From: Brevinematales bacterium
GTDB lineage: Bacteria; Spirochaetota; Brevinematia; Brevinematales; Thermospiraceae
Direction of reading: 5' to 3'
DNA: 64,000 nt
Assembly (NCBI GenBank): GCA_013177995.1
Contig: JABLXN010000002.1
Location: 62,001-126,000, forward strand
The position numbers and the translations under genes were made by a program. Positions 1 through 64,000 of this stretch are shown piece by piece; position 1 is the stretch's first letter, and every line of letters begins with the position of its first letter. Under the pieces are notes generated by a model. It did not search any database. It was not told the DNA's origin and worked only from the letters and a program-made list of their open reading frames with translations.

Positions 1-21
1 GCTCTTTTTCTCTTTCAATGC

Positions 22-27
22 TATAAT
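22..27 (+). promoter_or_regulatory. Possible -10 box upstream of the phosphatase gene
   Basis: A perfect TATAAT lies about 135 bases before the chosen start of the first gene. The matching -35 position would fall at or beyond the window edge, so only half the promoter can be seen. Confidence 0.4.
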
Positions 28-160
28 AGTATAGATACATCAAGAGAAAAAATCAAGTGAAAATATTTTTTCTTCTCTATTAATATTACGCTTCTGAGTG
101 GCGAAAAAGGAAATAGAAAAAAGAAAAAAGTTGAGAGAAGTGGAAAGAAGAGAGGGTAAT

Positions 161-1654
161 ATGACATTATGGTATGTTTTTGGGGGGAGCTTTGGTCTTT
201 TTCTCATGATTCAGTATGTCGCTTTTTTGCTTTTTCTTCTGCGAAAGGGGGGAGCGAAAGAGATCAAGCCTGATCTTTTGTATATTATTGTAGCGGGTGG
301 TTTGATTTCTTTGTTAGGGATTATTGGGATTGGGGAGGGTAAGTGGGGAGATTTTCCGCTCTGGAGGGTGGAAAGGGCTCTTTTGGTAGGGGTTTTGGGG
401 TGTTTTGTTCTTTTGCTTCGGTATATTTTTGTATGGGTGAAGGACCTCGGCTTTGTGGAAACGGATGGCTATAGAGAATACACCCAGTGGTATGTCTTTT
501 TTTATCTTCTGGTTGCCGCTTCTGTGATGGCTTTTCTTCTGTTTTCGCCTGTAGTCTGGTGGGAAAGGTATGGGCAAATCTTTTCGCTTGTGCTGTTGGG
601 ATATTTTCTTTTGACGGGATTTTTGGAGGCGTTTGAGTTTTTTTCTCTCATACGAAGGGAAAAAGGCAAGATTTCATCTATCAACGGGCTTCGCTATCGA
701 ACTCTTCTTGTGGGTGGTGAGGTAGCCATAGTGCTGTGGGTTTTGTCTTTGGCTTACTGGAAGATGCAAAATCCCTGGTCAGGGGTGTTCTTGGCCATTG
801 GGTGTGTTTTGATGTCTTTGGCCATGTCGTTTTATCTGATTTTTGAGTATATTGATATTTTCATGAGAGAGGCTGAATCCAGAAAACGTTTAGCGGACGT
901 GAATAAAAAGGTCATGGATGAGATTCGTATGGCTCAATCCCTTCAGATTTCTCTTCTCCCGCTTGATAGACAGAGGGCGGTGCAGAAGATTATTGATATG
1001 GAGATTTCTTATATGCCCATGCAGAGTGTAGGGGGAGACTACTACGATGTATTTGTACTTTCCGATGATCTTTTGCTTTTTCTTTTGGGGGATGCGTCTG
1101 GTCATGGTGTCTATGCGGCCATGATCTGGGCCATGCTCAAGGTTGAGGTTGAGGAACTCATTGAGGAACAAAAGTTTTCTCATTTGTCCGAGGCTTTTTC
1201 GACGCTTAATCGAAGGATTACGCGTATTCTTGAGAATACCTACTCCTATATCACGCTCTTTTCTGTTCTGGTGGATAAACGGGCGAAGAAACTGAGTTTT
1301 CTCTCTGCGGGCCATACCGATCAGCTGTACTATTGTGCCAAAGAGGATGCGGTGAAGTATCTCAAAAATAAAAATCCTATCGTGGGAACCTTTAAGCATG
1401 TACGTTTTCAGGAGGACGTCCTGAAGTATCATGAGGGGGATATTCTCTTGATGTTCAGTGATGGGGTGATAGAGGGAACCAATGTCCAGGGAGAACAGGT
1501 GGGGTTGGAACGCCTGACCCAGATGTTTGATGCGGTGGTCCGTGGGGCAGCGACCGCTTCAGATGTGATTGGCGGTATGCTTATGCATCTTGAGGATTTT
1601 TATGAGGGCACCATTCAGGATGATGATAGAACGCTGATGGCGATTCGTTTTTAG
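161..1654 (+). CDS. Membrane-anchored SpoIIE/PP2C-type serine phosphatase
   Basis: The N-terminal half (about residues 1-235 of 497) carries roughly seven hydrophobic membrane segments. The C-terminal half is a SpoIIE-type PP2C phosphatase with GGDYYD near residue 291, GDASGHG near 310, a SAGH motif, SDGV and a terminal DDRT; the Asp residues are the expected metal ligands. Such proteins usually dephosphorylate STAS-domain anti-sigma antagonists, and a STAS protein is encoded at 19.0 kb. I chose ATG at 161 because GAGAGGG precedes it at good distance. An in-frame GTG at 98 would add 21 lysine/arginine-rich residues but lacks a ribosome site. It is followed after 8 bases by the next gene, so an operon is likely. 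The input signal is unknown. Confidence 0.9.
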   Translation: MTLWYVFGGSFGLFLMIQYVAFLLFLLRKGGAKEIKPDLLYIIVAGGLISLLGIIGIGEGKWGDFPLWRVERALLVGVLGCFVLLLRYIFVWVKDLGFVETDGYREYTQWYVFFYLLVAASVMAFLLFSPVVWWERYGQIFSLVLLGYFLLTGFLEAFEFFSLIRREKGKISSINGLRYRTLLVGGEVAIVLWVLSLAYWKMQNPWSGVFLAIGCVLMSLAMSFYLIFEYIDIFMREAESRKRLADVNKKVMDEIRMAQSLQISLLPLDRQRAVQKIIDMEISYMPMQSVGGDYYDVFVLSDDLLLFLLGDASGHGVYAAMIWAMLKVEVEELIEEQKFSHLSEAFSTLNRRITRILENTYSYITLFSVLVDKRAKKLSFLSAGHTDQLYYCAKEDAVKYLKNKNPIVGTFKHVRFQEDVLKYHEGDILLMFSDGVIEGTNVQGEQVGLERLTQMFDAVVRGAATASDVIGGMLMHLEDFYEGTIQDDDRTLMAIRF

Positions 1655-1662
1655 GAGGAACA

Positions 1663-2508
1663 ATGATTGGCAGGATTTTGAGCCGGAGTTTCTGGTCATG
1701 GTGGGATAATCTTTCGTATAGTATGTTTACGGCTTTGGTAGCCGCGCTTAACCCTTCTTTTTTAGTACTTGTTCCGACGGTAGCTTTTCTTTTGACGTCG
1801 GAGATTGGCTTTGTGAAGCAATATGCAGACTTCTGGATAATCATTGGCTGTACAACCGTCGCTGGGATGTGGTTGTGGCCGCTTTCTGTAGTGAGTCATA
1901 GGATGCATGAAGAGATGACCAATGGCCCTGTGGTTGGATATTTCAAAAAACTCTGGCAGTTTATCCGGGAACATTTCTGGTCTTCCCTTGGTTTCTGGGT
2001 AGTGGCAACGGGCATAGGGTTTCTTTTCGGGCTTTCTTTTGTGTTTTATGCCCGTCAGATGGCTTCTTTCTCTCCGTTGTGGGCGATAGTCTTTTTTGTT
2101 TCTTTGTGGTTTTTTGTGCTTTTTATGATGATGGAGATGGTGCTTGTGGTTCTATTGTATAAAAGTGGCATGAAGGTCGGGGAGATGATTCTTTTGGCTT
2201 TCTATACGGTGATACGGTATGCTTTTGTTTATTTTGTGGTTTTTTTGATATCGTGGGTTCTTTATGGGATTCTTCTGGTGCCGTCGGCTACACCTTTTTT
2301 GCCCACCCCGGGAATTATGCCCTTGTTTGTGATTATTCCTCTGGTATCGGTCTATGGGCTTGGGCCAACCCTTCATATATGGACCTTTCGCTATGTGTTT
2401 GATGAAGCTCCCCCTGAGGAGAAAAAGCGTTCGATCTGGGAATTGTTTCTACCCATTGTTCAGCTCTGGCGATGGTTTCTTCGTCTCGTGAGGGGTGGAA
2501 GGCGATGA
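1663..2508 (+). CDS. Multi-pass membrane protein of unknown function
   Basis: The 281-residue product has about six strongly hydrophobic segments. The N-terminus is rich in aromatic residues and the C-terminus ends in a basic tail (RLVRGGRR). No catalytic motif is visible. The length and the N-terminal helix recall DUF624/YesL-like proteins, but that resemblance is weak. It starts with ATG behind GGAGGAAC, 8 bases after the phosphatase, and its stop overlaps the next start, so the three genes are probably co-transcribed and may act together at the membrane. Confidence 0.75.
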   Translation: MIGRILSRSFWSWWDNLSYSMFTALVAALNPSFLVLVPTVAFLLTSEIGFVKQYADFWIIIGCTTVAGMWLWPLSVVSHRMHEEMTNGPVVGYFKKLWQFIREHFWSSLGFWVVATGIGFLFGLSFVFYARQMASFSPLWAIVFFVSLWFFVLFMMMEMVLVVLLYKSGMKVGEMILLAFYTVIRYAFVYFVVFLISWVLYGILLVPSATPFLPTPGIMPLFVIIPLVSVYGLGPTLHIWTFRYVFDEAPPEEKKRSIWELFLPIVQLWRWFLRLVRGGRR

Positions 2509-3230
2509 AAACCTGTTTTGTGATGCCACTTCATACGGAGCTTGGAGAACTCCGGGAAAAGATGGTTCTTTTACCCGGGGTGGGAAATAGTGTCTTTTCT
2601 ATAGGAGATGCAATTCCTACCTGTGATCGTCTGGTCATTGATTTGACCTTGGACTGGTTTCGGCCACTGATGAATCCTCCCAGCCTTTTGTCTCTTTTTG
2701 CTGATCTGTATGAGTATTTTGCTATGCCTGGGGTGGAAAAGGTCATTTTTCGCGGCTATCGTTTGGAAACCAACGATCCTGTCTTTCAGAAAACCCAACG
2801 GGTGTTTGAGGGGCTTGTGTCCCTGATGAAGGAAATGTTTGGGGTGAAGGAGGTGAAACTTCCGACGCTTGTATCAAAACGGGGACTTGCAGGAAGCAGG
2901 CATCCTTTGCTTCTTTGCCTTGCTTCCATGAGGGCGGGGGTGAGTGAGCGGATAGGATGGAGCGCTTCAAGTGAGGTGTATGTGGCGTATGAGATGGATG
3001 TGCTTCCCTGGTTAGGGGAATTTTGCACTAAAAAAGAGATGGAATGTGGAGTGATAGGGGGGGAACGATATACGCTGAAAGAGGTGGTGGAGAGAACGGA
3101 GGTTATTTTTTCGCTCGCTGCGGTAACGTTTGATTCTCACAGGTGGTTTCGCTATGTAGAGGAAGGGAAATGCATGGAATGTGCCTTCTCCTATGGGATT
3201 GAAAATATGGCTATGGAATTACTCTATTAA
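2505..3230 (+). CDS. Conserved hypothetical cytoplasmic protein
   Basis: I do not recognise this 241-residue protein. It has no signal peptide or membrane helix. It is mixed alpha/beta in character and contains several Cys residues (near the N-terminus, and in CTKKEMECG and GKCMECAF toward the C-terminus), which could bind metal, although no complete finger pattern is present. I chose ATG at 2505 because it overlaps the preceding stop as ATGA and has GGAAGG upstream; an earlier ATG at 2472 lies inside the previous gene. It is the third gene of the apparent phosphatase operon. Confidence 0.7.
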   Translation: MKTCFVMPLHTELGELREKMVLLPGVGNSVFSIGDAIPTCDRLVIDLTLDWFRPLMNPPSLLSLFADLYEYFAMPGVEKVIFRGYRLETNDPVFQKTQRVFEGLVSLMKEMFGVKEVKLPTLVSKRGLAGSRHPLLLCLASMRAGVSERIGWSASSEVYVAYEMDVLPWLGEFCTKKEMECGVIGGERYTLKEVVERTEVIFSLAAVTFDSHRWFRYVEEGKCMECAFSYGIENMAMELLY

Positions 3231-3274
3231 AAGGGAGTGAAAGAATAGCAGGAAAAGCCATTTTCTTGGTTTGG

Positions 3275-4450
3275 TTATTCTTCTTTTTTGAGAATTTTGT
3301 TGAATTTCGCGATGTAGGTTGGGTCCATGATTCGCTTGACGATCATTCGGGAGTAGTCTTTTTCTAGGTTTATCTGGATGTGTACGCGGAGAAAACACTC
3401 AGCGAGATTATTGGATTTGTGGGGATTGAAAAAGATATTGACAATAGGCCTCAGGGTGTATTTCTGGTTATTGGGGTAGTCCACCACATAGCCAATCTCC
3501 CCCGTATTGAGAAGGACATAACTCTCCAAAGGATAGAGGGGAGTTTCATGGAGTTTTTCTACTAAGTGCTTCAAAAAAGTCTGGGCTAATTGTGGATGAA
3601 ACTTTTTGCCCGATTGCTCCATAATGTAGGCAAAGGCTTCATCCATGGTTTTGGCTTCTCGGTAGGGACGGACGGAGGTCATGCTATCGAAAACATCAGC
3701 AAGAGAAATGATATTGGAGAGGATGGAAAGTTTCTCGTGATTGATACCAAGGGGATACCCTCCGCCCTGGTGCTGTTCATGGTGACAGAGAACCGTCTTG
3801 AGAATGTTCTCAGAGAAGCCGGATTCCGCCTGAAGAATTTTGTAACTATACACGGGATGTTGTTTCACAATCTTCCATTCTTCGGGAGAGAGTGGGGTTG
3901 GTTTGTCAATGATCTCAGAGGGAATCATAACTTTGCCAATATCATGGAAGAGGGCGGCAATACCAAGATCATGAATCTTCTCGATGGGGATATTTACCAT
4001 GGTGGCAATGAGGATAGAAAGGGTGGTGACATTGACCCCGTGGGTATAGATATACTGGTCATGGGATTGGAGTTCAAGAAGATTGAGGTAGGCATCTCGA
4101 TTGTCCTGAATATCCGTGACGATGTCAGAGACGATTTCTTTGGCGGCCTTGGTTGGTAGGCCGGTCGTATTGTTTTTGAGCATGTTTTCTATTTCCATGA
4201 GGAGGTTAACAGCATTGCTGAGATGGGCCTCATTGATCATGGTTCGGCTTACCGGTTGTTTGAAAAGCATGGATTCCTGGGTGTAGTGAATCTTTTTGAT
4301 TTTTTTGAGCTTGAGGTTCTCAATGATATCAGCGGTGAGGGTTTGTCCTTTGGCTAAAACCAATGTCTCACTTTCATCGTACACATCTCCGCTAAAGACC
4401 ATACCGGGGTAGAGAGAATTGACGTAGAGTTCCATCACCACCTGCGACAT
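3275..4450 (-). CDS. HD-GYP domain protein, probable c-di-GMP phosphodiesterase
   Basis: The 391-residue protein has an N-terminal region of about 110 residues like the DUF3391-type domain that often precedes HD-GYP domains. The HD-GYP domain follows, with HDIGK, a downstream HHE and a GGGYP motif; these residues bind the metal centre that opens cyclic di-GMP. A C-terminal extension of about 80 residues follows. No membrane helix is seen, so it should be cytosolic. It is a single gene between opposite neighbours, read from a near-consensus promoter at 4484-4511. An alternative start lies five codons in. It may be the hydrolytic partner of the GGDEF protein at 56.3 kb, but this is inference. 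Confidence 0.9.
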   Translation of the reverse strand: MSQVVMELYVNSLYPGMVFSGDVYDESETLVLAKGQTLTADIIENLKLKKIKKIHYTQESMLFKQPVSRTMINEAHLSNAVNLLMEIENMLKNNTTGLPTKAAKEIVSDIVTDIQDNRDAYLNLLELQSHDQYIYTHGVNVTTLSILIATMVNIPIEKIHDLGIAALFHDIGKVMIPSEIIDKPTPLSPEEWKIVKQHPVYSYKILQAESGFSENILKTVLCHHEQHQGGGYPLGINHEKLSILSNIISLADVFDSMTSVRPYREAKTMDEAFAYIMEQSGKKFHPQLAQTFLKHLVEKLHETPLYPLESYVLLNTGEIGYVVDYPNNQKYTLRPIVNIFFNPHKSNNLAECFLRVHIQINLEKDYSRMIVKRIMDPTYIAKFNKILKKEE

Positions 4451-4483
4451 AAGAGTTTTCCCCTTGGTGTTTTGTATGTATAT

Positions 4484-4511
4484 ATTATAAGCAAAAGGGG
4501 GTTTTTGTCAA
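4484..4511 (-). promoter_or_regulatory. Sigma-70-type promoter for the HD-GYP gene
   Basis: On the minus strand TTGACA (4506-4511) and TATAAT (4484-4489) are both perfect and separated by 16 bases. The start codon is about 34 bases downstream of the -10 box. Confidence 0.85.
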
Positions 4512-4527
4512 TTATTTTCTCATTGTG

Positions 4528-4593
4528 TTGACAAATTGGTGGGCTTGAGCGCATGATGTTCACTTGTGTTTTTTCTCTGCTTTTCTTACAATA
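4528..4593 (+). promoter_or_regulatory. Candidate promoter(s) for the methyltransferase gene
   Basis: TTGACA at 4528-4533 is followed 18 bases later by CATGAT (4552-4557). A second -10-like TACAAT lies at 4588-4593, only six bases before ATG 4600. The first could transcribe from near the TTG at 4564; the second would give an almost leaderless message. Confidence 0.35.
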
Positions 4594-4599
4594 TGTCTT

Positions 4600-5478
4600 A
4601 TGGAGAAGAGAGTTTTTTGTCCTTTGTGCGGGTATAGGGCTGGGTTCTTTCGGCGTATCGATCGCTGGAGTCCACCACTCATTATTTTTCGTTGTGAAAA
4701 ATGCTTTTTTCAGTTTCAGGAGAGAAGGACAGAAGAGACGATTCACTTGTACGATGAGGGATACTACACAGGGCAGGGAGTCTATACCTATCAGGACGAA
4801 CGCCAGAACAAAGAACCGTCCATGGCTGTGTGGAGGGCTCGGGTGAGAGCCCTTCAGCGAATGGAAAGAAGTCGAGGGCCTAAGCGATGGTTAGATGTGG
4901 GATGTGCTTTTGGGGGGCTTCTTGAGGCGGCTACTCTCTATGGTTATGAACCGTATGGTCTTGAGATTTCGACATATTCCGGTGGGTATGCTCAGCAGAT
5001 TTTTCCGGGTCATGTATGGATAGGGAATATAGAAGAGTACACGCTTCCTGAGAACTTTTTTTCCGTGGTTTCGCTGGTTGAGGTTATCGAGCATCTTGGT
5101 GATCCCCTGAAGGCACTTCAGAATGTGTATCGTTCCTTGCAGAAGGGAGGGATTGTTCTCGTCCAGACAGCGGATATGGATGGCTTACAGGCAAGGATAA
5201 AAGGGGCCTCATATCATTACTATCTTCCTGGGCATCTCTCCTATTTTGACAGGCATAATTTGGCTTCTGTTCTTCGGCAGGTGGGATTTTCTCGGGTGAA
5301 GTTTATTGGGGGTGTTGAATTCGGGCTTTTGCCAAAGCTTGTGAAGAGTCGAGCTTCTTTTCGCTCTCTGTGGGATTATCGTCACTGGGTAAGGATCACT
5401 CTCTACCATATGGCCAGCAAAATCACGATTGGGCCGTGGCACTTCACCAGCTCCATGGTGATGATAGGGTGGAAATAG
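4600..5478 (+). CDS. Class I SAM-dependent methyltransferase with N-terminal zinc finger
   Basis: The protein (292 residues from ATG 4600) opens with two Cys pairs, CPLC and CEKC, that look like a zinc knuckle. A Rossmann methyltransferase domain follows: the SAM-binding motif WLDVGCAFGG, then the acidic LEIS and the EVIEHL segment typical of the Methyltransf_11/23 group. Cys4-plus-methyltransferase proteins of this build often modify sugars or polyprenyl intermediates, but the substrate cannot be read from sequence. The start is uncertain. ATG 4600 gives the zinc motif a natural N-terminus but has no Shine-Dalgarno; TTG 4564 is the alternative. It is followed after 3 bases by a TonB-like gene. 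Confidence 0.85.
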   Translation: MEKRVFCPLCGYRAGFFRRIDRWSPPLIIFRCEKCFFQFQERRTEETIHLYDEGYYTGQGVYTYQDERQNKEPSMAVWRARVRALQRMERSRGPKRWLDVGCAFGGLLEAATLYGYEPYGLEISTYSGGYAQQIFPGHVWIGNIEEYTLPENFFSVVSLVEVIEHLGDPLKALQNVYRSLQKGGIVLVQTADMDGLQARIKGASYHYYLPGHLSYFDRHNLASVLRQVGFSRVKFIGGVEFGLLPKLVKSRASFRSLWDYRHWVRITLYHMASKITIGPWHFTSSMVMIGWK

Positions 5479-5481
5479 CGT

Positions 5482-6219
5482 ATGAAAAAGGGGATGCTGT
5501 TTTTCTATCTTTCTGTTTTGGTGCATATTTACGGCTTTTTGGTAGTGGGCTGGTGGCTTGATCCCGACGTGATTGCTCTTTTGAAGCATCCACGCTCTTC
5601 GGTTCCTGAAGAGGTGGTGGTGGAAAATATCCTGATAGACAATCCTCATGCGACCCAGGAAAAACCTCTCAGAAAGGCGAAGCTTTCGGATGTAGACTCT
5701 CGTTCTCGTGGACCCTTAGCCAGAGAAGAAGAGTACAATAGGCTTCTTCCTCAGGAGATTCAGGGTTCTCTGCTCCCAAAAAAAGGAGAAACTCCTGCTT
5801 CTCGATTGGCCATATCATCTTCAGAGATATCCGGACCTTCTCTGTATGATCCGTCGAGAAAACCTCTGGTACGGATGTCCACCAGTGGACAGATAGCCCT
5901 TGAGAGTGAGGCGGTGGACTATGCTCCTTATTTCAAGCATATTCAACAAACAGTGGCCAGTAATTGGCAGTATTATTTTCCCGTCTTTCAGTATTATCGA
6001 GGGATTATGGCCGATGGTGTGGTGACGGTAACCTTTGAGCTTGACAATGAGGGAAATCTCCGAAATGTGCGTCTCACAAGGGATTTTGGTTATGAGTCTC
6101 TCAATGAGGCATCACTTCGAGCCATTTTGCATACCTCGAATTATGGACCTCTTCCGGAGAAACTCCGTTCAGAGGATGGTATCACCGTTGAATTTCATTT
6201 TATTTATATTCGTCCTTAA
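5482..6219 (+). CDS. TonB-family C-terminal domain protein
   Basis: The 245-residue protein has one N-terminal membrane helix (about residues 5-24), a polar, proline/charge-rich periplasmic stretch, and a C-terminal TonB-like fold with VTVTFELDNEGNLRNV and a paired-strand ending. The architecture fits an inner-membrane energy transducer or a TonB/TolA-like envelope linker. No ExbB/ExbD genes are adjacent and the linker is not Pro-Lys repetitive as in classical TonB, so the energised partner is unknown. Its last 20 bases overlap the tail of the convergent uvrC gene. Confidence 0.8.
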   Translation: MKKGMLFFYLSVLVHIYGFLVVGWWLDPDVIALLKHPRSSVPEEVVVENILIDNPHATQEKPLRKAKLSDVDSRSRGPLAREEEYNRLLPQEIQGSLLPKKGETPASRLAISSSEISGPSLYDPSRKPLVRMSTSGQIALESEAVDYAPYFKHIQQTVASNWQYYFPVFQYYRGIMADGVVTVTFELDNEGNLRNVRLTRDFGYESLNEASLRAILHTSNYGPLPEKLRSEDGITVEFHFIYIRP

Positions 6220-8035
6220 CGGTATCTGATGAAAGATTGTTTTGATAATTTTTCAAACGGGAGAGCACTTCATCAACAGCACTCGGAGGAATACCAAGAG
6301 AGATAAGTTCCTCAGCAGAAAAATCAAGCGAAGGGTGTGAAGCCAACTTTTGCGTAAGTATTTTTTTTCTCTTGGGACCTATCCCAGGGATACCATCAAA
6401 AAGGGAGGAGAGAAGACTTTTTTCTTTGAGGCGGTTGTAAAAACTATTGGCAAAGCGGTGTGTTTCATCTCTCACTCTCTGAAGCACGTGAAGGGCGGGA
6501 GAATTCTTTGGGAGGAGAAGAGGGACATCAGAGTAGGGGGTGTAAATCTCCTCATTTTTCTTGGCTAAAGCAATAACATTCAGAGAAATACCAAGCTCTG
6601 CCAGGGCAGAGAGCGCAGCGTTGAGTTGACCCTTTCCGCCGTCGATGAGCACAAGATCGGGAAGTTCTTTCTTTTCTTCGAGGAGGCGTTTGTATCGTCG
6701 AAAAACCGCCTCATGGATCATGGCGAAGTCGTCAGGGGTAGCTTTGGTGCGAATCTTGTAGTGGCGGTAATTACTCTTGTCTGGTTTTCCTCCGTAGAAG
6801 GAGACGAGAGAGGCTACCGCCTGTTGACCCAAGAGGTTGGCTATGTCAAAGCCCTCAATGCGTATGGGAAGGACATCGAGATCTAAAACTTCCTGGAGTT
6901 CATATAGAGCCTGAGAACTTTCAATGCGAGAAAGGAGTTGCATGAGGTGAAGGTGAGCATTTTCTTTGGCAAGGTGGAGGAGAGATTTTTCTTCTCGGGA
7001 GGAGGCAAGGGAGATGGAGATGTGTTTTCCTTCCGAAACAAGGTAGTTTTCAAGCCTTGCTACGAGGTTTTGCCATCGAGAATCAAGCACAAGGGAAGGG
7101 GGAGTACTTTCAGCAAGATACCCGATGAGAAACTGTTCAAGGATTTCCTCTTCGTTCTGGTCAATGATATCACTGCTGTAGCTTTTTTTTCCTATCATTT
7201 TGCCTTCACGAACAAGGGTCACAAGAGCCACCGCTTTGCTCTGGGCAATAGCGATTTCTACAAAATCGGCATTGAGGTTTTTGTCAAGATAGACAGATTG
7301 GGTTTCTTCGAAGTTTCGGATAATCTGAATCTGTTCTTTGTAGAGTTGAGCCTTTTCAAAAAGGAGGTTTTTTGAGGCTTCGTACATTTTCGCTTCAAAC
7401 TCTTTGATGAGTTTCTGGTATTCTCCCTGGAGAAAACGAAGAGCGTTTTGCACCTGTTCCTGGTACTCTTCTATCGTCACCTTCTGGATACAGGGAGCGC
7501 TACACCGGTGGATATGGTAGTTGAGGCATTCTCTTTTTGGGAGTTCACGGCAGGTGCGGATTTTGAAAAGCCTCTGGATGATATCAATGTATTCTCTCAC
7601 CATAGCCGCGCTGGTGTAGGGCCCAAAATAGAGGCTTTCGTCTTTTTTCTGGTCTCTTGCAAAGACCACCCGGGGAAATTTCTCCTGAATGGTGATTTTG
7701 ATGTAGGGGTAAAACTTGTTATCCTTGAAAACCACATTGTATTTTGGTTGATGGTGTTTGATGAGATTGGCTTCGAGAAGAAGGGCTTCGGTCTCATTCT
7801 GGGTGATGATATAATCTATTTCATGGATCTGGGAGACCATCGTGGCGGTTTTGATGGTTTTTTCTTCTTTCTGGAAGTAGGAAGAAACACGCTTCCGGAG
7901 ATTGATGGCCTTGCCTATGTAGATAATGGTATTCTCCCTATCCTTCATGAGGTACACCCCTGGAAGTTCTGGGAGATTGCGGATATCAGAAGGGCTAATG
8001 GCCTGAAACGATGAAAAAGGGGAAGAATTCTCCAT
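6200..8035 (-). CDS. uvrC: UvrABC excinuclease subunit C
   Basis: The 611-residue protein has the whole UvrC order. An N-terminal GIY-YIG nuclease (LPGVYLMKD, IIYIGKAINLRKRV) makes the 3-prime incision. A Cys cluster follows near residues 155-180, then a UVR motif that contacts UvrB. The central RNase-H-like nuclease (FDIANLLGQQAVAS, VLIDGGKGQL) makes the 5-prime incision, and C-terminal helix-hairpin-helix motifs (IPGIGPKRKK) bind DNA. Length is usual for the family. It acts in cytosolic nucleotide excision repair with UvrA and UvrB, which are not in this window. It has its own promoter and an AGAAAGGAG ribosome site. Confidence 0.97.
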   Translation of the reverse strand: MENSSPFSSFQAISPSDIRNLPELPGVYLMKDRENTIIYIGKAINLRKRVSSYFQKEEKTIKTATMVSQIHEIDYIITQNETEALLLEANLIKHHQPKYNVVFKDNKFYPYIKITIQEKFPRVVFARDQKKDESLYFGPYTSAAMVREYIDIIQRLFKIRTCRELPKRECLNYHIHRCSAPCIQKVTIEEYQEQVQNALRFLQGEYQKLIKEFEAKMYEASKNLLFEKAQLYKEQIQIIRNFEETQSVYLDKNLNADFVEIAIAQSKAVALVTLVREGKMIGKKSYSSDIIDQNEEEILEQFLIGYLAESTPPSLVLDSRWQNLVARLENYLVSEGKHISISLASSREEKSLLHLAKENAHLHLMQLLSRIESSQALYELQEVLDLDVLPIRIEGFDIANLLGQQAVASLVSFYGGKPDKSNYRHYKIRTKATPDDFAMIHEAVFRRYKRLLEEKKELPDLVLIDGGKGQLNAALSALAELGISLNVIALAKKNEEIYTPYSDVPLLLPKNSPALHVLQRVRDETHRFANSFYNRLKEKSLLSSLFDGIPGIGPKRKKILTQKLASHPSLDFSAEELISLGIPPSAVDEVLSRLKNYQNNLSSDTVKDEYK

Positions 8036-8052
8036 GGTGTTCTCCTTTCTTT

Positions 8053-8081
8053 AAGATACCATAAAAGAGGAGGGTTGTCAA
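8053..8081 (-). promoter_or_regulatory. Promoter for uvrC
   Basis: On the minus strand TTGACA (8076-8081) and TATCTT (8053-8058) are separated by 17 bases, shortly before the uvrC start. An IS-like end begins only 42 bases upstream of the -35 box. Confidence 0.8.
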
Positions 8082-8122
8082 GAAAGACTACAGAGGTTTT
8101 TGTTGTGTTTTCATGAAAAGAA

Positions 8123-8716
8123 TGTCGTTCCAAATATGAAACTGAATAGCTATTTTCACATTTCTTAATGAACACGGAAACAACACAAAAGCTTTAGGTC
8201 TGATGCCTATTGAAAAAAATTGCGATTGAAAGCATTACGGCAAGAGAGAGCTATTACCTTGTTTCAGCTAAACCATTGTTCTTTGTTGAAACAAAATCAT
8301 AGCCTTCGCCCCTGCCGCGGTGCCATATCCAAAAAGCCTCTCCTGAAAAAGAAGCCTTGCGGGCTGGTAATAGAAGGCACTTTCTTTTCTCCCAGGGCCG
8401 AGCCACAGGAGGTGGCGAGGAAGCTCAAGGTCGGATAGGACGTCTGTCCTTGAGCGGCTACAGAAAAGGGAGGGTGTCATATTTTTTCTTCCAGCCCGCA
8501 AGACAAGAGGAAAAAGAGGGTTTTCAAAAACCGCTGCAGGGGCGAAAACGGGGTTTTCAAAAGGGGCGGAGCCCCTTTTGCCCCACGTGGGAGCGCTTCG
8601 TGAAAGAAGGAAGATGAGTAACAAAAAGAGCCTAAAACTGAAAGAGAATAGATGGTTAAACAAGTATTCAGTTTTTTGTGAAGATAACCATTCTGTATGA
8701 ATGTGGAACGACGACA
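8123..8716 (+). mobile_element. Non-autonomous or decayed derivative of the 47-kb IS
   Basis: The left boundary begins TGTCGTTCCA and for about 38 bases matches, with few differences, the inverted right end of the IS at 46891-48255. The right boundary (about 8663-8716) resembles the inverted left end of that IS, including GTATTCAGTTT, CTTCTGT-like spacing and TGTGGAACGACG. No transposase is encoded between them. The interior is GC-richer than its surroundings and has a 10-bp perfect hairpin at 8558-8580 (CAAAAGGGGC, loop GGA). Small ORFs on both strands look like translations of repeats rather than genes. No clear target duplication is seen. Confidence 0.6.
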
Positions 8717-8738
8717 TTTCTATTGAGTTGCGAGAAAT
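8714..8738 (+). repeat. 25-bp direct repeat upstream of a promoter (copy 1)
   Basis: These 25 bases recur without mismatch at 60117-60141. In both places a CCCCTTGAC-type -35 region follows about 15 bases later. It may be the edge of a mobile element or a shared upstream promoter element. Confidence 0.7.
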
Positions 8739-8752
8739 TTTGAAAACACCCC

Positions 8753-8781
8753 TTGACAATTTTAGAAAAATGAAGTATAAT
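8753..8781 (+). promoter_or_regulatory. Perfect consensus promoter facing the restriction-modification genes
   Basis: TTGACA (8753-8758) and TATAAT (8776-8781) are separated by exactly 17 bases. No intact gene starts close behind. A 34-codon ORF begins at about 8812 and the first real gene, the nuclease, starts 530 bases later, so the transcript would have a long leader unless it reads the small ORF. Confidence 0.8.
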
Positions 8782-9309
8782 TAATAAAGTAGATTCTAAA
8801 GGTTGTCTTTTATGGAAAAGAGGTGGCAAATTGTCGCTATGGTTATTCCGTCGTTTAACTTTAATAGGGGAAAAGAAAATGAAGTTACGAGGTTACTTTC
8901 ATATAACAAAAGTTAAACAAAATTGTTTCTTATTTTTACGGGTGGGGTTAAGAAGAATAAAAAAGCATTACTCTTATAGAGAAAACTATATGACTACAAA
9001 TAAGAAAAAACCACGGCAAAAACATAATTTATGGCAGATTTTCGAAATCTGCGGAAGCCCTCGGTTTTTTCACCACCTTACACGCTTGCCTTTCGGCTCG
9101 AGGTATATAACAGTGGATAAACGATTCTCTTACAGGGCCTTACCAAAATTGCCTACGCCTTGCTTCGGCAATTTTGTTTATGCGCAAACGTTGGGCGTAT
9201 CGCTTTTGAAATATTATCGTTTTATGGTAAAAAAGGTAATAGAGATAAAGTTAAAAATTAATCTGTTGAGTGGGTTCTTAAAAATAATCAAGTTAGCAAG
9301 GATTTTATT
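8782..9309 (+). other. AT-rich intergenic DNA with stem-loops, no convincing gene
   Basis: I see no real protein gene here. A 34-codon ORF from ATG near 8812 has no clear ribosome site and looks like the start of a truncated gene. Three inverted repeats stand out: an outer AAAAAACC/GGTTTTTT pair (9005-9012, 9063-9070) around GCAGATTT/AAATCTGC (9034-9052), and CAAAATTGCC/GGCAATTTTG (9144-9176). AACGTTGGGCG follows at 9187-9197. The last hairpin and the GTTGGGC core resemble an integron attC half, and a partial complement, CGCCTAGCGTT, lies after the methylase at 11823-11833. No integrase is present, so this reading is tentative. Confidence 0.5.
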
Positions 9310-9993
9310 ATGCCAGCTATGAAGAATAAATTAACAATAGACAAACTAATTGAAGAAGCTCGTAGTTTTTGCATTAAGGAATCGGAAACTAAATGCGAAG
9401 AACTTTTTGGAATTACTGATGGCAAAGCCATTGGTACATACATTGAGCATAAATTTAAAGAAAGGCTAACTAGTATATATGAATTAGAGATTGGTTCATC
9501 TGCGAGTGGTATTGATTTGCCATCTCCTGGAATTTTAACAGATATTAAAGTTACATCAATCGAGCAACCTCAGTCGTCCTGTCCCTTTGAAGGGCCAAAA
9601 CAAAAAATTTATGGACTTGGGTACAATCTTTTAATCTTCGTTTACGACAAAAAGGACGACTCAAAAACAAAAACGGCAAATTTGAAGTTTGTTAGTTGTT
9701 CTTTTGTAGAAAGTAAGAGAACAGCAGACTATACAACAACTTACCGCTTACGGCAAATGATAAATGACGGAGCTAACGAAAATGATATAATTGCTTATCT
9801 TCTGGACAGAAATATACCAGCTGACGAGATGACTCTTTCTCAATTAGCAAAGCAGATTTTAGAGAATCCTCCTGAACAGGGCTATTTGACCATATCGAAT
9901 GCCTTGCAATGGAGATTACAATATCAGCGTATTGTTAATTTAAACGAGAATATAGATGGAATTACTAAAATAATTTCTAATGAGAAGAAATAA
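9310..9993 (+). CDS. Type II restriction endonuclease, PD-(D/E)xK-like
   Basis: The 227-residue protein shows a plausible PD-(D/E)xK core: a helix with Glu46 (YIEHKF), then Asp69 (SGIDLPS) and the Asp78-Ile-Lys80 triplet before a beta strand. It would cleave unmodified DNA at a site protected by the methylase encoded next. I recognise the fold pattern and the neighbour, not a named enzyme, so the recognition sequence is unknown. ATG 9310 has AAGGA seven bases upstream; ATG 9319 is an alternative. Codon choice is strongly AT-biased compared with the flanking chromosome, which indicates horizontal transfer. It overlaps or abuts the methylase. Confidence 0.8.
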   Translation: MPAMKNKLTIDKLIEEARSFCIKESETKCEELFGITDGKAIGTYIEHKFKERLTSIYELEIGSSASGIDLPSPGILTDIKVTSIEQPQSSCPFEGPKQKIYGLGYNLLIFVYDKKDDSKTKTANLKFVSCSFVESKRTADYTTTYRLRQMINDGANENDIIAYLLDRNIPADEMTLSQLAKQILENPPEQGYLTISNALQWRLQYQRIVNLNENIDGITKIISNEKK

Positions 9994-9994
9994 A

Positions 9995-11809
9995 ATGAAA
10001 ATATTTGAAGTAAATATTTCGTATAAAGTAGTAGACTTACTAAGTAAAAAACTTAGTCGAATTACTTGTTTTGAAACAGCGAACGAATTATTAGTTGATA
10101 CCTTCAACATTAATAATTTTTTTAATAGTCAAGAAGAATATGATCTTTTTAAGGAGGCAATGTCATCAGCCCAGAATATTGTATCTGAACCTGACCGAAC
10201 AGAGTACGGGGATTTTCAAACTAATCAAAATTTAGCAAAAAGTGTTACAAAATTTCTTAAAACTCAAAAGAAAATAAATCCTAAACTTGTTATTGAGCCA
10301 ACGTGTGGAAAAGGAAACTTTATTGTTGCTGCACTTTCATCATTCAAAGAAATTAAAAAAATTATAGGAGTCGAAATTTACAAACCATATACATGGGAGA
10401 CTAAATTTAATATAATTGATTATTATATTTCTAATCCAAGTGTGCGTAAACCTAAAATCGAAATTTTTCATTGCAATGTTTTTGATTTTGATTTTAGTTC
10501 ATTAGTAAATGAATCTATAGAAGAAGTATTGATTTTAGGAAATCCACCTTGGATTACAAATTCTAAATTGAGCAGTCTACAATCAGGCAATTTACCTCAA
10601 AAATCAAATTTCAAAAAGTACAACGGTTTTGACGCTATTACTGGAAAAGGAAATTTCGATATTGGAGAATACATCACACTTATGATGTTTGAGGCTTTCC
10701 AAAACACAAAAGGATATTTGGCATTTTTACTAAAGAGTTCAGTAATAAAAAATATAGTATTCGACCAATATAATACAAAATACAAAATATCAAAAATAGA
10801 AAAATTTACTATCGACAGCAAAAAAGAATTTAACGTTTCAGTTGAAGCCTCGTTGTTTTTTTGTAAACTAAATACTCAACCAGAATACACTTGTGCAGAA
10901 TTTGATTTTTACAAACCAACACAAAACACAAAAAAGTTTGGATGGGTTATGGATAAATTTGTCTCTGATATCGAGTTATATCAGAAAAGTTCTAATATTG
11001 ATGGGGTTTGCCCGTTTGAATGGAGACAGGGGATTAAACATGATTTGTCTTCGATAATGGAGTTAGAACGAGTAAACAGACACTATGTAAATGGAAAAAA
11101 AGAAGAAATAGAAATAGAAGAAGATCTAGTGTTTGGGTTGCTTAAAAGTTCAGACCTCAAACAGACTGTAATTAGTACGCCTAGAAAATTTACAATAATC
11201 ACACAGAAAAAGGTGGCACAAGATACATCCTACATAAAAGAAAAATATCCCAAGACATATAGATATTTACAATCACATAAAACGTTTTTCGACAAGCGAA
11301 AGTCAAACATTTATAAAAATAAACCAAATTTTTCAATATTCGGGATAGGCGACTATTCTTTTTTACCATATAAAGTTGCTATTTCGGGGTTATATAAAAC
11401 TTTTACATTTAGTCTTATTCTTCCATTTGAGAATAAACCTTTGATGCTTGACGATACTTGTTACTTTTTAGGCTTTGAGAACATCGAATTCGCTGCTTAC
11501 ACAACCATTTTATTAAATTCTGACAAAACAAAAAAATTATTGGAATCTATTACATTTTCAGCTGCAAAGCGAATTATTACAAAGGAGATTTTGATGCGAA
11601 TTGACCTCTATAAATTAGCAACCCTTTTTTCTATCTCGTCACTTCAAAGTGAGTTAGACTCAATAAATGAAAATTACAATTTAAATGTATCAGCTGAAAA
11701 GTGGGATGAATTTTTAAAAGTAATAAAACCAAAACAGTTAGTAAAACAGATGGAAATTTTCACACACCAAGAAGAAGGACTCCGTACAACAGCGATTATA
11801 CGTCATTGA
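9995..11809 (+). CDS. N6-adenine DNA methyltransferase of a type II system (gamma class)
   Basis: The 604-residue protein has the gamma-class order: motif X (GDFQTNQNLA, about 72-81), SAM-binding motif I (EPTCGKGNF, 101-109), then catalytic motif IV NPPW (183-186), followed by a long C-terminal target-recognition region. It should add a methyl group to adenine and protect host DNA from the adjacent nuclease. ATG 9995 has GAGAAG upstream; an earlier ATG at 9980 would add five residues and overlap the nuclease by 14 bases. Base use is AT-rich like the nuclease gene, so both came together. Specificity cannot be told from sequence. Confidence 0.88.
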   Translation: MKIFEVNISYKVVDLLSKKLSRITCFETANELLVDTFNINNFFNSQEEYDLFKEAMSSAQNIVSEPDRTEYGDFQTNQNLAKSVTKFLKTQKKINPKLVIEPTCGKGNFIVAALSSFKEIKKIIGVEIYKPYTWETKFNIIDYYISNPSVRKPKIEIFHCNVFDFDFSSLVNESIEEVLILGNPPWITNSKLSSLQSGNLPQKSNFKKYNGFDAITGKGNFDIGEYITLMMFEAFQNTKGYLAFLLKSSVIKNIVFDQYNTKYKISKIEKFTIDSKKEFNVSVEASLFFCKLNTQPEYTCAEFDFYKPTQNTKKFGWVMDKFVSDIELYQKSSNIDGVCPFEWRQGIKHDLSSIMELERVNRHYVNGKKEEIEIEEDLVFGLLKSSDLKQTVISTPRKFTIITQKKVAQDTSYIKEKYPKTYRYLQSHKTFFDKRKSNIYKNKPNFSIFGIGDYSFLPYKVAISGLYKTFTFSLILPFENKPLMLDDTCYFLGFENIEFAAYTTILLNSDKTKKLLESITFSAAKRIITKEILMRIDLYKLATLFSISSLQSELDSINENYNLNVSAEKWDEFLKVIKPKQLVKQMEIFTHQEEGLRTTAIIRH

Positions 11810-11959
11810 AACAGTGTATAGCCGCCTAGCGTTATATAAAACGGTGTGTGGATAACTACGAAAAAATGAACAAGGAGGCTACGATGAAGGTAAGATATAT
11901 ACCTGCATTATTATTTATATCACGAGGCCCTTGCTCGACTCTTCTCCCCATCTCTTCTT
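11810..11959 (+). other. Junction downstream of the methylase, no gene seen
   Basis: This stretch holds CGCCTAGCGTT (11823-11833), a partial complement of the AACGTTGGGCG at 9187-9197. It also holds a TATATAAAAC..GTGGATAA segment resembling 9109-9121. A good AAGGAGG ribosome site near 11872 precedes ATG 11884, but the reading frame that follows crosses an antisense transposase remnant, so I do not call a gene. Confidence 0.4.
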
Positions 11960-12051
11960 TAAGCAGGTATAAGGGTTGCCATCTTGAGATTATAAGCCAT
12001 CGCCTTGAGTTGAAACTCCATCTGAGCTTTTTCAAGTCTAACATGCCTTAT
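11960..12051 (-). pseudogene. C-terminal remnant of a DDE transposase
   Basis: Read on the minus strand, about 30 codons end at a TAA at 11960-11962 and encode LEKAQMEFQLKAMAYNLKMA followed by a short tail. This EFQLKAMAYNLK pattern is typical of the extreme C-terminus of IS4/IS5/IS1182-type transposases. The rest of the gene is missing because the MITE copy at 12052 abuts it directly. It is not related to the rve-type transposase at 47 kb. Confidence 0.55.
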
Positions 12052-12252
12052 GAGACCTTTGCACGAATGTGCAAAGGTCTCATAAAAGTTATAGAGAAAG
12101 AAAAATAGTATAAAAATATTTTCTATAATAATAAATAATTTTCAAATTTTGAAGAAAAAAGACAAATAAATCCTTGTAAATAGAAAAAGCGGGGTTTCAG
12201 GGGCGTAGCCCCTGACCCAGATAGGGGAAGAAAACACCCGTGCAAGGGTCTC
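12052..12252. mobile_element. MITE copy 1 (201 bp)
   Basis: Its ends are inverted repeats of the form GAGACCYTTGCACGRRTG. The left end is itself a perfect 13-bp hairpin (loop GAAT, 12052-12081) and a second hairpin lies at 12197-12215 (TCAGGGGC, loop GTA). There is no coding capacity. Copies at 18297 and 59884 match along the full length. Unlike those, this copy has no target duplication (CTTAT against ATTTT), which suggests later rearrangement with the adjoining transposase remnant. Confidence 0.85.
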
Positions 12253-12272
12253 ATTTTTCTGTTCACATGAAG

Positions 12273-12310
12273 TGTGAAAATAGGTATTCAGTTTTATATG
12301 TTGAGCAACA
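12273..12310 (+). mobile_element. Isolated degenerate right end of the 47-kb IS
   Basis: These 38 bases match the right terminus of the IS at 48218-48255 with a handful of substitutions, most of them near the outer tip (GAGCAACA for GGAACGACA). No transposase is attached. It faces the inverted copy at 8123-8160, so the two ends bracket the restriction-modification island. Confidence 0.65.
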
Positions 12311-12412
12311 AGTCTCGAAAAGAAGCTCTTGCTGTAAAACTCTTCAAAAGGCTCAAGAAATAAAGGGTCAAGTGCCGAAATATACAATACTATCAAAAGA
12401 AAAGAGGTAGGC

Positions 12413-14926
12413 ATGCAGGCCAAAAGGATTGTTCTCATTATTTCTTTTTTTCTTGTGGTGGGGCTTTTGTTCGCCGTTGTGTTCATGGCCCGGAATCAAG
12501 TGGGCAATTTTGGAAAAGAGTATGATCGGCATGTCTCTACCGAGGTAGAAAAATATGTGGCCTGGTTTACCAATGAGCGAGCCAAGGTATATACGGAGAT
12601 ACGGAGTTTTGCTTCGGATAAGATGGTCAGTGATTTCATTGGTGCTCTCTATGCGGGTGAGGATACCACGTCTTACGCTACCCAGATAGAGGGGGTGATG
12701 GGGAAGCTTTCTTTCCTGAAGAAAATTCAGATTCTTGATCCCACAGGGATAGTCCTGTATTCTACCAGAGAAGGGGAGGCGCTGGTCAATCGGTTTGTTC
12801 CAGATCTTCTCACCCAGGCTTTGACTTATCAACAAACTTATCGTCAGCCTTTTCTTCGCTTTGTGAGTACCAATGAATTTCTTGTGGCAGAGGCCCTTCA
12901 GAGAGAAGAGAAGACCTTTCAGGTGGTCATGTATTATGATGCGGCCAGATTTTCTTCTCCCAAGTACGGGCTGATGGTTCCGTGGGGCAAGACTATTTTA
13001 GTGAGTAAGCGACAAAAGGGTCAGCAGGAAGCGGCCAAGATAGTCGAATATGCCAGTGTCGATCCTTCCATTCTTGGGAGAGGGAAAAAGACCATAGGGG
13101 GCATGAAAGAAGTGGATGGGATTCAGGTAGTGTATTTCTCTCGTTATGAGAACTATGTCTCTGGGCTCGTGATAGGGATTATTGTTTTTGCTTTTGTTCT
13201 GTTATTTTTGATTTTGTACACCTTCTTCCGTTTGTTGCAGGAGGAAAAGCTCTATAAACAGCCACTTACCTTTCGTCAGCATCCCAAGGAGGATCTGAGG
13301 AATTTAGTAGAAGATATTGAAGAAGGCTCCTCTCTCTCAAGTGAAGAGGCAAAGAAGGGTATCGAAGAAATGCTCATGTCAGAGGATATTGAGGACCTTA
13401 CGAGGTCTTCAGTCTTTTCTTTTGCAAGAGGAGAAGAAGCAAAAGAACCCCCTTCTTTTTCTCAGAGGGAGGCCGAGCCTTCGTTAGAAGAGCCTCTCTC
13501 TACACCTGAAAGTGAAGAGTTCACTCCCCTTGAAGAGACCTCTTTGTCTGAACCACCTCTTGTGGAACCATCGTTTGAAGAGATGGAGAAAGAATTTGTC
13601 CCTGAAAAGCCAGAAGAGGGGCTTCTCTCAGCAGAGGAAGAGGTTTTCTCCGGTGCTCCTTCTCTCAGTGGGGTAAGTGAGGGGGTTTTCCAGCCGGATG
13701 AGGCCACCCAGCTCTTTGCTGAACAGGATCGGCTTCTCGATGAGCTGGTAGAAGAAGAAAGGGTTCCCTCTCACACAAAGGAAGAAGATCTCTTCCTTGA
13801 ACCGTCTTTTGCTACGGAAGAGGAAAAGCCGTCCTCACCTGAGGAAATGGTACTTGAGCCGGAATTTATGAGTGGCGAGAGAGGGGAAACGGAAGCTTTG
13901 GTGACAGGTGAGATACCAGAGGTCTCTCTTGAGGATATTCAGTTTGAAAAGCCTTCAGAAGCTATAGAAGATTTAGGTGTGGTGAGCGAAGAACCTCTTT
14001 CCCTTGAGGTGGAACCGGAGGTCCTTCCCCTTGGAGAGGAAGAGGTGAGAGGAGAGGAAAAGGCTGAAACAGTTTCTGGGATGGAGAGTGAAGACGTAGG
14101 TTCTCCCTTTTCTCAAGAGGTTACCGAAGGAGAATCCCCTCTTTCTGATATCTCTATGGAAGAGATAAACTTAGATACTATCGAAATGCCAGAGATTTCT
14201 TTAGAAGAGGTCCCGGTGAGTGAAGAAGCAGGCAAGAGAGAAGAAATGGCCCAGGAAGATATGGTGGCGGAGAGTCTTCTTCAGGAGATCCCTGAGCCTT
14301 CTCTGGAAGAAGAAGCAGAGGATGAGGTCATAGCCCTCAATATGGATGAACTTTCCGCTATTCCTGTAGAGGAGACAGAAACTCCTGCTCTACAGGAAAC
14401 AATGGAGAAGGAAATGAATGTTTCAGAACCAGAGCAGAAGGTGGTGATGTTTGGTGAGGAACTCCATGAGGACTTGGCCAAACTCCTCAGTGAACCACCA
14501 AAACGTATCAGCACCATTCATGATGTTCCCAGTTATGCGAAAGCGGCACATGATATTGCCAAAACGGCATTGGGGATGAATCGGGTTTGTGTTCTTGAAA
14601 AGCGGGGAGAGAAGTTTGAAAATGTGATGCAGGATGGGTTTACTGTGTCGCTGGGGCTTTCTACCAGTGATCCTCTCTACAAAAAGGTTCTCTCTCAGCA
14701 TAAGTCTCTTGATATTCAGCAGAATTTAGACAAGGCTTCGTATCTGAAGCAATGGTTCAAAGATGGGGAACTCCAGAACCTTGAGGAGCTTTTTATCACT
14801 CCTGTGATTAAGGGAGGAGAGGTCGTGGGTATCGGCATCTATGGGCGGGAAAAGGGAACTACCGAACCAACCGATCTTCAGAAATCAGAATTGTACAACA
14901 TAGGATTTTTGCAGGAAGTGGAGTAA
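12413..14926 (+). CDS. Two-TM sensor-like protein with a long acidic linker and C-terminal GAF-like domain
   Basis: The 837-residue protein has a TM helix (about 6-27), a roughly 215-residue extracytoplasmic region of double-Cache-like length, and a second TM helix (about 250-272). Residues 295-675 form an extraordinary Glu/Ser/Pro-rich, hydrophobic-poor linker with loose repeats such as SLEE and EEP. The C-terminal 160 residues look like a GAF-type ligand domain (CVLEKRGEKFENV, FITPVIKGGEVVGIGIYG). No kinase, cyclase or methyl-accepting domain is present. The linker should be disordered and strongly negative. It sits 3 bases before an ArsR-like gene, so the two are co-transcribed. Function is unknown. 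Confidence 0.75.
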   Translation: MQAKRIVLIISFFLVVGLLFAVVFMARNQVGNFGKEYDRHVSTEVEKYVAWFTNERAKVYTEIRSFASDKMVSDFIGALYAGEDTTSYATQIEGVMGKLSFLKKIQILDPTGIVLYSTREGEALVNRFVPDLLTQALTYQQTYRQPFLRFVSTNEFLVAEALQREEKTFQVVMYYDAARFSSPKYGLMVPWGKTILVSKRQKGQQEAAKIVEYASVDPSILGRGKKTIGGMKEVDGIQVVYFSRYENYVSGLVIGIIVFAFVLLFLILYTFFRLLQEEKLYKQPLTFRQHPKEDLRNLVEDIEEGSSLSSEEAKKGIEEMLMSEDIEDLTRSSVFSFARGEEAKEPPSFSQREAEPSLEEPLSTPESEEFTPLEETSLSEPPLVEPSFEEMEKEFVPEKPEEGLLSAEEEVFSGAPSLSGVSEGVFQPDEATQLFAEQDRLLDELVEEERVPSHTKEEDLFLEPSFATEEEKPSSPEEMVLEPEFMSGERGETEALVTGEIPEVSLEDIQFEKPSEAIEDLGVVSEEPLSLEVEPEVLPLGEEEVRGEEKAETVSGMESEDVGSPFSQEVTEGESPLSDISMEEINLDTIEMPEISLEEVPVSEEAGKREEMAQEDMVAESLLQEIPEPSLEEEAEDEVIALNMDELSAIPVEETETPALQETMEKEMNVSEPEQKVVMFGEELHEDLAKLLSEPPKRISTIHDVPSYAKAAHDIAKTALGMNRVCVLEKRGEKFENVMQDGFTVSLGLSTSDPLYKKVLSQHKSLDIQQNLDKASYLKQWFKDGELQNLEELFITPVIKGGEVVGIGIYGREKGTTEPTDLQKSELYNIGFLQEVE

Positions 14927-14929
14927 AAC

Positions 14930-15250
14930 ATGGGCAAATCATCCTATTCTCACGAAGAGATGCAAAACATGCTGAGAGAATGGTTCTCCCATTCTGAAGA
15001 GGCGGCAAGCGTACTCAAGGCGATGGGTCATCCCATGCGTATTTTGATGCTCCAGATTCTCAGTCAATCTCAATGCAATGTCACGAGCATTGAAAAGGCT
15101 TTGGGTATGTCCCAGTCCTCGGTTTCCCAGCATCTTCGTGTTTTGCGTCTTGCCGGTCTTATTGAACCGGTGCGAGATGGAAAGGAGATCTGTTATCATA
15201 TCATTGATGAAAGAGTGAAAAAAATTTTGGATATTTTTTATTCTCAATAG
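14930..15250 (+). CDS. ArsR-family winged-helix transcriptional regulator
   Basis: The 106-residue protein is a compact winged helix-turn-helix: LKAMGHPMRILMLQIL leads into the recognition region LGMSQSSVSQHLRVLRLAGL and a wing with RDGKEICYHI. These are hallmarks of the ArsR/SmtB family. The usual CxC metal site in the recognition helix is absent; a single Cys lies near the start of helix 3 (SQCNVT) and one in the wing, so classic metal sensing is doubtful. It follows the acidic-linker protein by 3 bases. Its targets are unknown. Confidence 0.88.
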   Translation: MGKSSYSHEEMQNMLREWFSHSEEAASVLKAMGHPMRILMLQILSQSQCNVTSIEKALGMSQSSVSQHLRVLRLAGLIEPVRDGKEICYHIIDERVKKILDIFYSQ

Positions 15251-15276
15251 TGGCTTTTCTTTGAAGGGAATGGATT

Positions 15277-16086
15277 TTGTCTATGAATATCCGGCTTGAT
15301 ATAGCCTATGATGGTTCTTCTTTTTTTGGGTGGCAACGTCAAAAAGACAAACCCTCTGTGCAGGCTGCTTTGGAGGAGGCTCTCTCTCAACTTCTTGGGG
15401 AAAATATCAGGGTATCAGGAAGTGGAAGAACAGATGCAGGGGCACACGCTTTTTGTTATACGACGAATTTTCATTGTGGAAAACTTCCCTTTCCTGTTGA
15501 GGTTTTGCCAAGGGTTCTTCTTTCGTATCTTCCTTCTTCCATTGTTCCTCTCCGGGCTATGGAGGTAGAGGAGAGGTTTCATGCCCGCTTCAGTGCCATG
15601 GCAAGGGAGTATGTCTATGTAGTATGGAAAGGGAAAACACTTCTCCCTTTTTTTCGTTCGTATGTGTACTGGATGCCAGAGGCTTATGAGAGGCAAAGGC
15701 TTGAGGAGGTTTGTTCCCTTTTTGTTGGGGAGCATAACTTTCGTTTGTTCTGCTATGGCTATGGGAGAGAGGAGAAAGAAGTCAATTTTTGTCGAACGAT
15801 AGAATATTTTCGCTTTATGGAAAAAGACCAGTGGCTTGTTTTTTTTATCAAAGGGAACGGTTTTCTTCGAGGGATGATTCGTACCCTTGTGGGAGTGAGT
15901 TTACAGGTTGGAATAGGAACGCTTGCCTGCGGCGAGGTTTTTCGTGCGCTTCAAGGAGAAAAAGATATTCCCCAACCACTCAAAAAAGCCGTCCCTGCAG
16001 CCGGGCTTTATTTCAAGAGAGCCTACTATTCAGTATCCCATAAATTTGATGAGAAGATAGAAAACGGGGGCGGAGAAGAGGACTGA
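15277..16086 (+). CDS. truA: tRNA pseudouridine synthase A
   Basis: TruA converts U38-U40 of the tRNA anticodon arm to pseudouridine. The catalytic Asp lies in GSGRTDAGAHA, the N-terminal LDIAYDGSSFFGWQRQ is characteristic, and FLRGMIRTLVGVSLQVG matches the C-terminal family motif. I chose TTG 15277 because GAAGGGA lies 8 bases upstream; ATG 15283 would be 14 bases away. The last 57 bases overlap the end of cdsA on the other strand, which gives TruA an unusual polar tail ending NGGGEED. Confidence 0.95.
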   Translation: MSMNIRLDIAYDGSSFFGWQRQKDKPSVQAALEEALSQLLGENIRVSGSGRTDAGAHAFCYTTNFHCGKLPFPVEVLPRVLLSYLPSSIVPLRAMEVEERFHARFSAMAREYVYVVWKGKTLLPFFRSYVYWMPEAYERQRLEEVCSLFVGEHNFRLFCYGYGREEKEVNFCRTIEYFRFMEKDQWLVFFIKGNGFLRGMIRTLVGVSLQVGIGTLACGEVFRALQGEKDIPQPLKKAVPAAGLYFKRAYYSVSHKFDEKIENGGGEED

Positions 16087-16872
16087 ATCAAACCGGTCAA
16101 AAAATCCCCCATGACCGGGAAGAAGGCTTCCTGAATCCTTGGAGCGAGACCATCGCTTGATGGTGGATTCGGCTAAGTCCCCGATACTTCCTGAGAGGGC
16201 CAACAGAAAACCCATGAGAAGGAATTGAACGAGAGAAAAGTTGGTTGGGGTATGAAGCCATCTCTGGAGAAAGAAGCACACCACAGCAAAGAGAATCGTG
16301 ACACTGAAAACCCCTACATACCCTTCAATGGTCTTATTGGGACTTGAGAGAAAGGAAAGCTTGTGCTTACCCAAGAATTTTCCTACAAAAAATCCACCGG
16401 CATCCCCGATCCAGGTGAGAAAAAGAGCCAAAAAGAGCATCCAGCCCGTTCTATCCTGAGCCTTGACTAAAATCAGGAAAGGAAAAAAGATACCAGTGAG
16501 AATATACATCACCAAAGACATCCCTACATTGGTTGTCGATGCCTCAAAAGACCCCTGGAACGATTCGGAAAAGAAAATAATCAGGAAAAAGACAGTGAGT
16601 AAAAGGATTTGAATGACATAGAAGTACCCAATATCATAGATCTGAAGACTGAAAAGATAGTAAGAAAGATTACTCATAGTCACGAAGAGAGAGTTTGTCC
16701 AGAGATAAAAGTGAAATCCCCTCTTTTCCAAAAGGGATGAAACCTCATAGTTGATCAGCAAAGCTACCGAAAGAAACGCAAGAAAAAAGAGAAAATTGTT
16801 CCAGAAGCTGGTAAAAACAAAAAAAGCCCCAATAGGTACGAGCACAAGGGCAACCATGAGTCTTTCGCGCAT
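16030..16872 (-). CDS. cdsA: Phosphatidate cytidylyltransferase
   Basis: This integral membrane enzyme makes CDP-diacylglycerol from phosphatidic acid and CTP. The 280-residue protein has about eight membrane helices. The family signature STIKRWSRSKDSGSLLPGHG and FDRFDS lies near the C-terminus, and GDAGGFFVGK in the centre. It starts 3 bases after uppS and ends the operon frr-uppS-cdsA, a very common gene order. Its 3-prime end runs 57 bases into the convergent truA gene. Confidence 0.95.
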   Translation of the reverse strand: MRERLMVALVLVPIGAFFVFTSFWNNFLFFLAFLSVALLINYEVSSLLEKRGFHFYLWTNSLFVTMSNLSYYLFSLQIYDIGYFYVIQILLLTVFFLIIFFSESFQGSFEASTTNVGMSLVMYILTGIFFPFLILVKAQDRTGWMLFLALFLTWIGDAGGFFVGKFLGKHKLSFLSSPNKTIEGYVGVFSVTILFAVVCFFLQRWLHTPTNFSLVQFLLMGFLLALSGSIGDLAESTIKRWSRSKDSGSLLPGHGGFFDRFDSVLFSAPVFYLLIKFMGY

Positions 16873-16875
16873 AGG

Positions 16876-17613
16876 CTACTCCTTTGGATCAATTTTTCCG
16901 AAACGTCGCTTTCGCTTTTGGTAATCAAAAAGCGCGGCACAAAAATCCTTCGGACGAAAGTCCGGCCATAATTTTCGAGAGAAGTATAACTCAGCATAGG
17001 CGCTTTGCCAGAGAAGAAAATTGCTGATGCGTTGTTCTCCACTGGTGCGTATTAACAGGTCAACCGGTGGGATGTCCGGGGAATAAAGAAACTGTTCAAA
17101 AGAGTTTTCTGAAAGGTTTTCAAGAGAAAACTGGTTGTTTTGAATGGCGACTACCAGTTTCTTTGCGGCATCAACAATTTCTCTTTTTCCACCGTAGTTG
17201 AAGACAATATTGAAAACATACTTTCCCTTCCTGGTACTTTCTATAGCGTGCTGAAATTTTCGTATGAGTTCAGGGGAAAGACCGTCAAAAGTCCCGGTGT
17301 AACAAAAACGGATGTTTTTTTCTCGCATGGAATCTACATACTCGTCGATAACCCGCCCCGCCATGGTCATGAGAAATTCCACCTCTTCGGGAGGACGTTG
17401 CCAGTTCTCTGTGGAGAAGGCATAGGCACTGATGTAGGGAATTTTGAGATTTTCATTGAACTCAATAATGGTTTTGAGAACCTCATAGCCCTTTTTGTGT
17501 CCTTCATTGCGGGGAAGAAACCTTTGACGGGCCCACCGCCCGTTACCATCCATGATGAAGGCAACGTGGCGGGGGAGTCGTGTGGGGTCTAAGGAATAGC
17601 CAAAAAATTTCAT
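16876..17613 (-). CDS. uppS: Undecaprenyl (isoprenyl) diphosphate synthase
   Basis: The 245-residue protein carries the cis-prenyltransferase motifs: HVAFIMDGNGRWA with the catalytic Asp, NEGHKKGYE, YAFSTENWQRP, and the C-terminal RTSGEQRISNFLLWQSAYAE. It makes the C55 lipid carrier used for peptidoglycan and other envelope polymers. It is the middle gene of frr-uppS-cdsA, starting 6 bases after frr and ending 3 bases before cdsA. Confidence 0.96.
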   Translation of the reverse strand: MKFFGYSLDPTRLPRHVAFIMDGNGRWARQRFLPRNEGHKKGYEVLKTIIEFNENLKIPYISAYAFSTENWQRPPEEVEFLMTMAGRVIDEYVDSMREKNIRFCYTGTFDGLSPELIRKFQHAIESTRKGKYVFNIVFNYGGKREIVDAAKKLVVAIQNNQFSLENLSENSFEQFLYSPDIPPVDLLIRTSGEQRISNFLLWQSAYAELYFSRKLWPDFRPKDFCAALFDYQKRKRRFGKIDPKE

Positions 17614-17619
17614 ACAGGT

Positions 17620-18186
17620 TTATATTTCCATAATCTCTTTGGATTTCTTTTCTACCAGTTCGTCAATGCGTTTGATGTGATCATCAGTGATCTTCTGGAT
17701 GGCTTCAAGCTCTCTTCGTTCATCATCTTCGCTGATGTGTCCACCTTTCACGAGTTCTTTGATGTGGTTATTGATATCCCGGCGTTCGTTGCGGATGGTG
17801 ACTTTTATCTCTTCTCCCATTTCTTTCACTTTTTTGACAAGGGCTTTTTTGGATTCCTCTGTGAGAGGGGGAATAGCCACACGAAGGACTTTTCCATCAT
17901 TGACCACCGTGAAACCGAGATTGGCATCATTGATACCTTTTTCAATGTTTTTGAGAATGCTCTTGTCCCATGCGTCTATGACAATGGTATGAGCATCAGG
18001 GGTGCTCAGAGAAGCGGCCTGTCTAATGGGCGTGGGTGTGCCGTAATATTCAAAGCGAATATCCTCAACCATCCCAATACTGGCCCGTCCTGTTTTGACA
18101 TGCTTGAGTTCCTCCATAAAGTGCGCTAAGGCCTTATCCATTCGTTCTTTGGCTTCTTTTTTGAATTTTTCAAAGGCTTCTATCAT
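17620..18186 (-). CDS. frr: Ribosome recycling factor
   Basis: The 188-residue product matches the family length and motifs: KTGRAS near residue 32, YYGTPTPI, NDGKVLRVAIPPLTEE, and a C-terminal long helix (KKVKEMGEEIKVTIRNERRD). It splits post-termination ribosomes together with EF-G. It leads the operon frr-uppS-cdsA, with AAGGAGG a few bases before the start and a promoter at 18222-18250. Confidence 0.97.
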   Translation of the reverse strand: MIEAFEKFKKEAKERMDKALAHFMEELKHVKTGRASIGMVEDIRFEYYGTPTPIRQAASLSTPDAHTIVIDAWDKSILKNIEKGINDANLGFTVVNDGKVLRVAIPPLTEESKKALVKKVKEMGEEIKVTIRNERRDINNHIKELVKGGHISEDDERRELEAIQKITDDHIKRIDELVEKKSKEIMEI

Positions 18187-18221
18187 ACCTTCCTCCTTGG
18201 TAGTGCTTTTTGTCTCCTTTT

Positions 18222-18250
18222 ATTATAGGTGAAGGGGGATGAATTTTCAA
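18222..18250 (-). promoter_or_regulatory. Promoter for frr-uppS-cdsA
   Basis: On the minus strand TTGAAA (18245-18250) and TATAAT (18222-18227) are separated by 17 bases. The MITE copy 2 starts 47 bases upstream of the -35 box. Confidence 0.8.
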
Positions 18251-18296
18251 CAAATGGAGGGATTTTTCTTTTTTCGACTTGGAAAGAATCTTTACT

Positions 18297-18498
18297 GAGA
18301 CCTTTGCACGAATGTGCGAAGGTCTCAAAAAAGTAGTAAAAAACAAAAAATAGTATAAAAATGTTCCTTAACGTAATAAATAAAGCTATTCCTTTGGACA
18401 AAAAAAGACAAATAAACCCTTGTAAATGGAAAAAGCGGGGTTTCAGGGGCGTAGCCCCTGACCCAGATAGGGGAAGAAAACACCCGTGCAAGGGTCTC
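18297..18498. mobile_element. MITE copy 2 (202 bp) with 5-bp target duplication
   Basis: Same terminal repeats and two hairpins as copy 1: 18297-18326, where one A-to-G change keeps a G-T pair, and 18443-18461. It is flanked by TTACT at 18292-18296 and 18499-18503, a perfect 5-bp duplication. It lies between the divergent frr and CNB-protein promoters, and the duplicated base at 18503 is where the -35 box of the latter would start. Confidence 0.9.
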
Positions 18499-18522
18499 TT
18501 ACTATATTTTTTTTCTTTCCTG

Positions 18523-18531
18523 TGCTATAAT
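18523..18531 (+). promoter_or_regulatory. Extended -10 promoter for the CNB-domain gene
   Basis: TGC directly precedes a perfect TATAAT (18526-18531). No -35 match is seen at the right distance, which fits an extended -10 promoter or one whose -35 was altered by the adjacent MITE. Confidence 0.65.
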
Positions 18532-18563
18532 ATACACTCACAAAACCACTAAGGGAGGCACCT

Positions 18564-18980
18564 ATGATACCAACGAAGAAATATGAAGCGGGGCAGTATA
18601 TTATTCGGGAAGAGGATACGGACAAAACGATGTATATCATTATGGAGGGGAGGGTGCGAGTGGAGGCAAAAGATCCAGCTTCCGGCGAGGTAGTCTCACT
18701 GGCGGAATTAGGGCCAAAGGACTTTTTTGGTGAGACAGCCCTTCTTCTTGATCAGCCAAGAAATGCCAGTGTGGTGGCTCTCACTCCGGTAGAGGTGTAT
18801 CCTATTTCCAGTAAAGAAATGCTAGCTGATTATGTGGAGATTCATCCCCAGTTTGCGATGAGGATGATTATGATTATGGCGAAGCGGGTAGATCAGATGA
18901 AAGAGGCGTATCTCAAAACCTATGGATATCTTCAGTATGCCAAGCAAATTTTAACCTCTCTTCATCAAAAAGGAGAGTAA
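18564..18980 (+). CDS. Single-domain cyclic-nucleotide-binding protein
   Basis: The 138-residue protein is a CNB (Crp-like) beta barrel with its phosphate-binding cassette, FFGETALLLDQPRNASV, near residues 54-70; the Glu and Arg are the residues that hold the ribose and cyclic phosphate. A C-terminal helical segment follows but there is no DNA-binding helix-turn-helix, so it should work by protein contact rather than as a transcription factor. It sits just before the STAS gene. The nucleotide cyclase at 26.7 kb could supply its ligand. It begins behind GGGAGGC. Confidence 0.88.
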   Translation: MIPTKKYEAGQYIIREEDTDKTMYIIMEGRVRVEAKDPASGEVVSLAELGPKDFFGETALLLDQPRNASVVALTPVEVYPISSKEMLADYVEIHPQFAMRMIMIMAKRVDQMKEAYLKTYGYLQYAKQILTSLHQKGE

Positions 18981-18986
18981 AAAAGA

Positions 18987-19015
18987 TTGCAAGAAGTAAA
19001 AAAAGGGTGTATAAT
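18987..19015 (+). promoter_or_regulatory. Promoter for the STAS gene
   Basis: TTGCAA (18987-18992) and TATAAT (19010-19015) are separated by 17 bases, just after the CNB gene stop. Confidence 0.75.
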
Positions 19016-19042
19016 ATCTCAGCCACAGAGAGGAGGAGTTGT

Positions 19043-19369
19043 ATGAAGTATGAACTTTCTGAGTACAATGGCAAAACACTTTTGAAGATCAAAGAAAACC
19101 TGGTGACGGATCCTGATGCCAGGGAGTTCAAAGAGGTGTTGACCAACCTCATAGATAGCGGGAAAAAGGAGATCATTATAGATTTTACTGATATGGTGTT
19201 TATTGGGAGTAGTGGCATTGGTAAACTTCTCTTAGCCTACAAGAGACTTGATGATATGGGGGGCAAACTCTACGTCACAGATCTCAACAAGGATATCAAA
19301 GACCTCTTTATTACCTTTCGCTTAAATGAGTTTTTCCAGATTGTTGATGATTTGAGTCAGATTAAGTAA
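19043..19369 (+). CDS. STAS-domain anti-sigma factor antagonist
   Basis: The 108-residue protein is a lone STAS domain. IIIDFTDMVFIGSSGIGKLL contains the conserved Ser-Ser-Gly at which these proteins are phosphorylated by a partner kinase and dephosphorylated by SpoIIE-type phosphatases. I chose ATG 19043 behind GGAGGAG; the earlier ATG at 19007 lies in the promoter. The next gene, 4 bases on, encodes both a phosphatase and an anti-sigma-type kinase domain, so the pair is a compact partner-switching module. No sigma factor is encoded nearby, so the output is unknown. Confidence 0.92.
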   Translation: MKYELSEYNGKTLLKIKENLVTDPDAREFKEVLTNLIDSGKKEIIIDFTDMVFIGSSGIGKLLLAYKRLDDMGGKLYVTDLNKDIKDLFITFRLNEFFQIVDDLSQIK

Positions 19370-19373
19370 TTCC

Positions 19374-21806
19374 ATGTCACTTGTATTGTGGATAGGAATT
19401 GGGGCAGCCTTGGGTGGCCTTGCCACTTTGGGAGTGATACGGTTTTTTTTCTCACAGGAGAAGGGGGAGGATAGTTTCTGGTTAGCCAGAATTCTTAATC
19501 TCTATAGACGGGATGTGTCTATTCCGCAGGCCAGCGAGAATCGTGAGGAAATTCTTCAGTTTTTTCAAAGGGTGATGGGATTTCAGTCCTATGAGTTGTT
19601 GAGACTTACGTCTGAAGAGGTTCTGGATGTCAGGCGTTCGGTAGAACTCTCTTTCTCTGGTCTTGCCCCTTTTCTCTCAGAGATTTCTTCCTCTATCTAT
19701 TATCAGCCTGTGGTTTTGTACGATATTGGGCCACTTTCTTCTCTTTTGGCACCAGCGTATTCTTCCCGTTCTCATGTGGTCTGGGTGTATGTTTTGCCAC
19801 TTTATCCCTTTGAGGTGAAATATTTTCTTCTCCTTGTGATGCCAAAGCATGTGCCTGGGAAAAAACAATCTTCTGTGGCAATGTTTCTCATGAGGCAACT
19901 GTTTTTGAATCTCTATCTTGAAGAGGAAACCAAACGGTATCGGGAGAGCCAAGAGTTTTTGTTCAGTGTTTTTAATAAAAATCCTGTGGGGCTTGGGTTA
20001 ACCAATAGAGAAGGGGTTATCCGGAAATACAACCGGGAATTCTTTGATATTGCTGGAGAGATCAAGCGAATTCAGTTTCTGATAGGGGAAGAACAATTTG
20101 AGTTTTTGAAGAGAAATCAACATCTGGATACGTTGAAAAACTATAAGGAATTGTACCTTCATATCAAAGGGGCTCCACTTTATGATGATACGGGAAATGT
20201 CAGGGGGTATATTTTTTCGGTTATCAATGAGACCAAAAGTTATCTTCTCAGTCAGAAGATTTCCCAGAGTGAGGAACAGTTTCGTCAACTTTTTCAGCAA
20301 CTCCCTGTGGGGCTTGTTATCTTTGAACCAACAGGCAAAATTTATCTTGTCAATGAGGCGTTTTTGTTTTTGGTGAATGTGTACAATGAAAAAGAGGTGT
20401 ACCAGAAGAATATTCGGGATATCCTGAATATTAGTGAGACAGATTTTCGAAATATTCTTCAGCAGGTGCAGAGAAATCCTCTTTTGTATTTTCGTTTGGG
20501 GATTCGTCCTGAGTATGGAAACAGGGTTTTTTCTGTTCATATACGACCGCTCTTTTTGGGAGAAAAGGAGGTATTGCAGGCTACCCTTGAGGATGTGAGT
20601 CTTGAGAATGAACTCTATCGTCAGCTTGATGAGAAGTCCCGTCGTGTAGAAGAAGAACTCATGACAGCCAAGAGGGTATGGGAGCATATCCTGACAGTCC
20701 CCACCATTTATAATTCTCGTATTCGGTTTGAGTTTTTTTCTCGACCGTCTTCTCATTTAGGGGGGGATTTCTATGATCTTTTTGCCATAGATGATAATCA
20801 TATCGGTGTCGTGGTTGCAGACGTGTCGGGTCATGGGGTTTCTGCTGCTCTTATTACTTCTATGCTCAAGATTTATTTTGAATTCAATCCCAAGGACCCA
20901 CACAAAATTTCCGATGTGCTACGATATTTGCACTATATTCTCTCCAAGGTGCTTCCCCCGGATCAGTTTGTGACGCTTTTTTATGGGGTGATTGATACAC
21001 AAACCTATTCGATCACCTATATCAACTGTGGAAATCCCAAACCCCTCTATGTTTCCTATCCCAAGAAGAAGATTGGTTTTCTTGAGGGAATGGCTCCTCC
21101 CTTAGGAAGTGCTCATTCGGTGGTGTTTTCGGATTATATTCGGACGGAGAAATTAGGAGAGAATACGCGTCTTCTTTTTTATACAGATGGGCTTTTTGTT
21201 TTTCGCAATGAAAAAGGGTTCTTCAATCAGGAGGGACTTCTTGAACTTTTCTCCCGTTATGCAGAAAATCAGATCAGGCGTGTGCTTCCGGATATCTATG
21301 ATACTCTCTTGAAATCCTATGTACCCCTGACGGAGGATGATGCGACCATGGTGATGATTGTGCTTGAACCACCGCTTCGTACCAAGCAATATCTCTCTCT
21401 TCCCTCTAACGTCCTGGAAATTGATCACGCTATTGTGAAAATTCAGGCGAATATCCAGGCTGTGGTGGATCTCAATGATGATGAAAGGTGGCGGCTCTAT
21501 ACGGCCTTGTATGAGGCACTTATCAACGCTGTAGAACATGGCAACAGATTTGATGCCCAGAAGCGGGTTCATGTTTTCTATCGGATTCTTTCTCAGGCCA
21601 TTGTGATCAAGGTGAGAGACGAAGGCAAGGGCTTTGTCCCGGAGGATGTGCCCGATCCCCTCAGCAAGGAAAATCTTTTGAAACCCTCGGGACGGGGGAT
21701 TTTTATGATGAAGAAACTGATGGACCGTGTCAAGTACAACCGAACAGGCAATGAGGTAGTGATGCTTATGCGTTTTGAAAAACCTGTGTGTGAGGAAGAG
21801 AAGTGA
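19374..21806 (+). CDS. PAS-PAS-SpoIIE phosphatase fused to an RsbW-like HATPase domain
   Basis: The 810-residue protein has one N-terminal membrane helix, an undefined region, and two PAS-like segments (about 195-415). A SpoIIE/PP2C phosphatase follows (GGDFYD, DVSGHG near 482, NCGNPKP, YTDGL, DDATMV). A GHKL ATPase domain of the anti-sigma kinase type ends the protein: N box YEALINAVEHGN near 708, DEGKGF, and SGRGIFMMKKL near 770. Phosphatase and kinase activities in one chain would set the phosphorylation state of the upstream STAS protein. The stop overlaps the rsmH GTG start by 4 bases. The signal sensed is unknown. Confidence 0.92.
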   Translation: MSLVLWIGIGAALGGLATLGVIRFFFSQEKGEDSFWLARILNLYRRDVSIPQASENREEILQFFQRVMGFQSYELLRLTSEEVLDVRRSVELSFSGLAPFLSEISSSIYYQPVVLYDIGPLSSLLAPAYSSRSHVVWVYVLPLYPFEVKYFLLLVMPKHVPGKKQSSVAMFLMRQLFLNLYLEEETKRYRESQEFLFSVFNKNPVGLGLTNREGVIRKYNREFFDIAGEIKRIQFLIGEEQFEFLKRNQHLDTLKNYKELYLHIKGAPLYDDTGNVRGYIFSVINETKSYLLSQKISQSEEQFRQLFQQLPVGLVIFEPTGKIYLVNEAFLFLVNVYNEKEVYQKNIRDILNISETDFRNILQQVQRNPLLYFRLGIRPEYGNRVFSVHIRPLFLGEKEVLQATLEDVSLENELYRQLDEKSRRVEEELMTAKRVWEHILTVPTIYNSRIRFEFFSRPSSHLGGDFYDLFAIDDNHIGVVVADVSGHGVSAALITSMLKIYFEFNPKDPHKISDVLRYLHYILSKVLPPDQFVTLFYGVIDTQTYSITYINCGNPKPLYVSYPKKKIGFLEGMAPPLGSAHSVVFSDYIRTEKLGENTRLLFYTDGLFVFRNEKGFFNQEGLLELFSRYAENQIRRVLPDIYDTLLKSYVPLTEDDATMVMIVLEPPLRTKQYLSLPSNVLEIDHAIVKIQANIQAVVDLNDDERWRLYTALYEALINAVEHGNRFDAQKRVHVFYRILSQAIVIKVRDEGKGFVPEDVPDPLSKENLLKPSGRGIFMMKKLMDRVKYNRTGNEVVMLMRFEKPVCEEEK

Positions 21807-22686
21807 TTTATCATACGCCTATCATGGTTGAAGAGGTGATACGGTTTTTTACCCCGTGTGCGGGGGGGTGTTTGTGGATGCTACCTGTGGGGAAGGGGGG
21901 CATAGTGAGGCAATAGCCTCTCGCCTTGAGTATAAAAGACTCATCTGCATTGACAGAGACCAGGAGATACTGGAGGTGGCCCGAGAGAGGCTTTCTCGTT
22001 TTCCACGGGTGAGTTTCTATCATGCCACCTTTGATCAGCTTCCAGAGGTGATCAAAGACGCGGGAGTTGATGGGTGTGATGCCATTTTGGCTGATCTTGG
22101 GGTTTCTATGTATCATTTTACCCTTCATGAGAAGACAAAGGGAAGGGGATTCAGTCTGCAGGATGATGAGGGTCTTGATATGCGGCTTGACAAAACGGCG
22201 GGTATCACAGCCGCTGAGGTGCTCAATACCTTTTCGCAAAAGGAGATTGCTGATATTCTCTACACCTATGGCGAGGAGTATGATGCCTACAAAATAGCTC
22301 GTGCTATTTGCCAGAATCGACCCTTTCGGACGGCCTCTCAATTAGCGAAAGTGGTTCTCAAGGCAAAGAAAAGTCATGGCCACCACAGGATCCACCCTGC
22401 TACAAAAACCTTTCAGGCTTTGCGAATTTTTTTGAATAAAGAATTAGAAATTCTCGAAAGTTTTTTACCCTCTGCTGCCGATAATTTATATATCCGTGGT
22501 CGTTTAGCGGTGATAACTTTTCACTCGTTAGAAGACAGGATAGTAAAAAGGAGTTTTCAATCACTCGCCAAGGAGGGCAAAGTGAGTATCCTGACCCCAA
22601 AGCCTCTTCTTCCCTCGGAAGAAGAGATCGAGAAAAACCGGGCTTCCCGGAGTGCGAAGCTACGGGTGGTGGAGAAGAGTGTATGA
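21803..22686 (+). CDS. rsmH: 16S rRNA m4C1402 methyltransferase, frame interrupted at a G7 tract
   Basis: The product matches RsmH (MraW), which methylates N4 of C1402 in 16S rRNA. The expected N-terminus MIYHTPIMVEEVIRFFTP starts at GTG 21803, overlapping the previous stop as GTGA. After seven G residues at 21862-21868 the homologous sequence VFVDATCGEGGH continues in the -1 frame, through ITFHSLEDRIVK to the stop. Eight Gs would restore one frame. The in-frame tract reads as a slippery heptamer (G GGG GGG), so -1 slippage could also join the halves. A GTG at 21856 would make a shorter protein missing the conserved HTP segment. Sequencing error, slippage or phase variation cannot be separated here. 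Confidence 0.9.
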
Positions 22687-23051
22687 TACCCCGTGGTGTG
22701 AAAGCGCTCCTTGTGTTGTCGGCACTTTTTTTCCTGTTTGTGATAGGTTTTCTTTTGATTGAACAACGCCAGAATGTTCTGGTCACAAAAAGAGAGATCC
22801 GGCGTTTTTCTCAGGTTCTTACGTTGACAGAGACCCGTCTTCAGGAACTGATGATGGAAAGGGCAAAAATCTCTTTGCCTTCCTTTTCTTCCGGGGTGAA
22901 GGTGACACCGGTAGGATACCGTGATGTGTATCGTGTAGAATTGCCGGGGAAAGTTCCAGAAGAAAAGCCACAAACGTTCTCGAAAGGGATTTTGCAGGTG
23001 TGTTTGGATTGGATTCTTGAGAGGTTCCCTTCGGCTAAGATGGAGATTTGA
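22683..23051 (+). CDS. FtsL-like small bitopic membrane protein
   Basis: The 122-residue protein has a short cytoplasmic N-terminus, one membrane helix (about 8-26) and a coiled-coil-like stretch (VTKREIRRFSQVLTLTETRL). Its start overlaps the rsmH stop as ATGA. FtsL usually lies directly after rsmH and has this size and topology, so a divisome role is likely. Sequence conservation of FtsL is too low to be certain, and the usual ftsI does not follow. Confidence 0.65.
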   Translation: MIPRGVKALLVLSALFFLFVIGFLLIEQRQNVLVTKREIRRFSQVLTLTETRLQELMMERAKISLPSFSSGVKVTPVGYRDVYRVELPGKVPEEKPQTFSKGILQVCLDWILERFPSAKMEI

Positions 23052-23076
23052 CGAAAGAGGTGTTTGGCCGTATACT
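23048..23076 (+). promoter_or_regulatory. Promoter for the metallophosphoesterase gene
   Basis: TTGACG (23048-23053) and TATACT (23071-23076) are separated by 17 bases and begin at the ftsL-like stop codon. Confidence 0.75.
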
Positions 23077-23099
23077 TAAGGGAGGAGTGAAAAGCGATC

Positions 23100-23981
23100 A
23101 TGTGGATAGTGGTTTTCCTTGTGCTTGCAGTGGTGGTAGTTGGCTGGTGGACGGTCTATGCTTATAGAGAAGCCAAACGTGTTCATATTGAACATTTGAC
23201 CCTTTATACCCGTGATATCAGGACCCCGATTTCTATTATGCATCTTTCTGATTTACATCTTTTCAGGGAGATGAGTCGTTCCCGATTACGTCGTATTGGT
23301 GAAGTGATAAAAGAACAGCTTTCTCAGACGGAAGTGGATTTTATTTTTCTGACGGGGGATCTCATTGATAAGAATTCAGGTATTGAAGTTCTTCGGGATG
23401 AAATTTTGCCCCTTTTGAAGGCAAAGGGTGGGGTGTATGCTGTTTTGGGGAATCATGATTATTTTGAATATAATGTGCTTCATGTGTTTTCTCCGCTGTT
23501 TTTTCTTCATGAGAAAAAGTCTACTGATGTGGAAAGACTACTTGACGTCTTGAAGAAGGGAGGCGTGAGGGTGCTTCGTAATGAGATGCTTTCATTTTCG
23601 TATCATGGAAACAACCTCACCTTGATAGGGGTAGATAACTTTCTTCAAGGGAGGTACAGCTGGCCTGATTTGGCTATCCCCGATGATGAGAGTTATAAGA
23701 TGGTTTTGGCGCATTTTCCCGATGTGATTCATCATATCAAGGGAAGGGTGGATGTGGTTTTTAGTGGTCATACCCATGGTGGCCAGATCACGGTATGGGG
23801 GTATCCTCTCACAGCCAAGGCAAAAATACGCCGTCGTGAGGCAAGGGGGGCTTCTGTGCATGATAATACCGTTCTCTATGTCTCCAAAGGAGTTGGAGTG
23901 AGTCATTATCTTCCACTGCGTTTTTTTGCCCATCCTGATGTAACCATGGTACGGATAGAGGTGGCCGATGAAAAGAAGTAG
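23100..23981 (+). CDS. Calcineurin-like metallophosphoesterase, membrane-anchored
   Basis: The 293-residue protein has an N-terminal membrane helix (about 2-20) and then the dimetal phosphoesterase motifs in order: LSDLHLF, TGDLID, LGNHDYF, and GHTHGGQ. This is the build of YkuE/LpxG-type enzymes, which act at the membrane on lipid-linked or small phosphate esters. No substrate can be assigned. It starts with ATG behind GGAGGAG, although the spacing is long at 12 bases. It overlaps the next gene by 14 bases. Confidence 0.88.
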   Translation: MWIVVFLVLAVVVVGWWTVYAYREAKRVHIEHLTLYTRDIRTPISIMHLSDLHLFREMSRSRLRRIGEVIKEQLSQTEVDFIFLTGDLIDKNSGIEVLRDEILPLLKAKGGVYAVLGNHDYFEYNVLHVFSPLFFLHEKKSTDVERLLDVLKKGGVRVLRNEMLSFSYHGNNLTLIGVDNFLQGRYSWPDLAIPDDESYKMVLAHFPDVIHHIKGRVDVVFSGHTHGGQITVWGYPLTAKAKIRRREARGASVHDNTVLYVSKGVGVSHYLPLRFFAHPDVTMVRIEVADEKK

Positions 23982-24597
23982 AGTGTTTTTTGGGATTTTA
24001 TTCATTCTGGCTGGGTCTCTCTATGCTCAATCGGCGGAGCTTTCTTTGGCTTCGCAGGCAATCGGTAGGGGGAGATGGGAGAGTGCCCTCTCTTCTCAAA
24101 TGAGAGCATTTCATCTTTCGGCGTCAAATTTTCTTATGCGGGTTCAGACGGTTCTTCCTCTTCCGTTAGGTATGGCAAGGCTTGGGATAACGAATAGCTA
24201 TTATCTGACTCTTTCCCAGGATTTTGTTGATTATGAATACCGAATAATAGCGATGGTAAGCAACGAAAATTTTGTTTCCACTATTACATGGCTTTATAGT
24301 GCTTCGCAGAATGAGCGGAGCTACAATTTGATGAAGAGTCTTCCCTATCTTCAGCAAAGTGCCTTGTGGTGGCAGAGCAAAACAAACCAGAATGTGGTCT
24401 ATACTCTCTGGAGGGAGAAAAACACCTATCACACCATGAGAATTCTTCAAGAAAAAGAGAATACCCTTGAAAAAGGTTTTTGTATCACGATTGAGGTTAT
24501 TCCCATCAAAAAGGTAAGTTCTTCGGTGATTGAAGATTTTGTCTGGGACTATGTGATGAAAAGTGATTGGAGAGATGTAGAAAGGCTGCTACGATAA
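23968..24597 (+). CDS. Exported protein of unknown function
   Basis: The 209-residue product begins with a clear signal peptide (MKRSRVFFGILFILAGSLYAQ), with cleavage likely after YA. The mature part is rich in Ser, Tyr and Trp and shows no motif I recognise. It overlaps the phosphoesterase gene by 14 bases and precedes a coiled-coil membrane protein, so an envelope role is likely. Confidence 0.65.
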   Translation: MKRSRVFFGILFILAGSLYAQSAELSLASQAIGRGRWESALSSQMRAFHLSASNFLMRVQTVLPLPLGMARLGITNSYYLTLSQDFVDYEYRIIAMVSNENFVSTITWLYSASQNERSYNLMKSLPYLQQSALWWQSKTNQNVVYTLWREKNTYHTMRILQEKENTLEKGFCITIEVIPIKKVSSSVIEDFVWDYVMKSDWRDVERLLR

Positions 24598-24617
24598 TAG
24601 CCTGTGAAGGTGGGGAT

Positions 24618-26720
24618 ATGGCAGAAAGGCCAGAACTCAGTCGTGAAGAGATTTTTGCGCATATAGAGAAGGAACTTCTATCTTCTCAGACGGGAAAGTC
24701 TCGTTTTCCTCTTCGTACCAAAAGCAATTATCTCATGGTGCTTCTTATCAATATGGTGCTTCTTCTTCTCGTTGTTGGTGGCGGGCTTGGGGTGTATCTC
24801 AGGTTTCGGGCGGCAGAGTATAATCTCGTGGGAAAGCCTGAGAGTATTCGGGGACTGGAAGAGGCTCTCTACCAGGAGCTTCAGAAAAAGATAGGCAAGG
24901 AGTTAGCCGAAAAAGAGGCGGAACTTGCTTCCACAAAGGCTCGGTTAGAAGAGCTTCAGAAAAAAATGAGTTCCTACCGGGAAGAACTCCAGAAAAATCT
25001 GGCAGCAGATCTTGAAAAGAGACGAAGAGAACTTGAAGAGAGGCTTCAAAAATCCCTTGAGGAAGCCTCGGCTTCTGAGAGAAAAAGGCTTCTTGCTCAA
25101 TATGAGGAAGAAAAGAAAAAACTCTCTGAGATAGTTCAACAGGAGTACGCTCAAAAAGAAAAGGCCTACCAGGAACAGCTTCTCCGTGAACAGCAGGAAT
25201 TGTTATCGAAGGCTTCTAACCAGCAGGTAGCCCTGGAAACGGCAAAAAGAGAGTTGTCTTCCATGCAGAGTGAATATGAGGCACGGCTTCGAGCCCTTCA
25301 ACAGACCAACCAGCAGACTATTAACCTTTTGCGGGCTCAGTTAGCAGGGCGAGAACGGGAGGAAGCCTTTCGTACTCAGGTGGAAGCGGTGTTTTCCACA
25401 GCCATGCGACTCATAAGAGAGGGAAGGTACGACGAGGCACAGAGTCGTTTGGCTCAGATTGGACAACTCTATAACCAGAAGCCAAAGGATATCGAGATAT
25501 CTCCATCAAAGCAGGCTTTGGACAGTTTTTTTGTTGAGGCACTCCAGGATTATATTCGTCTCAAGCAGGGAGGTATTGTTCAGGAGGTTTCTTCTGTTTC
25601 TTTGGCTAAGTTGAAAACGCTCTCCGAATCCCTTCAGAAAGGGGTCTATGATAGAAATACCAATCAACTGATGGAAGAGGTGAGGGCACTCGCAAGAGAG
25701 GTTCCAGAGGTTTTTGCTTTTTACAGTCAGTATCAGGATTTTCTTGGGCGGGTGCAGACAACCCAGCTCCAGGAGGAACTTCGTCGAGCGGATAGCCTCT
25801 ATGCTCTCAAGGATTACAAGGCAGCTCTTTTGGCTTATATGGCCCTTGCGAAGCGTTATCCCCTCACTACCCGAAGGGAGGAGGTCTTTCAGCGGATGGC
25901 TGAGGCGATGAATCAGTGGCAGCAGTTGGTAGCTGTGCGGGTTGTGACCAATGCAAATACGGTTGCTTCCACCAATCAGGTGTTTGTGACGAATATGGTG
26001 GTGATAACCAATGTGCCCTTAGTAAGTCAGAATGGAAGAGTGATCACCAATGTCATCACCAATGAGGTACGTATTGTCTTGAAAGGGGATGAAAGGGAAG
26101 CAGGCAGGCTTTTCACCAATGCGCTTGAGGTGTACAGGAAAAACCCTTCAGAGGCACTCTCTGGTTTTGTCTCTGTTATCGAAAAACAGCCCTTGACGTC
26201 TTATGTTCCCTTGGCTCTGGAGTATATTCAAAAGATCTATGCTTCAAAAAGTACAGGGCAAAATATGGAGGAACTTCAGAAAAAACAAGAAGAAGAGGCG
26301 AAACTTCTTTTTGTCCAGGCGGAGGAGGCACAAAAAGAGGGGGATTATAGCAAAGCCCTGCAACTTTATCAGCGTCTTATCCTGCGATGTCCCCTTTCTT
26401 CGTATGTGGACAAGAGCTTAGAGAGTTTAGATAGGGTGTACTATCGCTTGCTTGCGGGGAGAAAAAAGATGGCAGAGATTGAGGCTATGGTCAAGGGTCG
26501 GGTTATGGTAGTAGAGGGGAATATTCTCACTCTCTCTGTGACAAAGGGAGAGAGTCTTGTCGCAGGGCAACAGGTAAAGATCTACAGGAGAGTAAATACC
26601 ACAGAGGTTGAGGAGATCGGAAAGGGAGAGGTTATTCGGGCCAATCAAATGATTATACAGGCAAAAATACGGGAAGCCTTTGATACGGTTCGTCCCGGTG
26701 ATTTGGTAGTAGGGGAGTGA
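24618..26720 (+). CDS. Membrane-anchored coiled-coil/TPR protein with C-terminal beta domain
   Basis: The 700-residue protein has a cytoplasmic N-terminus, one membrane helix (about 39-63), a long Glu/Lys/Gln coiled coil (about 75-240), helical repeats of TPR type, and an odd Asn/Thr/Val-rich stretch (about 440-490) with repeated TN dipeptides (VFVTNMVVITNV). More TPR-like helices and a roughly 75-residue C-terminal beta-rich domain (GRVMVVEGNILTLSV to PGDLVVGE) follow. I chose ATG 24618 because GGTGGGG precedes it; the upstream ATG lies inside the previous gene. It may be a periplasmic scaffold, but I know no named homologue. Confidence 0.75.
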   Translation: MAERPELSREEIFAHIEKELLSSQTGKSRFPLRTKSNYLMVLLINMVLLLLVVGGGLGVYLRFRAAEYNLVGKPESIRGLEEALYQELQKKIGKELAEKEAELASTKARLEELQKKMSSYREELQKNLAADLEKRRRELEERLQKSLEEASASERKRLLAQYEEEKKKLSEIVQQEYAQKEKAYQEQLLREQQELLSKASNQQVALETAKRELSSMQSEYEARLRALQQTNQQTINLLRAQLAGREREEAFRTQVEAVFSTAMRLIREGRYDEAQSRLAQIGQLYNQKPKDIEISPSKQALDSFFVEALQDYIRLKQGGIVQEVSSVSLAKLKTLSESLQKGVYDRNTNQLMEEVRALAREVPEVFAFYSQYQDFLGRVQTTQLQEELRRADSLYALKDYKAALLAYMALAKRYPLTTRREEVFQRMAEAMNQWQQLVAVRVVTNANTVASTNQVFVTNMVVITNVPLVSQNGRVITNVITNEVRIVLKGDEREAGRLFTNALEVYRKNPSEALSGFVSVIEKQPLTSYVPLALEYIQKIYASKSTGQNMEELQKKQEEEAKLLFVQAEEAQKEGDYSKALQLYQRLILRCPLSSYVDKSLESLDRVYYRLLAGRKKMAEIEAMVKGRVMVVEGNILTLSVTKGESLVAGQQVKIYRRVNTTEVEEIGKGEVIRANQMIIQAKIREAFDTVRPGDLVVGE

Positions 26721-26721
26721 C

Positions 26722-28384
26722 ATGAAACAAAAAGCCGTTTTTCGAAAAAAGATTGGTGGCTGTGATGTTACCTCTTCTCATTTTGACGGTGGTTTTTGTG
26801 GGGTTTATGGCGTATTATACGGCCAGGAATGGAATCACCGCTATTGCCAAGGAGTTTTTGGGATACAAGGTGATGGATATCTACAAATATACAAGCCGAC
26901 AGGTGGCATTAGCAAGCGAAATGGGACTAACGGATAGAGAAAGTGTCTATGACTCACTCTTTTCCTATGGCATGGGAACGCTGGGTGGGACAAAGGGAGC
27001 CTTTTTTCTTCTTTCTCGGGAGGGAAAATTTCTCCGAAGTAGCGTAGAGATGACAGAAGCGGAAAAGACTTTTCTTCATACGAAACTTGGAGAGAAAGAG
27101 GGTGGGTGGGTCGAGTTTACTGCAGGGGGAAAGTCCTATGTAGGAGTGGGAATTTATTATTCTGATTGGGGTTTGTATCTTCTCTTGGCCAATGAGAGAG
27201 AGGAGTTCTATAAACCTGTGAACACGATGCTTTTGGCTGTTGGCGTGATTTTAGCTCTCTCAGTTTTTATTGCGACAGTGGTGATGCTTGGGTATATTCG
27301 TTATCTTTTGAAACCGGTGGGGTATCTGGTGGAAACGATTGAGACGATCACCCGGACGAGGGATTTGTCCAAACGAGCAAGAGTGGAGTACAACGATGAG
27401 ATCGGATACCTTGCCTATTCTTTCAATACCATGGTGAGAGAACTGGAATTGGCTTATCATCAGATTAAAAATTATGCTTACCAGACTATCCAGGCGAAAA
27501 ATAGGGAGGAGAAGATTCGTTTTATCTTCCAGAAATATGTTCCTACCGAGGTGATCAATCGTATTCTCAATATTTCTTCGGATAGTGTCTTGATAGGTAC
27601 TAAACAAAATGTCACGGTTCTTTTTTCTGATATTCGGGATTTTACCCATATTTCGGAGCAGTTTTCTCCTGACTTTTTGGTCACAGTCCTCAATCAGTAT
27701 TTCAGTATTATGGATGAGCGCATCCGTTCCCACAAGGGAATTATTGACAAGTATATTGGGGATGCTATCATGGCGATTTTTGGAGCCCCGGTTCAGCATG
27801 ATGATGATCCTGATGAGGCCATAGCGGCCGCTTTTGCGATGAAAGAAGGAGTGGGGGTTTTCAATGCGATGGCTGAGACGAAGTATGGCGTTATCTTTCG
27901 TATTGGTATAGGCATCAATACAGGGGAAGCCATTGTGGGAAATATTGGGAGTGAAAACAAGGTGGATTATACCGTTATTGGGGATACGGTGAACCTGGCT
28001 TCTCGTCTTGAAGGACTGACCAAGAAATACAAGGCAAGTATTGTGGTGAGTGAGTTTACCAGAGGGGCTTTGAAAAGGCCTGAACGCTATTATTTCCGTT
28101 TGTTGGATTTTGTGAGGGTAAAGGGAAAGGATAAGCCTGTTCTCATCTATGAGCCTTTTCCTGTGCATGAGGTAGAGGAGAAACTCTCTTATTATCAACA
28201 CTTTGAGGAGGGGCTCAGGCTTTATCAGCAGGGGGAATTCAAACGGGCTCTTGGAGTTTTTGAGGAAAGTGTGAAACAGGACGAACATGATTATCTTGCG
28301 TATATGTATAGAGAGCGTTGTGAGTATTATCTTGCCAACCCACCACAGAAGTGGGATGGGGCAGAAACCCTTCTGGAGAAGTAG
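26722..28384 (+). CDS. Class III adenylate/guanylate cyclase, frame break near the N-terminus
   Basis: The main frame encodes a membrane helix, an extracytoplasmic sensor, a second helix, a HAMP linker, a class III cyclase domain (LFSDIRDF, KYIGDAIMAIFG, GIGINTGEAIVGN, YTVIGDTVN) and a TPR-like tail. The two Asp residues that bind metal are present. The best start, ATG 26722 behind GGGGAG, is one frame away from this body. Removing one A from the A5 tract at 26729-26733 would give MKQKPFFEKRLVAVMLPLL, a natural membrane N-terminus. Otherwise translation would begin at TTG 26753 or ATG 26765 without a good ribosome site. It may feed the CNB protein at 18.6 kb. Confidence 0.9.
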
Positions 28385-28385
28385 T

Positions 28386-28892
28386 ATGCGGCACAAATGG
28401 AAGAGATGGACCCATGAGATGATACAGGAGATCATTCGGCCTGCCACCAAACACTACCTTCGGGAAAGACTGGGCAAGACTGAGGAGGATACTATAGAAA
28501 TAGGGGTTTCCTATCCGATTGTCAAAAATCTTTTGGGGGTTCCCGTTGAAGAGGGGATTCTTGAGATTATCCATGTGCCGGAAAAGTTTTTTCTTGCCTT
28601 TTTGCAGGATCTCGTAGGGATTTATAAGGCTGGTGGGGGATGGCAATGTGTGGGTACCAATGACGTTGCGGTGGTGGAGCACTGGATAGAGCGACTGGGG
28701 CTGGAGGCCCTGGATAGGGAAACGGTGGAGGGGTATGCGCTGAATCATGAACTGGTAGAATGGATCGAGGAGCCTTTTTCGGGGATTCAGATGCGATATC
28801 GTTCTCAGAAAACAAAGCTTTTGGTTTTGTACAGGCTTTTTTTCTTGATTTCTGGGCAGGAGTATTATATAATAATAGAAAAACTTTCGTAG
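28386..28892 (+). CDS. Conserved hypothetical protein
   Basis: I do not recognise this 168-residue protein. It is soluble, acidic-basic mixed, and begins with a basic helix (MRHKWKRWTHEMIQEIIRP). It starts one base after the cyclase stop and ends 6 bases before prfB, so it is genuine by context and probably co-transcribed with the cyclase. The prfB promoter lies inside its 3-prime end. Confidence 0.6.
   Translation: MRHKWKRWTHEMIQEIIRPATKHYLRERLGKTEEDTIEIGVSYPIVKNLLGVPVEEGILEIIHVPEKFFLAFLQDLVGIYKAGGGWQCVGTNDVAVVEHWIERLGLEALDRETVEGYALNHELVEWIEEPFSGIQMRYRSQKTKLLVLYRLFFLISGQEYYIIIEKLS
28845..28873 (+). promoter_or_regulatory. Promoter for prfB within the preceding gene
   Basis: TTGATT (28845-28850) and TATAAT (28868-28873) are separated by 17 bases. 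They lie in the last codons of the hypothetical gene, 26 bases before the prfB start. Confidence 0.75.
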
Positions 28893-28898
28893 GGGTAA

Positions 28899-30015
28899 AT
28901 GATGGGCGCACTTCGTGAGAAGATTGAGGCGATGGAAAGTCAACTTCTTGAAAACTGGAGGGTACTTTGACATCGACGGGAAACAAAAGCAGCAGGAAAA
29001 ACTGAGTAACGAACTTCAGGATGAGACTCTCTGGCAGGATCATAAGAAATATACAGAACTTCAAAAAAAGCTGAGCGATCTTCAGAAGGAAATAGAAGAC
29101 TGGGTGGAGGTTCGCCGCAAGCTTGAGGACCTGAAAGGCATGGTGATTCTTGCGGAAGAAGAAGGTGACGATGCTATGTTAGAAGAACTTGCCAAGGAAT
29201 ATGAAACCATAGGAAAGGAACTCAAGCAGCTTGAATTGTATATGCTCTTTTCTGAAGAGGTGGATAAGGGAAATGCTTTTGTGAATATTCATCCTGGAGC
29301 CGGCGGAACGGAGTCTCAGGATTGGGGAGAGATGCTTCTTCGCATGTATCAGCGATGGGCTGAGAGGCATCGTTTCACCGTGGAGGTGGTCAATTATGAT
29401 CCTGGTGAGGTAGCGGGCATCAAAGACGCTACACTCTATATCAAAGGTCGTTATGCCTATGGATATCTCAAAGCAGAGAGTGGTATTCATCGATTGGTGA
29501 GACTTTCTCCTTTCAATGCCAACAATAAACGTCAGACATCCTTTTGTGCGGTGACAGTAACTCCTGAAGTTGATGATACCATTGAAATAGAGATCAACCC
29601 CGATGATTTACGGATTGATACGTATCGGGCGGGAGGGGCTGGAGGCCAGTATGTGAATAAAACTGAGTCAGCCGTCCGTATCACCCATATTCCGACGGGT
29701 ATTGTCGTCGCTTGTCAGGTGGAACGTTCTCAGCTTCAGAACCGGGAAATGGCCATGCGTATGCTTCGTTCCAAACTGTATGAGTATGAACGGCAAAAGC
29801 GAGAGGCTGAGCTTGCCAAGCTGCAACCAGAAAAGAAGAATATTGAATGGGGAAACCAGATTCGAAGTTATGTTTTTCAACCCTATACGATGGTGAAGGA
29901 CCATCGAACCGATGTAGAGGTAGGTGATATTCAATCCGTGATGGATGGAGAGCTTGATGAGTTTATTTTGGCCTATCTCAAGCAACAACTCACGCAAAAG
30001 GCAGGGGTTTCCTGA
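28899..30015 (+). CDS. prfB: Peptide chain release factor 2, with +1 programmed frameshift
   Basis: RF2 ends translation at UGA and UAA. The gene opens at ATG 28899, reads 23 codons to CTT TGA C (TGA at 28968-28970) and continues in the +1 frame from GAC. GGAGGG just upstream (28957-28962) is the internal Shine-Dalgarno that drives the shift, as in other bacteria; the full product is 372 residues. The SPF stop-reading tripeptide is in RLSPFNANN and the catalytic GGQ in [10 protein letters not shown]. Low RF2 lets ribosomes pause at the TGA and shift, an autoregulatory loop known for this family. It has its own promoter. Confidence 0.97.
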
Positions 30016-30079
30016 TGAAGGAAAAACGAAAGAAAAGCTATCATTTTTGCCATAATGAGAGAAGGAAAAAGGAGTCGGT

Positions 30080-30976
30080 ATGCTAACCTATCAGGAGATT
30101 ATTTTTCGGCTGAAAAAATTCTGGGGTGATCAGGGGTGTCTGATTCGAGAACCCTATGATCTTGAGAAGGGAGCGGGAACCTTCAATCCGGATACCTTTC
30201 TTCGGGCTATTGGTCCAGAGCCGTGGAATGTAGCGTATGTGGAACCTTCCCGGCGTCCTGCTGATGGTCGCTACGGAGAAAACCCCAACCGCTTGGGGTA
30301 TTATTTCCAGTTTCAGGTGATTATGAAGCCTTCTCCTGATAACATTCAGGAACTCTATCTCAAGAGCCTTGAGGAACTTGGTCTTGATTTGAAACATCAG
30401 GATATTCGTTTTGTTCATGATGACTGGGAATCTCCAACCCTTGGAGCCTGGGGGCTTGGCTGGGAGGTTTGGCTCAACGGAATGGAAATCACCCAGTTTA
30501 CCTATTTTCAGCAGGTTGGGGGGCTGGATTTGCCTTCTATTCCTGTGGAGATTACCTATGGGACAGAGCGTATAGCCATGTATTTGCAGAACAAGAATAA
30601 TGTGTTTGATATTCAGTGGAATGAACAGTTTACCTATGGGGATCTCCAGAAACAGGAGGAGGTAGAGTTCTCCCGGTATCATTTTGAGATTGCGGACATA
30701 GAACTCTATCGACGCTTGTTTGATGATTTTGAAAAGGAATGTGAAAAGGCTTTAGAGGCTGATGCGGTTCTTCCGGCCTATGATCTCACGATGAAGTGTT
30801 CCCATGTCTTTAATATCCTTGATGCCAGGAATGCGATTTCGGTAACCCAGAGAGAGGGGTATATTCTCAGGGTGAGAAGGCTTGCTTCTTTGTGTGCTCA
30901 GGCCTACTACAAAAAGCGTGAGGCCTTAGGTTTCCCCTTGTTGAAAAATGCGAAGACTCTTTCACCTTCAGCGTAG
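30080..30976 (+). CDS. glyQ: Glycyl-tRNA synthetase alpha subunit
   Basis: The 298-residue protein matches the bacterial alpha2beta2-type alpha subunit, with [58 protein letters not shown] and the class II motif region [14 protein letters not shown]. It holds the aminoacylation active site and needs the GlyS beta subunit for tRNA binding. glyS is not adjacent, which is unusual; a MetH-activation-like gene overlaps the 3-prime end by 29 bases instead. It starts behind AAAGGAG. Confidence 0.97.
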
Positions 30977-31562
30977 TCTTCCGTCTGTTTCAGCCGTTTT
31001 AGGAAGGCTTGGGTACAACCCGAAGAAGACGGAAAGCGGGGATTGGGATTCCCGGGTAGAAAAGGCTATTGGAGAGTTTTCATCCCTTCTTGAAGCGAGG
31101 GGTGTTGTGGATACTTCCCGGATTGTTGCTCGTACAGAGACAGAGGTAACGCTTGACAATGGCCTGGTTTTGAATTCAACGAGACTTGCGTCTGTGCTCG
31201 CTCACAGTGCGGAAGTGAGTCTTTTAGCCGCTACGCTTGGCAGGGCTGTTCTGGAACAAATTCACCATCTTTTGTCTTCGGGGGAGTTGACCCAGGCAAC
31301 ACTTCTTGATGCCATAGCAAGTGAATCGGTGGAGCATTTTGTGGACTGGATGCAGGCTATCATCGCAAGAGAACGCTTACGTCTTGGCTTTTCCCCCACC
31401 ATGCGATTCAGTCCAGGGTATGGGGATTGGAAATTAGATATTCAGCCCGACATTCTTCGTGTGTTGAAGGCTGAAGAGATCGGGCTTTCGGTTCATCCGG
31501 AGTCGTATATCCTTCTTCCAGAAAAGAGTATCACTGCGGTAATTGGCTGGGAGAGAAAGTAA
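30948..31562 (+). CDS. Stand-alone methionine synthase (MetH) activation-domain protein
   Basis: The 204-residue protein matches the B12-dependent methionine synthase reactivation domain: an N-terminal helical part with [11 protein letters not shown] and [16 protein letters not shown], then [18 protein letters not shown], the motif that contacts SAM and cobalamin. It would help rescue an oxidised B12 cofactor by SAM-dependent remethylation. In E. coli this domain is part of MetH; here it is separate. No other methionine genes are nearby. It overlaps glyQ by 29 bases and has a weak ribosome site, so coupling to glyQ translation is possible. Confidence 0.85.
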
Positions 31563-31602
31563 AAGGGCAGACAGTGGCTCTGGATAGATAAAGAAGAGCA
31601 TT

Positions 31603-31632
31603 TGAGATATCACTTTCCCCTTCCGATATATA
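31603..31632 (+). promoter_or_regulatory. Weak promoter candidate for the kinase-like gene
   Basis: TTGAGA (31603-31608) and TATATA (31627-31632) are separated by 18 bases, and TATAAT also occurs at 31629-31634. Either could serve as the -10 box. Confidence 0.4.
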
Positions 31633-31648
31633 ATATATTGGGGGTAAA

Positions 31649-32863
31649 ATGCCAAGAAAAAATCCACTCCTCGACTTTGCTTTTCATGAACTTCAACTCA
31701 AAGACAGGCTTCTTGAGGTTCTTATCCGCGTTCAGAGTTGCAGTCCTGAGGAAAGTGAGGATGTACTCGTTCGGATTTTTTTGGAGGCGTTTCTTTCACT
31801 TTTTGGATTTGAAAGGGCAGTCTATTTTCGTTTTGAAAAGGGGAAGGGACTTCAGTGGGGACTTTCTCTTCATATAGACGAAGAGGAACGGCAAAAACCC
31901 TACTTTTCTCATATTATGTCAGATATCATTGAGGCTTCCGTCTCTCTTCGATGGATGCAGCAAAGACTTCCTGTGGTCAAGGATGGCAAAGAGACGTTTC
32001 TCACTTTTATGATTTTGCCTGTAGCCAGGGAGAAAAACCTTTATGGGGTTTTTTATGTGGATCTTGAGAATCATTCGGAAAATCTTGATATTGATCTTAT
32101 TCATATTTTAGTCGTCCAGGCCAGTTTGTCTCTGTATTACAGGCAGATGTATGAAACCACGAGAGCCCAGCAGATAGAGCTTCTCAAGTTGGCCAACTTC
32201 AAGAATGAGATTGTTCGTCAGATTACCGCCAATATTGAGGGGCCATTGGAGAATACCCTTCATTTCATGGAGACTATCAAAGGAGAAGTGCCAGAGAGTT
32301 GTTCTACCCACTTTGGAGAGATCCATAAACGGCTATCCCAGATCTTTCTCACCCTTGAAAAGACCCTTAACTTGGGAAAGATTGGAGCCAATATTGAAGA
32401 TATTTTCAAAAAGGATGTGGATATCCGTGTTATGATAGAGCGGATTCTCAAAAATTACGAAAAGGAAATCAAAAAGCGCAAACTCACCGTAAATGTGAAA
32501 ATTCACGAGCGTTTTCCTTTGCTGAAGGGCAACGAAGATATCTTCCGTACCATTTTTGATGAACTTATCAGTAATGCTGTTTATTATAATCGAGAAAAAG
32601 GGAGTATTACCATCTACGCCTATCAGGATAGTGGTGGGTATGTGATTGAGATTCGGGATACAGGAAGAGGAATACCCCTTGAGTTTCAGCCCCTTATTTT
32701 TGAACAGTTTTATCGTCTTCCTGGTTCGGAAAAACTCAATGACAAGGGTGCCGGGCTCGGGCTTTTTCTCGTGAAGAAGTTTTTAGGCTATTATGGGGCG
32801 ACTATTTCTGTGGAGAGTGTAGAGGGAGAAGGTTCGGTATTTACGGTTATTTTCCCCTTGTGA
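31649..32863 (+). CDS. GAF-domain histidine-kinase-like protein lacking the acceptor His
   Basis: The 404-residue soluble protein has a GAF-like N-terminal sensor (about 20-165), a dimerisation-helix region and a complete GHKL ATPase domain (N box DELISNAVYYN near 304, DTGRGIP, FEQFYR, GAGLGLFLVKKFL). In the dimerisation helix, FKNEIVRQITANIEGPL aligns with the canonical pattern in which His follows ten residues after Phe; here that residue is Ala194, and Pro-Leu are kept. It therefore should bind ATP but cannot autophosphorylate in the standard way. No response regulator is adjacent. It may be a regulatory pseudokinase or phosphorylate elsewhere. Confidence 0.88.
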   Translation: MPRKNPLLDFAFHELQLKDRLLEVLIRVQSCSPEESEDVLVRIFLEAFLSLFGFERAVYFRFEKGKGLQWGLSLHIDEEERQKPYFSHIMSDIIEASVSLRWMQQRLPVVKDGKETFLTFMILPVAREKNLYGVFYVDLENHSENLDIDLIHILVVQASLSLYYRQMYETTRAQQIELLKLANFKNEIVRQITANIEGPLENTLHFMETIKGEVPESCSTHFGEIHKRLSQIFLTLEKTLNLGKIGANIEDIFKKDVDIRVMIERILKNYEKEIKKRKLTVNVKIHERFPLLKGNEDIFRTIFDELISNAVYYNREKGSITIYAYQDSGGYVIEIRDTGRGIPLEFQPLIFEQFYRLPGSEKLNDKGAGLGLFLVKKFLGYYGATISVESVEGEGSVFTVIFPL

Positions 32864-32867
32864 TTTT

Positions 32868-32896
32868 TTGCAAAAAAAAAACTTTTTCTCTACAAT
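32868..32896 (+). promoter_or_regulatory. Promoter for pyk
   Basis: TTGCAA (32868-32873) and TACAAT (32891-32896) are separated by 17 bases, 40 bases before the pyk start. Confidence 0.75.
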
Positions 32897-32935
32897 ATAC
32901 TCTCAAAATTTCTGAGAGAAACGCAAGGGGAAGAT

Positions 32936-34387
32936 ATGAAACGTTTTACCAAAATTGTGGCCACTATCGGGCCAGCATCACGAAACTATCCAACCGTCTA
33001 TAAGATTCTTGAAGCCGGTGCCAATGTGATTCGTCTCAATTTTTCTCATGGAAGCTTTGATGATCACCTTGAGAGCGTAACCTATGTCCGCAAAGCCGCC
33101 AAGGAACTGGACAAGGTGGTGGCTATCTTTCAGGATCTTCAGGGTCCGAAAATCCGTGTTGGAAAACTGGAGTCTGAATTTATTGAGCTGAATGCGGGTG
33201 ATACGCTTGTGATTACCACTGATCAGATTGTGGGAGGGGTCATCGATGGCCAGAAAAAGGTATCGATTGATTATCCCAATTTGCACAATGAGGCAAAGGT
33301 AGGAGGAAGGATCCTTTTGGATGACGGACTCATTGAGCTTCGGATCCAGAAGATAGAGGGGACCAATATCTACACTGAGGTTGTCAATGGGGGAAAACTC
33401 AAACCAAGAAAAGGAGTGAACCTTCCTCATATCAAACTCAATATCTCGGCTATTACTGAGAAGGATAGACACGACCTCAAGTTTGCCTTTGAGCACAATC
33501 TTGATTATGTGGCTCTTTCGTTTGTGCGAAGTGCGGATGATGTGAAAGAATTGATTGATATTATGCTTCGGGAGTATGGTCGCCGTATTCCTATCATCTC
33601 CAAGATTGAGAAACCTGAGGCGGTTGAAGATATTGACAATATCATTGATGTCAGTGATGCTATCATGGTGGCACGAGGGGACTTAGGTGTTGAAACGTCT
33701 CCCCAGGAAGTGCCTGTGATCCAGAAAATGATTATCCGTAAGTGTAATATTGCCGGTAAGCCAGTGATTACCGCCACCCAGATGCTTGAATCTATGGTCA
33801 ATAATCCACGCCCAACCCGGGCGGAAGCCAACGATGTGGCCAATGCTATCTTTGATGGGACGGATGCCGTGATGCTTTCAGCAGAAAGCGCCGCCGGGCA
33901 GTATCCTGTAGAAGCGGTGAAGATGATGGCTCAGATTGCCGCCCAGGTGGAGAATAGTGAACTCTTTGAGAAAATGCTCTCCGGGCGTACGGTAACCCAG
34001 GCTGAACTGATGAAACGCTCCAGGAAGAATGTGATGGAATCTATTAGCTTTGCTACGGTGGAGCTTGCCCATAAGATCGGTGCTAAGTATATTGTGAGTT
34101 TCACGCATAGTGGAGGAACGGCAAAGAGTGTGGCCAAGTATCGTTTTCCTATTCCTATCATTGGGTTTAGTCCGTCTGAGGCAACAGCCCGGAGGCTTGC
34201 TCTTGTCTGGGGTGTGACTCCCTATGAACTTGGTGAAGTCTCAACCGTCAATGAACTTCTTGATGGGGCGGGAGAGGTGCTTCGTTTCAAACAGTTAGTG
34301 CATGAGGGAGATTTTGTGGTGATTACCGCAGGGGTACCCGTAGGAATACCCGGAAGTACCAATATGATTAAGGTATGGCAGGCATAA
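32936..34387 (+). CDS. pyk: Pyruvate kinase
   Basis: The 483-residue protein converts phosphoenolpyruvate and ADP to pyruvate and ATP in glycolysis. Visible signatures are ATIGPASRNY and NFSHGSFDDH at the N-terminus, SKIEKPEAVEDIDNII with the catalytic Lys, MVARGDLGVE with metal ligands, TATQMLESM, and a C-terminal regulatory domain with FTHSGGTAKSVAKYR. Length is standard. It has its own promoter and AAGGGGAAG ribosome site, and stands alone between the kinase-like gene and the sec genes. Confidence 0.97.
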   Translation: MKRFTKIVATIGPASRNYPTVYKILEAGANVIRLNFSHGSFDDHLESVTYVRKAAKELDKVVAIFQDLQGPKIRVGKLESEFIELNAGDTLVITTDQIVGGVIDGQKKVSIDYPNLHNEAKVGGRILLDDGLIELRIQKIEGTNIYTEVVNGGKLKPRKGVNLPHIKLNISAITEKDRHDLKFAFEHNLDYVALSFVRSADDVKELIDIMLREYGRRIPIISKIEKPEAVEDIDNIIDVSDAIMVARGDLGVETSPQEVPVIQKMIIRKCNIAGKPVITATQMLESMVNNPRPTRAEANDVANAIFDGTDAVMLSAESAAGQYPVEAVKMMAQIAAQVENSELFEKMLSGRTVTQAELMKRSRKNVMESISFATVELAHKIGAKYIVSFTHSGGTAKSVAKYRFPIPIIGFSPSEATARRLALVWGVTPYELGEVSTVNELLDGAGEVLRFKQLVHEGDFVVITAGVPVGIPGSTNMIKVWQA

Positions 34388-34400
34388 GGGAAAAAAGGTA

Positions 34401-34429
34401 TTGATTTTTTTCCCTGTTGTCGCTATAAT
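34401..34429 (+). promoter_or_regulatory. Promoter for yajC-secD-secF
   Basis: TTGATT (34401-34406) and TATAAT (34424-34429) are separated by 17 bases. The -35 box lies in the loop of an A/T-rich inverted repeat (34387-34396 with 34405-34415) that could end pyk transcripts. Confidence 0.8.
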
Positions 34430-34459
34430 GGTGTGCTGATTACAAAATGGAGGAAAAGT

Positions 34460-34771
34460 ATGTGGAATTGGCTTTTATTACAGGCTCAGGGTGCAGAAGG
34501 TGGAACGTTTTCACTTCTGGTGATGCCACTTATTCTGGTTCTTGGTATGTATCTCTTGATTTTCTTGCCTGAAAGAAAAAGACGAAAAGCCTTAGAAAAA
34601 CAGATTGCTTCCATGAGACAGGGTGATCGGGTGATTACCAATGGAGGGATTGTGGGAGTGATTGATTTTGTTGGTGATAAAACGGTGTACATCAAAACGG
34701 CCGATTCCAAGATTGAGGTGAGAAAGGATTTCATTGCGGCTGTGATCACTCCTGAGGCAGACAAAAAATAG
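34460..34771 (+). CDS. yajC: Preprotein translocase subunit YajC
   Basis: The 103-residue protein has one N-terminal membrane helix (about 18-37) followed by the YajC core: FLPERKRRKALEKQIASMRQGDRVITNGGIVG. It associates with SecD and SecF in the membrane. I chose ATG 34460 behind GGAGG; the earlier GTG lies at the promoter. It is followed after 8 bases by secD, the usual order. Confidence 0.96.
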   Translation: MWNWLLLQAQGAEGGTFSLLVMPLILVLGMYLLIFLPERKRRKALEKQIASMRQGDRVITNGGIVGVIDFVGDKTVYIKTADSKIEVRKDFIAAVITPEADKK

Positions 34772-34779
34772 GAGGATGT

Positions 34780-36318
34780 ATGAATAAACTTTCTCGTTTT
34801 GTTCTTCTCCTTATTTTGGTAGGATTGGGCTTCTGGGGTATGTGGCCTACCATATCATGGTATTTTCTTTTGCCCTATGAAACCAAAGATCTGATCAAGG
34901 TCTCTGAAGAGGAGATGGATAAGCTCTCTCCAGAGGTGCGCAAACAGGTGATCGAAGTCAAGGCACTTCGTAAGAAGGTAATGAACCTTGGGCTTGACCT
35001 GCAGGGTGGGGCTAACCTTCTTCTTGAAGTGGACGCTGATGAACTTCGGGCTATGCTTTCAGAGAAGGCAGCAGGAGAGATGTCTGATGCCGCCTTTCGT
35101 GAGGAAATGGACAAAGCCAATGAACGGGCGGTGGAGATTCTCAAGAACCGTATGGATACTTTTGGGGTGAGTGAGGTCTCGATTGCCAAGACATTTGATG
35201 GGCGTATCAGTGTTGAGCTTCCTGGTGTGAGTGAGCCACAGATTATTCGTGAGTCTCTCTCCAAGGTAGGTCGACTTGAGTTCAAGTTGGTGGATGAAGA
35301 GGCCATGAAGAAGTTGGGGGAACTTGGTGTTCCTATGAGTGGTGGCGTGGTGATGACCCTTCAGAATGTGCCGACAAACTTTGTGCTTCCTGCTGATAGT
35401 GAGTGGTATCCGTTTTATGAAAATGATGAGTATGGTATTCCCCGTTTGAGGGGGTGGTACGTTCTCAAAAAGGAAACGGTGCTGGATGGAACCTATGTGG
35501 AGAGTGCTCGTTCGGATATGAATCCTACCACCGGTCAACCTGTGGTCTCGTTTACCTTGACGATTGAAGGGGCTGAGATTTTTGCTGATGTGACAAGACA
35601 GAATGTAGGCCGAAGGCTTGCGATTGTGCTTGATGGGCGTGTGAAGAGTGCCCCTGTGATCAATTCGGAAATTCCTGGAGGAAGAGGGGAAATCTCTGGA
35701 AGATTTACCTATCAGGAGACAGAATTTCTTGCCAATATTCTCAAAGCTGGTGCCCTTCCTGTGAAGTTGAATGTGGTGGAAGAGCGGATTGTAGGTCCTT
35801 CATTAGGTGCCGATGCCATTGAGGGTGGAACAAAAGCGTTGATTGTGGCTATTGTTGTGGTGGCACTCTTTATGGTGGTATGGTACAAGGGAAGCGGGCT
35901 TATTGCTGTGGTGGGACTTGTGTTCAATATGTACTTTTTGCTTGCTATTTTGGCCGGGCTTCTCAAGGCCACCCTCACTCTCTCTGGTATTGCGGGAATG
36001 GCGCTCACCGTGGGTATGGCTGTGGATGCCAATGTGATTATTTTCAGTCGTATCCGTGAGGAACTCAAGCGTCAGGGAAGATTCAGGCATGCCGTTGATG
36101 AAGGGTATAAGCATGCGTCCATGACCATATGGGATTCAAACTTAACCACATTTTTTGCGGCGGTGGCCCTTTCGCTCTTTGGTACAGGAAGTATCAAGGG
36201 ATTTGGAACCACGTTAGCGGCTGGTATTATTGCCAATATGTTTGCTATGCTTTTTGTGACTCGTTTGGTGTATGACTTTTTGCTTGATACCTTGAAGCTC
36301 AAAAAGGTTTCTATCTAA
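34780..36318 (+). CDS. secD: Protein translocase subunit SecD
   Basis: The 512-residue protein uses the proton gradient to help release exported proteins at the periplasmic side of SecYEG. It has an N-terminal helix, LGLDLQGGANLLLEVD, a large periplasmic domain (KNRMDTFGVSE, GRISVELPG, RLEFKLVD), GRRLAIVLDGRVKSAP, and five C-terminal helices of RND type (TLSGIAGMALTVGMAVDANV). Separate secD and secF genes follow yajC. Starts behind AGGAGG. Confidence 0.97.
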   Translation: MNKLSRFVLLLILVGLGFWGMWPTISWYFLLPYETKDLIKVSEEEMDKLSPEVRKQVIEVKALRKKVMNLGLDLQGGANLLLEVDADELRAMLSEKAAGEMSDAAFREEMDKANERAVEILKNRMDTFGVSEVSIAKTFDGRISVELPGVSEPQIIRESLSKVGRLEFKLVDEEAMKKLGELGVPMSGGVVMTLQNVPTNFVLPADSEWYPFYENDEYGIPRLRGWYVLKKETVLDGTYVESARSDMNPTTGQPVVSFTLTIEGAEIFADVTRQNVGRRLAIVLDGRVKSAPVINSEIPGGRGEISGRFTYQETEFLANILKAGALPVKLNVVEERIVGPSLGADAIEGGTKALIVAIVVVALFMVVWYKGSGLIAVVGLVFNMYFLLAILAGLLKATLTLSGIAGMALTVGMAVDANVIIFSRIREELKRQGRFRHAVDEGYKHASMTIWDSNLTTFFAAVALSLFGTGSIKGFGTTLAAGIIANMFAMLFVTRLVYDFLLDTLKLKKVSI

Positions 36319-36339
36319 GACGGGGACAAGGAGAAAACA

Positions 36340-37230
36340 ATGACGGAACATAAGCCTATCCCTTTCATGAAAATGGCTCCGTACGCCATCGGGTTGTCTC
36401 TTGCGATTGTGCTTGCTGGACTGGTTATGTTTATAGTACGGGGTGGATTTGAGGTTGGTATTGATTTCAAGGGGGGAAGCCGGGCGGAAATAGTATTTGC
36501 CCAGAAGGTCTCTATTGGTGAACTTCGTTCTTTGTTTAAAAATCAACGTATTGAAGCCAACATTACCACGGTTGGTCTGGCAGAGGATAATCGGTTTGTG
36601 ATCACTGTGCCTTTTGAACAAGACAAAGATGGTATTGCGATTATCAAAGAGATATTGACAAAGGCGTATGGCGAGGAGAGTGTTGAGTTTGTAGGGACAA
36701 CGACGATTGAGGCCAAGGCTGGAAAGTCTTTTGTTTATCGGGCTCTCAATCTTATCTGGGTGGTTTCTTTGATTATCGTTGTGTATATTATCGTGAGGTT
36801 TGATTTTAGCTATGGAGTCGGGGCTATTGTGGCGCTTCTTCATGACCTTTTGATTATGTTGGCTTTTGCTCTTTTCTTCCGGATACCGATTGATATTACC
36901 ATTATTGCGGCTATTCTCACCATCCTTGGGTACTCGATTAACGATACCATTGTGGTGTTTGACCGTATTCGTGAGCGCAAAGCCTATCACAAGGAAGAGG
37001 ATTTTGTTCTTGTGATAGACCGCTCGGTCACAGAAGTCCTTGAGCGTTCTATTATCACGGCTCTCACCACTCTTTTTGCGGCTGTGGCTCTCTACATCTG
37101 GGGAGGAGAGGTGTTGCGCAACTTCAGCATCCTTCTCATTGTGGGGCTTGTGAGTGGAACCTATTCTTCTGTGATGATTGCGGCTCCGGTAACGGCAGGT
37201 GTTCGTCTCTTGACAAATCGGAAAAAATAG
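36340..37230 (+). CDS. secF: Protein translocase subunit SecF
   Basis: The 296-residue partner of SecD has one N-terminal helix, the DFKGGSRAEI motif, a short periplasmic domain and five C-terminal helices with GYSINDTIVVFDRIRE, the family signature. It lies 21 bases after secD. The promoter of the downstream tRNA gene is embedded in its last codons and stop. Confidence 0.97.
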   Translation: MTEHKPIPFMKMAPYAIGLSLAIVLAGLVMFIVRGGFEVGIDFKGGSRAEIVFAQKVSIGELRSLFKNQRIEANITTVGLAEDNRFVITVPFEQDKDGIAIIKEILTKAYGEESVEFVGTTTIEAKAGKSFVYRALNLIWVVSLIIVVYIIVRFDFSYGVGAIVALLHDLLIMLAFALFFRIPIDITIIAAILTILGYSINDTIVVFDRIRERKAYHKEEDFVLVIDRSVTEVLERSIITALTTLFAAVALYIWGGEVLRNFSILLIVGLVSGTYSSVMIAAPVTAGVRLLTNRKK

Positions 37231-37238
37231 TGTATAAT
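37210..37238 (+). promoter_or_regulatory. Consensus promoter for tRNA-Lys inside the secF end
   Basis: TTGACA (37210-37215) and TATAAT (37233-37238) are both perfect with a 17-base spacer. The -35 box is within secF codons and the -10 box follows its stop. Confidence 0.9.
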
Positions 37239-37274
37239 ATATCTCCTTTGTGGGAATGATACCACAGAGAGGTC

Positions 37275-37347
37275 GGGCCGCTAGCTCAGCCGGTAGAGCA
37301 TCACACTTTTAATGTGAGGGCCCTGGGTTCGATCCCCAGGCGGCTCA
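37275..37347 (+). tRNA. tRNA-Lys (anticodon TTT)
   Basis: A full cloverleaf can be drawn: acceptor GGGCCGC with GCGGCTC (one G-T pair), D-loop AGCTCAGCCGGTAGAGC, anticodon stem CACAC/GTGAG-like with loop CTTTTAA giving anticodon TTT, and T-arm CTGGGTTCGATCCCCAG. The discriminator is A and the CCA end is not encoded. A perfect promoter and an intrinsic terminator frame it as a single-gene transcript. Confidence 0.97.
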
Positions 37348-37348
37348 A

Positions 37349-37381
37349 AAAGGCTTATCCGAAAGGATAAGCCTTTTTTTC
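37349..37381 (+). terminator. Intrinsic terminator after tRNA-Lys
   Basis: A 10-bp perfect stem AGGCTTATCC / GGATAAGCCT with a GAAA loop is followed by a run of Ts. Confidence 0.95.
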
Positions 37382-37394
37382 AAGGAGGTGGACG

Positions 37395-38186
37395 ATGCAT
37401 CCAGTTCTGATGGCTTTTCTTGCTACACTCTTTACGTGGGGAATGACAGCGTTAGGGGCTGGGCTTGTGCTTCTCACGCCCCGCGTGAGTCAGAAGTTTT
37501 TGGATATGATGCTTGGCTTTGCGGCTGGTGTGATGATTGCAGCAAGTTTCTGGTCTCTTCTTATGCCGGCGCTGGAGATTGCCACCCAGACGGGACAGAT
37601 TCCCTGGTTGGTGGCAGGTATTGGTTTTGTGCTTGGAGGGGCTTTTTTGCGGTTAGCCGATATGATCATCCCCCATGTGCATATTGGACTTCCCGTGAGT
37701 GAAAGCGAAGGGCTCCATACGCACTGGAAAAAGACCACTCTTCTTGTTTTGGCGATCACGCTCCACAATATTCCTGAGGGGTTGGCTGTGGGAGTAGCCC
37801 TTGGGTCCTTGGGGGATAACTACACTCACGCTGAACTTCTCTCCGCTCTCGCGGTGGCGATAGGGATTGGGATTCAGAATTTTCCTGAGGGAATGAGTGT
37901 GTCCTATCCTCTCCGAAGGGAAGGTGTCGGTGTGTGGAAAAGTTTCTGGTACGGGCAATTGTCCGGGCTTGTGGAACCGGTAGCAGGGGTTCTGGGGGCT
38001 CTTTTGGTTTTCTGGGCCAAACCGGTGTTGCCGTATGCTTTGGCCTTTGCTGCTGGGGCTATGATTTATGTGGTTGTGGAAGAGGTGATTCCAGAATCCC
38101 AGCAGAAGGGGAATTCTGATATTGCTACCGTGGGAACTATGCTCGGGTTTGTGGTGATGATGGTTCTTGATGTAGCCCTGAGTTGA
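37395..38186 (+). CDS. ZIP-family divalent metal transporter
   Basis: The 263-residue membrane protein has about eight helices. It shows the ZIP signatures HNIPEGLAVGVALG in helix 4 and QNFPEGMSVSYPLRR in helix 5, which form the binuclear metal site, and a His-containing loop (HVHIG...HTHW). It resembles ZupT-type importers of zinc and other divalent ions. It starts behind AAGGAGGTG, right after the tRNA terminator. A small metal-binding HMA protein follows. Confidence 0.92.
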   Translation: MHPVLMAFLATLFTWGMTALGAGLVLLTPRVSQKFLDMMLGFAAGVMIAASFWSLLMPALEIATQTGQIPWLVAGIGFVLGGAFLRLADMIIPHVHIGLPVSESEGLHTHWKKTTLLVLAITLHNIPEGLAVGVALGSLGDNYTHAELLSALAVAIGIGIQNFPEGMSVSYPLRREGVGVWKSFWYGQLSGLVEPVAGVLGALLVFWAKPVLPYALAFAAGAMIYVVVEEVIPESQQKGNSDIATVGTMLGFVVMMVLDVALS

Positions 38187-38220
38187 AAAGGCTTCCTCGA
38201 ATTTTGGTTTGCCTTTTTTC
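38186..38220 (+). terminator. Possible weak terminator after the ZIP gene
   Basis: AAAAGGC (38186-38192) can pair with GCCTTTT (38211-38217) around an 18-base loop, and Ts follow. The long loop makes it uncertain. Confidence 0.4.
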
Positions 38221-38259
38221 TCTCTTTGTGTGTATGTTTGAAAGAGAAGAGGAGGAGTT

Positions 38260-38466
38260 ATGGCAGAGGTGAAACTTCTGGTAAAGGGAATGAAATGTCA
38301 GGGTTGTGTGCAAACAGTAAAGCAAACGCTTTCTTCTGTGGCGGGTGTGGAGGAGGTAGCCGTTGACCTTGCAACAGGGGAGGTAAAGGTCGTTGGCAAC
38401 GTTCGTGCGGACACTCTGGTGAAAGTTATTCATGAGAAGACTTCCTACAAAGCTGAGGTAAAATAA
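38260..38466 (+). CDS. Heavy-metal-associated (HMA) domain protein, copper-chaperone-like
   Basis: The 68-residue protein is a single ferredoxin-like HMA domain with the MKCQGC metal site at residues 11-16 and the expected beta-alpha-beta-beta-alpha-beta spacing. CxxC proteins of this kind usually carry Cu(I) to P-type ATPases. No copper ATPase is in the window. It starts behind GGAGGAG, about 70 bases after the ZIP transporter. Confidence 0.9.
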   Translation: MAEVKLLVKGMKCQGCVQTVKQTLSSVAGVEEVAVDLATGEVKVVGNVRADTLVKVIHEKTSYKAEVK

Positions 38467-38533
38467 ATTTTCTTTCACAAAACCCTGGCACTGGTGTTTT
38501 GGCCTTTTTCTCGTTGGAGAAATTCTCGTTTTC

Positions 38534-38562
38534 TTGACAGGGAAATCATTTCCTTCTATACT
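38534..38562 (+). promoter_or_regulatory. Promoter for the TPR-protein operon
   Basis: TTGACA (38534-38539) and TATACT (38557-38562) are separated by 17 bases, shortly before an AAGGAGG ribosome site. Confidence 0.85.
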
Positions 38563-38588
38563 ATTTTTACAAAAAAAGGAGGAAAAGG

Positions 38589-39629
38589 ATGAAAAAGTTC
38601 ATGATGATAGTCATGATGCTTATGGTGGTTGGGCTTTTTGCGGTTTCTCCAGAGGTACAGAAGTATCTACAGGAAGGGCAAAAATATGCCCAGAATCAGG
38701 AGTTTGACAAAGCCATTGCGTCGTTTAAGAAGTGTATTGAACTTGATAAAAGCTTTGCGCCTCCCTATTTCAATATCGCTCTCCTTTCTATGTGGACAGA
38801 AAAGTATGAAGAGGCGGATAAATATCTTCGTGAGTTTATCAAGATGAGGGACAATGAACCCCAGGCCTATACCCTTCTTGCCCAGTTGTCGCTTGAACTG
38901 GAACGTTATAATGAGATAGACCCAGCCCTTCAGAAGGCCCTTCAACTTGCCCCTGAAAATCCGGCGATTCTCTATAATGCAGGGGATATTTGGCTTTCTA
39001 TGAATCAGGCGGAAAAGGCCTATCCTGTTCTCCAGAAGGGGATTTCTCTCCTCTCCCAGAAGGAATATAATACGGATTTGGGACAGAAACTCTGGTGGGC
39101 TTTTTTGTTTGCTACCATGGAAATCGATCGCTATGATGAGGCCATGAAAGCCTGTGATACCCTTCTTTCTCTCTCTCTCCCTGAGAAACAAAAGCAGACG
39201 ATTGCTCTCTACAAAGAGGATATTCGTTTCTTTCAGCAAAATACCCAAAATCCCCTTTTCATTCGTGCCTATAAAGTAACGGTTGGCATTGCTCGTGGTC
39301 ACATTGATGCTTACCGAAATGAGATAGCGGAACAGATATATTTTATCTCTGATGAAAAAATGGGGCGTGACAAGGGTTCTCTTTTCCCGCCGGATTTTCT
39401 CTCCGTGGTGATGGATAAAATCCAGGTGGTGAGAGTTGAAGAAGCCTCAAAGAGTGGTTCTCGTTCGAAGCTTTCCTCCCTTTTTGGAACCATGGTGGGC
39501 TCGAAAACTCTTGTCGTGGAAGTCAAAACGTCAAAAGGAGAAACAGGCTATCTTCTGTTTGAACCACTGGATAAGAGGGTGCTTCTCAAGGCTGCTTACA
39601 TACCGGGTGGTGTAACGTTTATGTTCTAA
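38589..39629 (+). CDS. Exported TPR-repeat protein
   Basis: The 346-residue protein has a signal peptide (MKKFMMIVMMLMVVGLFAVS) and at least four TPR units in the first 200 residues (AQNQEFDKAIASFKKCIELD, NAGDIWLSMNQAEKAYPVLQ). A roughly 140-residue C-terminal domain follows that I cannot name. TPRs bind partner proteins, so a periplasmic or surface adaptor role is likely. It is followed by a nucleotidyltransferase-like gene after 10 bases. Confidence 0.8.
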   Translation: MKKFMMIVMMLMVVGLFAVSPEVQKYLQEGQKYAQNQEFDKAIASFKKCIELDKSFAPPYFNIALLSMWTEKYEEADKYLREFIKMRDNEPQAYTLLAQLSLELERYNEIDPALQKALQLAPENPAILYNAGDIWLSMNQAEKAYPVLQKGISLLSQKEYNTDLGQKLWWAFLFATMEIDRYDEAMKACDTLLSLSLPEKQKQTIALYKEDIRFFQQNTQNPLFIRAYKVTVGIARGHIDAYRNEIAEQIYFISDEKMGRDKGSLFPPDFLSVVMDKIQVVRVEEASKSGSRSKLSSLFGTMVGSKTLVVEVKTSKGETGYLLFEPLDKRVLLKAAYIPGGVTFMF

Positions 39630-39639
39630 AGGGGTTGGC

Positions 39640-40809
39640 ATGGTTTTGCTTCTTGAATCTCATGATCATATTCATTTTTCTCCCATCAGCTATACCCGCT
39701 TTTTGTGGGATATCACGCTTGGGGTGATGACCCCTCTTGAAAGGGCTAAACGTGAGTTTGGTGAGGTGAAATGCTGGTCTTCTCGTTTTCGGGAGGATGG
39801 CTCTCGTGCCTTTGTCTCTGAGGAATGGGTATGGAAAGGAGAAGAGGTTTTCCTTGTTCTCAATCCCCAGTTTGTTTATCCGGTTGGTTTTCGTTTTGAA
39901 AAGGGGATGGGTATAACCCCGGATGGGCGGTGGGTGTATGTAGCCGGGAGTGAGAGAATCTCTGAAGAGATTCTTTTAGCCCTTGAGGGGCAGAATGTGA
40001 ACTATCTTGCCTCTCTCTTTCCTACCCGGGAAGTTTCGGATGGTCTCTACTACCGTGATGTAGCGGATGTGGTGAACCGCCTTGAAACAGCGATAGAGAT
40101 GTTTGAACCCTATTTTGCTACCGACGAAAGCTATTTTTCTCCTCAGGAGAGGGTCTATATTCACAAAACAGCGGTTATAGATCCTTATGTGGTCTGGCAC
40201 CCGGCAAATGGGATGATAGTGGTGGACAAAGGGGCAAAGGTGAGGGCTTTCTCTATTGTTGATGGGCCATCATATATTGGAGAGAAATCGCTTGTGGATA
40301 GTGGGCGGCTTCGTGAGGGGACGGTTATTCGTACCTCCTGTAAAATAGGTGGAGAAGTAGAATGGAGTGTCATAGAGTCCTATTCGAATAAGCATCATGA
40401 AGGTTTTTTAGGGCATAGTTATGTGGGAAGCTGGGTGAATATTGGGGCTATGGCCACGACAAGTGATCTCAAAAACAACTATCGTCCTATCGTGATTGAA
40501 AGGCGTGAAGGAAAACTCGAAACCCGTACCAACAAGTTTGGTTCTGTTATCGCTGATTTTGTCAAGATTGGTATTGGGGTTATGCTCAATACGGGAACGG
40601 TGATTGAACCCGCTGCCAATATTTTTCTTGAGGGTGGTTTTGTTCAACCACCCAAGTACGTGAAAGCTTTTTCGTGGGGGCGGAGTAGCTTCTACGAATG
40701 GGAAAAGTTCTGGCGTGATCTCACGACTATGATGCGAAGAAGGGAAGTAACTCCACCACCTTCTTTCAGGGCTTTTCTTCAGTCCTTGTATGAAAAACTT
40801 ACTCTATAA
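39640..40809 (+). CDS. GlmU-like putative sugar nucleotidyltransferase with left-handed beta helix
   Basis: The 389-residue protein has an N-terminal domain of the NTP_transf_4 type (SHDHIHFSPISYTRFLWDI, LERAKREFGE) and a C-terminal left-handed parallel beta helix made of hexapeptide repeats (about 170-335, for example AVIDPYVVWHPANGMIVVDKGAKV). Proteins of this build are annotated as GlmU-family in spirochaetes and Bacteroidetes. The classical GxGxRM nucleotide loop is missing, so enzymatic activity is doubtful. It probably belongs with the preceding TPR gene and the following barrel gene. Confidence 0.8.
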   Translation: MVLLLESHDHIHFSPISYTRFLWDITLGVMTPLERAKREFGEVKCWSSRFREDGSRAFVSEEWVWKGEEVFLVLNPQFVYPVGFRFEKGMGITPDGRWVYVAGSERISEEILLALEGQNVNYLASLFPTREVSDGLYYRDVADVVNRLETAIEMFEPYFATDESYFSPQERVYIHKTAVIDPYVVWHPANGMIVVDKGAKVRAFSIVDGPSYIGEKSLVDSGRLREGTVIRTSCKIGGEVEWSVIESYSNKHHEGFLGHSYVGSWVNIGAMATTSDLKNNYRPIVIERREGKLETRTNKFGSVIADFVKIGIGVMLNTGTVIEPAANIFLEGGFVQPPKYVKAFSWGRSSFYEWEKFWRDLTTMMRRREVTPPPSFRAFLQSLYEKLTL

Positions 40810-40829
40810 CCTAAGAGAAGGAGGTGGGT

Positions 40830-41570
40830 ATGAAAAAAAGATTTCTTGTAGGTGTTCTGGCTTTGTGTATGGTATCGGTAGCGTGGTCGGCAGAAAAGGC
40901 CTATGAAGAGGCCTTTGTGATGCCGGGGTTTCAGGTGTCTCTTCGGGCGGGGCTTGATGTCCTTCCTCTCTTGATGGGACGGGGAGAGGTTGGGGTTACC
41001 CTTCCTGAGGTAGCGAAGGTGTTGTATCTTTCTGGCTATGCTGGCTATGGGTATGGTTTTCTTCCTTTTCTGGTGCGGGGAAATGCCAATGGTTTGTATG
41101 GCGGTGCCAGTGCAGGATGGGTGATCTCTCATACTGCCAAAGAGACAATGGTTGCCGTTCCCCTTTCTACGGTGACGGTAGGGAATGTTCGCTACGTCAA
41201 GGTTGCGATTGTGCCGGGATATACCCATCAGAGGCATATTTTAGCTGGAAGCTTTGATGTAAATTTCTTTATGAGTTTTCGAGGGTTTGTTTCTACCAAT
41301 TTGCCTGTCGTTGGGCTTCGCTATCGCTGGGAGTATTTCTATGATTTTTATCAGTTCTATGAAGGAGAAAAGATTCGCCGTCGGTACAATTTTGCCCTGA
41401 ATCTTGGACCTGTGGTAACACCAGACTTCAAAGGTATGGGTGTAAATCTTTTCATGGATATTGGTGGCATCAATATGTCTGGTTTTGAATTCCGATGGGG
41501 TGGTACTGCCCTTGCTTATCAGAATGACTGGATCTTTTCTTTTGGCTTGCGTCTTGGATGGTGTTTTTGA
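40830..41570 (+). CDS. Putative outer-membrane beta-barrel protein
   Basis: The 246-residue protein has a signal peptide ending VAWSA. The mature part is made of alternating, aromatic- and glycine-rich stretches typical of beta strands, ending in a final strand FSFGLRLGWCF with a C-terminal Phe, as barrels require. No named family is recognised. I chose ATG 40830 behind GGAGG rather than GTG 40824. A strong terminator follows. Confidence 0.75.
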   Translation: MKKRFLVGVLALCMVSVAWSAEKAYEEAFVMPGFQVSLRAGLDVLPLLMGRGEVGVTLPEVAKVLYLSGYAGYGYGFLPFLVRGNANGLYGGASAGWVISHTAKETMVAVPLSTVTVGNVRYVKVAIVPGYTHQRHILAGSFDVNFFMSFRGFVSTNLPVVGLRYRWEYFYDFYQFYEGEKIRRRYNFALNLGPVVTPDFKGMGVNLFMDIGGINMSGFEFRWGGTALAYQNDWIFSFGLRLGWCF

Positions 41571-41580
41571 AAAAGCTCTC

Positions 41581-41609
41581 AAAACGCCTGGCTTTGCCAG
41601 GCGTTTTTT
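41581..41609 (+). terminator. Intrinsic terminator after the barrel gene
   Basis: A 9-bp perfect stem ACGCCTGGC / GCCAGGCGT with a TTT loop is followed by six Ts. Confidence 0.95.
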
Positions 41610-41616
41610 CTTTTGT

Positions 41617-41645
41617 TTGACGAAAATTTGCTTTTTCTCTATAAT
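41617..41645 (+). promoter_or_regulatory. Promoter for the 41.7-45.6 kb operon
   Basis: TTGACG (41617-41622) and TATAAT (41640-41645) are separated by 17 bases, directly after the terminator. This rules out the long reading frame that begins at 41613. Confidence 0.85.
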
Positions 41646-41678
41646 ACCTACAATGAAATAAAAGGAGAGAAAAGAACG

Positions 41679-42131
41679 GTGCAACGATTTTCTGGTATAA
41701 AGTGGGGTTTCTTTTTCCTTTTGCTCCCTTTGATGGCCACGGGTGAAACAAATCAGTCCCAGGTAGAAGGAAAGATTCTTCCCCCTCTGGTGGCGACTCC
41801 TGAGGAAAGGCTTCCTCCTACCTATCTTGTTGATGGTACCAATACCGCACCTTTTCAGGAGACGCTATGGCGTCGGTATGATGTGGTCTTTTTTGTGGCT
41901 GTGCCTATCTCTTTTTATCTCATGATGAATGTTTTGATGATAAAAAATGCCTATTTTCATGGAAGTGAGGGGACATACCTCTCCGATACGGATTGGAATT
42001 ATATCTATCTCATGACCTTTTTGATACCCCTCTTTACCGCCTATCATGATCAGATCTATGTGAGAGGCCTTTCCCAGAACAGGGAAACAGACGTACGCTT
42101 GAGTATTCCCCTCTATCAACAAGAGTTTTAG
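41679..42131 (+). CDS. Small exported membrane protein of unknown function
   Basis: From GTG 41679 the 150-residue product has a signal peptide (residues 1-21), a polar Pro-rich stretch, and one membrane helix (VVFFVAVPISFYLMMNVLMI). Nothing else is recognisable. AAGGAGAG lies about ten bases upstream and the promoter lies before that, which decides the start. It ends 2 bases before the glycosyltransferase. Confidence 0.65.
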   Translation: MQRFSGIKWGFFFLLLPLMATGETNQSQVEGKILPPLVATPEERLPPTYLVDGTNTAPFQETLWRRYDVVFFVAVPISFYLMMNVLMIKNAYFHGSEGTYLSDTDWNYIYLMTFLIPLFTAYHDQIYVRGLSQNRETDVRLSIPLYQQEF

Positions 42132-42133
42132 CG

Positions 42134-43264
42134 ATGAAGGTGCTTGTTGTTAACTGGCGGGATATTTTTCATCCAGAGGCCGGCGGCGCTGAGGTTCATA
42201 TTCATGAGATTTTGAAGCGTAAACCCCCTGATTGGGATGTTGATTTTGTGAGTGCGACGTTTCCTGGTTGTTCACGAACGGCGGAAACCCCCTGGTACAG
42301 GATTATTCGTTTGCCGAATAATGCCCTTTTCAATTTTTCCTTTTTTTTCTGGTGGATCTGGAAGGGAAGAAAAAAAGGCTACGACCTCGTGATCGATGAT
42401 ATTTCAAAGATACCTCTTGCTACCCCTCTGTATATGAAAAAAGTGCCTGTGGTGGCTCTTATGCATCATATTCATGGAAAAAGTCTCTATACCATCCTCT
42501 CATGGCTCTTTGCTACCTATGTTTATCTCATGGAGAAATGGCTTTTGGGAGTGTACAGGAAAACCCCTCTCTTTGCGGTTTCTCCCAGTACCGCGAAAGA
42601 ATTGCAGGGTTTGTATGCCTATCAGAATCTCTCGGTTGTATATAATGGCATTGAAAAACATCCTCTCTCTTTTGAAGAAAAAATGAGGAAGCGTTCTTCA
42701 ATTCCCCTTGTGGTCTATGTAGGGAGGCTCAAATCGTACAAAAGGGTGGATCATTTTCTTCAGATGGCAAAGCATGTGTTGTCCCGGTTTCCTGAGGCGT
42801 CCTTTGTGGTGGCTGGTCAGGGAGAGGAGATGGAGAAACTCAAGACGCTCTCGGCAGAATTGGGTATCCAGAGGAGAGTAACCTTCACAGGATTTGTAGA
42901 GGAAGAGGCAAAAAATACCCTTTTAGAACAGGCATGGCTTATGGTGCTTCCTTCTGAGAAGGAAGGATGGGGGATTGTGGTGATTGAAGCCAATGCCTGT
43001 GGAACACCGGTGATAGGGTATCGGATTCCAGGTCTTCAGGATTCTATTCAGGACGGGAGAACAGGCGTACTGGTGGAGGAGGAAACCCCCGAGGCGTTGG
43101 CAAAGGCTGTGTCTGATCTCTTGGGGGATGAAAAACGCTGGAAGCACCTCTCAGAACAGGCTCTGGTATGGGCCGGACGTTTTCACTGGGATGAGATGGC
43201 AAAGGATTTTTACAGGCGGGTTGAGGGTGTACTCAAGGAGTGGAGTGATGGAAAAAAGATTTGA
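42134..43264 (+). CDS. GT4-type glycosyltransferase
   Basis: The 376-residue GT-B enzyme has the N-terminal donor/acceptor half starting NWRDIFHPEAGGAEVH, and a C-terminal Glycos_transf_1 half with VVYVGRLKSYKRVDHFLQ, FTGFVEEEAKNTLLEQA and the PSEKEGWGIVVIEANACGTP signature, whose two Glu residues hold the nucleotide-sugar. It probably transfers a sugar to an envelope lipid or polysaccharide; acceptor unknown. It overlaps the mutS2 start by 17 bases. Confidence 0.93.
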   Translation: MKVLVVNWRDIFHPEAGGAEVHIHEILKRKPPDWDVDFVSATFPGCSRTAETPWYRIIRLPNNALFNFSFFFWWIWKGRKKGYDLVIDDISKIPLATPLYMKKVPVVALMHHIHGKSLYTILSWLFATYVYLMEKWLLGVYRKTPLFAVSPSTAKELQGLYAYQNLSVVYNGIEKHPLSFEEKMRKRSSIPLVVYVGRLKSYKRVDHFLQMAKHVLSRFPEASFVVAGQGEEMEKLKTLSAELGIQRRVTFTGFVEEEAKNTLLEQAWLMVLPSEKEGWGIVVIEANACGTPVIGYRIPGLQDSIQDGRTGVLVEEETPEALAKAVSDLLGDEKRWKHLSEQALVWAGRFHWDEMAKDFYRRVEGVLKEWSDGKKI

Positions 43265-45587
43265 CGGAGAAGTGCTTGATTTTCCACGACTTTTGGCCTT
43301 GTTGGCGGGTAAAGCCAAAATACAAACAACAAGGGAAGCCATCCTTTCTCTTCAGCCGTTTGACGATAAAAACAGCCTTCTTTCGGATTTAGAAACCTTG
43401 ACCGAATACATCCAGTTAGCCCATAGGGGATTTTCCTTCGCTTCAGATGAACTCCCTGATATGAAAGATCTCTTTCAGACGCTTTCTATTGAGGGGGCTC
43501 TTCTTTCTCCGGCAGAGGTGATGGTGTTTCGTCGTTTTTTGGCTCTTTTGGAGGCCAATCGTTTTCTCTTTCAGGAGGTACAGCATCATCAGGATGAGTA
43601 TCCTCACCTTTATAGTCTTTGTGCGACGGTCAAGGATTACCCGGAACTCCGAAAAACCATTGACGCTATCCTTTCCTCTGAAGGGGAAATCTACGAAAAT
43701 GCCAGCCAGGAGCTCGTAGAGATACGGCAAAAGAAACACTCTCTTCGTAAAAGCATCCAGCAGCGTCTGGAAGAGTTTATGGAGGGTCCCGGTGTAGCCG
43801 AGTTCCTTCAGGACCGCTTTGTTACCGTGAAGGAGGGGAGGTTTGTCCTTCCTATCAAAACCTCTCTCAAAAATGTCTTTCAGAGAGAATACCAGGCTAT
43901 CCTGCATTCTTACTCCAAGACCGGGGAAACGGTGTACATGGAACCGGCTTTTATTGTCGATGCCAATAATGAGGTCCTGGAGATTGATGAACTGGAAACC
44001 AAAGAGATGTGGCGTCTCATGGGAGAGATTACCGAGGCTCTTCGAGTTTTTCACGAAGAACTGCGGGTGGTGTGGGAGGTTTTGCCAGCCTGGGAATGGC
44101 TTCATCTTCGTTTTCTTTTCTGGAAAGAAAGAGAGGGAGTGATTCCCTCTATAAGTGATGCTCCAGTGGTTCATCTCCGGGAGGTCAGGCATCCTTTTCT
44201 TGGGGAGAAGGCGGTACCCGTGGATATTCTTCTTGAGGGATACCAGGCCCTGATTATCAGTGGGCCAAATGCAGGGGGAAAAACCGTTTCTCTGAAAACA
44301 ACGGGGCTTTCTGTTCTGATGGGACTCTCAGGGATTCCTATCCCGGCAGAGGAGGCCACTATTGGTTTTTTCAGGCAGGTTTATGCAGAGATTGGGGACG
44401 AACAGAGTCTTGAACGAGAACTCTCAAGTTTTACAGGTCAGATACACTCTCTTCAAAGGATATGGGAAAAAGCCGACGAGAGGACCCTGGTGCTTATCGA
44501 TGAGATTGCCAACAATACCGATCCCCGTGAGGGAGAGGCCATGGCCAAGGCGTATATTCAGGCTCTTCTTGCTAAAAAAGCGGTGGTGGTGATTACGACT
44601 CATTATCATGGCTTGAAACATATGGCCTATGAGGATGAACGCATCCAGAATGCCTCAGCCCTTTTTGATAGAGAACATTTGAAACCTCTCTATAAACTCC
44701 ACTATGGAGAGTTTTCTATGAGTTTTGCGCTGGATATTGCTCGGCGGCATGGGCTTGCTCCCACTATCATAGAAAAGGCCTATGCCTATCTTGAGGAAAG
44801 TCTTTCTCCCACGGAAAAACTTCTGCTTGAGGTGGAGAAGCAGAAACAACTTCTTGCCGTAAGACAGCAGGAATTAGACCATCGCCTTCTCGAGGTCAAT
44901 CGTTTAGAACAGTGGTATCAGAGAAAAATAAAAGAAATAGAAGAAAGGGAAAAACATATCAAAGAAAAGCATATAGAAAAACTCAGTGAGGAATTAGCGA
45001 CTTTGAGAGAAGAGATTGCTAAGCTCAAAGAAAAAATTAAACAGCAGGAACTTTCTCCAAAGGACCTGGAAGTGATGGCGGAGGCTATAGACAAACGTCT
45101 GAAAACAGAACAAAAAACCATCTACAAACCCATCGAAAATCCTGTGGTTGGACAAAAGGTGTATGTGCCTTCTTTTCAGGCAGGAGGGGTGATAGAGTCT
45201 GTTCATCGAGACAAGGCCAAGGTGCGTATTGGGGGGATTTCGCTCATTGTGTCTCTTTCTGAACTCTATGAATATGAAGCCAAAGAGACTTTTTCACCAT
45301 CTCAATCATCAGGTTCTTCTGTAAAGAAAACTTTGCCAGTTGGTGGTACAAAGACCATTGATGTAAGAGGGAAAACCGTGGATGAGGCCCTGCGAGAGAT
45401 AGAAAAAGCGCTTGACAGGGCACTTTTAGATGGCATGGCAACCCTTTCTATTATTCATGGGATTGGGGAGGGAATTCTCCAGCGAGCTATTCATGACTTT
45501 CTCAAGGGTCAGAAGGGAGTGGTCAAATATGAATTTGCCCCTCCTCATGAGGGTGGAAGAGGAAAAACCATAGTCATGCTTGGGTAA
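43248..45587 (+). CDS. mutS2: MutS2 family ATPase/endonuclease
   Basis: The 779-residue protein lacks the mismatch-reading domain of MutS. It has the clamp/core region, the ABC-type ATPase with Walker A ISGPNAGGKT (near 338), Walker B LVLIDEIANNTD, a long coiled coil (about 520-620), and a C-terminal Smr nuclease domain (IDVRGKTVDEAL, HGIGEG). MutS2 is linked to suppression of recombination and, in some bacteria, to rescue of collided ribosomes. I chose ATG 43248; an earlier in-frame ATG at 43128 lies deep inside the glycosyltransferase gene. Confidence 0.95.
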   Translation: MEKRFDGEVLDFPRLLALLAGKAKIQTTREAILSLQPFDDKNSLLSDLETLTEYIQLAHRGFSFASDELPDMKDLFQTLSIEGALLSPAEVMVFRRFLALLEANRFLFQEVQHHQDEYPHLYSLCATVKDYPELRKTIDAILSSEGEIYENASQELVEIRQKKHSLRKSIQQRLEEFMEGPGVAEFLQDRFVTVKEGRFVLPIKTSLKNVFQREYQAILHSYSKTGETVYMEPAFIVDANNEVLEIDELETKEMWRLMGEITEALRVFHEELRVVWEVLPAWEWLHLRFLFWKEREGVIPSISDAPVVHLREVRHPFLGEKAVPVDILLEGYQALIISGPNAGGKTVSLKTTGLSVLMGLSGIPIPAEEATIGFFRQVYAEIGDEQSLERELSSFTGQIHSLQRIWEKADERTLVLIDEIANNTDPREGEAMAKAYIQALLAKKAVVVITTHYHGLKHMAYEDERIQNASALFDREHLKPLYKLHYGEFSMSFALDIARRHGLAPTIIEKAYAYLEESLSPTEKLLLEVEKQKQLLAVRQQELDHRLLEVNRLEQWYQRKIKEIEEREKHIKEKHIEKLSEELATLREEIAKLKEKIKQQELSPKDLEVMAEAIDKRLKTEQKTIYKPIENPVVGQKVYVPSFQAGGVIESVHRDKAKVRIGGISLIVSLSELYEYEAKETFSPSQSSGSSVKKTLPVGGTKTIDVRGKTVDEALREIEKALDRALLDGMATLSIIHGIGEGILQRAIHDFLKGQKGVVKYEFAPPHEGGRGKTIVMLG

Positions 45588-45591
45588 TAAA

Positions 45592-45616
45592 AAAGGCCGT
45601 CTTTACGACGGCCTTT
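45592..45616. terminator. Terminator between mutS2 and bactofilin
   Basis: AAAGGCCGTC / GACGGCCTTT form a 10-bp perfect stem with loop TTTAC. The T-rich tail is on the minus strand, so it mainly ends the rpsT-HU-bactofilin transcript, but it lies just after mutS2 as well. Confidence 0.9.
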
Positions 45617-45618
45617 GG

Positions 45619-46017
45619 TTATTTCTTTACCTGCTGCTGAGGCTGAGGATTGGACGAAGGCTGCTTGGGAACCATGGTACAATTTCCATTAAAAAGACAG
45701 CCTGTTTCAATAATAAGATCTGGGGTCTTGATATCACCGGTGAGTTTTGCATTGTGGAGGAGTTCTACACGTTCAAGACCTTCCACGTTGCCGTTGATTT
45801 GTCCATAGTTGGTTACCACACCAGCTTTGACATCAGCATTGATAACAGCTTTTGGCCCGATGATGAGATGACCGGTGGCTTCAATCTTTCCCTCAAAGCG
45901 GCCTTTGATCATCAGGGACTTGTTGAAGCGTATTGTTCCCTGAAAATCAATATCATCGGCTAAAACTGTATCAATCATACTCTCATCAATATTGGGTCCC
46001 ATTTGATCCTTTGCCAT
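45619..46017 (-). CDS. Bactofilin
   Basis: The 132-residue protein is a bactofilin: a short disordered N-terminus, a central beta-helix domain of repeats (GTIRFNKSLMIKGRFEGKI, GHLIIGPKAVINADV, GQINGNVEG) and a Pro/Gln-rich C-terminus. Bactofilins polymerise without nucleotide and scaffold wall synthesis and cell shape. It lies downstream of the HU and S20 genes. Confidence 0.92.
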   Translation of the reverse strand: MAKDQMGPNIDESMIDTVLADDIDFQGTIRFNKSLMIKGRFEGKIEATGHLIIGPKAVINADVKAGVVTNYGQINGNVEGLERVELLHNAKLTGDIKTPDLIIETGCLFNGNCTMVPKQPSSNPQPQQQVKK

Positions 46018-46072
46018 ACATGGCCTCCTTGCTGAATTTTTTCTATCAGTTTTTCAAGGTATCCTTGAAAAC

Positions 46073-46384
46073 TTACTTTATAGAGCTTTTGAGTTCCTTG
46101 CCAGGTTTGAAGAAGGGGGTCTTTCTGGAAGGAACCTGAACTTCCTCTCCCGTTTTTGGATTGCGAGCTACTCGAGGTTTGCGTTTTTTGACTCCAAAAG
46201 TACCAAATCCTCTCAGTTCGATTCTTCCATCTTCACCGAGATTTTCGATGGATTCTCGCAGTTTCTCTATAAAGACAGAAACCACGGTCAAGACCTCTTT
46301 TCGCGAGAGCTTCATTTCTTCAATACTCGCATCTTCGTAGACCTTCTCCACAAGATCGGCCTTCGTCAGTTTCCCTCGAGCCAT
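46073..46384 (-). CDS. HU/IHF-family DNA-binding protein
   Basis: The 103-residue protein has the full HU fold, with the GFGTFGVKKRKPRVARNP segment that ends in the arm, and PSRKTPFFKPGKELK at the C-terminus. It bends and compacts DNA as a nucleoid protein. An N-terminal MARGKLTKAD extension is slightly longer than E. coli HU. It follows rpsT by 45 bases with an AAGGAGG ribosome site and is probably co-transcribed. Confidence 0.95.
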   Translation of the reverse strand: MARGKLTKADLVEKVYEDASIEEMKLSRKEVLTVVSVFIEKLRESIENLGEDGRIELRGFGTFGVKKRKPRVARNPKTGEEVQVPSRKTPFFKPGKELKSSIK

Positions 46385-46429
46385 ATTTATCCTCCTTATT
46401 TCCTGTTTCTTTCGCTAAGAATGCCCCTT

Positions 46430-46708
46430 TTATTTTTGACCGAATTTTTGATTGAAGAGTTGTTCCATACGGGAGATGAGACGAGAGGATTTATTTCGTT
46501 TGTAGATCCCTTTGGCCCAGGCATTGTCGATCTTCGATTTGAAGAGATTGAGTGCTTCTTTGGCCTGGTCTACGGTGGTCTTTGGATCCTGGAGAAGGAG
46601 CAATGTCTCCTTACGGAGATTCTTGAGATAGGTTTTGAGAGCCCGGTTGCGTTCCCGGCGCTTCTCAGCTTTGCGCATTTGCTTTTTTGCAGACTTGATA
46701 ATAGGCAC
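46430..46708 (-). CDS. rpsT: Small ribosomal subunit protein bS20
   Basis: The 92-residue, strongly basic, all-helical protein matches bS20: IKSAKKQMRKAEKRRERNRA at the N-terminus and NKSSRLISRM near the end. It binds 16S rRNA in the 30S subunit. Starts behind AAGGAGG and reads from the promoter at 46745-46773. Confidence 0.96.
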   Translation of the reverse strand: MPIIKSAKKQMRKAEKRRERNRALKTYLKNLRKETLLLLQDPKTTVDQAKEALNLFKSKIDNAWAKGIYKRNKSSRLISRMEQLFNQKFGQK

Positions 46709-46744
46709 AGAAACCTCCTTTGCCTTCCAAAAATTGAGTATTAT

Positions 46745-46773
46745 ATTTTACTGTATTTGAGAAAATTAGTCAA
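46745..46773 (-). promoter_or_regulatory. Promoter for rpsT-HU-bactofilin
   Basis: On the minus strand TTGACT (46768-46773) and TAAAAT (46745-46750) are separated by 17 bases; a perfect TATAAT also overlaps the -10 area slightly downstream. Confidence 0.7.
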
Positions 46774-46872
46774 TAAAAAATGGGTATAAAAAATATTTTT
46801 TTTGCGTTTTTTGTCGTTAACCATTGGAAATGGATAACGAGAGAGAAAGAGACCTTTCTCGTTTGTTGAGAG

Positions 46873-46890
46873 AAACTTTTTTCTAAAGTA
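46873..46890 (+). repeat. 18-bp direct repeat flanking the IS (left copy)
   Basis: AAACTTTTTTCTAAAGTA directly precedes the left end of the IS and recurs without mismatch at 48256-48273, immediately after the right end. This is most simply a target-site duplication, although long for most IS families. Confidence 0.85.
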
Positions 46891-48255
46891 TGTCGTTCCA
46901 CACATTAACAGAAGGGGTATTTCCACATAGAAACTGAATACCTCATAAGTGTACCTCTACCTGGTGGAATTTTCAACTTTTTCTTTCCATGGATAACGGG
47001 CTATCTCCTCACCTTTTAAAACAGTTTCACCCATTTCCCTGGGAATTCTCTTACTTCGATGTTGACGCCAGGCAATACCCGAAAAGCATTCTCTTTTGGA
47101 ACCCGATATTTATGGCCGTTATACGAAACCTCATAAGTTTTATCCAGCCTGCGAAAAGCTCGAAACGCAAAAGCCTTTTCAAACTGTTCAGGGGTGGCTG
47201 TAAAGGGCTTAAAAAGGTCTTTCTGAGGCTTTCTACGAGCCTCTGAGAATACTTCTTCGGGAGTTCGTCCATCAAGGGCTCGAGAAGGCGTCTTATTGTG
47301 CTCTATGACATATTCTCTCAAAATCCAGTTCAGTTGTTCCAGGGTTTCAATGCGTTGCTTTTTCAAGGTTTTCTTGAGGTAAAAAGTGAGTTGTTTCTGG
47401 AATGTCTGGATTTTACGCTCAATTTTCCCCTTGCCCTGGGGTTGATAAGGTCTGGAATTAACGACACAAATATCCAGTTCCTCAAACGCAGTGGCTATGA
47501 GGCCATTATTCTTTTTAGAGTACTTTGGGTCATTGTCATAGTACACCTTGTAGGGTAAACCATACTCAGAGAAAACCTCCTGCCAAACTGGCATATGGTT
47601 TTCTATTGTGTCCTGGGATAAAAACTTAGCAGCAAGAACATAACGAGAATGGTCGTCCATAATCAAAAGGAGCGGAAAAGCGGGTTTCTTTTCAAGCCAT
47701 GGGTGAATGGAAACGTCTGCCTGCACAATCTCGCCTATGGCTTCTGCCTGCCACCTTTTGCGGTAGTGATGCCTTGCTCGCTCAGGATAATGGACAAAGA
47801 ATTTTTTTAGCACTCTCCGAATAGTTTCATCTGAAACCTTAGGAAAATCCTTGTAAAGCTCATATAAGGTGCTGGAAAGAATCCTTACCGAAGGGTACTC
47901 TTTCTGTTTATTCTCTTTTTCAATGGCCAGTTCTTCGTATGTTTCAAGAATAAGGGCTATATGCTTTTGCTCAAGCTTTGACTTTCTGGATGTTCTTTGC
48001 CGAACAAGATTTTCTCCTCGACAGAATCTTTGATACAAAACGGTAACCCAGGATCGGCTTATATCAAGTTTTCTTGCCACCCAACCTAAAGAAATTTCCC
48101 TTTTCTGAACTTGAACAAAGAATCCTTGTATCTCTTTACCTTCGATTTAACCATATACTTCTTCCTCCTCTTCATAGTTCCTCCTTATTATCCCTTCGTT
48201 GCCCCTTCTTTGTCAAATGTGAAAATAGGTATTCAGTTTCATATGTGGAACGACA
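46891..48255 (-). mobile_element. Insertion sequence with rve-type DDE transposase (IS481-like)
   Basis: The 1365-bp element has perfect 12-bp terminal inverted repeats TGTCGTTCCACA (46891-46902 and 48244-48255). A further inner repeat, GAAACTGAATACC, is found at both ends, shifted inward at the left. It encodes one transposase on the minus strand. It sits between the rpsT and lnt promoters, and the lnt -35 box begins one base after the right flanking repeat. Related ends occur at 8123, 8663-8716 and 12273. The family call is from the DDE domain and the TGT start, not from a database match. Confidence 0.88.
47016..48080 (-). CDS. DDE transposase of the IS, N-terminal frame disrupted
   Basis: The 354-residue frame from GTG 48080 has the end of a helix-turn-helix (VARKLDISRSWV), a linker, and an rve integrase core with Asp122 (QADVSIHPW), Asp182 (YYDNDPKYS) and Glu221 (GKGKIERK). 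A C-terminal part (SYNGHKYRVP) follows. The helix-turn-helix is cut short: in the same frame the DNA upstream still encodes KEIQGFFVQVQKREISLGW, but the only good start, ATG 48154 behind GAGGAGGAAG, is in another frame that stops after 22 codons. A one-base change near 48142 would join them. It may be inactive or use a frameshift. Confidence 0.88.
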   Translation of the reverse strand: MARKLDISRSWVTVLYQRFCRGENLVRQRTSRKSKLEQKHIALILETYEELAIEKENKQKEYPSVRILSSTLYELYKDFPKVSDETIRRVLKKFFVHYPERARHHYRKRWQAEAIGEIVQADVSIHPWLEKKPAFPLLLIMDDHSRYVLAAKFLSQDTIENHMPVWQEVFSEYGLPYKVYYDNDPKYSKKNNGLIATAFEELDICVVNSRPYQPQGKGKIERKIQTFQKQLTFYLKKTLKKQRIETLEQLNWILREYVIEHNKTPSRALDGRTPEEVFSEARRKPQKDLFKPFTATPEQFEKAFAFRAFRRLDKTYEVSYNGHKYRVPKENAFRVLPGVNIEVREFPGKWVKLF

Positions 48256-48273
48256 AAACTTTTTTCTAAAGTA
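48256..48273 (+). repeat. 18-bp direct repeat flanking the IS (right copy)
   Basis: Identical to 46873-46890. The lnt promoter -35 box starts at 48274. Confidence 0.85.
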
Positions 48274-48302
48274 TTGTAAAAAAACTCTTTTTTCTTTATA
48301 AT
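48274..48302 (+). promoter_or_regulatory. Promoter for lnt
   Basis: TTGTAA (48274-48279) and TATAAT (48297-48302) are separated by 17 bases. The IS insertion left it intact but replaced everything upstream of the 18-bp repeat. Confidence 0.75.
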
Positions 48303-48334
48303 GATACTATAAAGAACGACATGGATAGGATGGG

Positions 48335-49891
48335 GTGTTTCGGCAAAAGAGGTTTCTTTTTCACGTTGTGTGGTTTGGCTGGGCTATTGTCTATGCACTA
48401 TGTTTTCCGCCGTTTCAGTTAGGGTATGTAGCGTGGTTTGTCTTTGTTCCTGTTCTGTATCTTCTCTATACTCAGGGCATTTCTCAAATGGCCTATGCCT
48501 TTGGGTATAGTCTTCTCTTTCTCATCGCGAATTTTTTCTGGTTAGCAGGTTTTTGGGCGCCGGCAATCTTTGTGGTGCCTGTTCTTTATGCGTGTGTTTT
48601 TATGGGCATGTTTTTTCTGATTGCCTGGATGGGAGAGAGGTATCCCCGTTTTCGATGGTTGAGTACTCCAGTGATCTGGGTGGGATTTGAACTCTTTCGC
48701 TCTGTGGGGTTTCATGGTTTTCCATGGAATCTGCTTGGGCATACCCAGTGGCATATACCCTTTGTGGTACAATCAGCCGATATCTGGGGGGTATATGGTA
48801 TCAGTTTTCTTGTGATGTTGGTGAATAGTCTTCTTGTAGAGTGGCTTCTCTTTGCCGCTGAGAAAGGGGAGTGGTTGAGTTTTGTAAAAAAAAAGCCTTT
48901 TTTTGTGGGGCTTCTCGGTGGAATAGTCCTTTTTGTTGGGGGATATGGGACTTTTCAGCTTTCTCATTATGATAGGTATGTGAAAACCCTTCCCCATGAG
49001 AGGGTTGGACTTATTCAACCGAATATTGGAAGTCGTGAACCCTGGTGGGAAAATTTGTATGACTATGTCGCCCTTATGTGGCGACTCAATGCGGAAGCCG
49101 CTATCTGGAAACCTGATATGATTATCTGGTCCGAAACCATGATTCGTCATTATATCTGGTATTCTCTTCAGACAAAGCCGTCCAATACCTGGTACAATGA
49201 AATCAACCTGAGAGTGCTTTCGTGGCCTTATGAAATGAAAACTCCCATGCTTATCACCAGCCCTACCATAGAAAATGGAGAGGACTTCAATTCAGCTGAT
49301 CTTGTGGATCCGGAGAGGCCGGATTATCAGCCGCGGAATAGCAAAATTCATCTTGCTCCTTTTGGGGAGTGGATGAGGGGATATGATAGGATACCTTTTG
49401 TGAAGAGGCTTATGGAAGCGGAAGGGGCTGGGGCTTTTACCCCTTCCTATGAAAGGACGCTGATGAGAAGCCGAAAGGGGCTTTTCAGGGTGCTTATTTG
49501 TTTTGAAGATGTTTTTGGGCTTTTAGCTCGTTTCTTTGTGAAGCTGGGGGCTCAATTTTTTGTCAATACGACGAATGATGGATGGGCTTATCAACTGGGA
49601 CTCAATCCCGCCCACTGGCAACATTTTGCCGGGTCTCTTCTGACCGCGGTGAGTGTTCGTCGTCCTATTGCCCGGGCTTCGAATACAGGAGTCACTGGGA
49701 TTATCCATATCAATGGCCGATGGGAGGGGGATGTGGGGGATTATCAAGCGGGTTATTATGTGGGTGAGATAGAGATTCCACCGGCTTCGTTGCAGACGGT
49801 GTATGTGAGAGTGGGATTTCTGTTTCCATATATAGTCTTTTTTGTGATGGTGGTCATGCTGGGAGGAGGATGGTGGTATGCCAAACGGTAA
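48335..49891 (+). CDS. lnt: Apolipoprotein N-acyltransferase
   Basis: Lnt adds the third acyl chain to the N-terminal Cys of lipoproteins in the inner membrane. The 518-residue protein has six or so N-terminal helices, the motif FPWNLLGHTQW, and a periplasmic nitrilase-like domain with Glu near 263 (IWSETMIRHY), Lys near 339 (NSKIHLAPFGEW) and Cys near 389 (LICFED), the catalytic triad. A C-terminal helix follows. It starts at GTG 48335 behind AGGATGG. Its end overlaps hisZ by 14 bases. Its presence supports a diderm envelope. Confidence 0.93.
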   Translation: MFRQKRFLFHVVWFGWAIVYALCFPPFQLGYVAWFVFVPVLYLLYTQGISQMAYAFGYSLLFLIANFFWLAGFWAPAIFVVPVLYACVFMGMFFLIAWMGERYPRFRWLSTPVIWVGFELFRSVGFHGFPWNLLGHTQWHIPFVVQSADIWGVYGISFLVMLVNSLLVEWLLFAAEKGEWLSFVKKKPFFVGLLGGIVLFVGGYGTFQLSHYDRYVKTLPHERVGLIQPNIGSREPWWENLYDYVALMWRLNAEAAIWKPDMIIWSETMIRHYIWYSLQTKPSNTWYNEINLRVLSWPYEMKTPMLITSPTIENGEDFNSADLVDPERPDYQPRNSKIHLAPFGEWMRGYDRIPFVKRLMEAEGAGAFTPSYERTLMRSRKGLFRVLICFEDVFGLLARFFVKLGAQFFVNTTNDGWAYQLGLNPAHWQHFAGSLLTAVSVRRPIARASNTGVTGIIHINGRWEGDVGDYQAGYYVGEIEIPPASLQTVYVRVGFLFPYIVFFVMVVMLGGGWWYAKR

Positions 49892-50882
49892 AAATTATTT
49901 GACCATGCTTATGGCTGAAGAGGAGGGATATTCTATAGGCCTTCCTGATGGGGTGTTTTTTTTAGAAGAGGGAAACGACGCCCTTCAGTTAGGAGAGAAA
50001 CTGTGTGAGAGGGTTTCGAAAAAGGGATACAGGAGGGTTTTTCCCCCGCTTTTTGAGTTTTATGATACCTATGCCAAGGGTGGTTCTGTTGATATTTCCA
50101 GGAGAAGCTTCGCTTTCAAGGACAAGGACGGCTCTCTTTTGGCCCTTCGTTATGATATGACGGCTCCGATTGCCCGTATGGTGGCTCAGAGGTATGAGGA
50201 AAAGGATTTGCCCTTGCACTTGTATTACTATGGAGATGTGTTCCGGGAACAGCCTTTTCATCAGGGGAAACCCCGCCAAATCAGGCAATTAGGGATAGAG
50301 ATTGTAGGAGGGGACGCTCTGGACACCAATGCGGAGATGGTCTCTCTTTTGAGAGAACTCATGCCCCTTTTGGATAAAGAGTATCGTTTGGTGATCGGGG
50401 ATATTCGGTTGTACAAGGCCTGTATAGAGAGTCTTGATCTCTCTGATGTTCAGAGGGAAGCCATTCATCGCTGTTTTCATCTCAAGGATCAACCTTCTTT
50501 AGTGAGTATTCTTCAGGAGGTAGAGGGAGAGGAAAAACAGAAACAAAAACTTCTTGGTTTGATGGATCTTGTGTTTCCATGGGAAAATCTCTCTGAAAAG
50601 CAAAAGCTTTTTGCTGATTTTGGACGGGAAGGGGAGATGGTATATGGAGATCTTGTTTCTTTGGCTAAAATGCTCTCTTCTTTGGAGAAGGGGAAGGTTC
50701 TTCTTGATTTTGGTATGGTGAAGGATCTGGGGTATTATAGTTCCCTTGTGGTGGAGGCCTATAGTGTGAAGAGTGGGTATGCCATCTGTCATGGGGGACG
50801 ATATGATGGGCTTTATAGGGCTTTTGGAAGAAACTTTTCTGCTGTGGGCTTTGCTTTAGATTTGAGTTATACATTCCGTTAA
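49878..50882 (+). CDS. hisZ: ATP phosphoribosyltransferase regulatory subunit (HisZ), HisRS-like
   Basis: The 334-residue protein is a shortened class II histidyl-tRNA-synthetase-like protein. It keeps LPDGVFFLEEGNDALQLGEK, PLFEFYDTYAKGG, the motif 2 region YYGDVFREQPFHQGKPRQIRQ and HGGRYDGL, but it lacks the C-terminal anticodon-binding domain and the histidine-A signature of true HisRS. That fits HisZ, the partner of short-form HisG in the first step of histidine synthesis. hisG is not in the window. Start ATG 49878 is preceded by AGGAGGA. It precedes purA by 21 bases. Confidence 0.8.
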   Translation: MPNGKNYLTMLMAEEEGYSIGLPDGVFFLEEGNDALQLGEKLCERVSKKGYRRVFPPLFEFYDTYAKGGSVDISRRSFAFKDKDGSLLALRYDMTAPIARMVAQRYEEKDLPLHLYYYGDVFREQPFHQGKPRQIRQLGIEIVGGDALDTNAEMVSLLRELMPLLDKEYRLVIGDIRLYKACIESLDLSDVQREAIHRCFHLKDQPSLVSILQEVEGEEKQKQKLLGLMDLVFPWENLSEKQKLFADFGREGEMVYGDLVSLAKMLSSLEKGKVLLDFGMVKDLGYYSSLVVEAYSVKSGYAICHGGRYDGLYRAFGRNFSAVGFALDLSYTFR

Positions 50883-52187
<1,305 letters not shown>

Positions 52188-52195
52188 GGGGATGG

Positions 52196-53764
52196 ATGGC
52201 CAATCACAGATACCTGTCGCAGATGATGCTTGGAGAAATGTATGGGCTTGATTCCTTGGGAGAGTTTCGGGATATTCTCCATCTTTCTCAATTGACCCGT
52301 CAGTTAATAAAGGAACAAACGGGGAGAGAATCTCAGGTTTTTCTCTGGGTGGATCATCTCGAGGTGTATAGAAATTGGGAGCGAGAGGATGTGATGGTCA
52401 TTTCAAGGGAGAATCCACTTATCACGTATATGGTGCTTGAGAACAGGCTGATCTCTACCCGGGAAACAAGGGTCAAAGCCTTTTTTGAGGAAGCTCCGGA
52501 ACTCAGGCTTTTTTTTGAGTCTGAAGGTATCTGTTATCTTCTTCCCTTGGTCTTTCAGTACAGGCTTTTGGGTTTTGTGGCTATCATGGGAGAGTATGCC
52601 CTTTCTCCTGAACAAAAGCAATTCTATCGCTTTCTCAAAGATGCCCTCCGTCATTATGTTCATACGGCTCTCTTGATGGAAAAAAGGCTTCAGGAGATGC
52701 TTGGGCTTAATTATTTCACCAAGGAGCTTTCTTCCTGTGCCACGCCGGAAGAGATTTATCAACGCTTTTTTGAACTTCTCTCTTCCCTTCTTCCTATTTC
52801 GGCGGGTGTGTTTTATCGTTATGATGAGTTTCGGAGTGTCCTTGTGCCAGTGGCAACGTATGGGGTGGATGGACTGTCGGAACTCTCTATGGAGCAGGGG
52901 ATTTCTGGTTTTGTCTTAGACAAAAAAAAGCCCCTTCTGGTTAACGATGTGGTCCATCAGCCCTTTCTTGTAGAAAGACAGAAGCAGGAGAACTTTCTGC
53001 GGGGGGCTATTCTGGTACTTCCCCTTATTCAGGATGAAAAGCGGTGGGGGGTACTTTCCTTTGCCCGTTATAACGGAGAATATGGGGTTTTTTCTTCGGA
53101 CCATCTCTATCTTGGACGGATCCTTTCCCAGATTGTGGTGACGGTGCTTGCTAGCAAAGTGTATTATGAGCGATTGGAACACAACTATTTTGATACCATT
53201 CGTGCTCTGACAACAGCCCTTGAGGCAAAGGATAGTTATACACGGGGTCATTCTGAGAGGGTACTTGAGTATGTGACCTGGATAGCGGAGGAGATGGAGC
53301 TTTCCAAAACCACCCTTCGGAATCTCCAATTTGCCGCTGTTTTGCATGATATCGGAAAGATAGGTATTGATGAATACATCATCCGGAAAAATGGAAAACT
53401 GACAGAAGAGGAATTTGACAAGATCAAACATCACCCAGAAATAGGGGATCATATCTTGGCTAGTGTGGATTTTCTCAAGGAGGCACGGGAGTATGTGCAT
53501 TATCACCATGAACGGTTAGATGGTTCCGGGTATTATGGAAAACGGGCGGGGGAGTTTCCATGGGAGACCACGATTGTGGTGCTTGCGGATATCTTTGATG
53601 CCCTGACCAGTGAAAGACCGTATAGAAAGGCTCTTTCGTATGAGGAAGCGCTTTCTCTTCTGAGGGAGGAGATAGGTCTTACTTTTGAAAAGAGGGTGTA
53701 TGATGCCTTTCTCCGGGCTTTGCAAAAACGTCATCTTCTCTCTCAGGATGTGGTGCTCTCATGA
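52196..53764 (+). CDS. GAF-HD-GYP protein, probable c-di-GMP phosphodiesterase
   Basis: The 522-residue soluble protein has an N-terminal region of about 170 residues, a GAF-like sensor (about 175-325; SAGVFYRYDEFRSVLVPVATYG) and a C-terminal HD-GYP domain with HSERV, LHDIGKIGIDE, KHHPEIGD, HHERLDGSGYYG and DIFDALTSERPYR. The usual GYP is GYY here, which still fits the family. It should hydrolyse cyclic di-GMP under control of the GAF ligand. Its stop overlaps the next gene as ATGA. Confidence 0.92.
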   Translation: MANHRYLSQMMLGEMYGLDSLGEFRDILHLSQLTRQLIKEQTGRESQVFLWVDHLEVYRNWEREDVMVISRENPLITYMVLENRLISTRETRVKAFFEEAPELRLFFESEGICYLLPLVFQYRLLGFVAIMGEYALSPEQKQFYRFLKDALRHYVHTALLMEKRLQEMLGLNYFTKELSSCATPEEIYQRFFELLSSLLPISAGVFYRYDEFRSVLVPVATYGVDGLSELSMEQGISGFVLDKKKPLLVNDVVHQPFLVERQKQENFLRGAILVLPLIQDEKRWGVLSFARYNGEYGVFSSDHLYLGRILSQIVVTVLASKVYYERLEHNYFDTIRALTTALEAKDSYTRGHSERVLEYVTWIAEEMELSKTTLRNLQFAAVLHDIGKIGIDEYIIRKNGKLTEEEFDKIKHHPEIGDHILASVDFLKEAREYVHYHHERLDGSGYYGKRAGEFPWETTIVVLADIFDALTSERPYRKALSYEEALSLLREEIGLTFEKRVYDAFLRALQKRHLLSQDVVLS

Positions 53765-54327
53765 AATGGATGGTAGTGGCGCTTTTCTCAGTACTCGTGA
53801 TGGGAAGATGGTATTTCAAGGTGAAAAGTCGGTCCCTTTTTGATAGTTATAAGGGAAAAGAACCACTCTGGATGGTGATGTATAGAGCCGTGCTTGGTAT
53901 GATGCAGGGGGGAGTAACGGTTCTCTATCTCTTTGATAAGGCTCCCTCCTGGATGGTGCATGGTGTTTCTTTGTCAATGATGTGGATAGGAATGGTGTTA
54001 GGATGGCTCTGTATAGGGCTTATCTTCTGGGCACATGCGGCCCTGGGAGAGAATTTCAGTCCTTCTGTTGGAAAGGCGTATCGATTGGTGAAGGAGGGAC
54101 CGTATAGCTATATTCGTCATCCCATTTATGTGGGTTATATTGGGCTTTTTTTGGCGGTGGATCTGATGACAGGATGGTGGCTCATGAGTGTATTAGGAGA
54201 GATGATTCTGTTTTCTCTGGTGCTGTGGCGGCTTCCTTTGGAAGAGGCCTATCTGGAGGAAGTCTTTGGAGAAGAATATCGCCATTATGCACGCAGGACT
54301 AAACGTTTTTTTCCATGGATTTTATAA
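53761..54327 (+). CDS. Isoprenylcysteine methyltransferase-like membrane methyltransferase
   Basis: The 188-residue protein has about five membrane helices and the ICMT/PEMT C-terminal signature: LVKEGPYSYIRHPIYVGYIG and EEAYLEEVFGEEYRHYARR, where the RHP and EE residues bind SAM and substrate. Bacterial members of this group methylate lipids or isoprenoid-type groups; the substrate here is unknown. Overlaps the HD-GYP gene by 4 bases. Confidence 0.88.
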   Translation: MKWMVVALFSVLVMGRWYFKVKSRSLFDSYKGKEPLWMVMYRAVLGMMQGGVTVLYLFDKAPSWMVHGVSLSMMWIGMVLGWLCIGLIFWAHAALGENFSPSVGKAYRLVKEGPYSYIRHPIYVGYIGLFLAVDLMTGWWLMSVLGEMILFSLVLWRLPLEEAYLEEVFGEEYRHYARRTKRFFPWIL

Positions 54328-54341
54328 TAGGGAGGAGATAT

Positions 54342-55607
54342 ATGGAAAAGTGGTATGCAGGAGTGCTGGTGGTCATACTTCTGGTGGGTTGTGCGCTTCG
54401 TGAGAATGTTCCTGATGGTGTAGGGCTTCTTTTTCAAAGAATAGATCAGCAGGCGTCTTACGAGGCTTTTCAGGCGTGGGTAAAAGAACATTCTCTTCCC
54501 TGGGTAGAAAAGGATACCGTGACCTTTCTTCTCTGGGATGAGAAGGCGACACGTGTAGTTTTTGAAAGTCCTGTTCTTAACAACAAGGAAAAGAGTATGC
54601 CTATGAAACGATACAAACAGACACCCCTTTTCTATCTTTTCTTGCCACTCAAGGATAAGAAGGTGATTGACTATAGTTTTCTTCGATATGACGAACAGAC
54701 ACCCAATGGGAAAAGAATCCAGGATCCTGCACATCCTTTTATTGCATATACAAAACCGATCAGGAGTCGATTTATTCTTCCCGGCGAAAAGAAGGGAAAA
54801 CTTCTTATTTTCAGCATGAAGCCATCCAATGGACTGGCTTCTCGTCGGATTTTTGTGTATCTTCCCTGGGACTATGAGGATACCACCAATCACTATCCTG
54901 TGGTGTATATGCAGGATGGACAGAATCTCTGGGATAGTTCGGTAGCCAACTTTGGGGGATGGAAAGTGGATTCAACTCTTGACCGTTTGATAGCTACTGG
55001 CAAGATTCGTCCTGTCATTGTGGTGGGGATAGAAAACTCTTCTGCCAGGGCAGAAGAATATGTCGGTTTCTCGGCTTATTATGGGCTTAAGGAAAACTAT
55101 GATACCAATGAGCAGAAACGGGTTGTTGAGTACTCTAAAAAATATTTGGATTTTGTGGTGAATGAACTTGTGCCTTATATCAAAAAGAACTATCGTGTTC
55201 TTGCGGAAGAAACGGCGGTGGCTGGTTCCAGTTTTGGGGCGGGTGTTTCTCTCTACTTGGGATTTTCCAGACCAGATGTATTTCAGGCTATTGGGGCGTT
55301 TTCCTTTGGGAACTATCGGTCTGATGATGTCAATCGGGGAATAAGGCGGGTGCTTCAGGTTCAGCCTTATCTTTCCGCGCATCTTCTTGCTCCTGATGGG
55401 AAACATCGGATTTATCTTGATTGCGGTGGAAAGGGAATTGATAGTATTTTCATAGAAGCCTCGCGAAAACTTCATCAGGATCTGGTGAAAAAAGGATGGA
55501 AAGAGGGAAAGGACTATCTCTATGTGGAAGATCTCACAGCGGATCATAATGAGATAGCCTGGGCAAAACGCTTTGAACAGTTTGCGCTCTTTTTGTGGGG
55601 GAGGTAG
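54342..55607 (+). CDS. Lipoprotein esterase of the enterochelin-esterase/esterase D type
   Basis: From ATG 54342 behind GGGAGGAG, the 421-residue protein has a lipoprotein signal with lipobox LVGC (about residue 18). A beta-sandwich-like N-terminal region (about 40-165) precedes an alpha/beta hydrolase domain with YPVVYMQDGQNLWD, the nucleophile motif AGSSFGAG and the His of ADHNEIAW near the end. PF00756-type esterases act on siderophores, feruloyl sugars or other esters; the substrate is not evident. It is placed on the outer or inner membrane by lipidation. Confidence 0.87.
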   Translation: MEKWYAGVLVVILLVGCALRENVPDGVGLLFQRIDQQASYEAFQAWVKEHSLPWVEKDTVTFLLWDEKATRVVFESPVLNNKEKSMPMKRYKQTPLFYLFLPLKDKKVIDYSFLRYDEQTPNGKRIQDPAHPFIAYTKPIRSRFILPGEKKGKLLIFSMKPSNGLASRRIFVYLPWDYEDTTNHYPVVYMQDGQNLWDSSVANFGGWKVDSTLDRLIATGKIRPVIVVGIENSSARAEEYVGFSAYYGLKENYDTNEQKRVVEYSKKYLDFVVNELVPYIKKNYRVLAEETAVAGSSFGAGVSLYLGFSRPDVFQAIGAFSFGNYRSDDVNRGIRRVLQVQPYLSAHLLAPDGKHRIYLDCGGKGIDSIFIEASRKLHQDLVKKGWKEGKDYLYVEDLTADHNEIAWAKRFEQFALFLWGR

Positions 55608-55618
55608 GCTGAAAAGTT

Positions 55619-55647
55619 TTGCTTTTTTGTGAAAATTGTGCTACAAT
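55619..55647 (+). promoter_or_regulatory. Promoter for xseB-PilZ-GGDEF
   Basis: TTGCTT (55619-55624) and TACAAT (55642-55647) are separated by 17 bases, and TGC directly before the -10 box makes an extended -10. Confidence 0.7.
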
Positions 55648-55668
55648 ACACTATCTGAAGGAGGAAAC

Positions 55669-55959
55669 ATGGGCCGTAAGCCTGCTGAGACGGTTTCTTT
55701 TGAGGAAAAGCTGAAGCAACTTGAGGATATTGTGGCTGAGATAGAGGATCCAAACTGTCCGCTTGAGAAAGCTATTGACCTCTGTGCGACGGGTATGGGT
55801 CTCTATGCAGAACTCAGTGAACGGTTGACCAAGCTGGAACGAAAGGTCTATGAGGTAAAAAATCTCAAAGCATTAGCAGAAGGAAAAGAAACCTCTCCTG
55901 TCATGGAATTGTTTCCTCAAAATGAGACACCAGAAGAAGGAGAAGATGATGGTTTCTAA
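55669..55959 (+). CDS. xseB: Exodeoxyribonuclease VII small subunit
   Basis: From ATG 55669 behind AAGGAGG, the 96-residue helical protein has the XseB pattern FEEKLKQLEDIVAEIEDPNCPLEKAI followed by a coiled coil and an acidic tail. It pairs with XseA, not in this window, to degrade single-stranded DNA. Confidence 0.92.
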   Translation: MGRKPAETVSFEEKLKQLEDIVAEIEDPNCPLEKAIDLCATGMGLYAELSERLTKLERKVYEVKNLKALAEGKETSPVMELFPQNETPEEGEDDGF

Positions 55960-55978
55960 AAGCAGGGAGGAGGGGAAT

Positions 55979-56320
55979 ATGCCGCTTCGTCCGACGCGTA
56001 TTCAGGTCAATATCAGAGCTATCTATAGCTACAAAGGGTGTGAGGGAGAAGGGACTATTATTGATATTTCGACAGGTGGGCTTGCCATGGAGGTGAAACA
56101 GATATTTGTGCCCGGGGATCTTCTGCGTATCCGTTTTCGGCTTGAAGGTGTGAGTGCCCAGGAGATTGATATCTGGGGCATTGTTCGTTCTGTGAATGGT
56201 ACTCTTCTTGGAATCAAGTTTGAAGAGGTGTCAAACGAAAACTTAGAAAGAATTGATCAATATGTGACCAATCTTTTGGCTCAAAGGGGATTGCCTGAGC
56301 GTGAGCAGTACGAGGGGTGA
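55979..56320 (+). CDS. PilZ-domain protein
   Basis: From ATG 55979 behind GGAGGAGGGG, the 113-residue protein is a lone PilZ domain: RPTRIQVNIRAIYSY, then DISTGGLAMEV, the D/NxSxxG half of the cyclic di-GMP site. The Arg motif is not a perfect RxxxR, so binding is probable but not certain. It ends in a 1-base overlap with the start of a GGDEF gene, which suggests that signal maker and receptor are made together. Confidence 0.85.
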   Translation: MPLRPTRIQVNIRAIYSYKGCEGEGTIIDISTGGLAMEVKQIFVPGDLLRIRFRLEGVSAQEIDIWGIVRSVNGTLLGIKFEEVSNENLERIDQYVTNLLAQRGLPEREQYEG

Positions 56321-57441
56321 TGGATGCCTGTATGGTGATATTCTTGTCTTTTCTTGTGGTGGCACTTTTTCTTTCGAATGTGGGGATTTTGGCGTGTTAT
56401 CTTGATCTCCATAAACGTCATGAGAATCAGAGACTTATTCTCACAGCTATCAATGCCAGTGAAGATATAGGGTATATTCTTTCTGAAATTCTTTCTCTCA
56501 TGAAAAAAGTACTCAAAACCCCTATAGCCGCTTCCGTAGTGGCTATAGCGGAAGAATCCCAGCTTCGCGTGCTCTACCCTTCCCAGATGGAGAATAAGCG
56601 GGTGTATCATTTTTTTTCTTCCCTGAGTCGTTCTGAGATGTATCAGTTTCTTCTTCAGTGTTTTTCTCTAACGAAAAATATTTTTGTCACCAATGTTTTG
56701 GGGTCGACGCAGGATGCCTCTTTGACGGCTCTTTCCCTTCTACAGCAGTTTCAATATCAGAGGCAGGGAAGGTATAATTATCTTGTGATTCCTATTTACG
56801 ATAAGGAGATAGCCGGTCTTGTTGTTTTTGAGGCAGAGGGCAGATTTCCTTTTACCTATCGGGAGGCAAAAAGGCTTCAAAGAAGTATCCCTTTATTGAA
56901 TATAGCCTTTTCTCGAGTACTCCTTCTCTGGAATCTTCGACAGCAGTCAATTACCGATCCGTTGACAGGGCTTCTCAATAAAAGGCAGTTTGTTCTTATG
57001 GCTGAGAAGATGTTTTCTCTCTCCAAGAGAAGAGAACAGCCGTTTGCCTTAGCGATTCTGGATATCGATAACTTCAAACATATCAATGATACCTACGGTC
57101 ATCATGTGGGAGATGTGATTCTCAAGGATATTGCCGAGGTTATGGTGAGTGAATCACGGCAGGCGGATTATCTTTTTCGGGTAGGCGGAGATGAGTTTTG
57201 TATTCTCTTTTCTGATATTTCTAATGTAGAGGATATTCGTCTCTATAGTGATCGTATTTATGACGCGGTGAAACGATATCAGGAGCGAAAACCCCCAGCT
57301 GTTCTGGAAACGATTACCGTGAGTTTGGGTTGGGCTATGGAAAAAGAGGCTTTGAGCTGGGTTGAGGTGTTTGAGAAGGCCGATAAGCATATGTACGAAC
57401 AAAAGAGGAAACATCATGAAAATCATTGGTATAAGGGATGA
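56320..57441 (+). CDS. Membrane GGDEF protein, probable diguanylate cyclase
   Basis: The 373-residue protein has an N-terminal membrane helix (about 2-26), a GAF-like region (about 40-195) and a GGDEF domain: ITDPLTGLLNKRQF, LDIDNFKHINDTYGHHVGD and the intact active site RVGGDEFCILF. No RxxD inhibitory site is obvious upstream of GGDEF. It should make cyclic di-GMP. ATG 56320 and GTG 56317 both overlap the PilZ stop; I chose ATG. The last 26 bases overlap the FAH gene. Confidence 0.92.
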   Translation: MDACMVIFLSFLVVALFLSNVGILACYLDLHKRHENQRLILTAINASEDIGYILSEILSLMKKVLKTPIAASVVAIAEESQLRVLYPSQMENKRVYHFFSSLSRSEMYQFLLQCFSLTKNIFVTNVLGSTQDASLTALSLLQQFQYQRQGRYNYLVIPIYDKEIAGLVVFEAEGRFPFTYREAKRLQRSIPLLNIAFSRVLLLWNLRQQSITDPLTGLLNKRQFVLMAEKMFSLSKRREQPFALAILDIDNFKHINDTYGHHVGDVILKDIAEVMVSESRQADYLFRVGGDEFCILFSDISNVEDIRLYSDRIYDAVKRYQERKPPAVLETITVSLGWAMEKEALSWVEVFEKADKHMYEQKRKHHENHWYKG

Positions 57442-58207
57442 GAAGAACCGCTATTTTCAGGGTATATGGGAAGGAGAAAATGTTCGTGTGCTTGATTTTT
57501 TGACGGGACGCGTGATCGGGGAAAAAACTCTTGATAGGGTCCGATGGGATGTCCCTGTACGTCCCACCAAGATTGTCGCTGTAGGTCTCAACTACCGTCT
57601 TCATGCCGAAGAACTCAAAATGCCCCTTCCCGAAGAGCCTGTTCTTTTTTTGAAACCATCGACAGCCCTTCTTCCCCATTTAGAGACTATTCTCTGGCCT
57701 TCTCAGAGTGAACGGGTTGATTATGAGGCGGAACTGGCTGTGGTGATAGGAAAAGAGGCAAAGAATGTTTCTGTTTCTGAGGCAAGGAAGTATATTCTTG
57801 GTTTTACGGCTTTCAATGATGTAACGGCAAGGGACCTGCAAAAAAAGGATGGCCAATGGACACGGGCGAAGGGTTTTGATACCTTTGCTCCGTTGGGGCC
57901 TGTGATTGATACAGAATGGTGGCCGGAGGATACGACGAGGATAAGACTCAAGAAGAATGGCCTTGTTTGTCAGGATGATACCTTTGGGACGATGATTTTT
58001 TCTGTGGAGCAACTCGTGAGCTTTGTGAGTTCGGTGATGACGCTTCTCCCTGGTGATGTGATTGCCACAGGAACTCCTGCGGGTATTGGGCCTATGGCTG
58101 AAGGGGACGAGGTTTCTGTGGAGATAGAGGGACTTCATCCGTTAGTGAACATCATGGGGAAAAAGCCATCTAAAACGACTGAGGAAGACCCAGAGTCTCA
58201 CGGATGA
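57416..58207 (+). CDS. Fumarylacetoacetate hydrolase-family protein
   Basis: From ATG 57416 behind GAGGAAAC, the 263-residue protein has the FAH fold: VAVGLNYRLHAEEL, the metal ligands in YEAELAVVIG, FNDVTARDLQ, KGFDTFAPLGP and GDVIATGTPAGIGP. Family members cleave C-C bonds or decarboxylate keto acids such as acylpyruvates. The exact substrate is unknown. It overlaps the GGDEF gene at its start by 26 bases and the convergent carboxylesterase at its end by 38 bases. Confidence 0.92.
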   Translation: MKIIGIRDEKNRYFQGIWEGENVRVLDFLTGRVIGEKTLDRVRWDVPVRPTKIVAVGLNYRLHAEELKMPLPEEPVLFLKPSTALLPHLETILWPSQSERVDYEAELAVVIGKEAKNVSVSEARKYILGFTAFNDVTARDLQKKDGQWTRAKGFDTFAPLGPVIDTEWWPEDTTRIRLKKNGLVCQDDTFGTMIFSVEQLVSFVSSVMTLLPGDVIATGTPAGIGPMAEGDEVSVEIEGLHPLVNIMGKKPSKTTEEDPESHG

Positions 58208-59837
58208 GTTTTTGTTCAGAGGGGGAGTAGTTGTTTTCTATATAAGAAAACAGGGTCTCCATGGTAACAGGAAAAGTTTGATAGCCAATGTTCTTTTCTC
58301 TTTTGTTAGCATCAAAAAGAAGTCCTAAATGGTCTTCATTTTCTTTCCATCGAAACCAGCGAGGGAGGTTTTCTCCTTCGGGGATGCCTTTGTGGACAAA
58401 AGCACTCAGGTAGACTTGCATGGCATAAGAGAGGTCTTTTCTACCCTTTTCATTGGCTTTGGTAAATACCCTTCCTGTGAGAAAGAATCCCTGAATAGTG
58501 TCATTCCCTAACCAGAAGGGAATTTCTAAGGTATGAAAGGCCCCGAGGCGTTTTCCTTCTTTTGGACCAAGGGGGCTTTCGCCGTTTGTATCCATGCTTC
58601 CCCAGTCAAAGCGGTAGACATACACAGGTGTACCCCATCTGTGAAGAGTATCCGCTATGGCATCCACATAGAAAGCCTTCCATCTCATTCCCCCTAAAAA
58701 TCCTAACGCCTGGTAGAGAGGAGTGTCCCAGTCCTTTCTGGAAAACGAGAGAAAAAGCTTGGTTTCTTCTTTGTTGTTTCCTATAATGACAGGAACGCGG
58801 GAAAAATTTCCTTTTTCTAAGGCTGTAAACCCATCGAAAGGAAGAACTTCTCCATCGGCGATGAGGTTGGCTTCATCTATCATTCCTAACATACTTCCCT
58901 TCAGAATAGAAAGAATATCCTTTGCGGAAAGTGTGTACAAGAAATCTCTGATTGCAGAAGGGTTGAGGCGAAGAAGGTGATAAGCTTCTTCTAAAGATTT
59001 TACACGCCGTTTTTTCACGAGGAGTCTGGCTATGAGTTGAGAGGCTTTTTTGTCGGCTTCTTCTTTTGAGATATTCGAGGTGTAACCACTCTGGATGATA
59101 GCCCGATGGAAAAGCCCTTTGGCTTTTGGAGATATGAGAAGAGAAAGGACATTCAGTCCACCGGCGGATTCTCCTGCTATAGTCACACGGGACGGCTCTC
59201 CACCAAAAGCAGGGATATTTGACTGTATCCAGTGGAGGGCAAAGATGATGTCCAACGTACCGTAATTTCCGCTGTCATCATCTTTGTTTGTGCCACTTCG
59301 AAGAGAGGGATGGGTAAACCAGCCCAGAAGACCAAGACGATAATTGAGAGAGACAAAAATCAGGTTGCCGTTTTTTGCCAAACGAGCCCCATCATAATCC
59401 GGGACATAGTGAGCACTTCCGATGGAGTTTCCCCCACCGTGGATCCAGACGTATACAGGAAGATTGGTTTCAAGGCTTTGTGGTCTCCATATGTTGAGGT
59501 AGAGACAATCTTCATCTCCTATTACCCAACCAAAGAAGGGGAGAAACTGGGGAGACATCCCACGGAAGGTTGTGGCCTGATAAATATTCTCCCATGGAGG
59601 ATGAGGTCGTGGGGCTTTCCAGCGGAGGTTTTTGATCGGAGGTGCGGCATAGGGAATGCCTTTGAAACTATACACACCTTTATCCCGGGTTCCCTGAATC
59701 CAGCCTGAACTGATTTTGACAAAGGGGGTGTTTTGCCATCTTGAAAGACCATCGGGTAGAATCTCTGGTTTTTGTGGGCTTTGACAGGCTGAGAGGGAAC
59801 AAAAGAGGAAGAAAAGAAGAAAAAGCGTGTTTCTCAT
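58170..59837 (-). CDS. Type B carboxylesterase, predicted lipoprotein
   Basis: The 555-residue protein has a lipoprotein signal with lipobox LSAC (Cys18) and the type B carboxylesterase series: DCLYLNIWRPQ, WIHGGGNSIGSA, the nucleophile elbow TIAGESAGG, an acidic residue region (NNKEE) and a catalytic His near LGAFHTLEIPFWLG. It should hydrolyse carboxylic esters at the cell envelope. Its possible -35 box (TTGACT at 59875-59880, minus strand) touches the MITE copy 3 target duplication, so the insertion lies at its promoter edge. Confidence 0.92.
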   Translation of the reverse strand: MRNTLFLLFFLFCSLSACQSPQKPEILPDGLSRWQNTPFVKISSGWIQGTRDKGVYSFKGIPYAAPPIKNLRWKAPRPHPPWENIYQATTFRGMSPQFLPFFGWVIGDEDCLYLNIWRPQSLETNLPVYVWIHGGGNSIGSAHYVPDYDGARLAKNGNLIFVSLNYRLGLLGWFTHPSLRSGTNKDDDSGNYGTLDIIFALHWIQSNIPAFGGEPSRVTIAGESAGGLNVLSLLISPKAKGLFHRAIIQSGYTSNISKEEADKKASQLIARLLVKKRRVKSLEEAYHLLRLNPSAIRDFLYTLSAKDILSILKGSMLGMIDEANLIADGEVLPFDGFTALEKGNFSRVPVIIGNNKEETKLFLSFSRKDWDTPLYQALGFLGGMRWKAFYVDAIADTLHRWGTPVYVYRFDWGSMDTNGESPLGPKEGKRLGAFHTLEIPFWLGNDTIQGFFLTGRVFTKANEKGRKDLSYAMQVYLSAFVHKGIPEGENLPRWFRWKENEDHLGLLFDANKREKNIGYQTFPVTMETLFSYIENNYSPSEQKLIRETLGLPQSF

Positions 59838-59883
59838 GTTTTCTCTCTTATATCATCGCACAAAAAAGGAAAAAAGTCAAAAT

Positions 59884-60086
59884 GAGACCTTTGCACGAAT
59901 GTGCAAAAGGTCTCAAAAAAGTCGTTAAAAACAAAATGTGGTATGAAAACATTCTTTGCAGTAATAAATAATCCTATTTTTTTTGAATAAAAAAGACAAA
60001 TAAGCCCTTGTAAACAGAAAAATCGGGGTTTCAGGGGCATAGCCCCTGACCCAGAAAGGACAAGAAAGCACCCGTGCAAGGATCTC
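59884..60086. mobile_element. MITE copy 3 (203 bp) with 5-bp target duplication
   Basis: Terminal repeats GAGACCTTTGCACGAATG and, inverted, GAGATCCTTGCACGGGTG, plus the two hairpins of the family at 59884-59914 (one extra A) and 60031-60049 (loop ATA). It is flanked by AAAAT at 59879-59883 and 60087-60091. It separates the divergent carboxylesterase and ABC-transporter genes. No coding capacity. Confidence 0.9.
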
Positions 60087-60116
60087 AAAATATTACACTG
60101 GGAGGAATGAAGAGGA

Positions 60117-60141
60117 CATTTCTATTGAGTTGCGAGAAAAT
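60117..60141 (+). repeat. 25-bp direct repeat upstream of a promoter (copy 2)
   Basis: Identical to 8714-8738. It stands 11 bases before the -35 box of the ABC-transporter promoter. Confidence 0.7.
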
Positions 60142-60152
60142 TTTTTTCCCCC

Positions 60153-60181
60153 TTGACTTTTTTCTCATGGTGTTCTATAAT
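60153..60181 (+). promoter_or_regulatory. Promoter for the ABC transporter operon
   Basis: TTGACT (60153-60158) and TATAAT (60176-60181) are separated by 17 bases, before an AAGGAGG ribosome site. Confidence 0.85.
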
Positions 60182-60221
60182 AGAGACAAAAGTTTATCAA
60201 ATAAACTAAAAAGGAGGCTTT

Positions 60222-60911
60222 ATGGCAGTGTGTCTTGAGATGAGAGGGCTCAGAAAGGTGTACAAAAAGGGTGAGATTGATGTAGAGGCTCTCCGGGGTA
60301 TTGATCTTGTGATAGACAAAGGGGAGTTTATTTCTATTATGGGGCCATCAGGGAGTGGGAAAACCACTCTTCTCAATATCATTGGTTGTTTAGATGTACC
60401 AACCGCTGGAGAAGTCATTTATGATGGGAAGCCCCTTCATCATCTCAAAGAAAATGAGCTTTCCGACTATCGCAAGAATAATATAGGTTTTATCTTTCAG
60501 TCTTATAATTTGATTCCTGTGTTGACTGTTCTGGAAAATGTGGAGCTTCCTATGGTGATTGACAAAAGGCTTTCTGCTCAGGAGAGGACACAGAGGGCTA
60601 TGGAACTCATCGAAAGGGTGGGTTTGAAAGGAATGGAACATCGTTATCCCAGGGAGCTTTCTGGAGGGCAGGAGCAGCGTGTAGCCATTGCCAGAGCTCT
60701 TGTGAAGCGTCCCCTTGTGGTTCTGGCTGATGAGCCCACGGCAAACTTAGACTCCAAAACAGCAGAGGAGATTATTGAGATTATGCGACAGATGAATGAG
60801 GTGGAGGGGACAACCTTTATTTTCTCCACTCATGATCCCCGTGTGGAAAAGCACGCGAGGCGAATTATTCTTCTTCAGGATGGAAGGATAGCCAGTGATG
60901 AAAGAAAGTAA
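60222..60911 (+). CDS. ABC transporter ATP-binding protein, LolD/MacB type
   Basis: The 229-residue ATPase has Walker [11 protein letters not shown], a Q-loop ([20 protein letters not shown]) typical of the LolD/MacB/FtsE group, the signature [15 protein letters not shown] with Glu where Gln is usual, and Walker [13 protein letters not shown]. It powers the FtsX-type permeases encoded next. Such complexes move lipoproteins or export envelope molecules by mechanotransmission rather than by a classical pore. Confidence 0.95.
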
Positions 60912-62178
60912 AGTAATTTTTATCATGGCTCTTCGTAATCTCTTTCGTCATAAGCGTCGAACAATTCTCACCTTGGTGACTATTGCCGTAGGGGTGGCTG
61001 TGTTTCTCTGGGCGGATGGGATTTATAGGGGAATGCATCGCCAGATGGCGGAGAACCTTGTTCGTTATGCTGAAGGGACAATATTTCTTACCACTCAGGA
61101 GTATGCGGACCATGAACAAGCTTTTCCTCTTCGTTATTTTCTTGAAGAGCCTGAGGTTTTGGGAAAACGTGTACGTGGTTTTCGAGGTGTTGAGGGTGCG
61201 GTGTTTCGTGTTCCTTTTGTGATGGAAGTTCTCTATGGGGAGAAATCTTTTCATGGGATTGGATATGTTATTGACTTTCAGAAAGATAGAGAGGTTTCTG
61301 ATTTGCCCAAAGCCATGGTGAAGGGAGAATATCTCCAGGGTATGGGTAACGAAGTTTTATTGGGAGTGGATCTTGCTCGTGGGCTTGGGGTTGATGTTGG
61401 GGATGAGGTGATGGTGGTGGTTCAGACTAAATATGGGACGCTCAATGCGCTTTCTTTGATGGTAAAAGGCATCTATCGTACCACTCATCCTGCTCTTGAT
61501 GAATCGACAATCTATATTTCTTATGAAACGGCAAAGGAGCTTCTTGCGATAGAACCTGAAGAGGCTCTTTCTCTCCATATCAGGATACACTGGCCAAAGG
61601 GAGAAAGTGTTGAGCATTACACCAAACGGATAGAAAAAATAAAAGATGAGATGGTTCCGTTGTTGTCCGGTTATCGGGTTCAGTCGTTTTCTGAAAAGTA
61701 TGCGGAGGTCTTTGCCTTGATGAAAGCGGATGAGAGTTTTATGTATATTATGCTGGGGGTGATTTTTCTCATTTCGGCTGTAGGGATTACGAACACTATT
61801 CTGATGGCTATTCATGAGCGGATGAAGGAGATAGGGGTGATGAGGGCTATGGGATTTCGGCCACGAGAGATCCGGCTTTTGTTTACTCTTGAGGGGACAA
61901 TGGTGGGGATAATGGGAGCCCTTATTGGCATAGTTTTGGGAGCGCTTCTCAATGCTTATCAGGTCTATGTGGGTTATGACATGCAGGCTATGGGGTTTGG
62001 AGATGTGTCGGGAAGTGATTTTGGTTTTCCTGTATGGGGCGTTATCTACGGGGATTGGAATCCCATTGCCTTTGTGATAGCTTTTGTCTTTGCCGTGAGC
62101 ATGTCCACGGTAGCGGCTTTTTTCCCTTCACGTCATGCGACACGGCTATCTGTAACCGAGTGTCTTCGTTTTGTATAA
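60898..62178 (+). CDS. FtsX/MacB-type ABC permease 1
   Basis: The 426-residue protein has an N-terminal helix after a basic start (LFRHKRRTILTLVTI), a large periplasmic domain (about 45-270) and three C-terminal helices with IHERMKEIGVMRAMGFRPREI, the MacB/LolC coupling motif, and a last-helix FFPSRHATRLSVTECLR ending. ATG 60898 lies 14 bases inside the ATPase gene behind GGAAGGA; GTG 60895 is possible. It is closely paralogous to the next gene. Confidence 0.92.
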   Translation: MKESKVIFIMALRNLFRHKRRTILTLVTIAVGVAVFLWADGIYRGMHRQMAENLVRYAEGTIFLTTQEYADHEQAFPLRYFLEEPEVLGKRVRGFRGVEGAVFRVPFVMEVLYGEKSFHGIGYVIDFQKDREVSDLPKAMVKGEYLQGMGNEVLLGVDLARGLGVDVGDEVMVVVQTKYGTLNALSLMVKGIYRTTHPALDESTIYISYETAKELLAIEPEEALSLHIRIHWPKGESVEHYTKRIEKIKDEMVPLLSGYRVQSFSEKYAEVFALMKADESFMYIMLGVIFLISAVGITNTILMAIHERMKEIGVMRAMGFRPREIRLLFTLEGTMVGIMGALIGIVLGALLNAYQVYVGYDMQAMGFGDVSGSDFGFPVWGVIYGDWNPIAFVIAFVFAVSMSTVAAFFPSRHATRLSVTECLRFV

Positions 62179-62197
62179 TATTAAGAAGGAGGGCTGT

Positions 62198-63463
62198 ATG
62201 CTTTTTCGTATAGCCTTGAGGAATATTTTGAGGCATAAAAGACGTACTTTTCTCACCATTCTCACGATGGGATTTGGGCTCATGTTGTATATTTTTGGAG
62301 ATTCTCTTTTTACCGGGATTGATAGAATGATGGTAGAGAATATGGTGTCTTTCACCGATGGTTCCATCACTATAACATCAAAAGAGTATGCCGAGAATGA
62401 AAAGTCCTATTCGCTTCGTTATCCCTTGCAGGACGTGGAAAGTCTTCTTTCCCGTATAAAAACTCATCCAGAGGTGGAAGGGGTTTCGCTTCGGGTGCCT
62501 TTTCTCACTGAATTGGTCGTAGGGGATAAGTCCTTCCATGTGATAGGCTATGGGATTGATCCTGCAAGTGATAAAAAGGCGTTTGATCTTGATGAGAAGG
62601 TGATAAAGGGGCGGTTTTTAGAGGATAATCCCGACGAGGTCATGATTGGTCGAGATCTTGCTAAGGACTTAGGTGTCGATGTGGGTGATACGGTGACGCT
62701 TATTGCTCAGACAAAGTATGAGACGGCCAACGCATGGGATTTCACGGTAGTGGGTATTCTCAAGACAACGAGTCCACAAATAGATGAAAGTGGGGTGTTT
62801 ATTTCCTCTCGTGGTGGTGAGGCTCTCCTTGATACAGGCAAAGAATGGATAACCATGCACGTTCGTGTGAGATGGCCAAAGGGGGAACCGATTGCCGTGT
62901 ATCAGAAGAAGGTAAAAAGAGTAGCACAGGAAATTGAGAAGACTCTCTCTGGTTATAGCGTGAAAACCTTTGTGGATCAGTATGCCGATATGATGGCGCT
63001 TTTACAACAAAAGAAAGGGACGATTGTTCTGATGACATTTCTGCTTCTGGTGATTGCCGGAGTAGGGATTGTAAACACTATTCTCATGGCCGTGTACGAA
63101 CGAATGAAGGAGATTGGGGTTATGCGGGCTATGGGATTTACTCCAAAACAGATTCAGAGGATTTTTCTGATGGAAGGGGGGATTCTCGGGATATTGGGCG
63201 GGTGTCTTGGACTCTTGATGGGCACGGCTGTCAATCTCTGGCTCGTTTATGGGGGATACAATATTGAGGCTATTTTTGGGAGTGAAGCGGTAAAAGGAAG
63301 TGATTTCGGGTTTCCGGTATGGGGGGTTTTTTATGGGGAATGGCACCTTGAGGCGTATGTGGTAGCCTTTTTCTTTGCGTTTCTGACAGCCCTTGTGTCG
63401 GCCGCTATTCCTGCTCGTCAGGCTGGAAAGCTTCAGGTGACCGAATGTCTCAAGTATGTGTAA
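62198..63463 (+). CDS. FtsX/MacB-type ABC permease 2
   Basis: The 421-residue protein repeats the architecture of permease 1 and is alignable end to end: MLFRIALRNILRHKRRTFLT at the start, YERMKEIGVMRAMGFTPKQI in the cytoplasmic loop, and AIPARQAGKLQVTECLKYV at the end. I chose ATG 62198 behind AAGGAGG; an upstream start at 62171 overlaps the previous gene. The two permeases may form a heterodimer like LolC-LolE. Confidence 0.92.
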   Translation: MLFRIALRNILRHKRRTFLTILTMGFGLMLYIFGDSLFTGIDRMMVENMVSFTDGSITITSKEYAENEKSYSLRYPLQDVESLLSRIKTHPEVEGVSLRVPFLTELVVGDKSFHVIGYGIDPASDKKAFDLDEKVIKGRFLEDNPDEVMIGRDLAKDLGVDVGDTVTLIAQTKYETANAWDFTVVGILKTTSPQIDESGVFISSRGGEALLDTGKEWITMHVRVRWPKGEPIAVYQKKVKRVAQEIEKTLSGYSVKTFVDQYADMMALLQQKKGTIVLMTFLLLVIAGVGIVNTILMAVYERMKEIGVMRAMGFTPKQIQRIFLMEGGILGILGGCLGLLMGTAVNLWLVYGGYNIEAIFGSEAVKGSDFGFPVWGVFYGEWHLEAYVVAFFFAFLTALVSAAIPARQAGKLQVTECLKYV

Positions 63464-63473
63464 GGAGGAAACT

Positions 63474-64000
63474 ATGCTATTCAAAATGGCTCTTCGTAAT
63501 ATCAGAAGAAACAGGCGCCGCTCTTTTCTTGCCGTTCTTTCCGTGACACTGGCTCTTGCCCTTGTGGTTGTTTTGCAGGGGCTTGTGGAGGGTATGGTGG
63601 ATAACATGATCAGGAATGGGACCAAAAATGATTCAGGGCATATTCGCCTTTCGGCGAAAGCTTATGCGGAGAACATTCGCTATTCTCCTGTTCAGTATCT
63701 TGTTCCTGAACCAGAAAAGCTCAGGGAGAAACTTCTTTCTCATCCAAAGTGGTCAAAGGAGATTGAACTGGTAACCTTTCGTATTCGCTTTCCGGTGCTT
63801 CTTCAGTATGAGGGGAATAATAAAGCCGCTTTTGGCTTTGGGGGAGATTATCGTATCGAAAAGGACCTTTTGCTTCTTGAGAAGGCGATGGTAAGTGGTA
63901 GCTATCTCTCCGGACAGGTCATAGAAAGGGAAGGCCATAAGTATCGAGAGGTCATCATAGGCAAGAAGATGGCAGAGATTCTTAAGATCAGGGTAGGAGA
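63474..64000 (+). CDS. FtsX/MacB-type ABC permease 3 (partial)
   Basis: The frame opens at ATG 63474 behind AAGGAGG and is still open at the window edge. The visible 175 residues show the same basic N-terminus (FKMALRNIRRNRRRSFLAVL), a membrane helix (about 20-40) and the beginning of a periplasmic domain. It is more divergent than the other two. Three permeases behind one ATPase is one more than a standard LolCDE set, so it may be an alternative partner. Confidence 0.88.
   Translation, partial: MLFKMALRNIRRNRRRSFLAVLSVTLALALVVVLQGLVEGMVDNMIRNGTKNDSGHIRLSAKAYAENIRYSPVQYLVPEPEKLREKLLSHPKWSKEIELVTFRIRFPVLLQYEGNNKAAFGFGGDYRIEKDLLLLEKAMVSGSYLSGQVIEREGHKYREVIIGKKMAEILKIRVG

Follow-up and report, generated by a model that had tools for sequence, protein, structure and literature searches.

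A one-base frame break at a seven-G run in a spirochaete rsmH gene, probably an error in the sequence or an ordinary recent mutation

The rsmH gene of the window (the whole 64,000-nucleotide stretch of Brevinematales DNA analysed here) is interrupted by a frame break of one base at a run of seven Gs, and this break is itself present in the assembly. A single unconserved homopolymer break in a conserved gene has the look of an indel of very recent origin or of an error in the sequence. On balance, with a little better than even confidence, we infer a consensus error at a chance homopolymer. Judged from its sequence, the gene would be an ordinary one for the 16S rRNA C1402 N4-methyltransferase, assembled one base short.

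The gene starts at a GTG (21803-21805) overlapping the TGA (21804-21806) of the upstream SpoIIE-type gene, and a good Shine-Dalgarno-like sequence, GAGGAAGAG, lies directly 5' of it. From this start the frame reads VIYHTPIMVEEVIRFFTPCAGG up to the G run, which it enters in the phase G GGG GGG. Read to its end, the same frame gives VIYHTPIMVEEVIRFFTPCAGGCLWMLPVGKGGIVRQ and then stops, departing from the RsmH sequence after the tract, while the conserved core VFVDATCGEGGH (in a longer reading, VFVDATCGEGGHSEAIASRL) is found in the -1 frame and stays open to the TGA at 22684-22686. Both coordinates and frames agree exactly with a sequence-only reading of this DNA, which had placed the N-terminus and the VDATCGEGGH core in different frames joined at this heptamer. 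For the core, the PF01795 match begins at profile position 21 (E 7.7e-92; 308.5 bits against a cut-off of 27) and the TIGR00006 match at position 25 (286.7 bits against a curated cut-off of 154.3); its nearest solved structure is 1m6y, MraW. The window gene has no continuous frame that includes the N-terminal H-x-P-V stretch, which sits in the other frame. A functional truncated RsmH translated from the GTG within the 5' part is unlikely: it has no ribosome-binding sequence at the usual distance and would lose a stretch kept in all the relatives checked. The gene overlapping the rsmH stop may encode an FtsL-like protein, as its position suggests.

Table 1. Features at and around the rsmH frame break (positions in the window)
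Feature	Position	Strand	Remarks
Upstream gene, PAS + SpoIIE phosphatase + HATPase	19374..21806	+	stop overlaps the rsmH start
5' part of rsmH, start frame	21803..21868	+	VIYHTPIMVEEVIRFFTPCAGG; carries the family's H-x-P-I/V motif; all 31 relatives checked have H-x-[PTS]-[VIM]
GTG, possible gene-caller start of a truncated RsmH	21856..21858	+	no Shine-Dalgarno-like sequence at the usual distance
Seven-G run, -1 frame change	21862..21868	+	
RsmH catalytic core, -1 frame	21868..22686	+	PF01795, TIGR00006; open to its natural stop
Downstream gene, 122 aa	22683..23051	+	overlaps the rsmH stop; no family match

The genome to which the window belongs (57 contigs, 2.38 Mb, estimated to be 100% complete) holds rsmH as a single copy; a second, intact rsmH was looked for elsewhere in this genome and none was found. 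The RsmI gene is present and complete. In E. coli, RsmI carries out the 2'-O-methylation of the same nucleotide as RsmH, C1402.

Comparison with relatives places the break in this one sequence. In the closest relative compared (G002, about 73% identical in DNA at the rsmH region), rsmH is unbroken, with 295 codons and both parts in one frame, and the continuous frame PCSGGVFVDATCGEGGH carries the same flanking residues as the window gene. At the position of the tract it reads TGTAGTGGGGGTGTTTTT, with at most five Gs and no run of seven. This comparison, proposed in the sequence-only reading, shows no conservation of the tract. Among the 31 relatives with a readable motif, all 31 have the N-terminal H-x-[PTS]-[VIM] motif, and the longest G run at the tract position is one to five bases. 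In a scan of the phylum, rsmH was found in 236 of 247 genomes; among the matches listed (about 150), all but the window gene start at profile position 1-4, contig-end fragments aside, and the window gene starts at 21. Restricted to near-complete genomes, rsmH is found in 177 of 182, and the five lacking a PF01795 match are G001, G095, G097, G120 and G162. The first of these, which is of the same genus as the window's genome and 98% complete, also lacks the metallophosphoesterase and the close SpoIIE orthologue that flank rsmH in the window. Its lack of rsmH reflects either a missing piece of assembly or loss of the cluster.

Selective constraint on the gene is also normal. Between the window and G002, the rsmH core after the tract has a dN of 0.149 and a dS of 1.93, giving a dN/dS of 0.077, and the two neighbouring genes give 0.092 and 0.103; these ratios are rough, with synonymous sites near saturation, and the rsmH value is for the core only, the 20 codons before the tract being too short a stretch to give a meaningful one. 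The core shows no decay, and the gene is not an old pseudogene. Because constraint is the same as in the neighbouring genes, the break is either recent or not real.

How often such breaks occur was gauged by comparing stretches of the two genomes over about 77,000-79,000 aligned residues, in which loci overlap and pairs are partly double-counted. Three breaks were reported in the window's genome, but one of them arises only because the orthologous gene of G002 is broken, leaving two, rsmH included. The other lies at a run of seven T/A in a second SpoIIE-type gene (L205, 15283-17423, on contig C16), which a dispersed repeat of some 520 bases, 90-92% identical to copies in L060 and L196, cuts short as well; this gene is apparently a true pseudogene in real decay. 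The single-contig G002 assembly has five distinct frame-broken genes that are intact in the window's genome (L169, L170, L179, L180 and L188), which are either errors or pseudogenes. With two breaks in one assembly and five in the other, isolated single-gene breaks are therefore ordinary in both.

We also took a census of G/C runs of at least seven in the window's genome, reading 89 unique runs among the matches listed, which are most of the genome's runs, with their surroundings. A coding-like open frame crosses 77 of the 89 (the rsmH core frame counted in), and 12 are in sequence with no clear coding frame. Besides rsmH, no gene was found broken at any of these 89 runs. Apparent same-strand frame shifts at the G7 runs in L103, L145 and L148 proved to be natural gene ends or starts beside the next gene. 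A general tendency of the assembly to undercall G runs was likewise considered, and the other 88 runs among the matches listed give no sign of it.

These observations bear differently on an error and on a real loss. According to the favoured account, the G run would have arisen by chance from Ala-Gly-Gly codons and the consensus would have lost one base at this homopolymer, so that the organism's own rsmH would be intact. In its favour are the unbroken frame of G002, the normal starts of the other matches listed, the constraint on the core, the single copy alongside a complete RsmI, and the other single-gene breaks in the two assemblies. A survey of prokaryotic frame transitions expects homology-validated singletons to be sequencing errors and not genuine indels (PMC3711429). 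Counting against an error are the lack of any other break at the 89 G/C runs listed and the apparently real decay behind the second break. Alternatively, this strain or population may have lost rsmH function through a real and recent one-base deletion, in which case its cells would lack m4C1402, or make a little truncated or frameshifted enzyme, at a mild fitness cost. We regard this as possible, if distinctly the less probable of the two. It fits the good quality of the assembly elsewhere, and it draws on B. subtilis, which can do without RsmH: there, a frameshift in mraW caused by spontaneous insertion of a G was selected as a suppressor, and deletion of mraW leaves sporulation efficiency unaffected in otherwise wild-type cells (PMC13317604). 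The five near-complete genomes that lack a match point the same way, but in G001, the one belonging to the same genus, the absence coincides with missing neighbours and may be an assembly gap; the presence of rsmH in the remaining near-complete genomes and its lack of decay argue against a real loss. The premise of the sequence-only reading that the gene should be functional is accordingly insecure, given the tolerance of B. subtilis for rsmH loss (PMC13317604) and the phylum genomes with no match. Consensus error nevertheless ranks as more likely than real recent loss, because rsmH is nearly universal and under constraint, and real loss is kept well alive because the assembly is clean at its other G runs.

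The sequence-only reading had left open an assembly indel, ribosomal or polymerase slippage and a phase-variable switch. The first is the best supported of the three, and a real recent indel comes next. On the second, full-length RsmH would come from a -1 shift of the ribosome or from slippage of the polymerase at G GGG GGG, and a slippery X XXY YYZ heptamer is indeed present in the right phase at 21862-21868. Yet at least 16 other coding G7 runs in the window's genome have the same phase in genes that need no frame change. The genome contains 125 overlapping G7 matches on both strands, and a simple composition estimate (with a coding-strand G frequency of about 0.27, derived from GC and skew) lies somewhat above this number; observed matches are thus at or below those expected, and there is no G7 excess. 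Compared with shuffles, three windows folded around the tract show no extra stability (z -0.23, 0.22 and -0.46, pseudoknots left out) and hence no excess structure downstream, no Shine-Dalgarno-like stimulator was found at the usual distance from the tract, and the heptamer is conserved neither in G002 nor in the 31 relatives or the phylum-scan matches listed. Because there is no excess and no structure, and because phased heptamers occur in unbroken genes, the tract is marked as a recoding site by its phase alone. The description of the tract as a slippery heptamer is thus right about the phase, but such heptamers are no commoner than chance predicts. Very low-level frameshifting at a G run is known in herpesvirus thymidine kinase mRNA (PMC5009743), and residual RsmH from low-level slippage is possible in principle; as the source of full-length enzyme, slippage seems improbable.

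The remaining option, a slipped-strand phase switch turning 16S rRNA methylation on and off, is slightly less probable still. Its appeal lies in the place of the tract, about 20 codons after the rsmH start, a position typical of phase-variable genes. Poly-G phase variation is also known in a spirochaete, Treponema pallidum (PMC7864442). Seven Gs, however, are short for a switch, and a phase-variable locus would be expected to have its tract conserved or recurrent in relatives, or to be one of several in the genome; here neither G002 nor the relatives checked have it, G runs are not in excess in the genome, and no other G run among those listed was found at a gene frame break. RsmH is moreover cytoplasmic, whereas the known cases are mostly surface-exposed (PMC3711429). 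A literature search on mraW with phase variation or homopolymeric tracts found nothing. A population with mixed tract lengths, in which a fraction of cells would lack m4C1402 and translate differently and 16S rRNA methylation would be phase-variable, appears very improbable. Phase switching and recoding, even taken together, are unlikely. The most likely cause of the break is an error in the sequence or an ordinary mutation of recent date, ahead of a regulated switch at this tract.

Were the tract a true switch or recoding site, ribosome modification would be heritably or translationally variable, and we know of no example of such variation. As matters stand, the finding serves chiefly as a warning: phased G heptamers are common in the G-rich coding sequence of this genome and on their own give no indication of recoding.

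Among known systems, the window gene resembles RsmH/MraW (TIGR00006, PF01795) in the full-length match of its core, the N-terminal H-x-P-I, the VDATCGEGGH motif and its single genomic copy, and differs in the break of one base that separates its N-terminal stretch from its core. With the poly-G phase-variable genes of Treponema pallidum it shares a G run early in the gene and a frame break; in contrast to those genes, its tract is short, unconserved and in a housekeeping gene, and no such family of tracts was found in the window's genome. The B. subtilis mraW case (PMC13317604) is alike in that a single G indel disrupts rsmH. There, the change is an insertion at position 597 that arose under selection and whose loss of function was tested, whereas the window gene has one base too few near codon 22.
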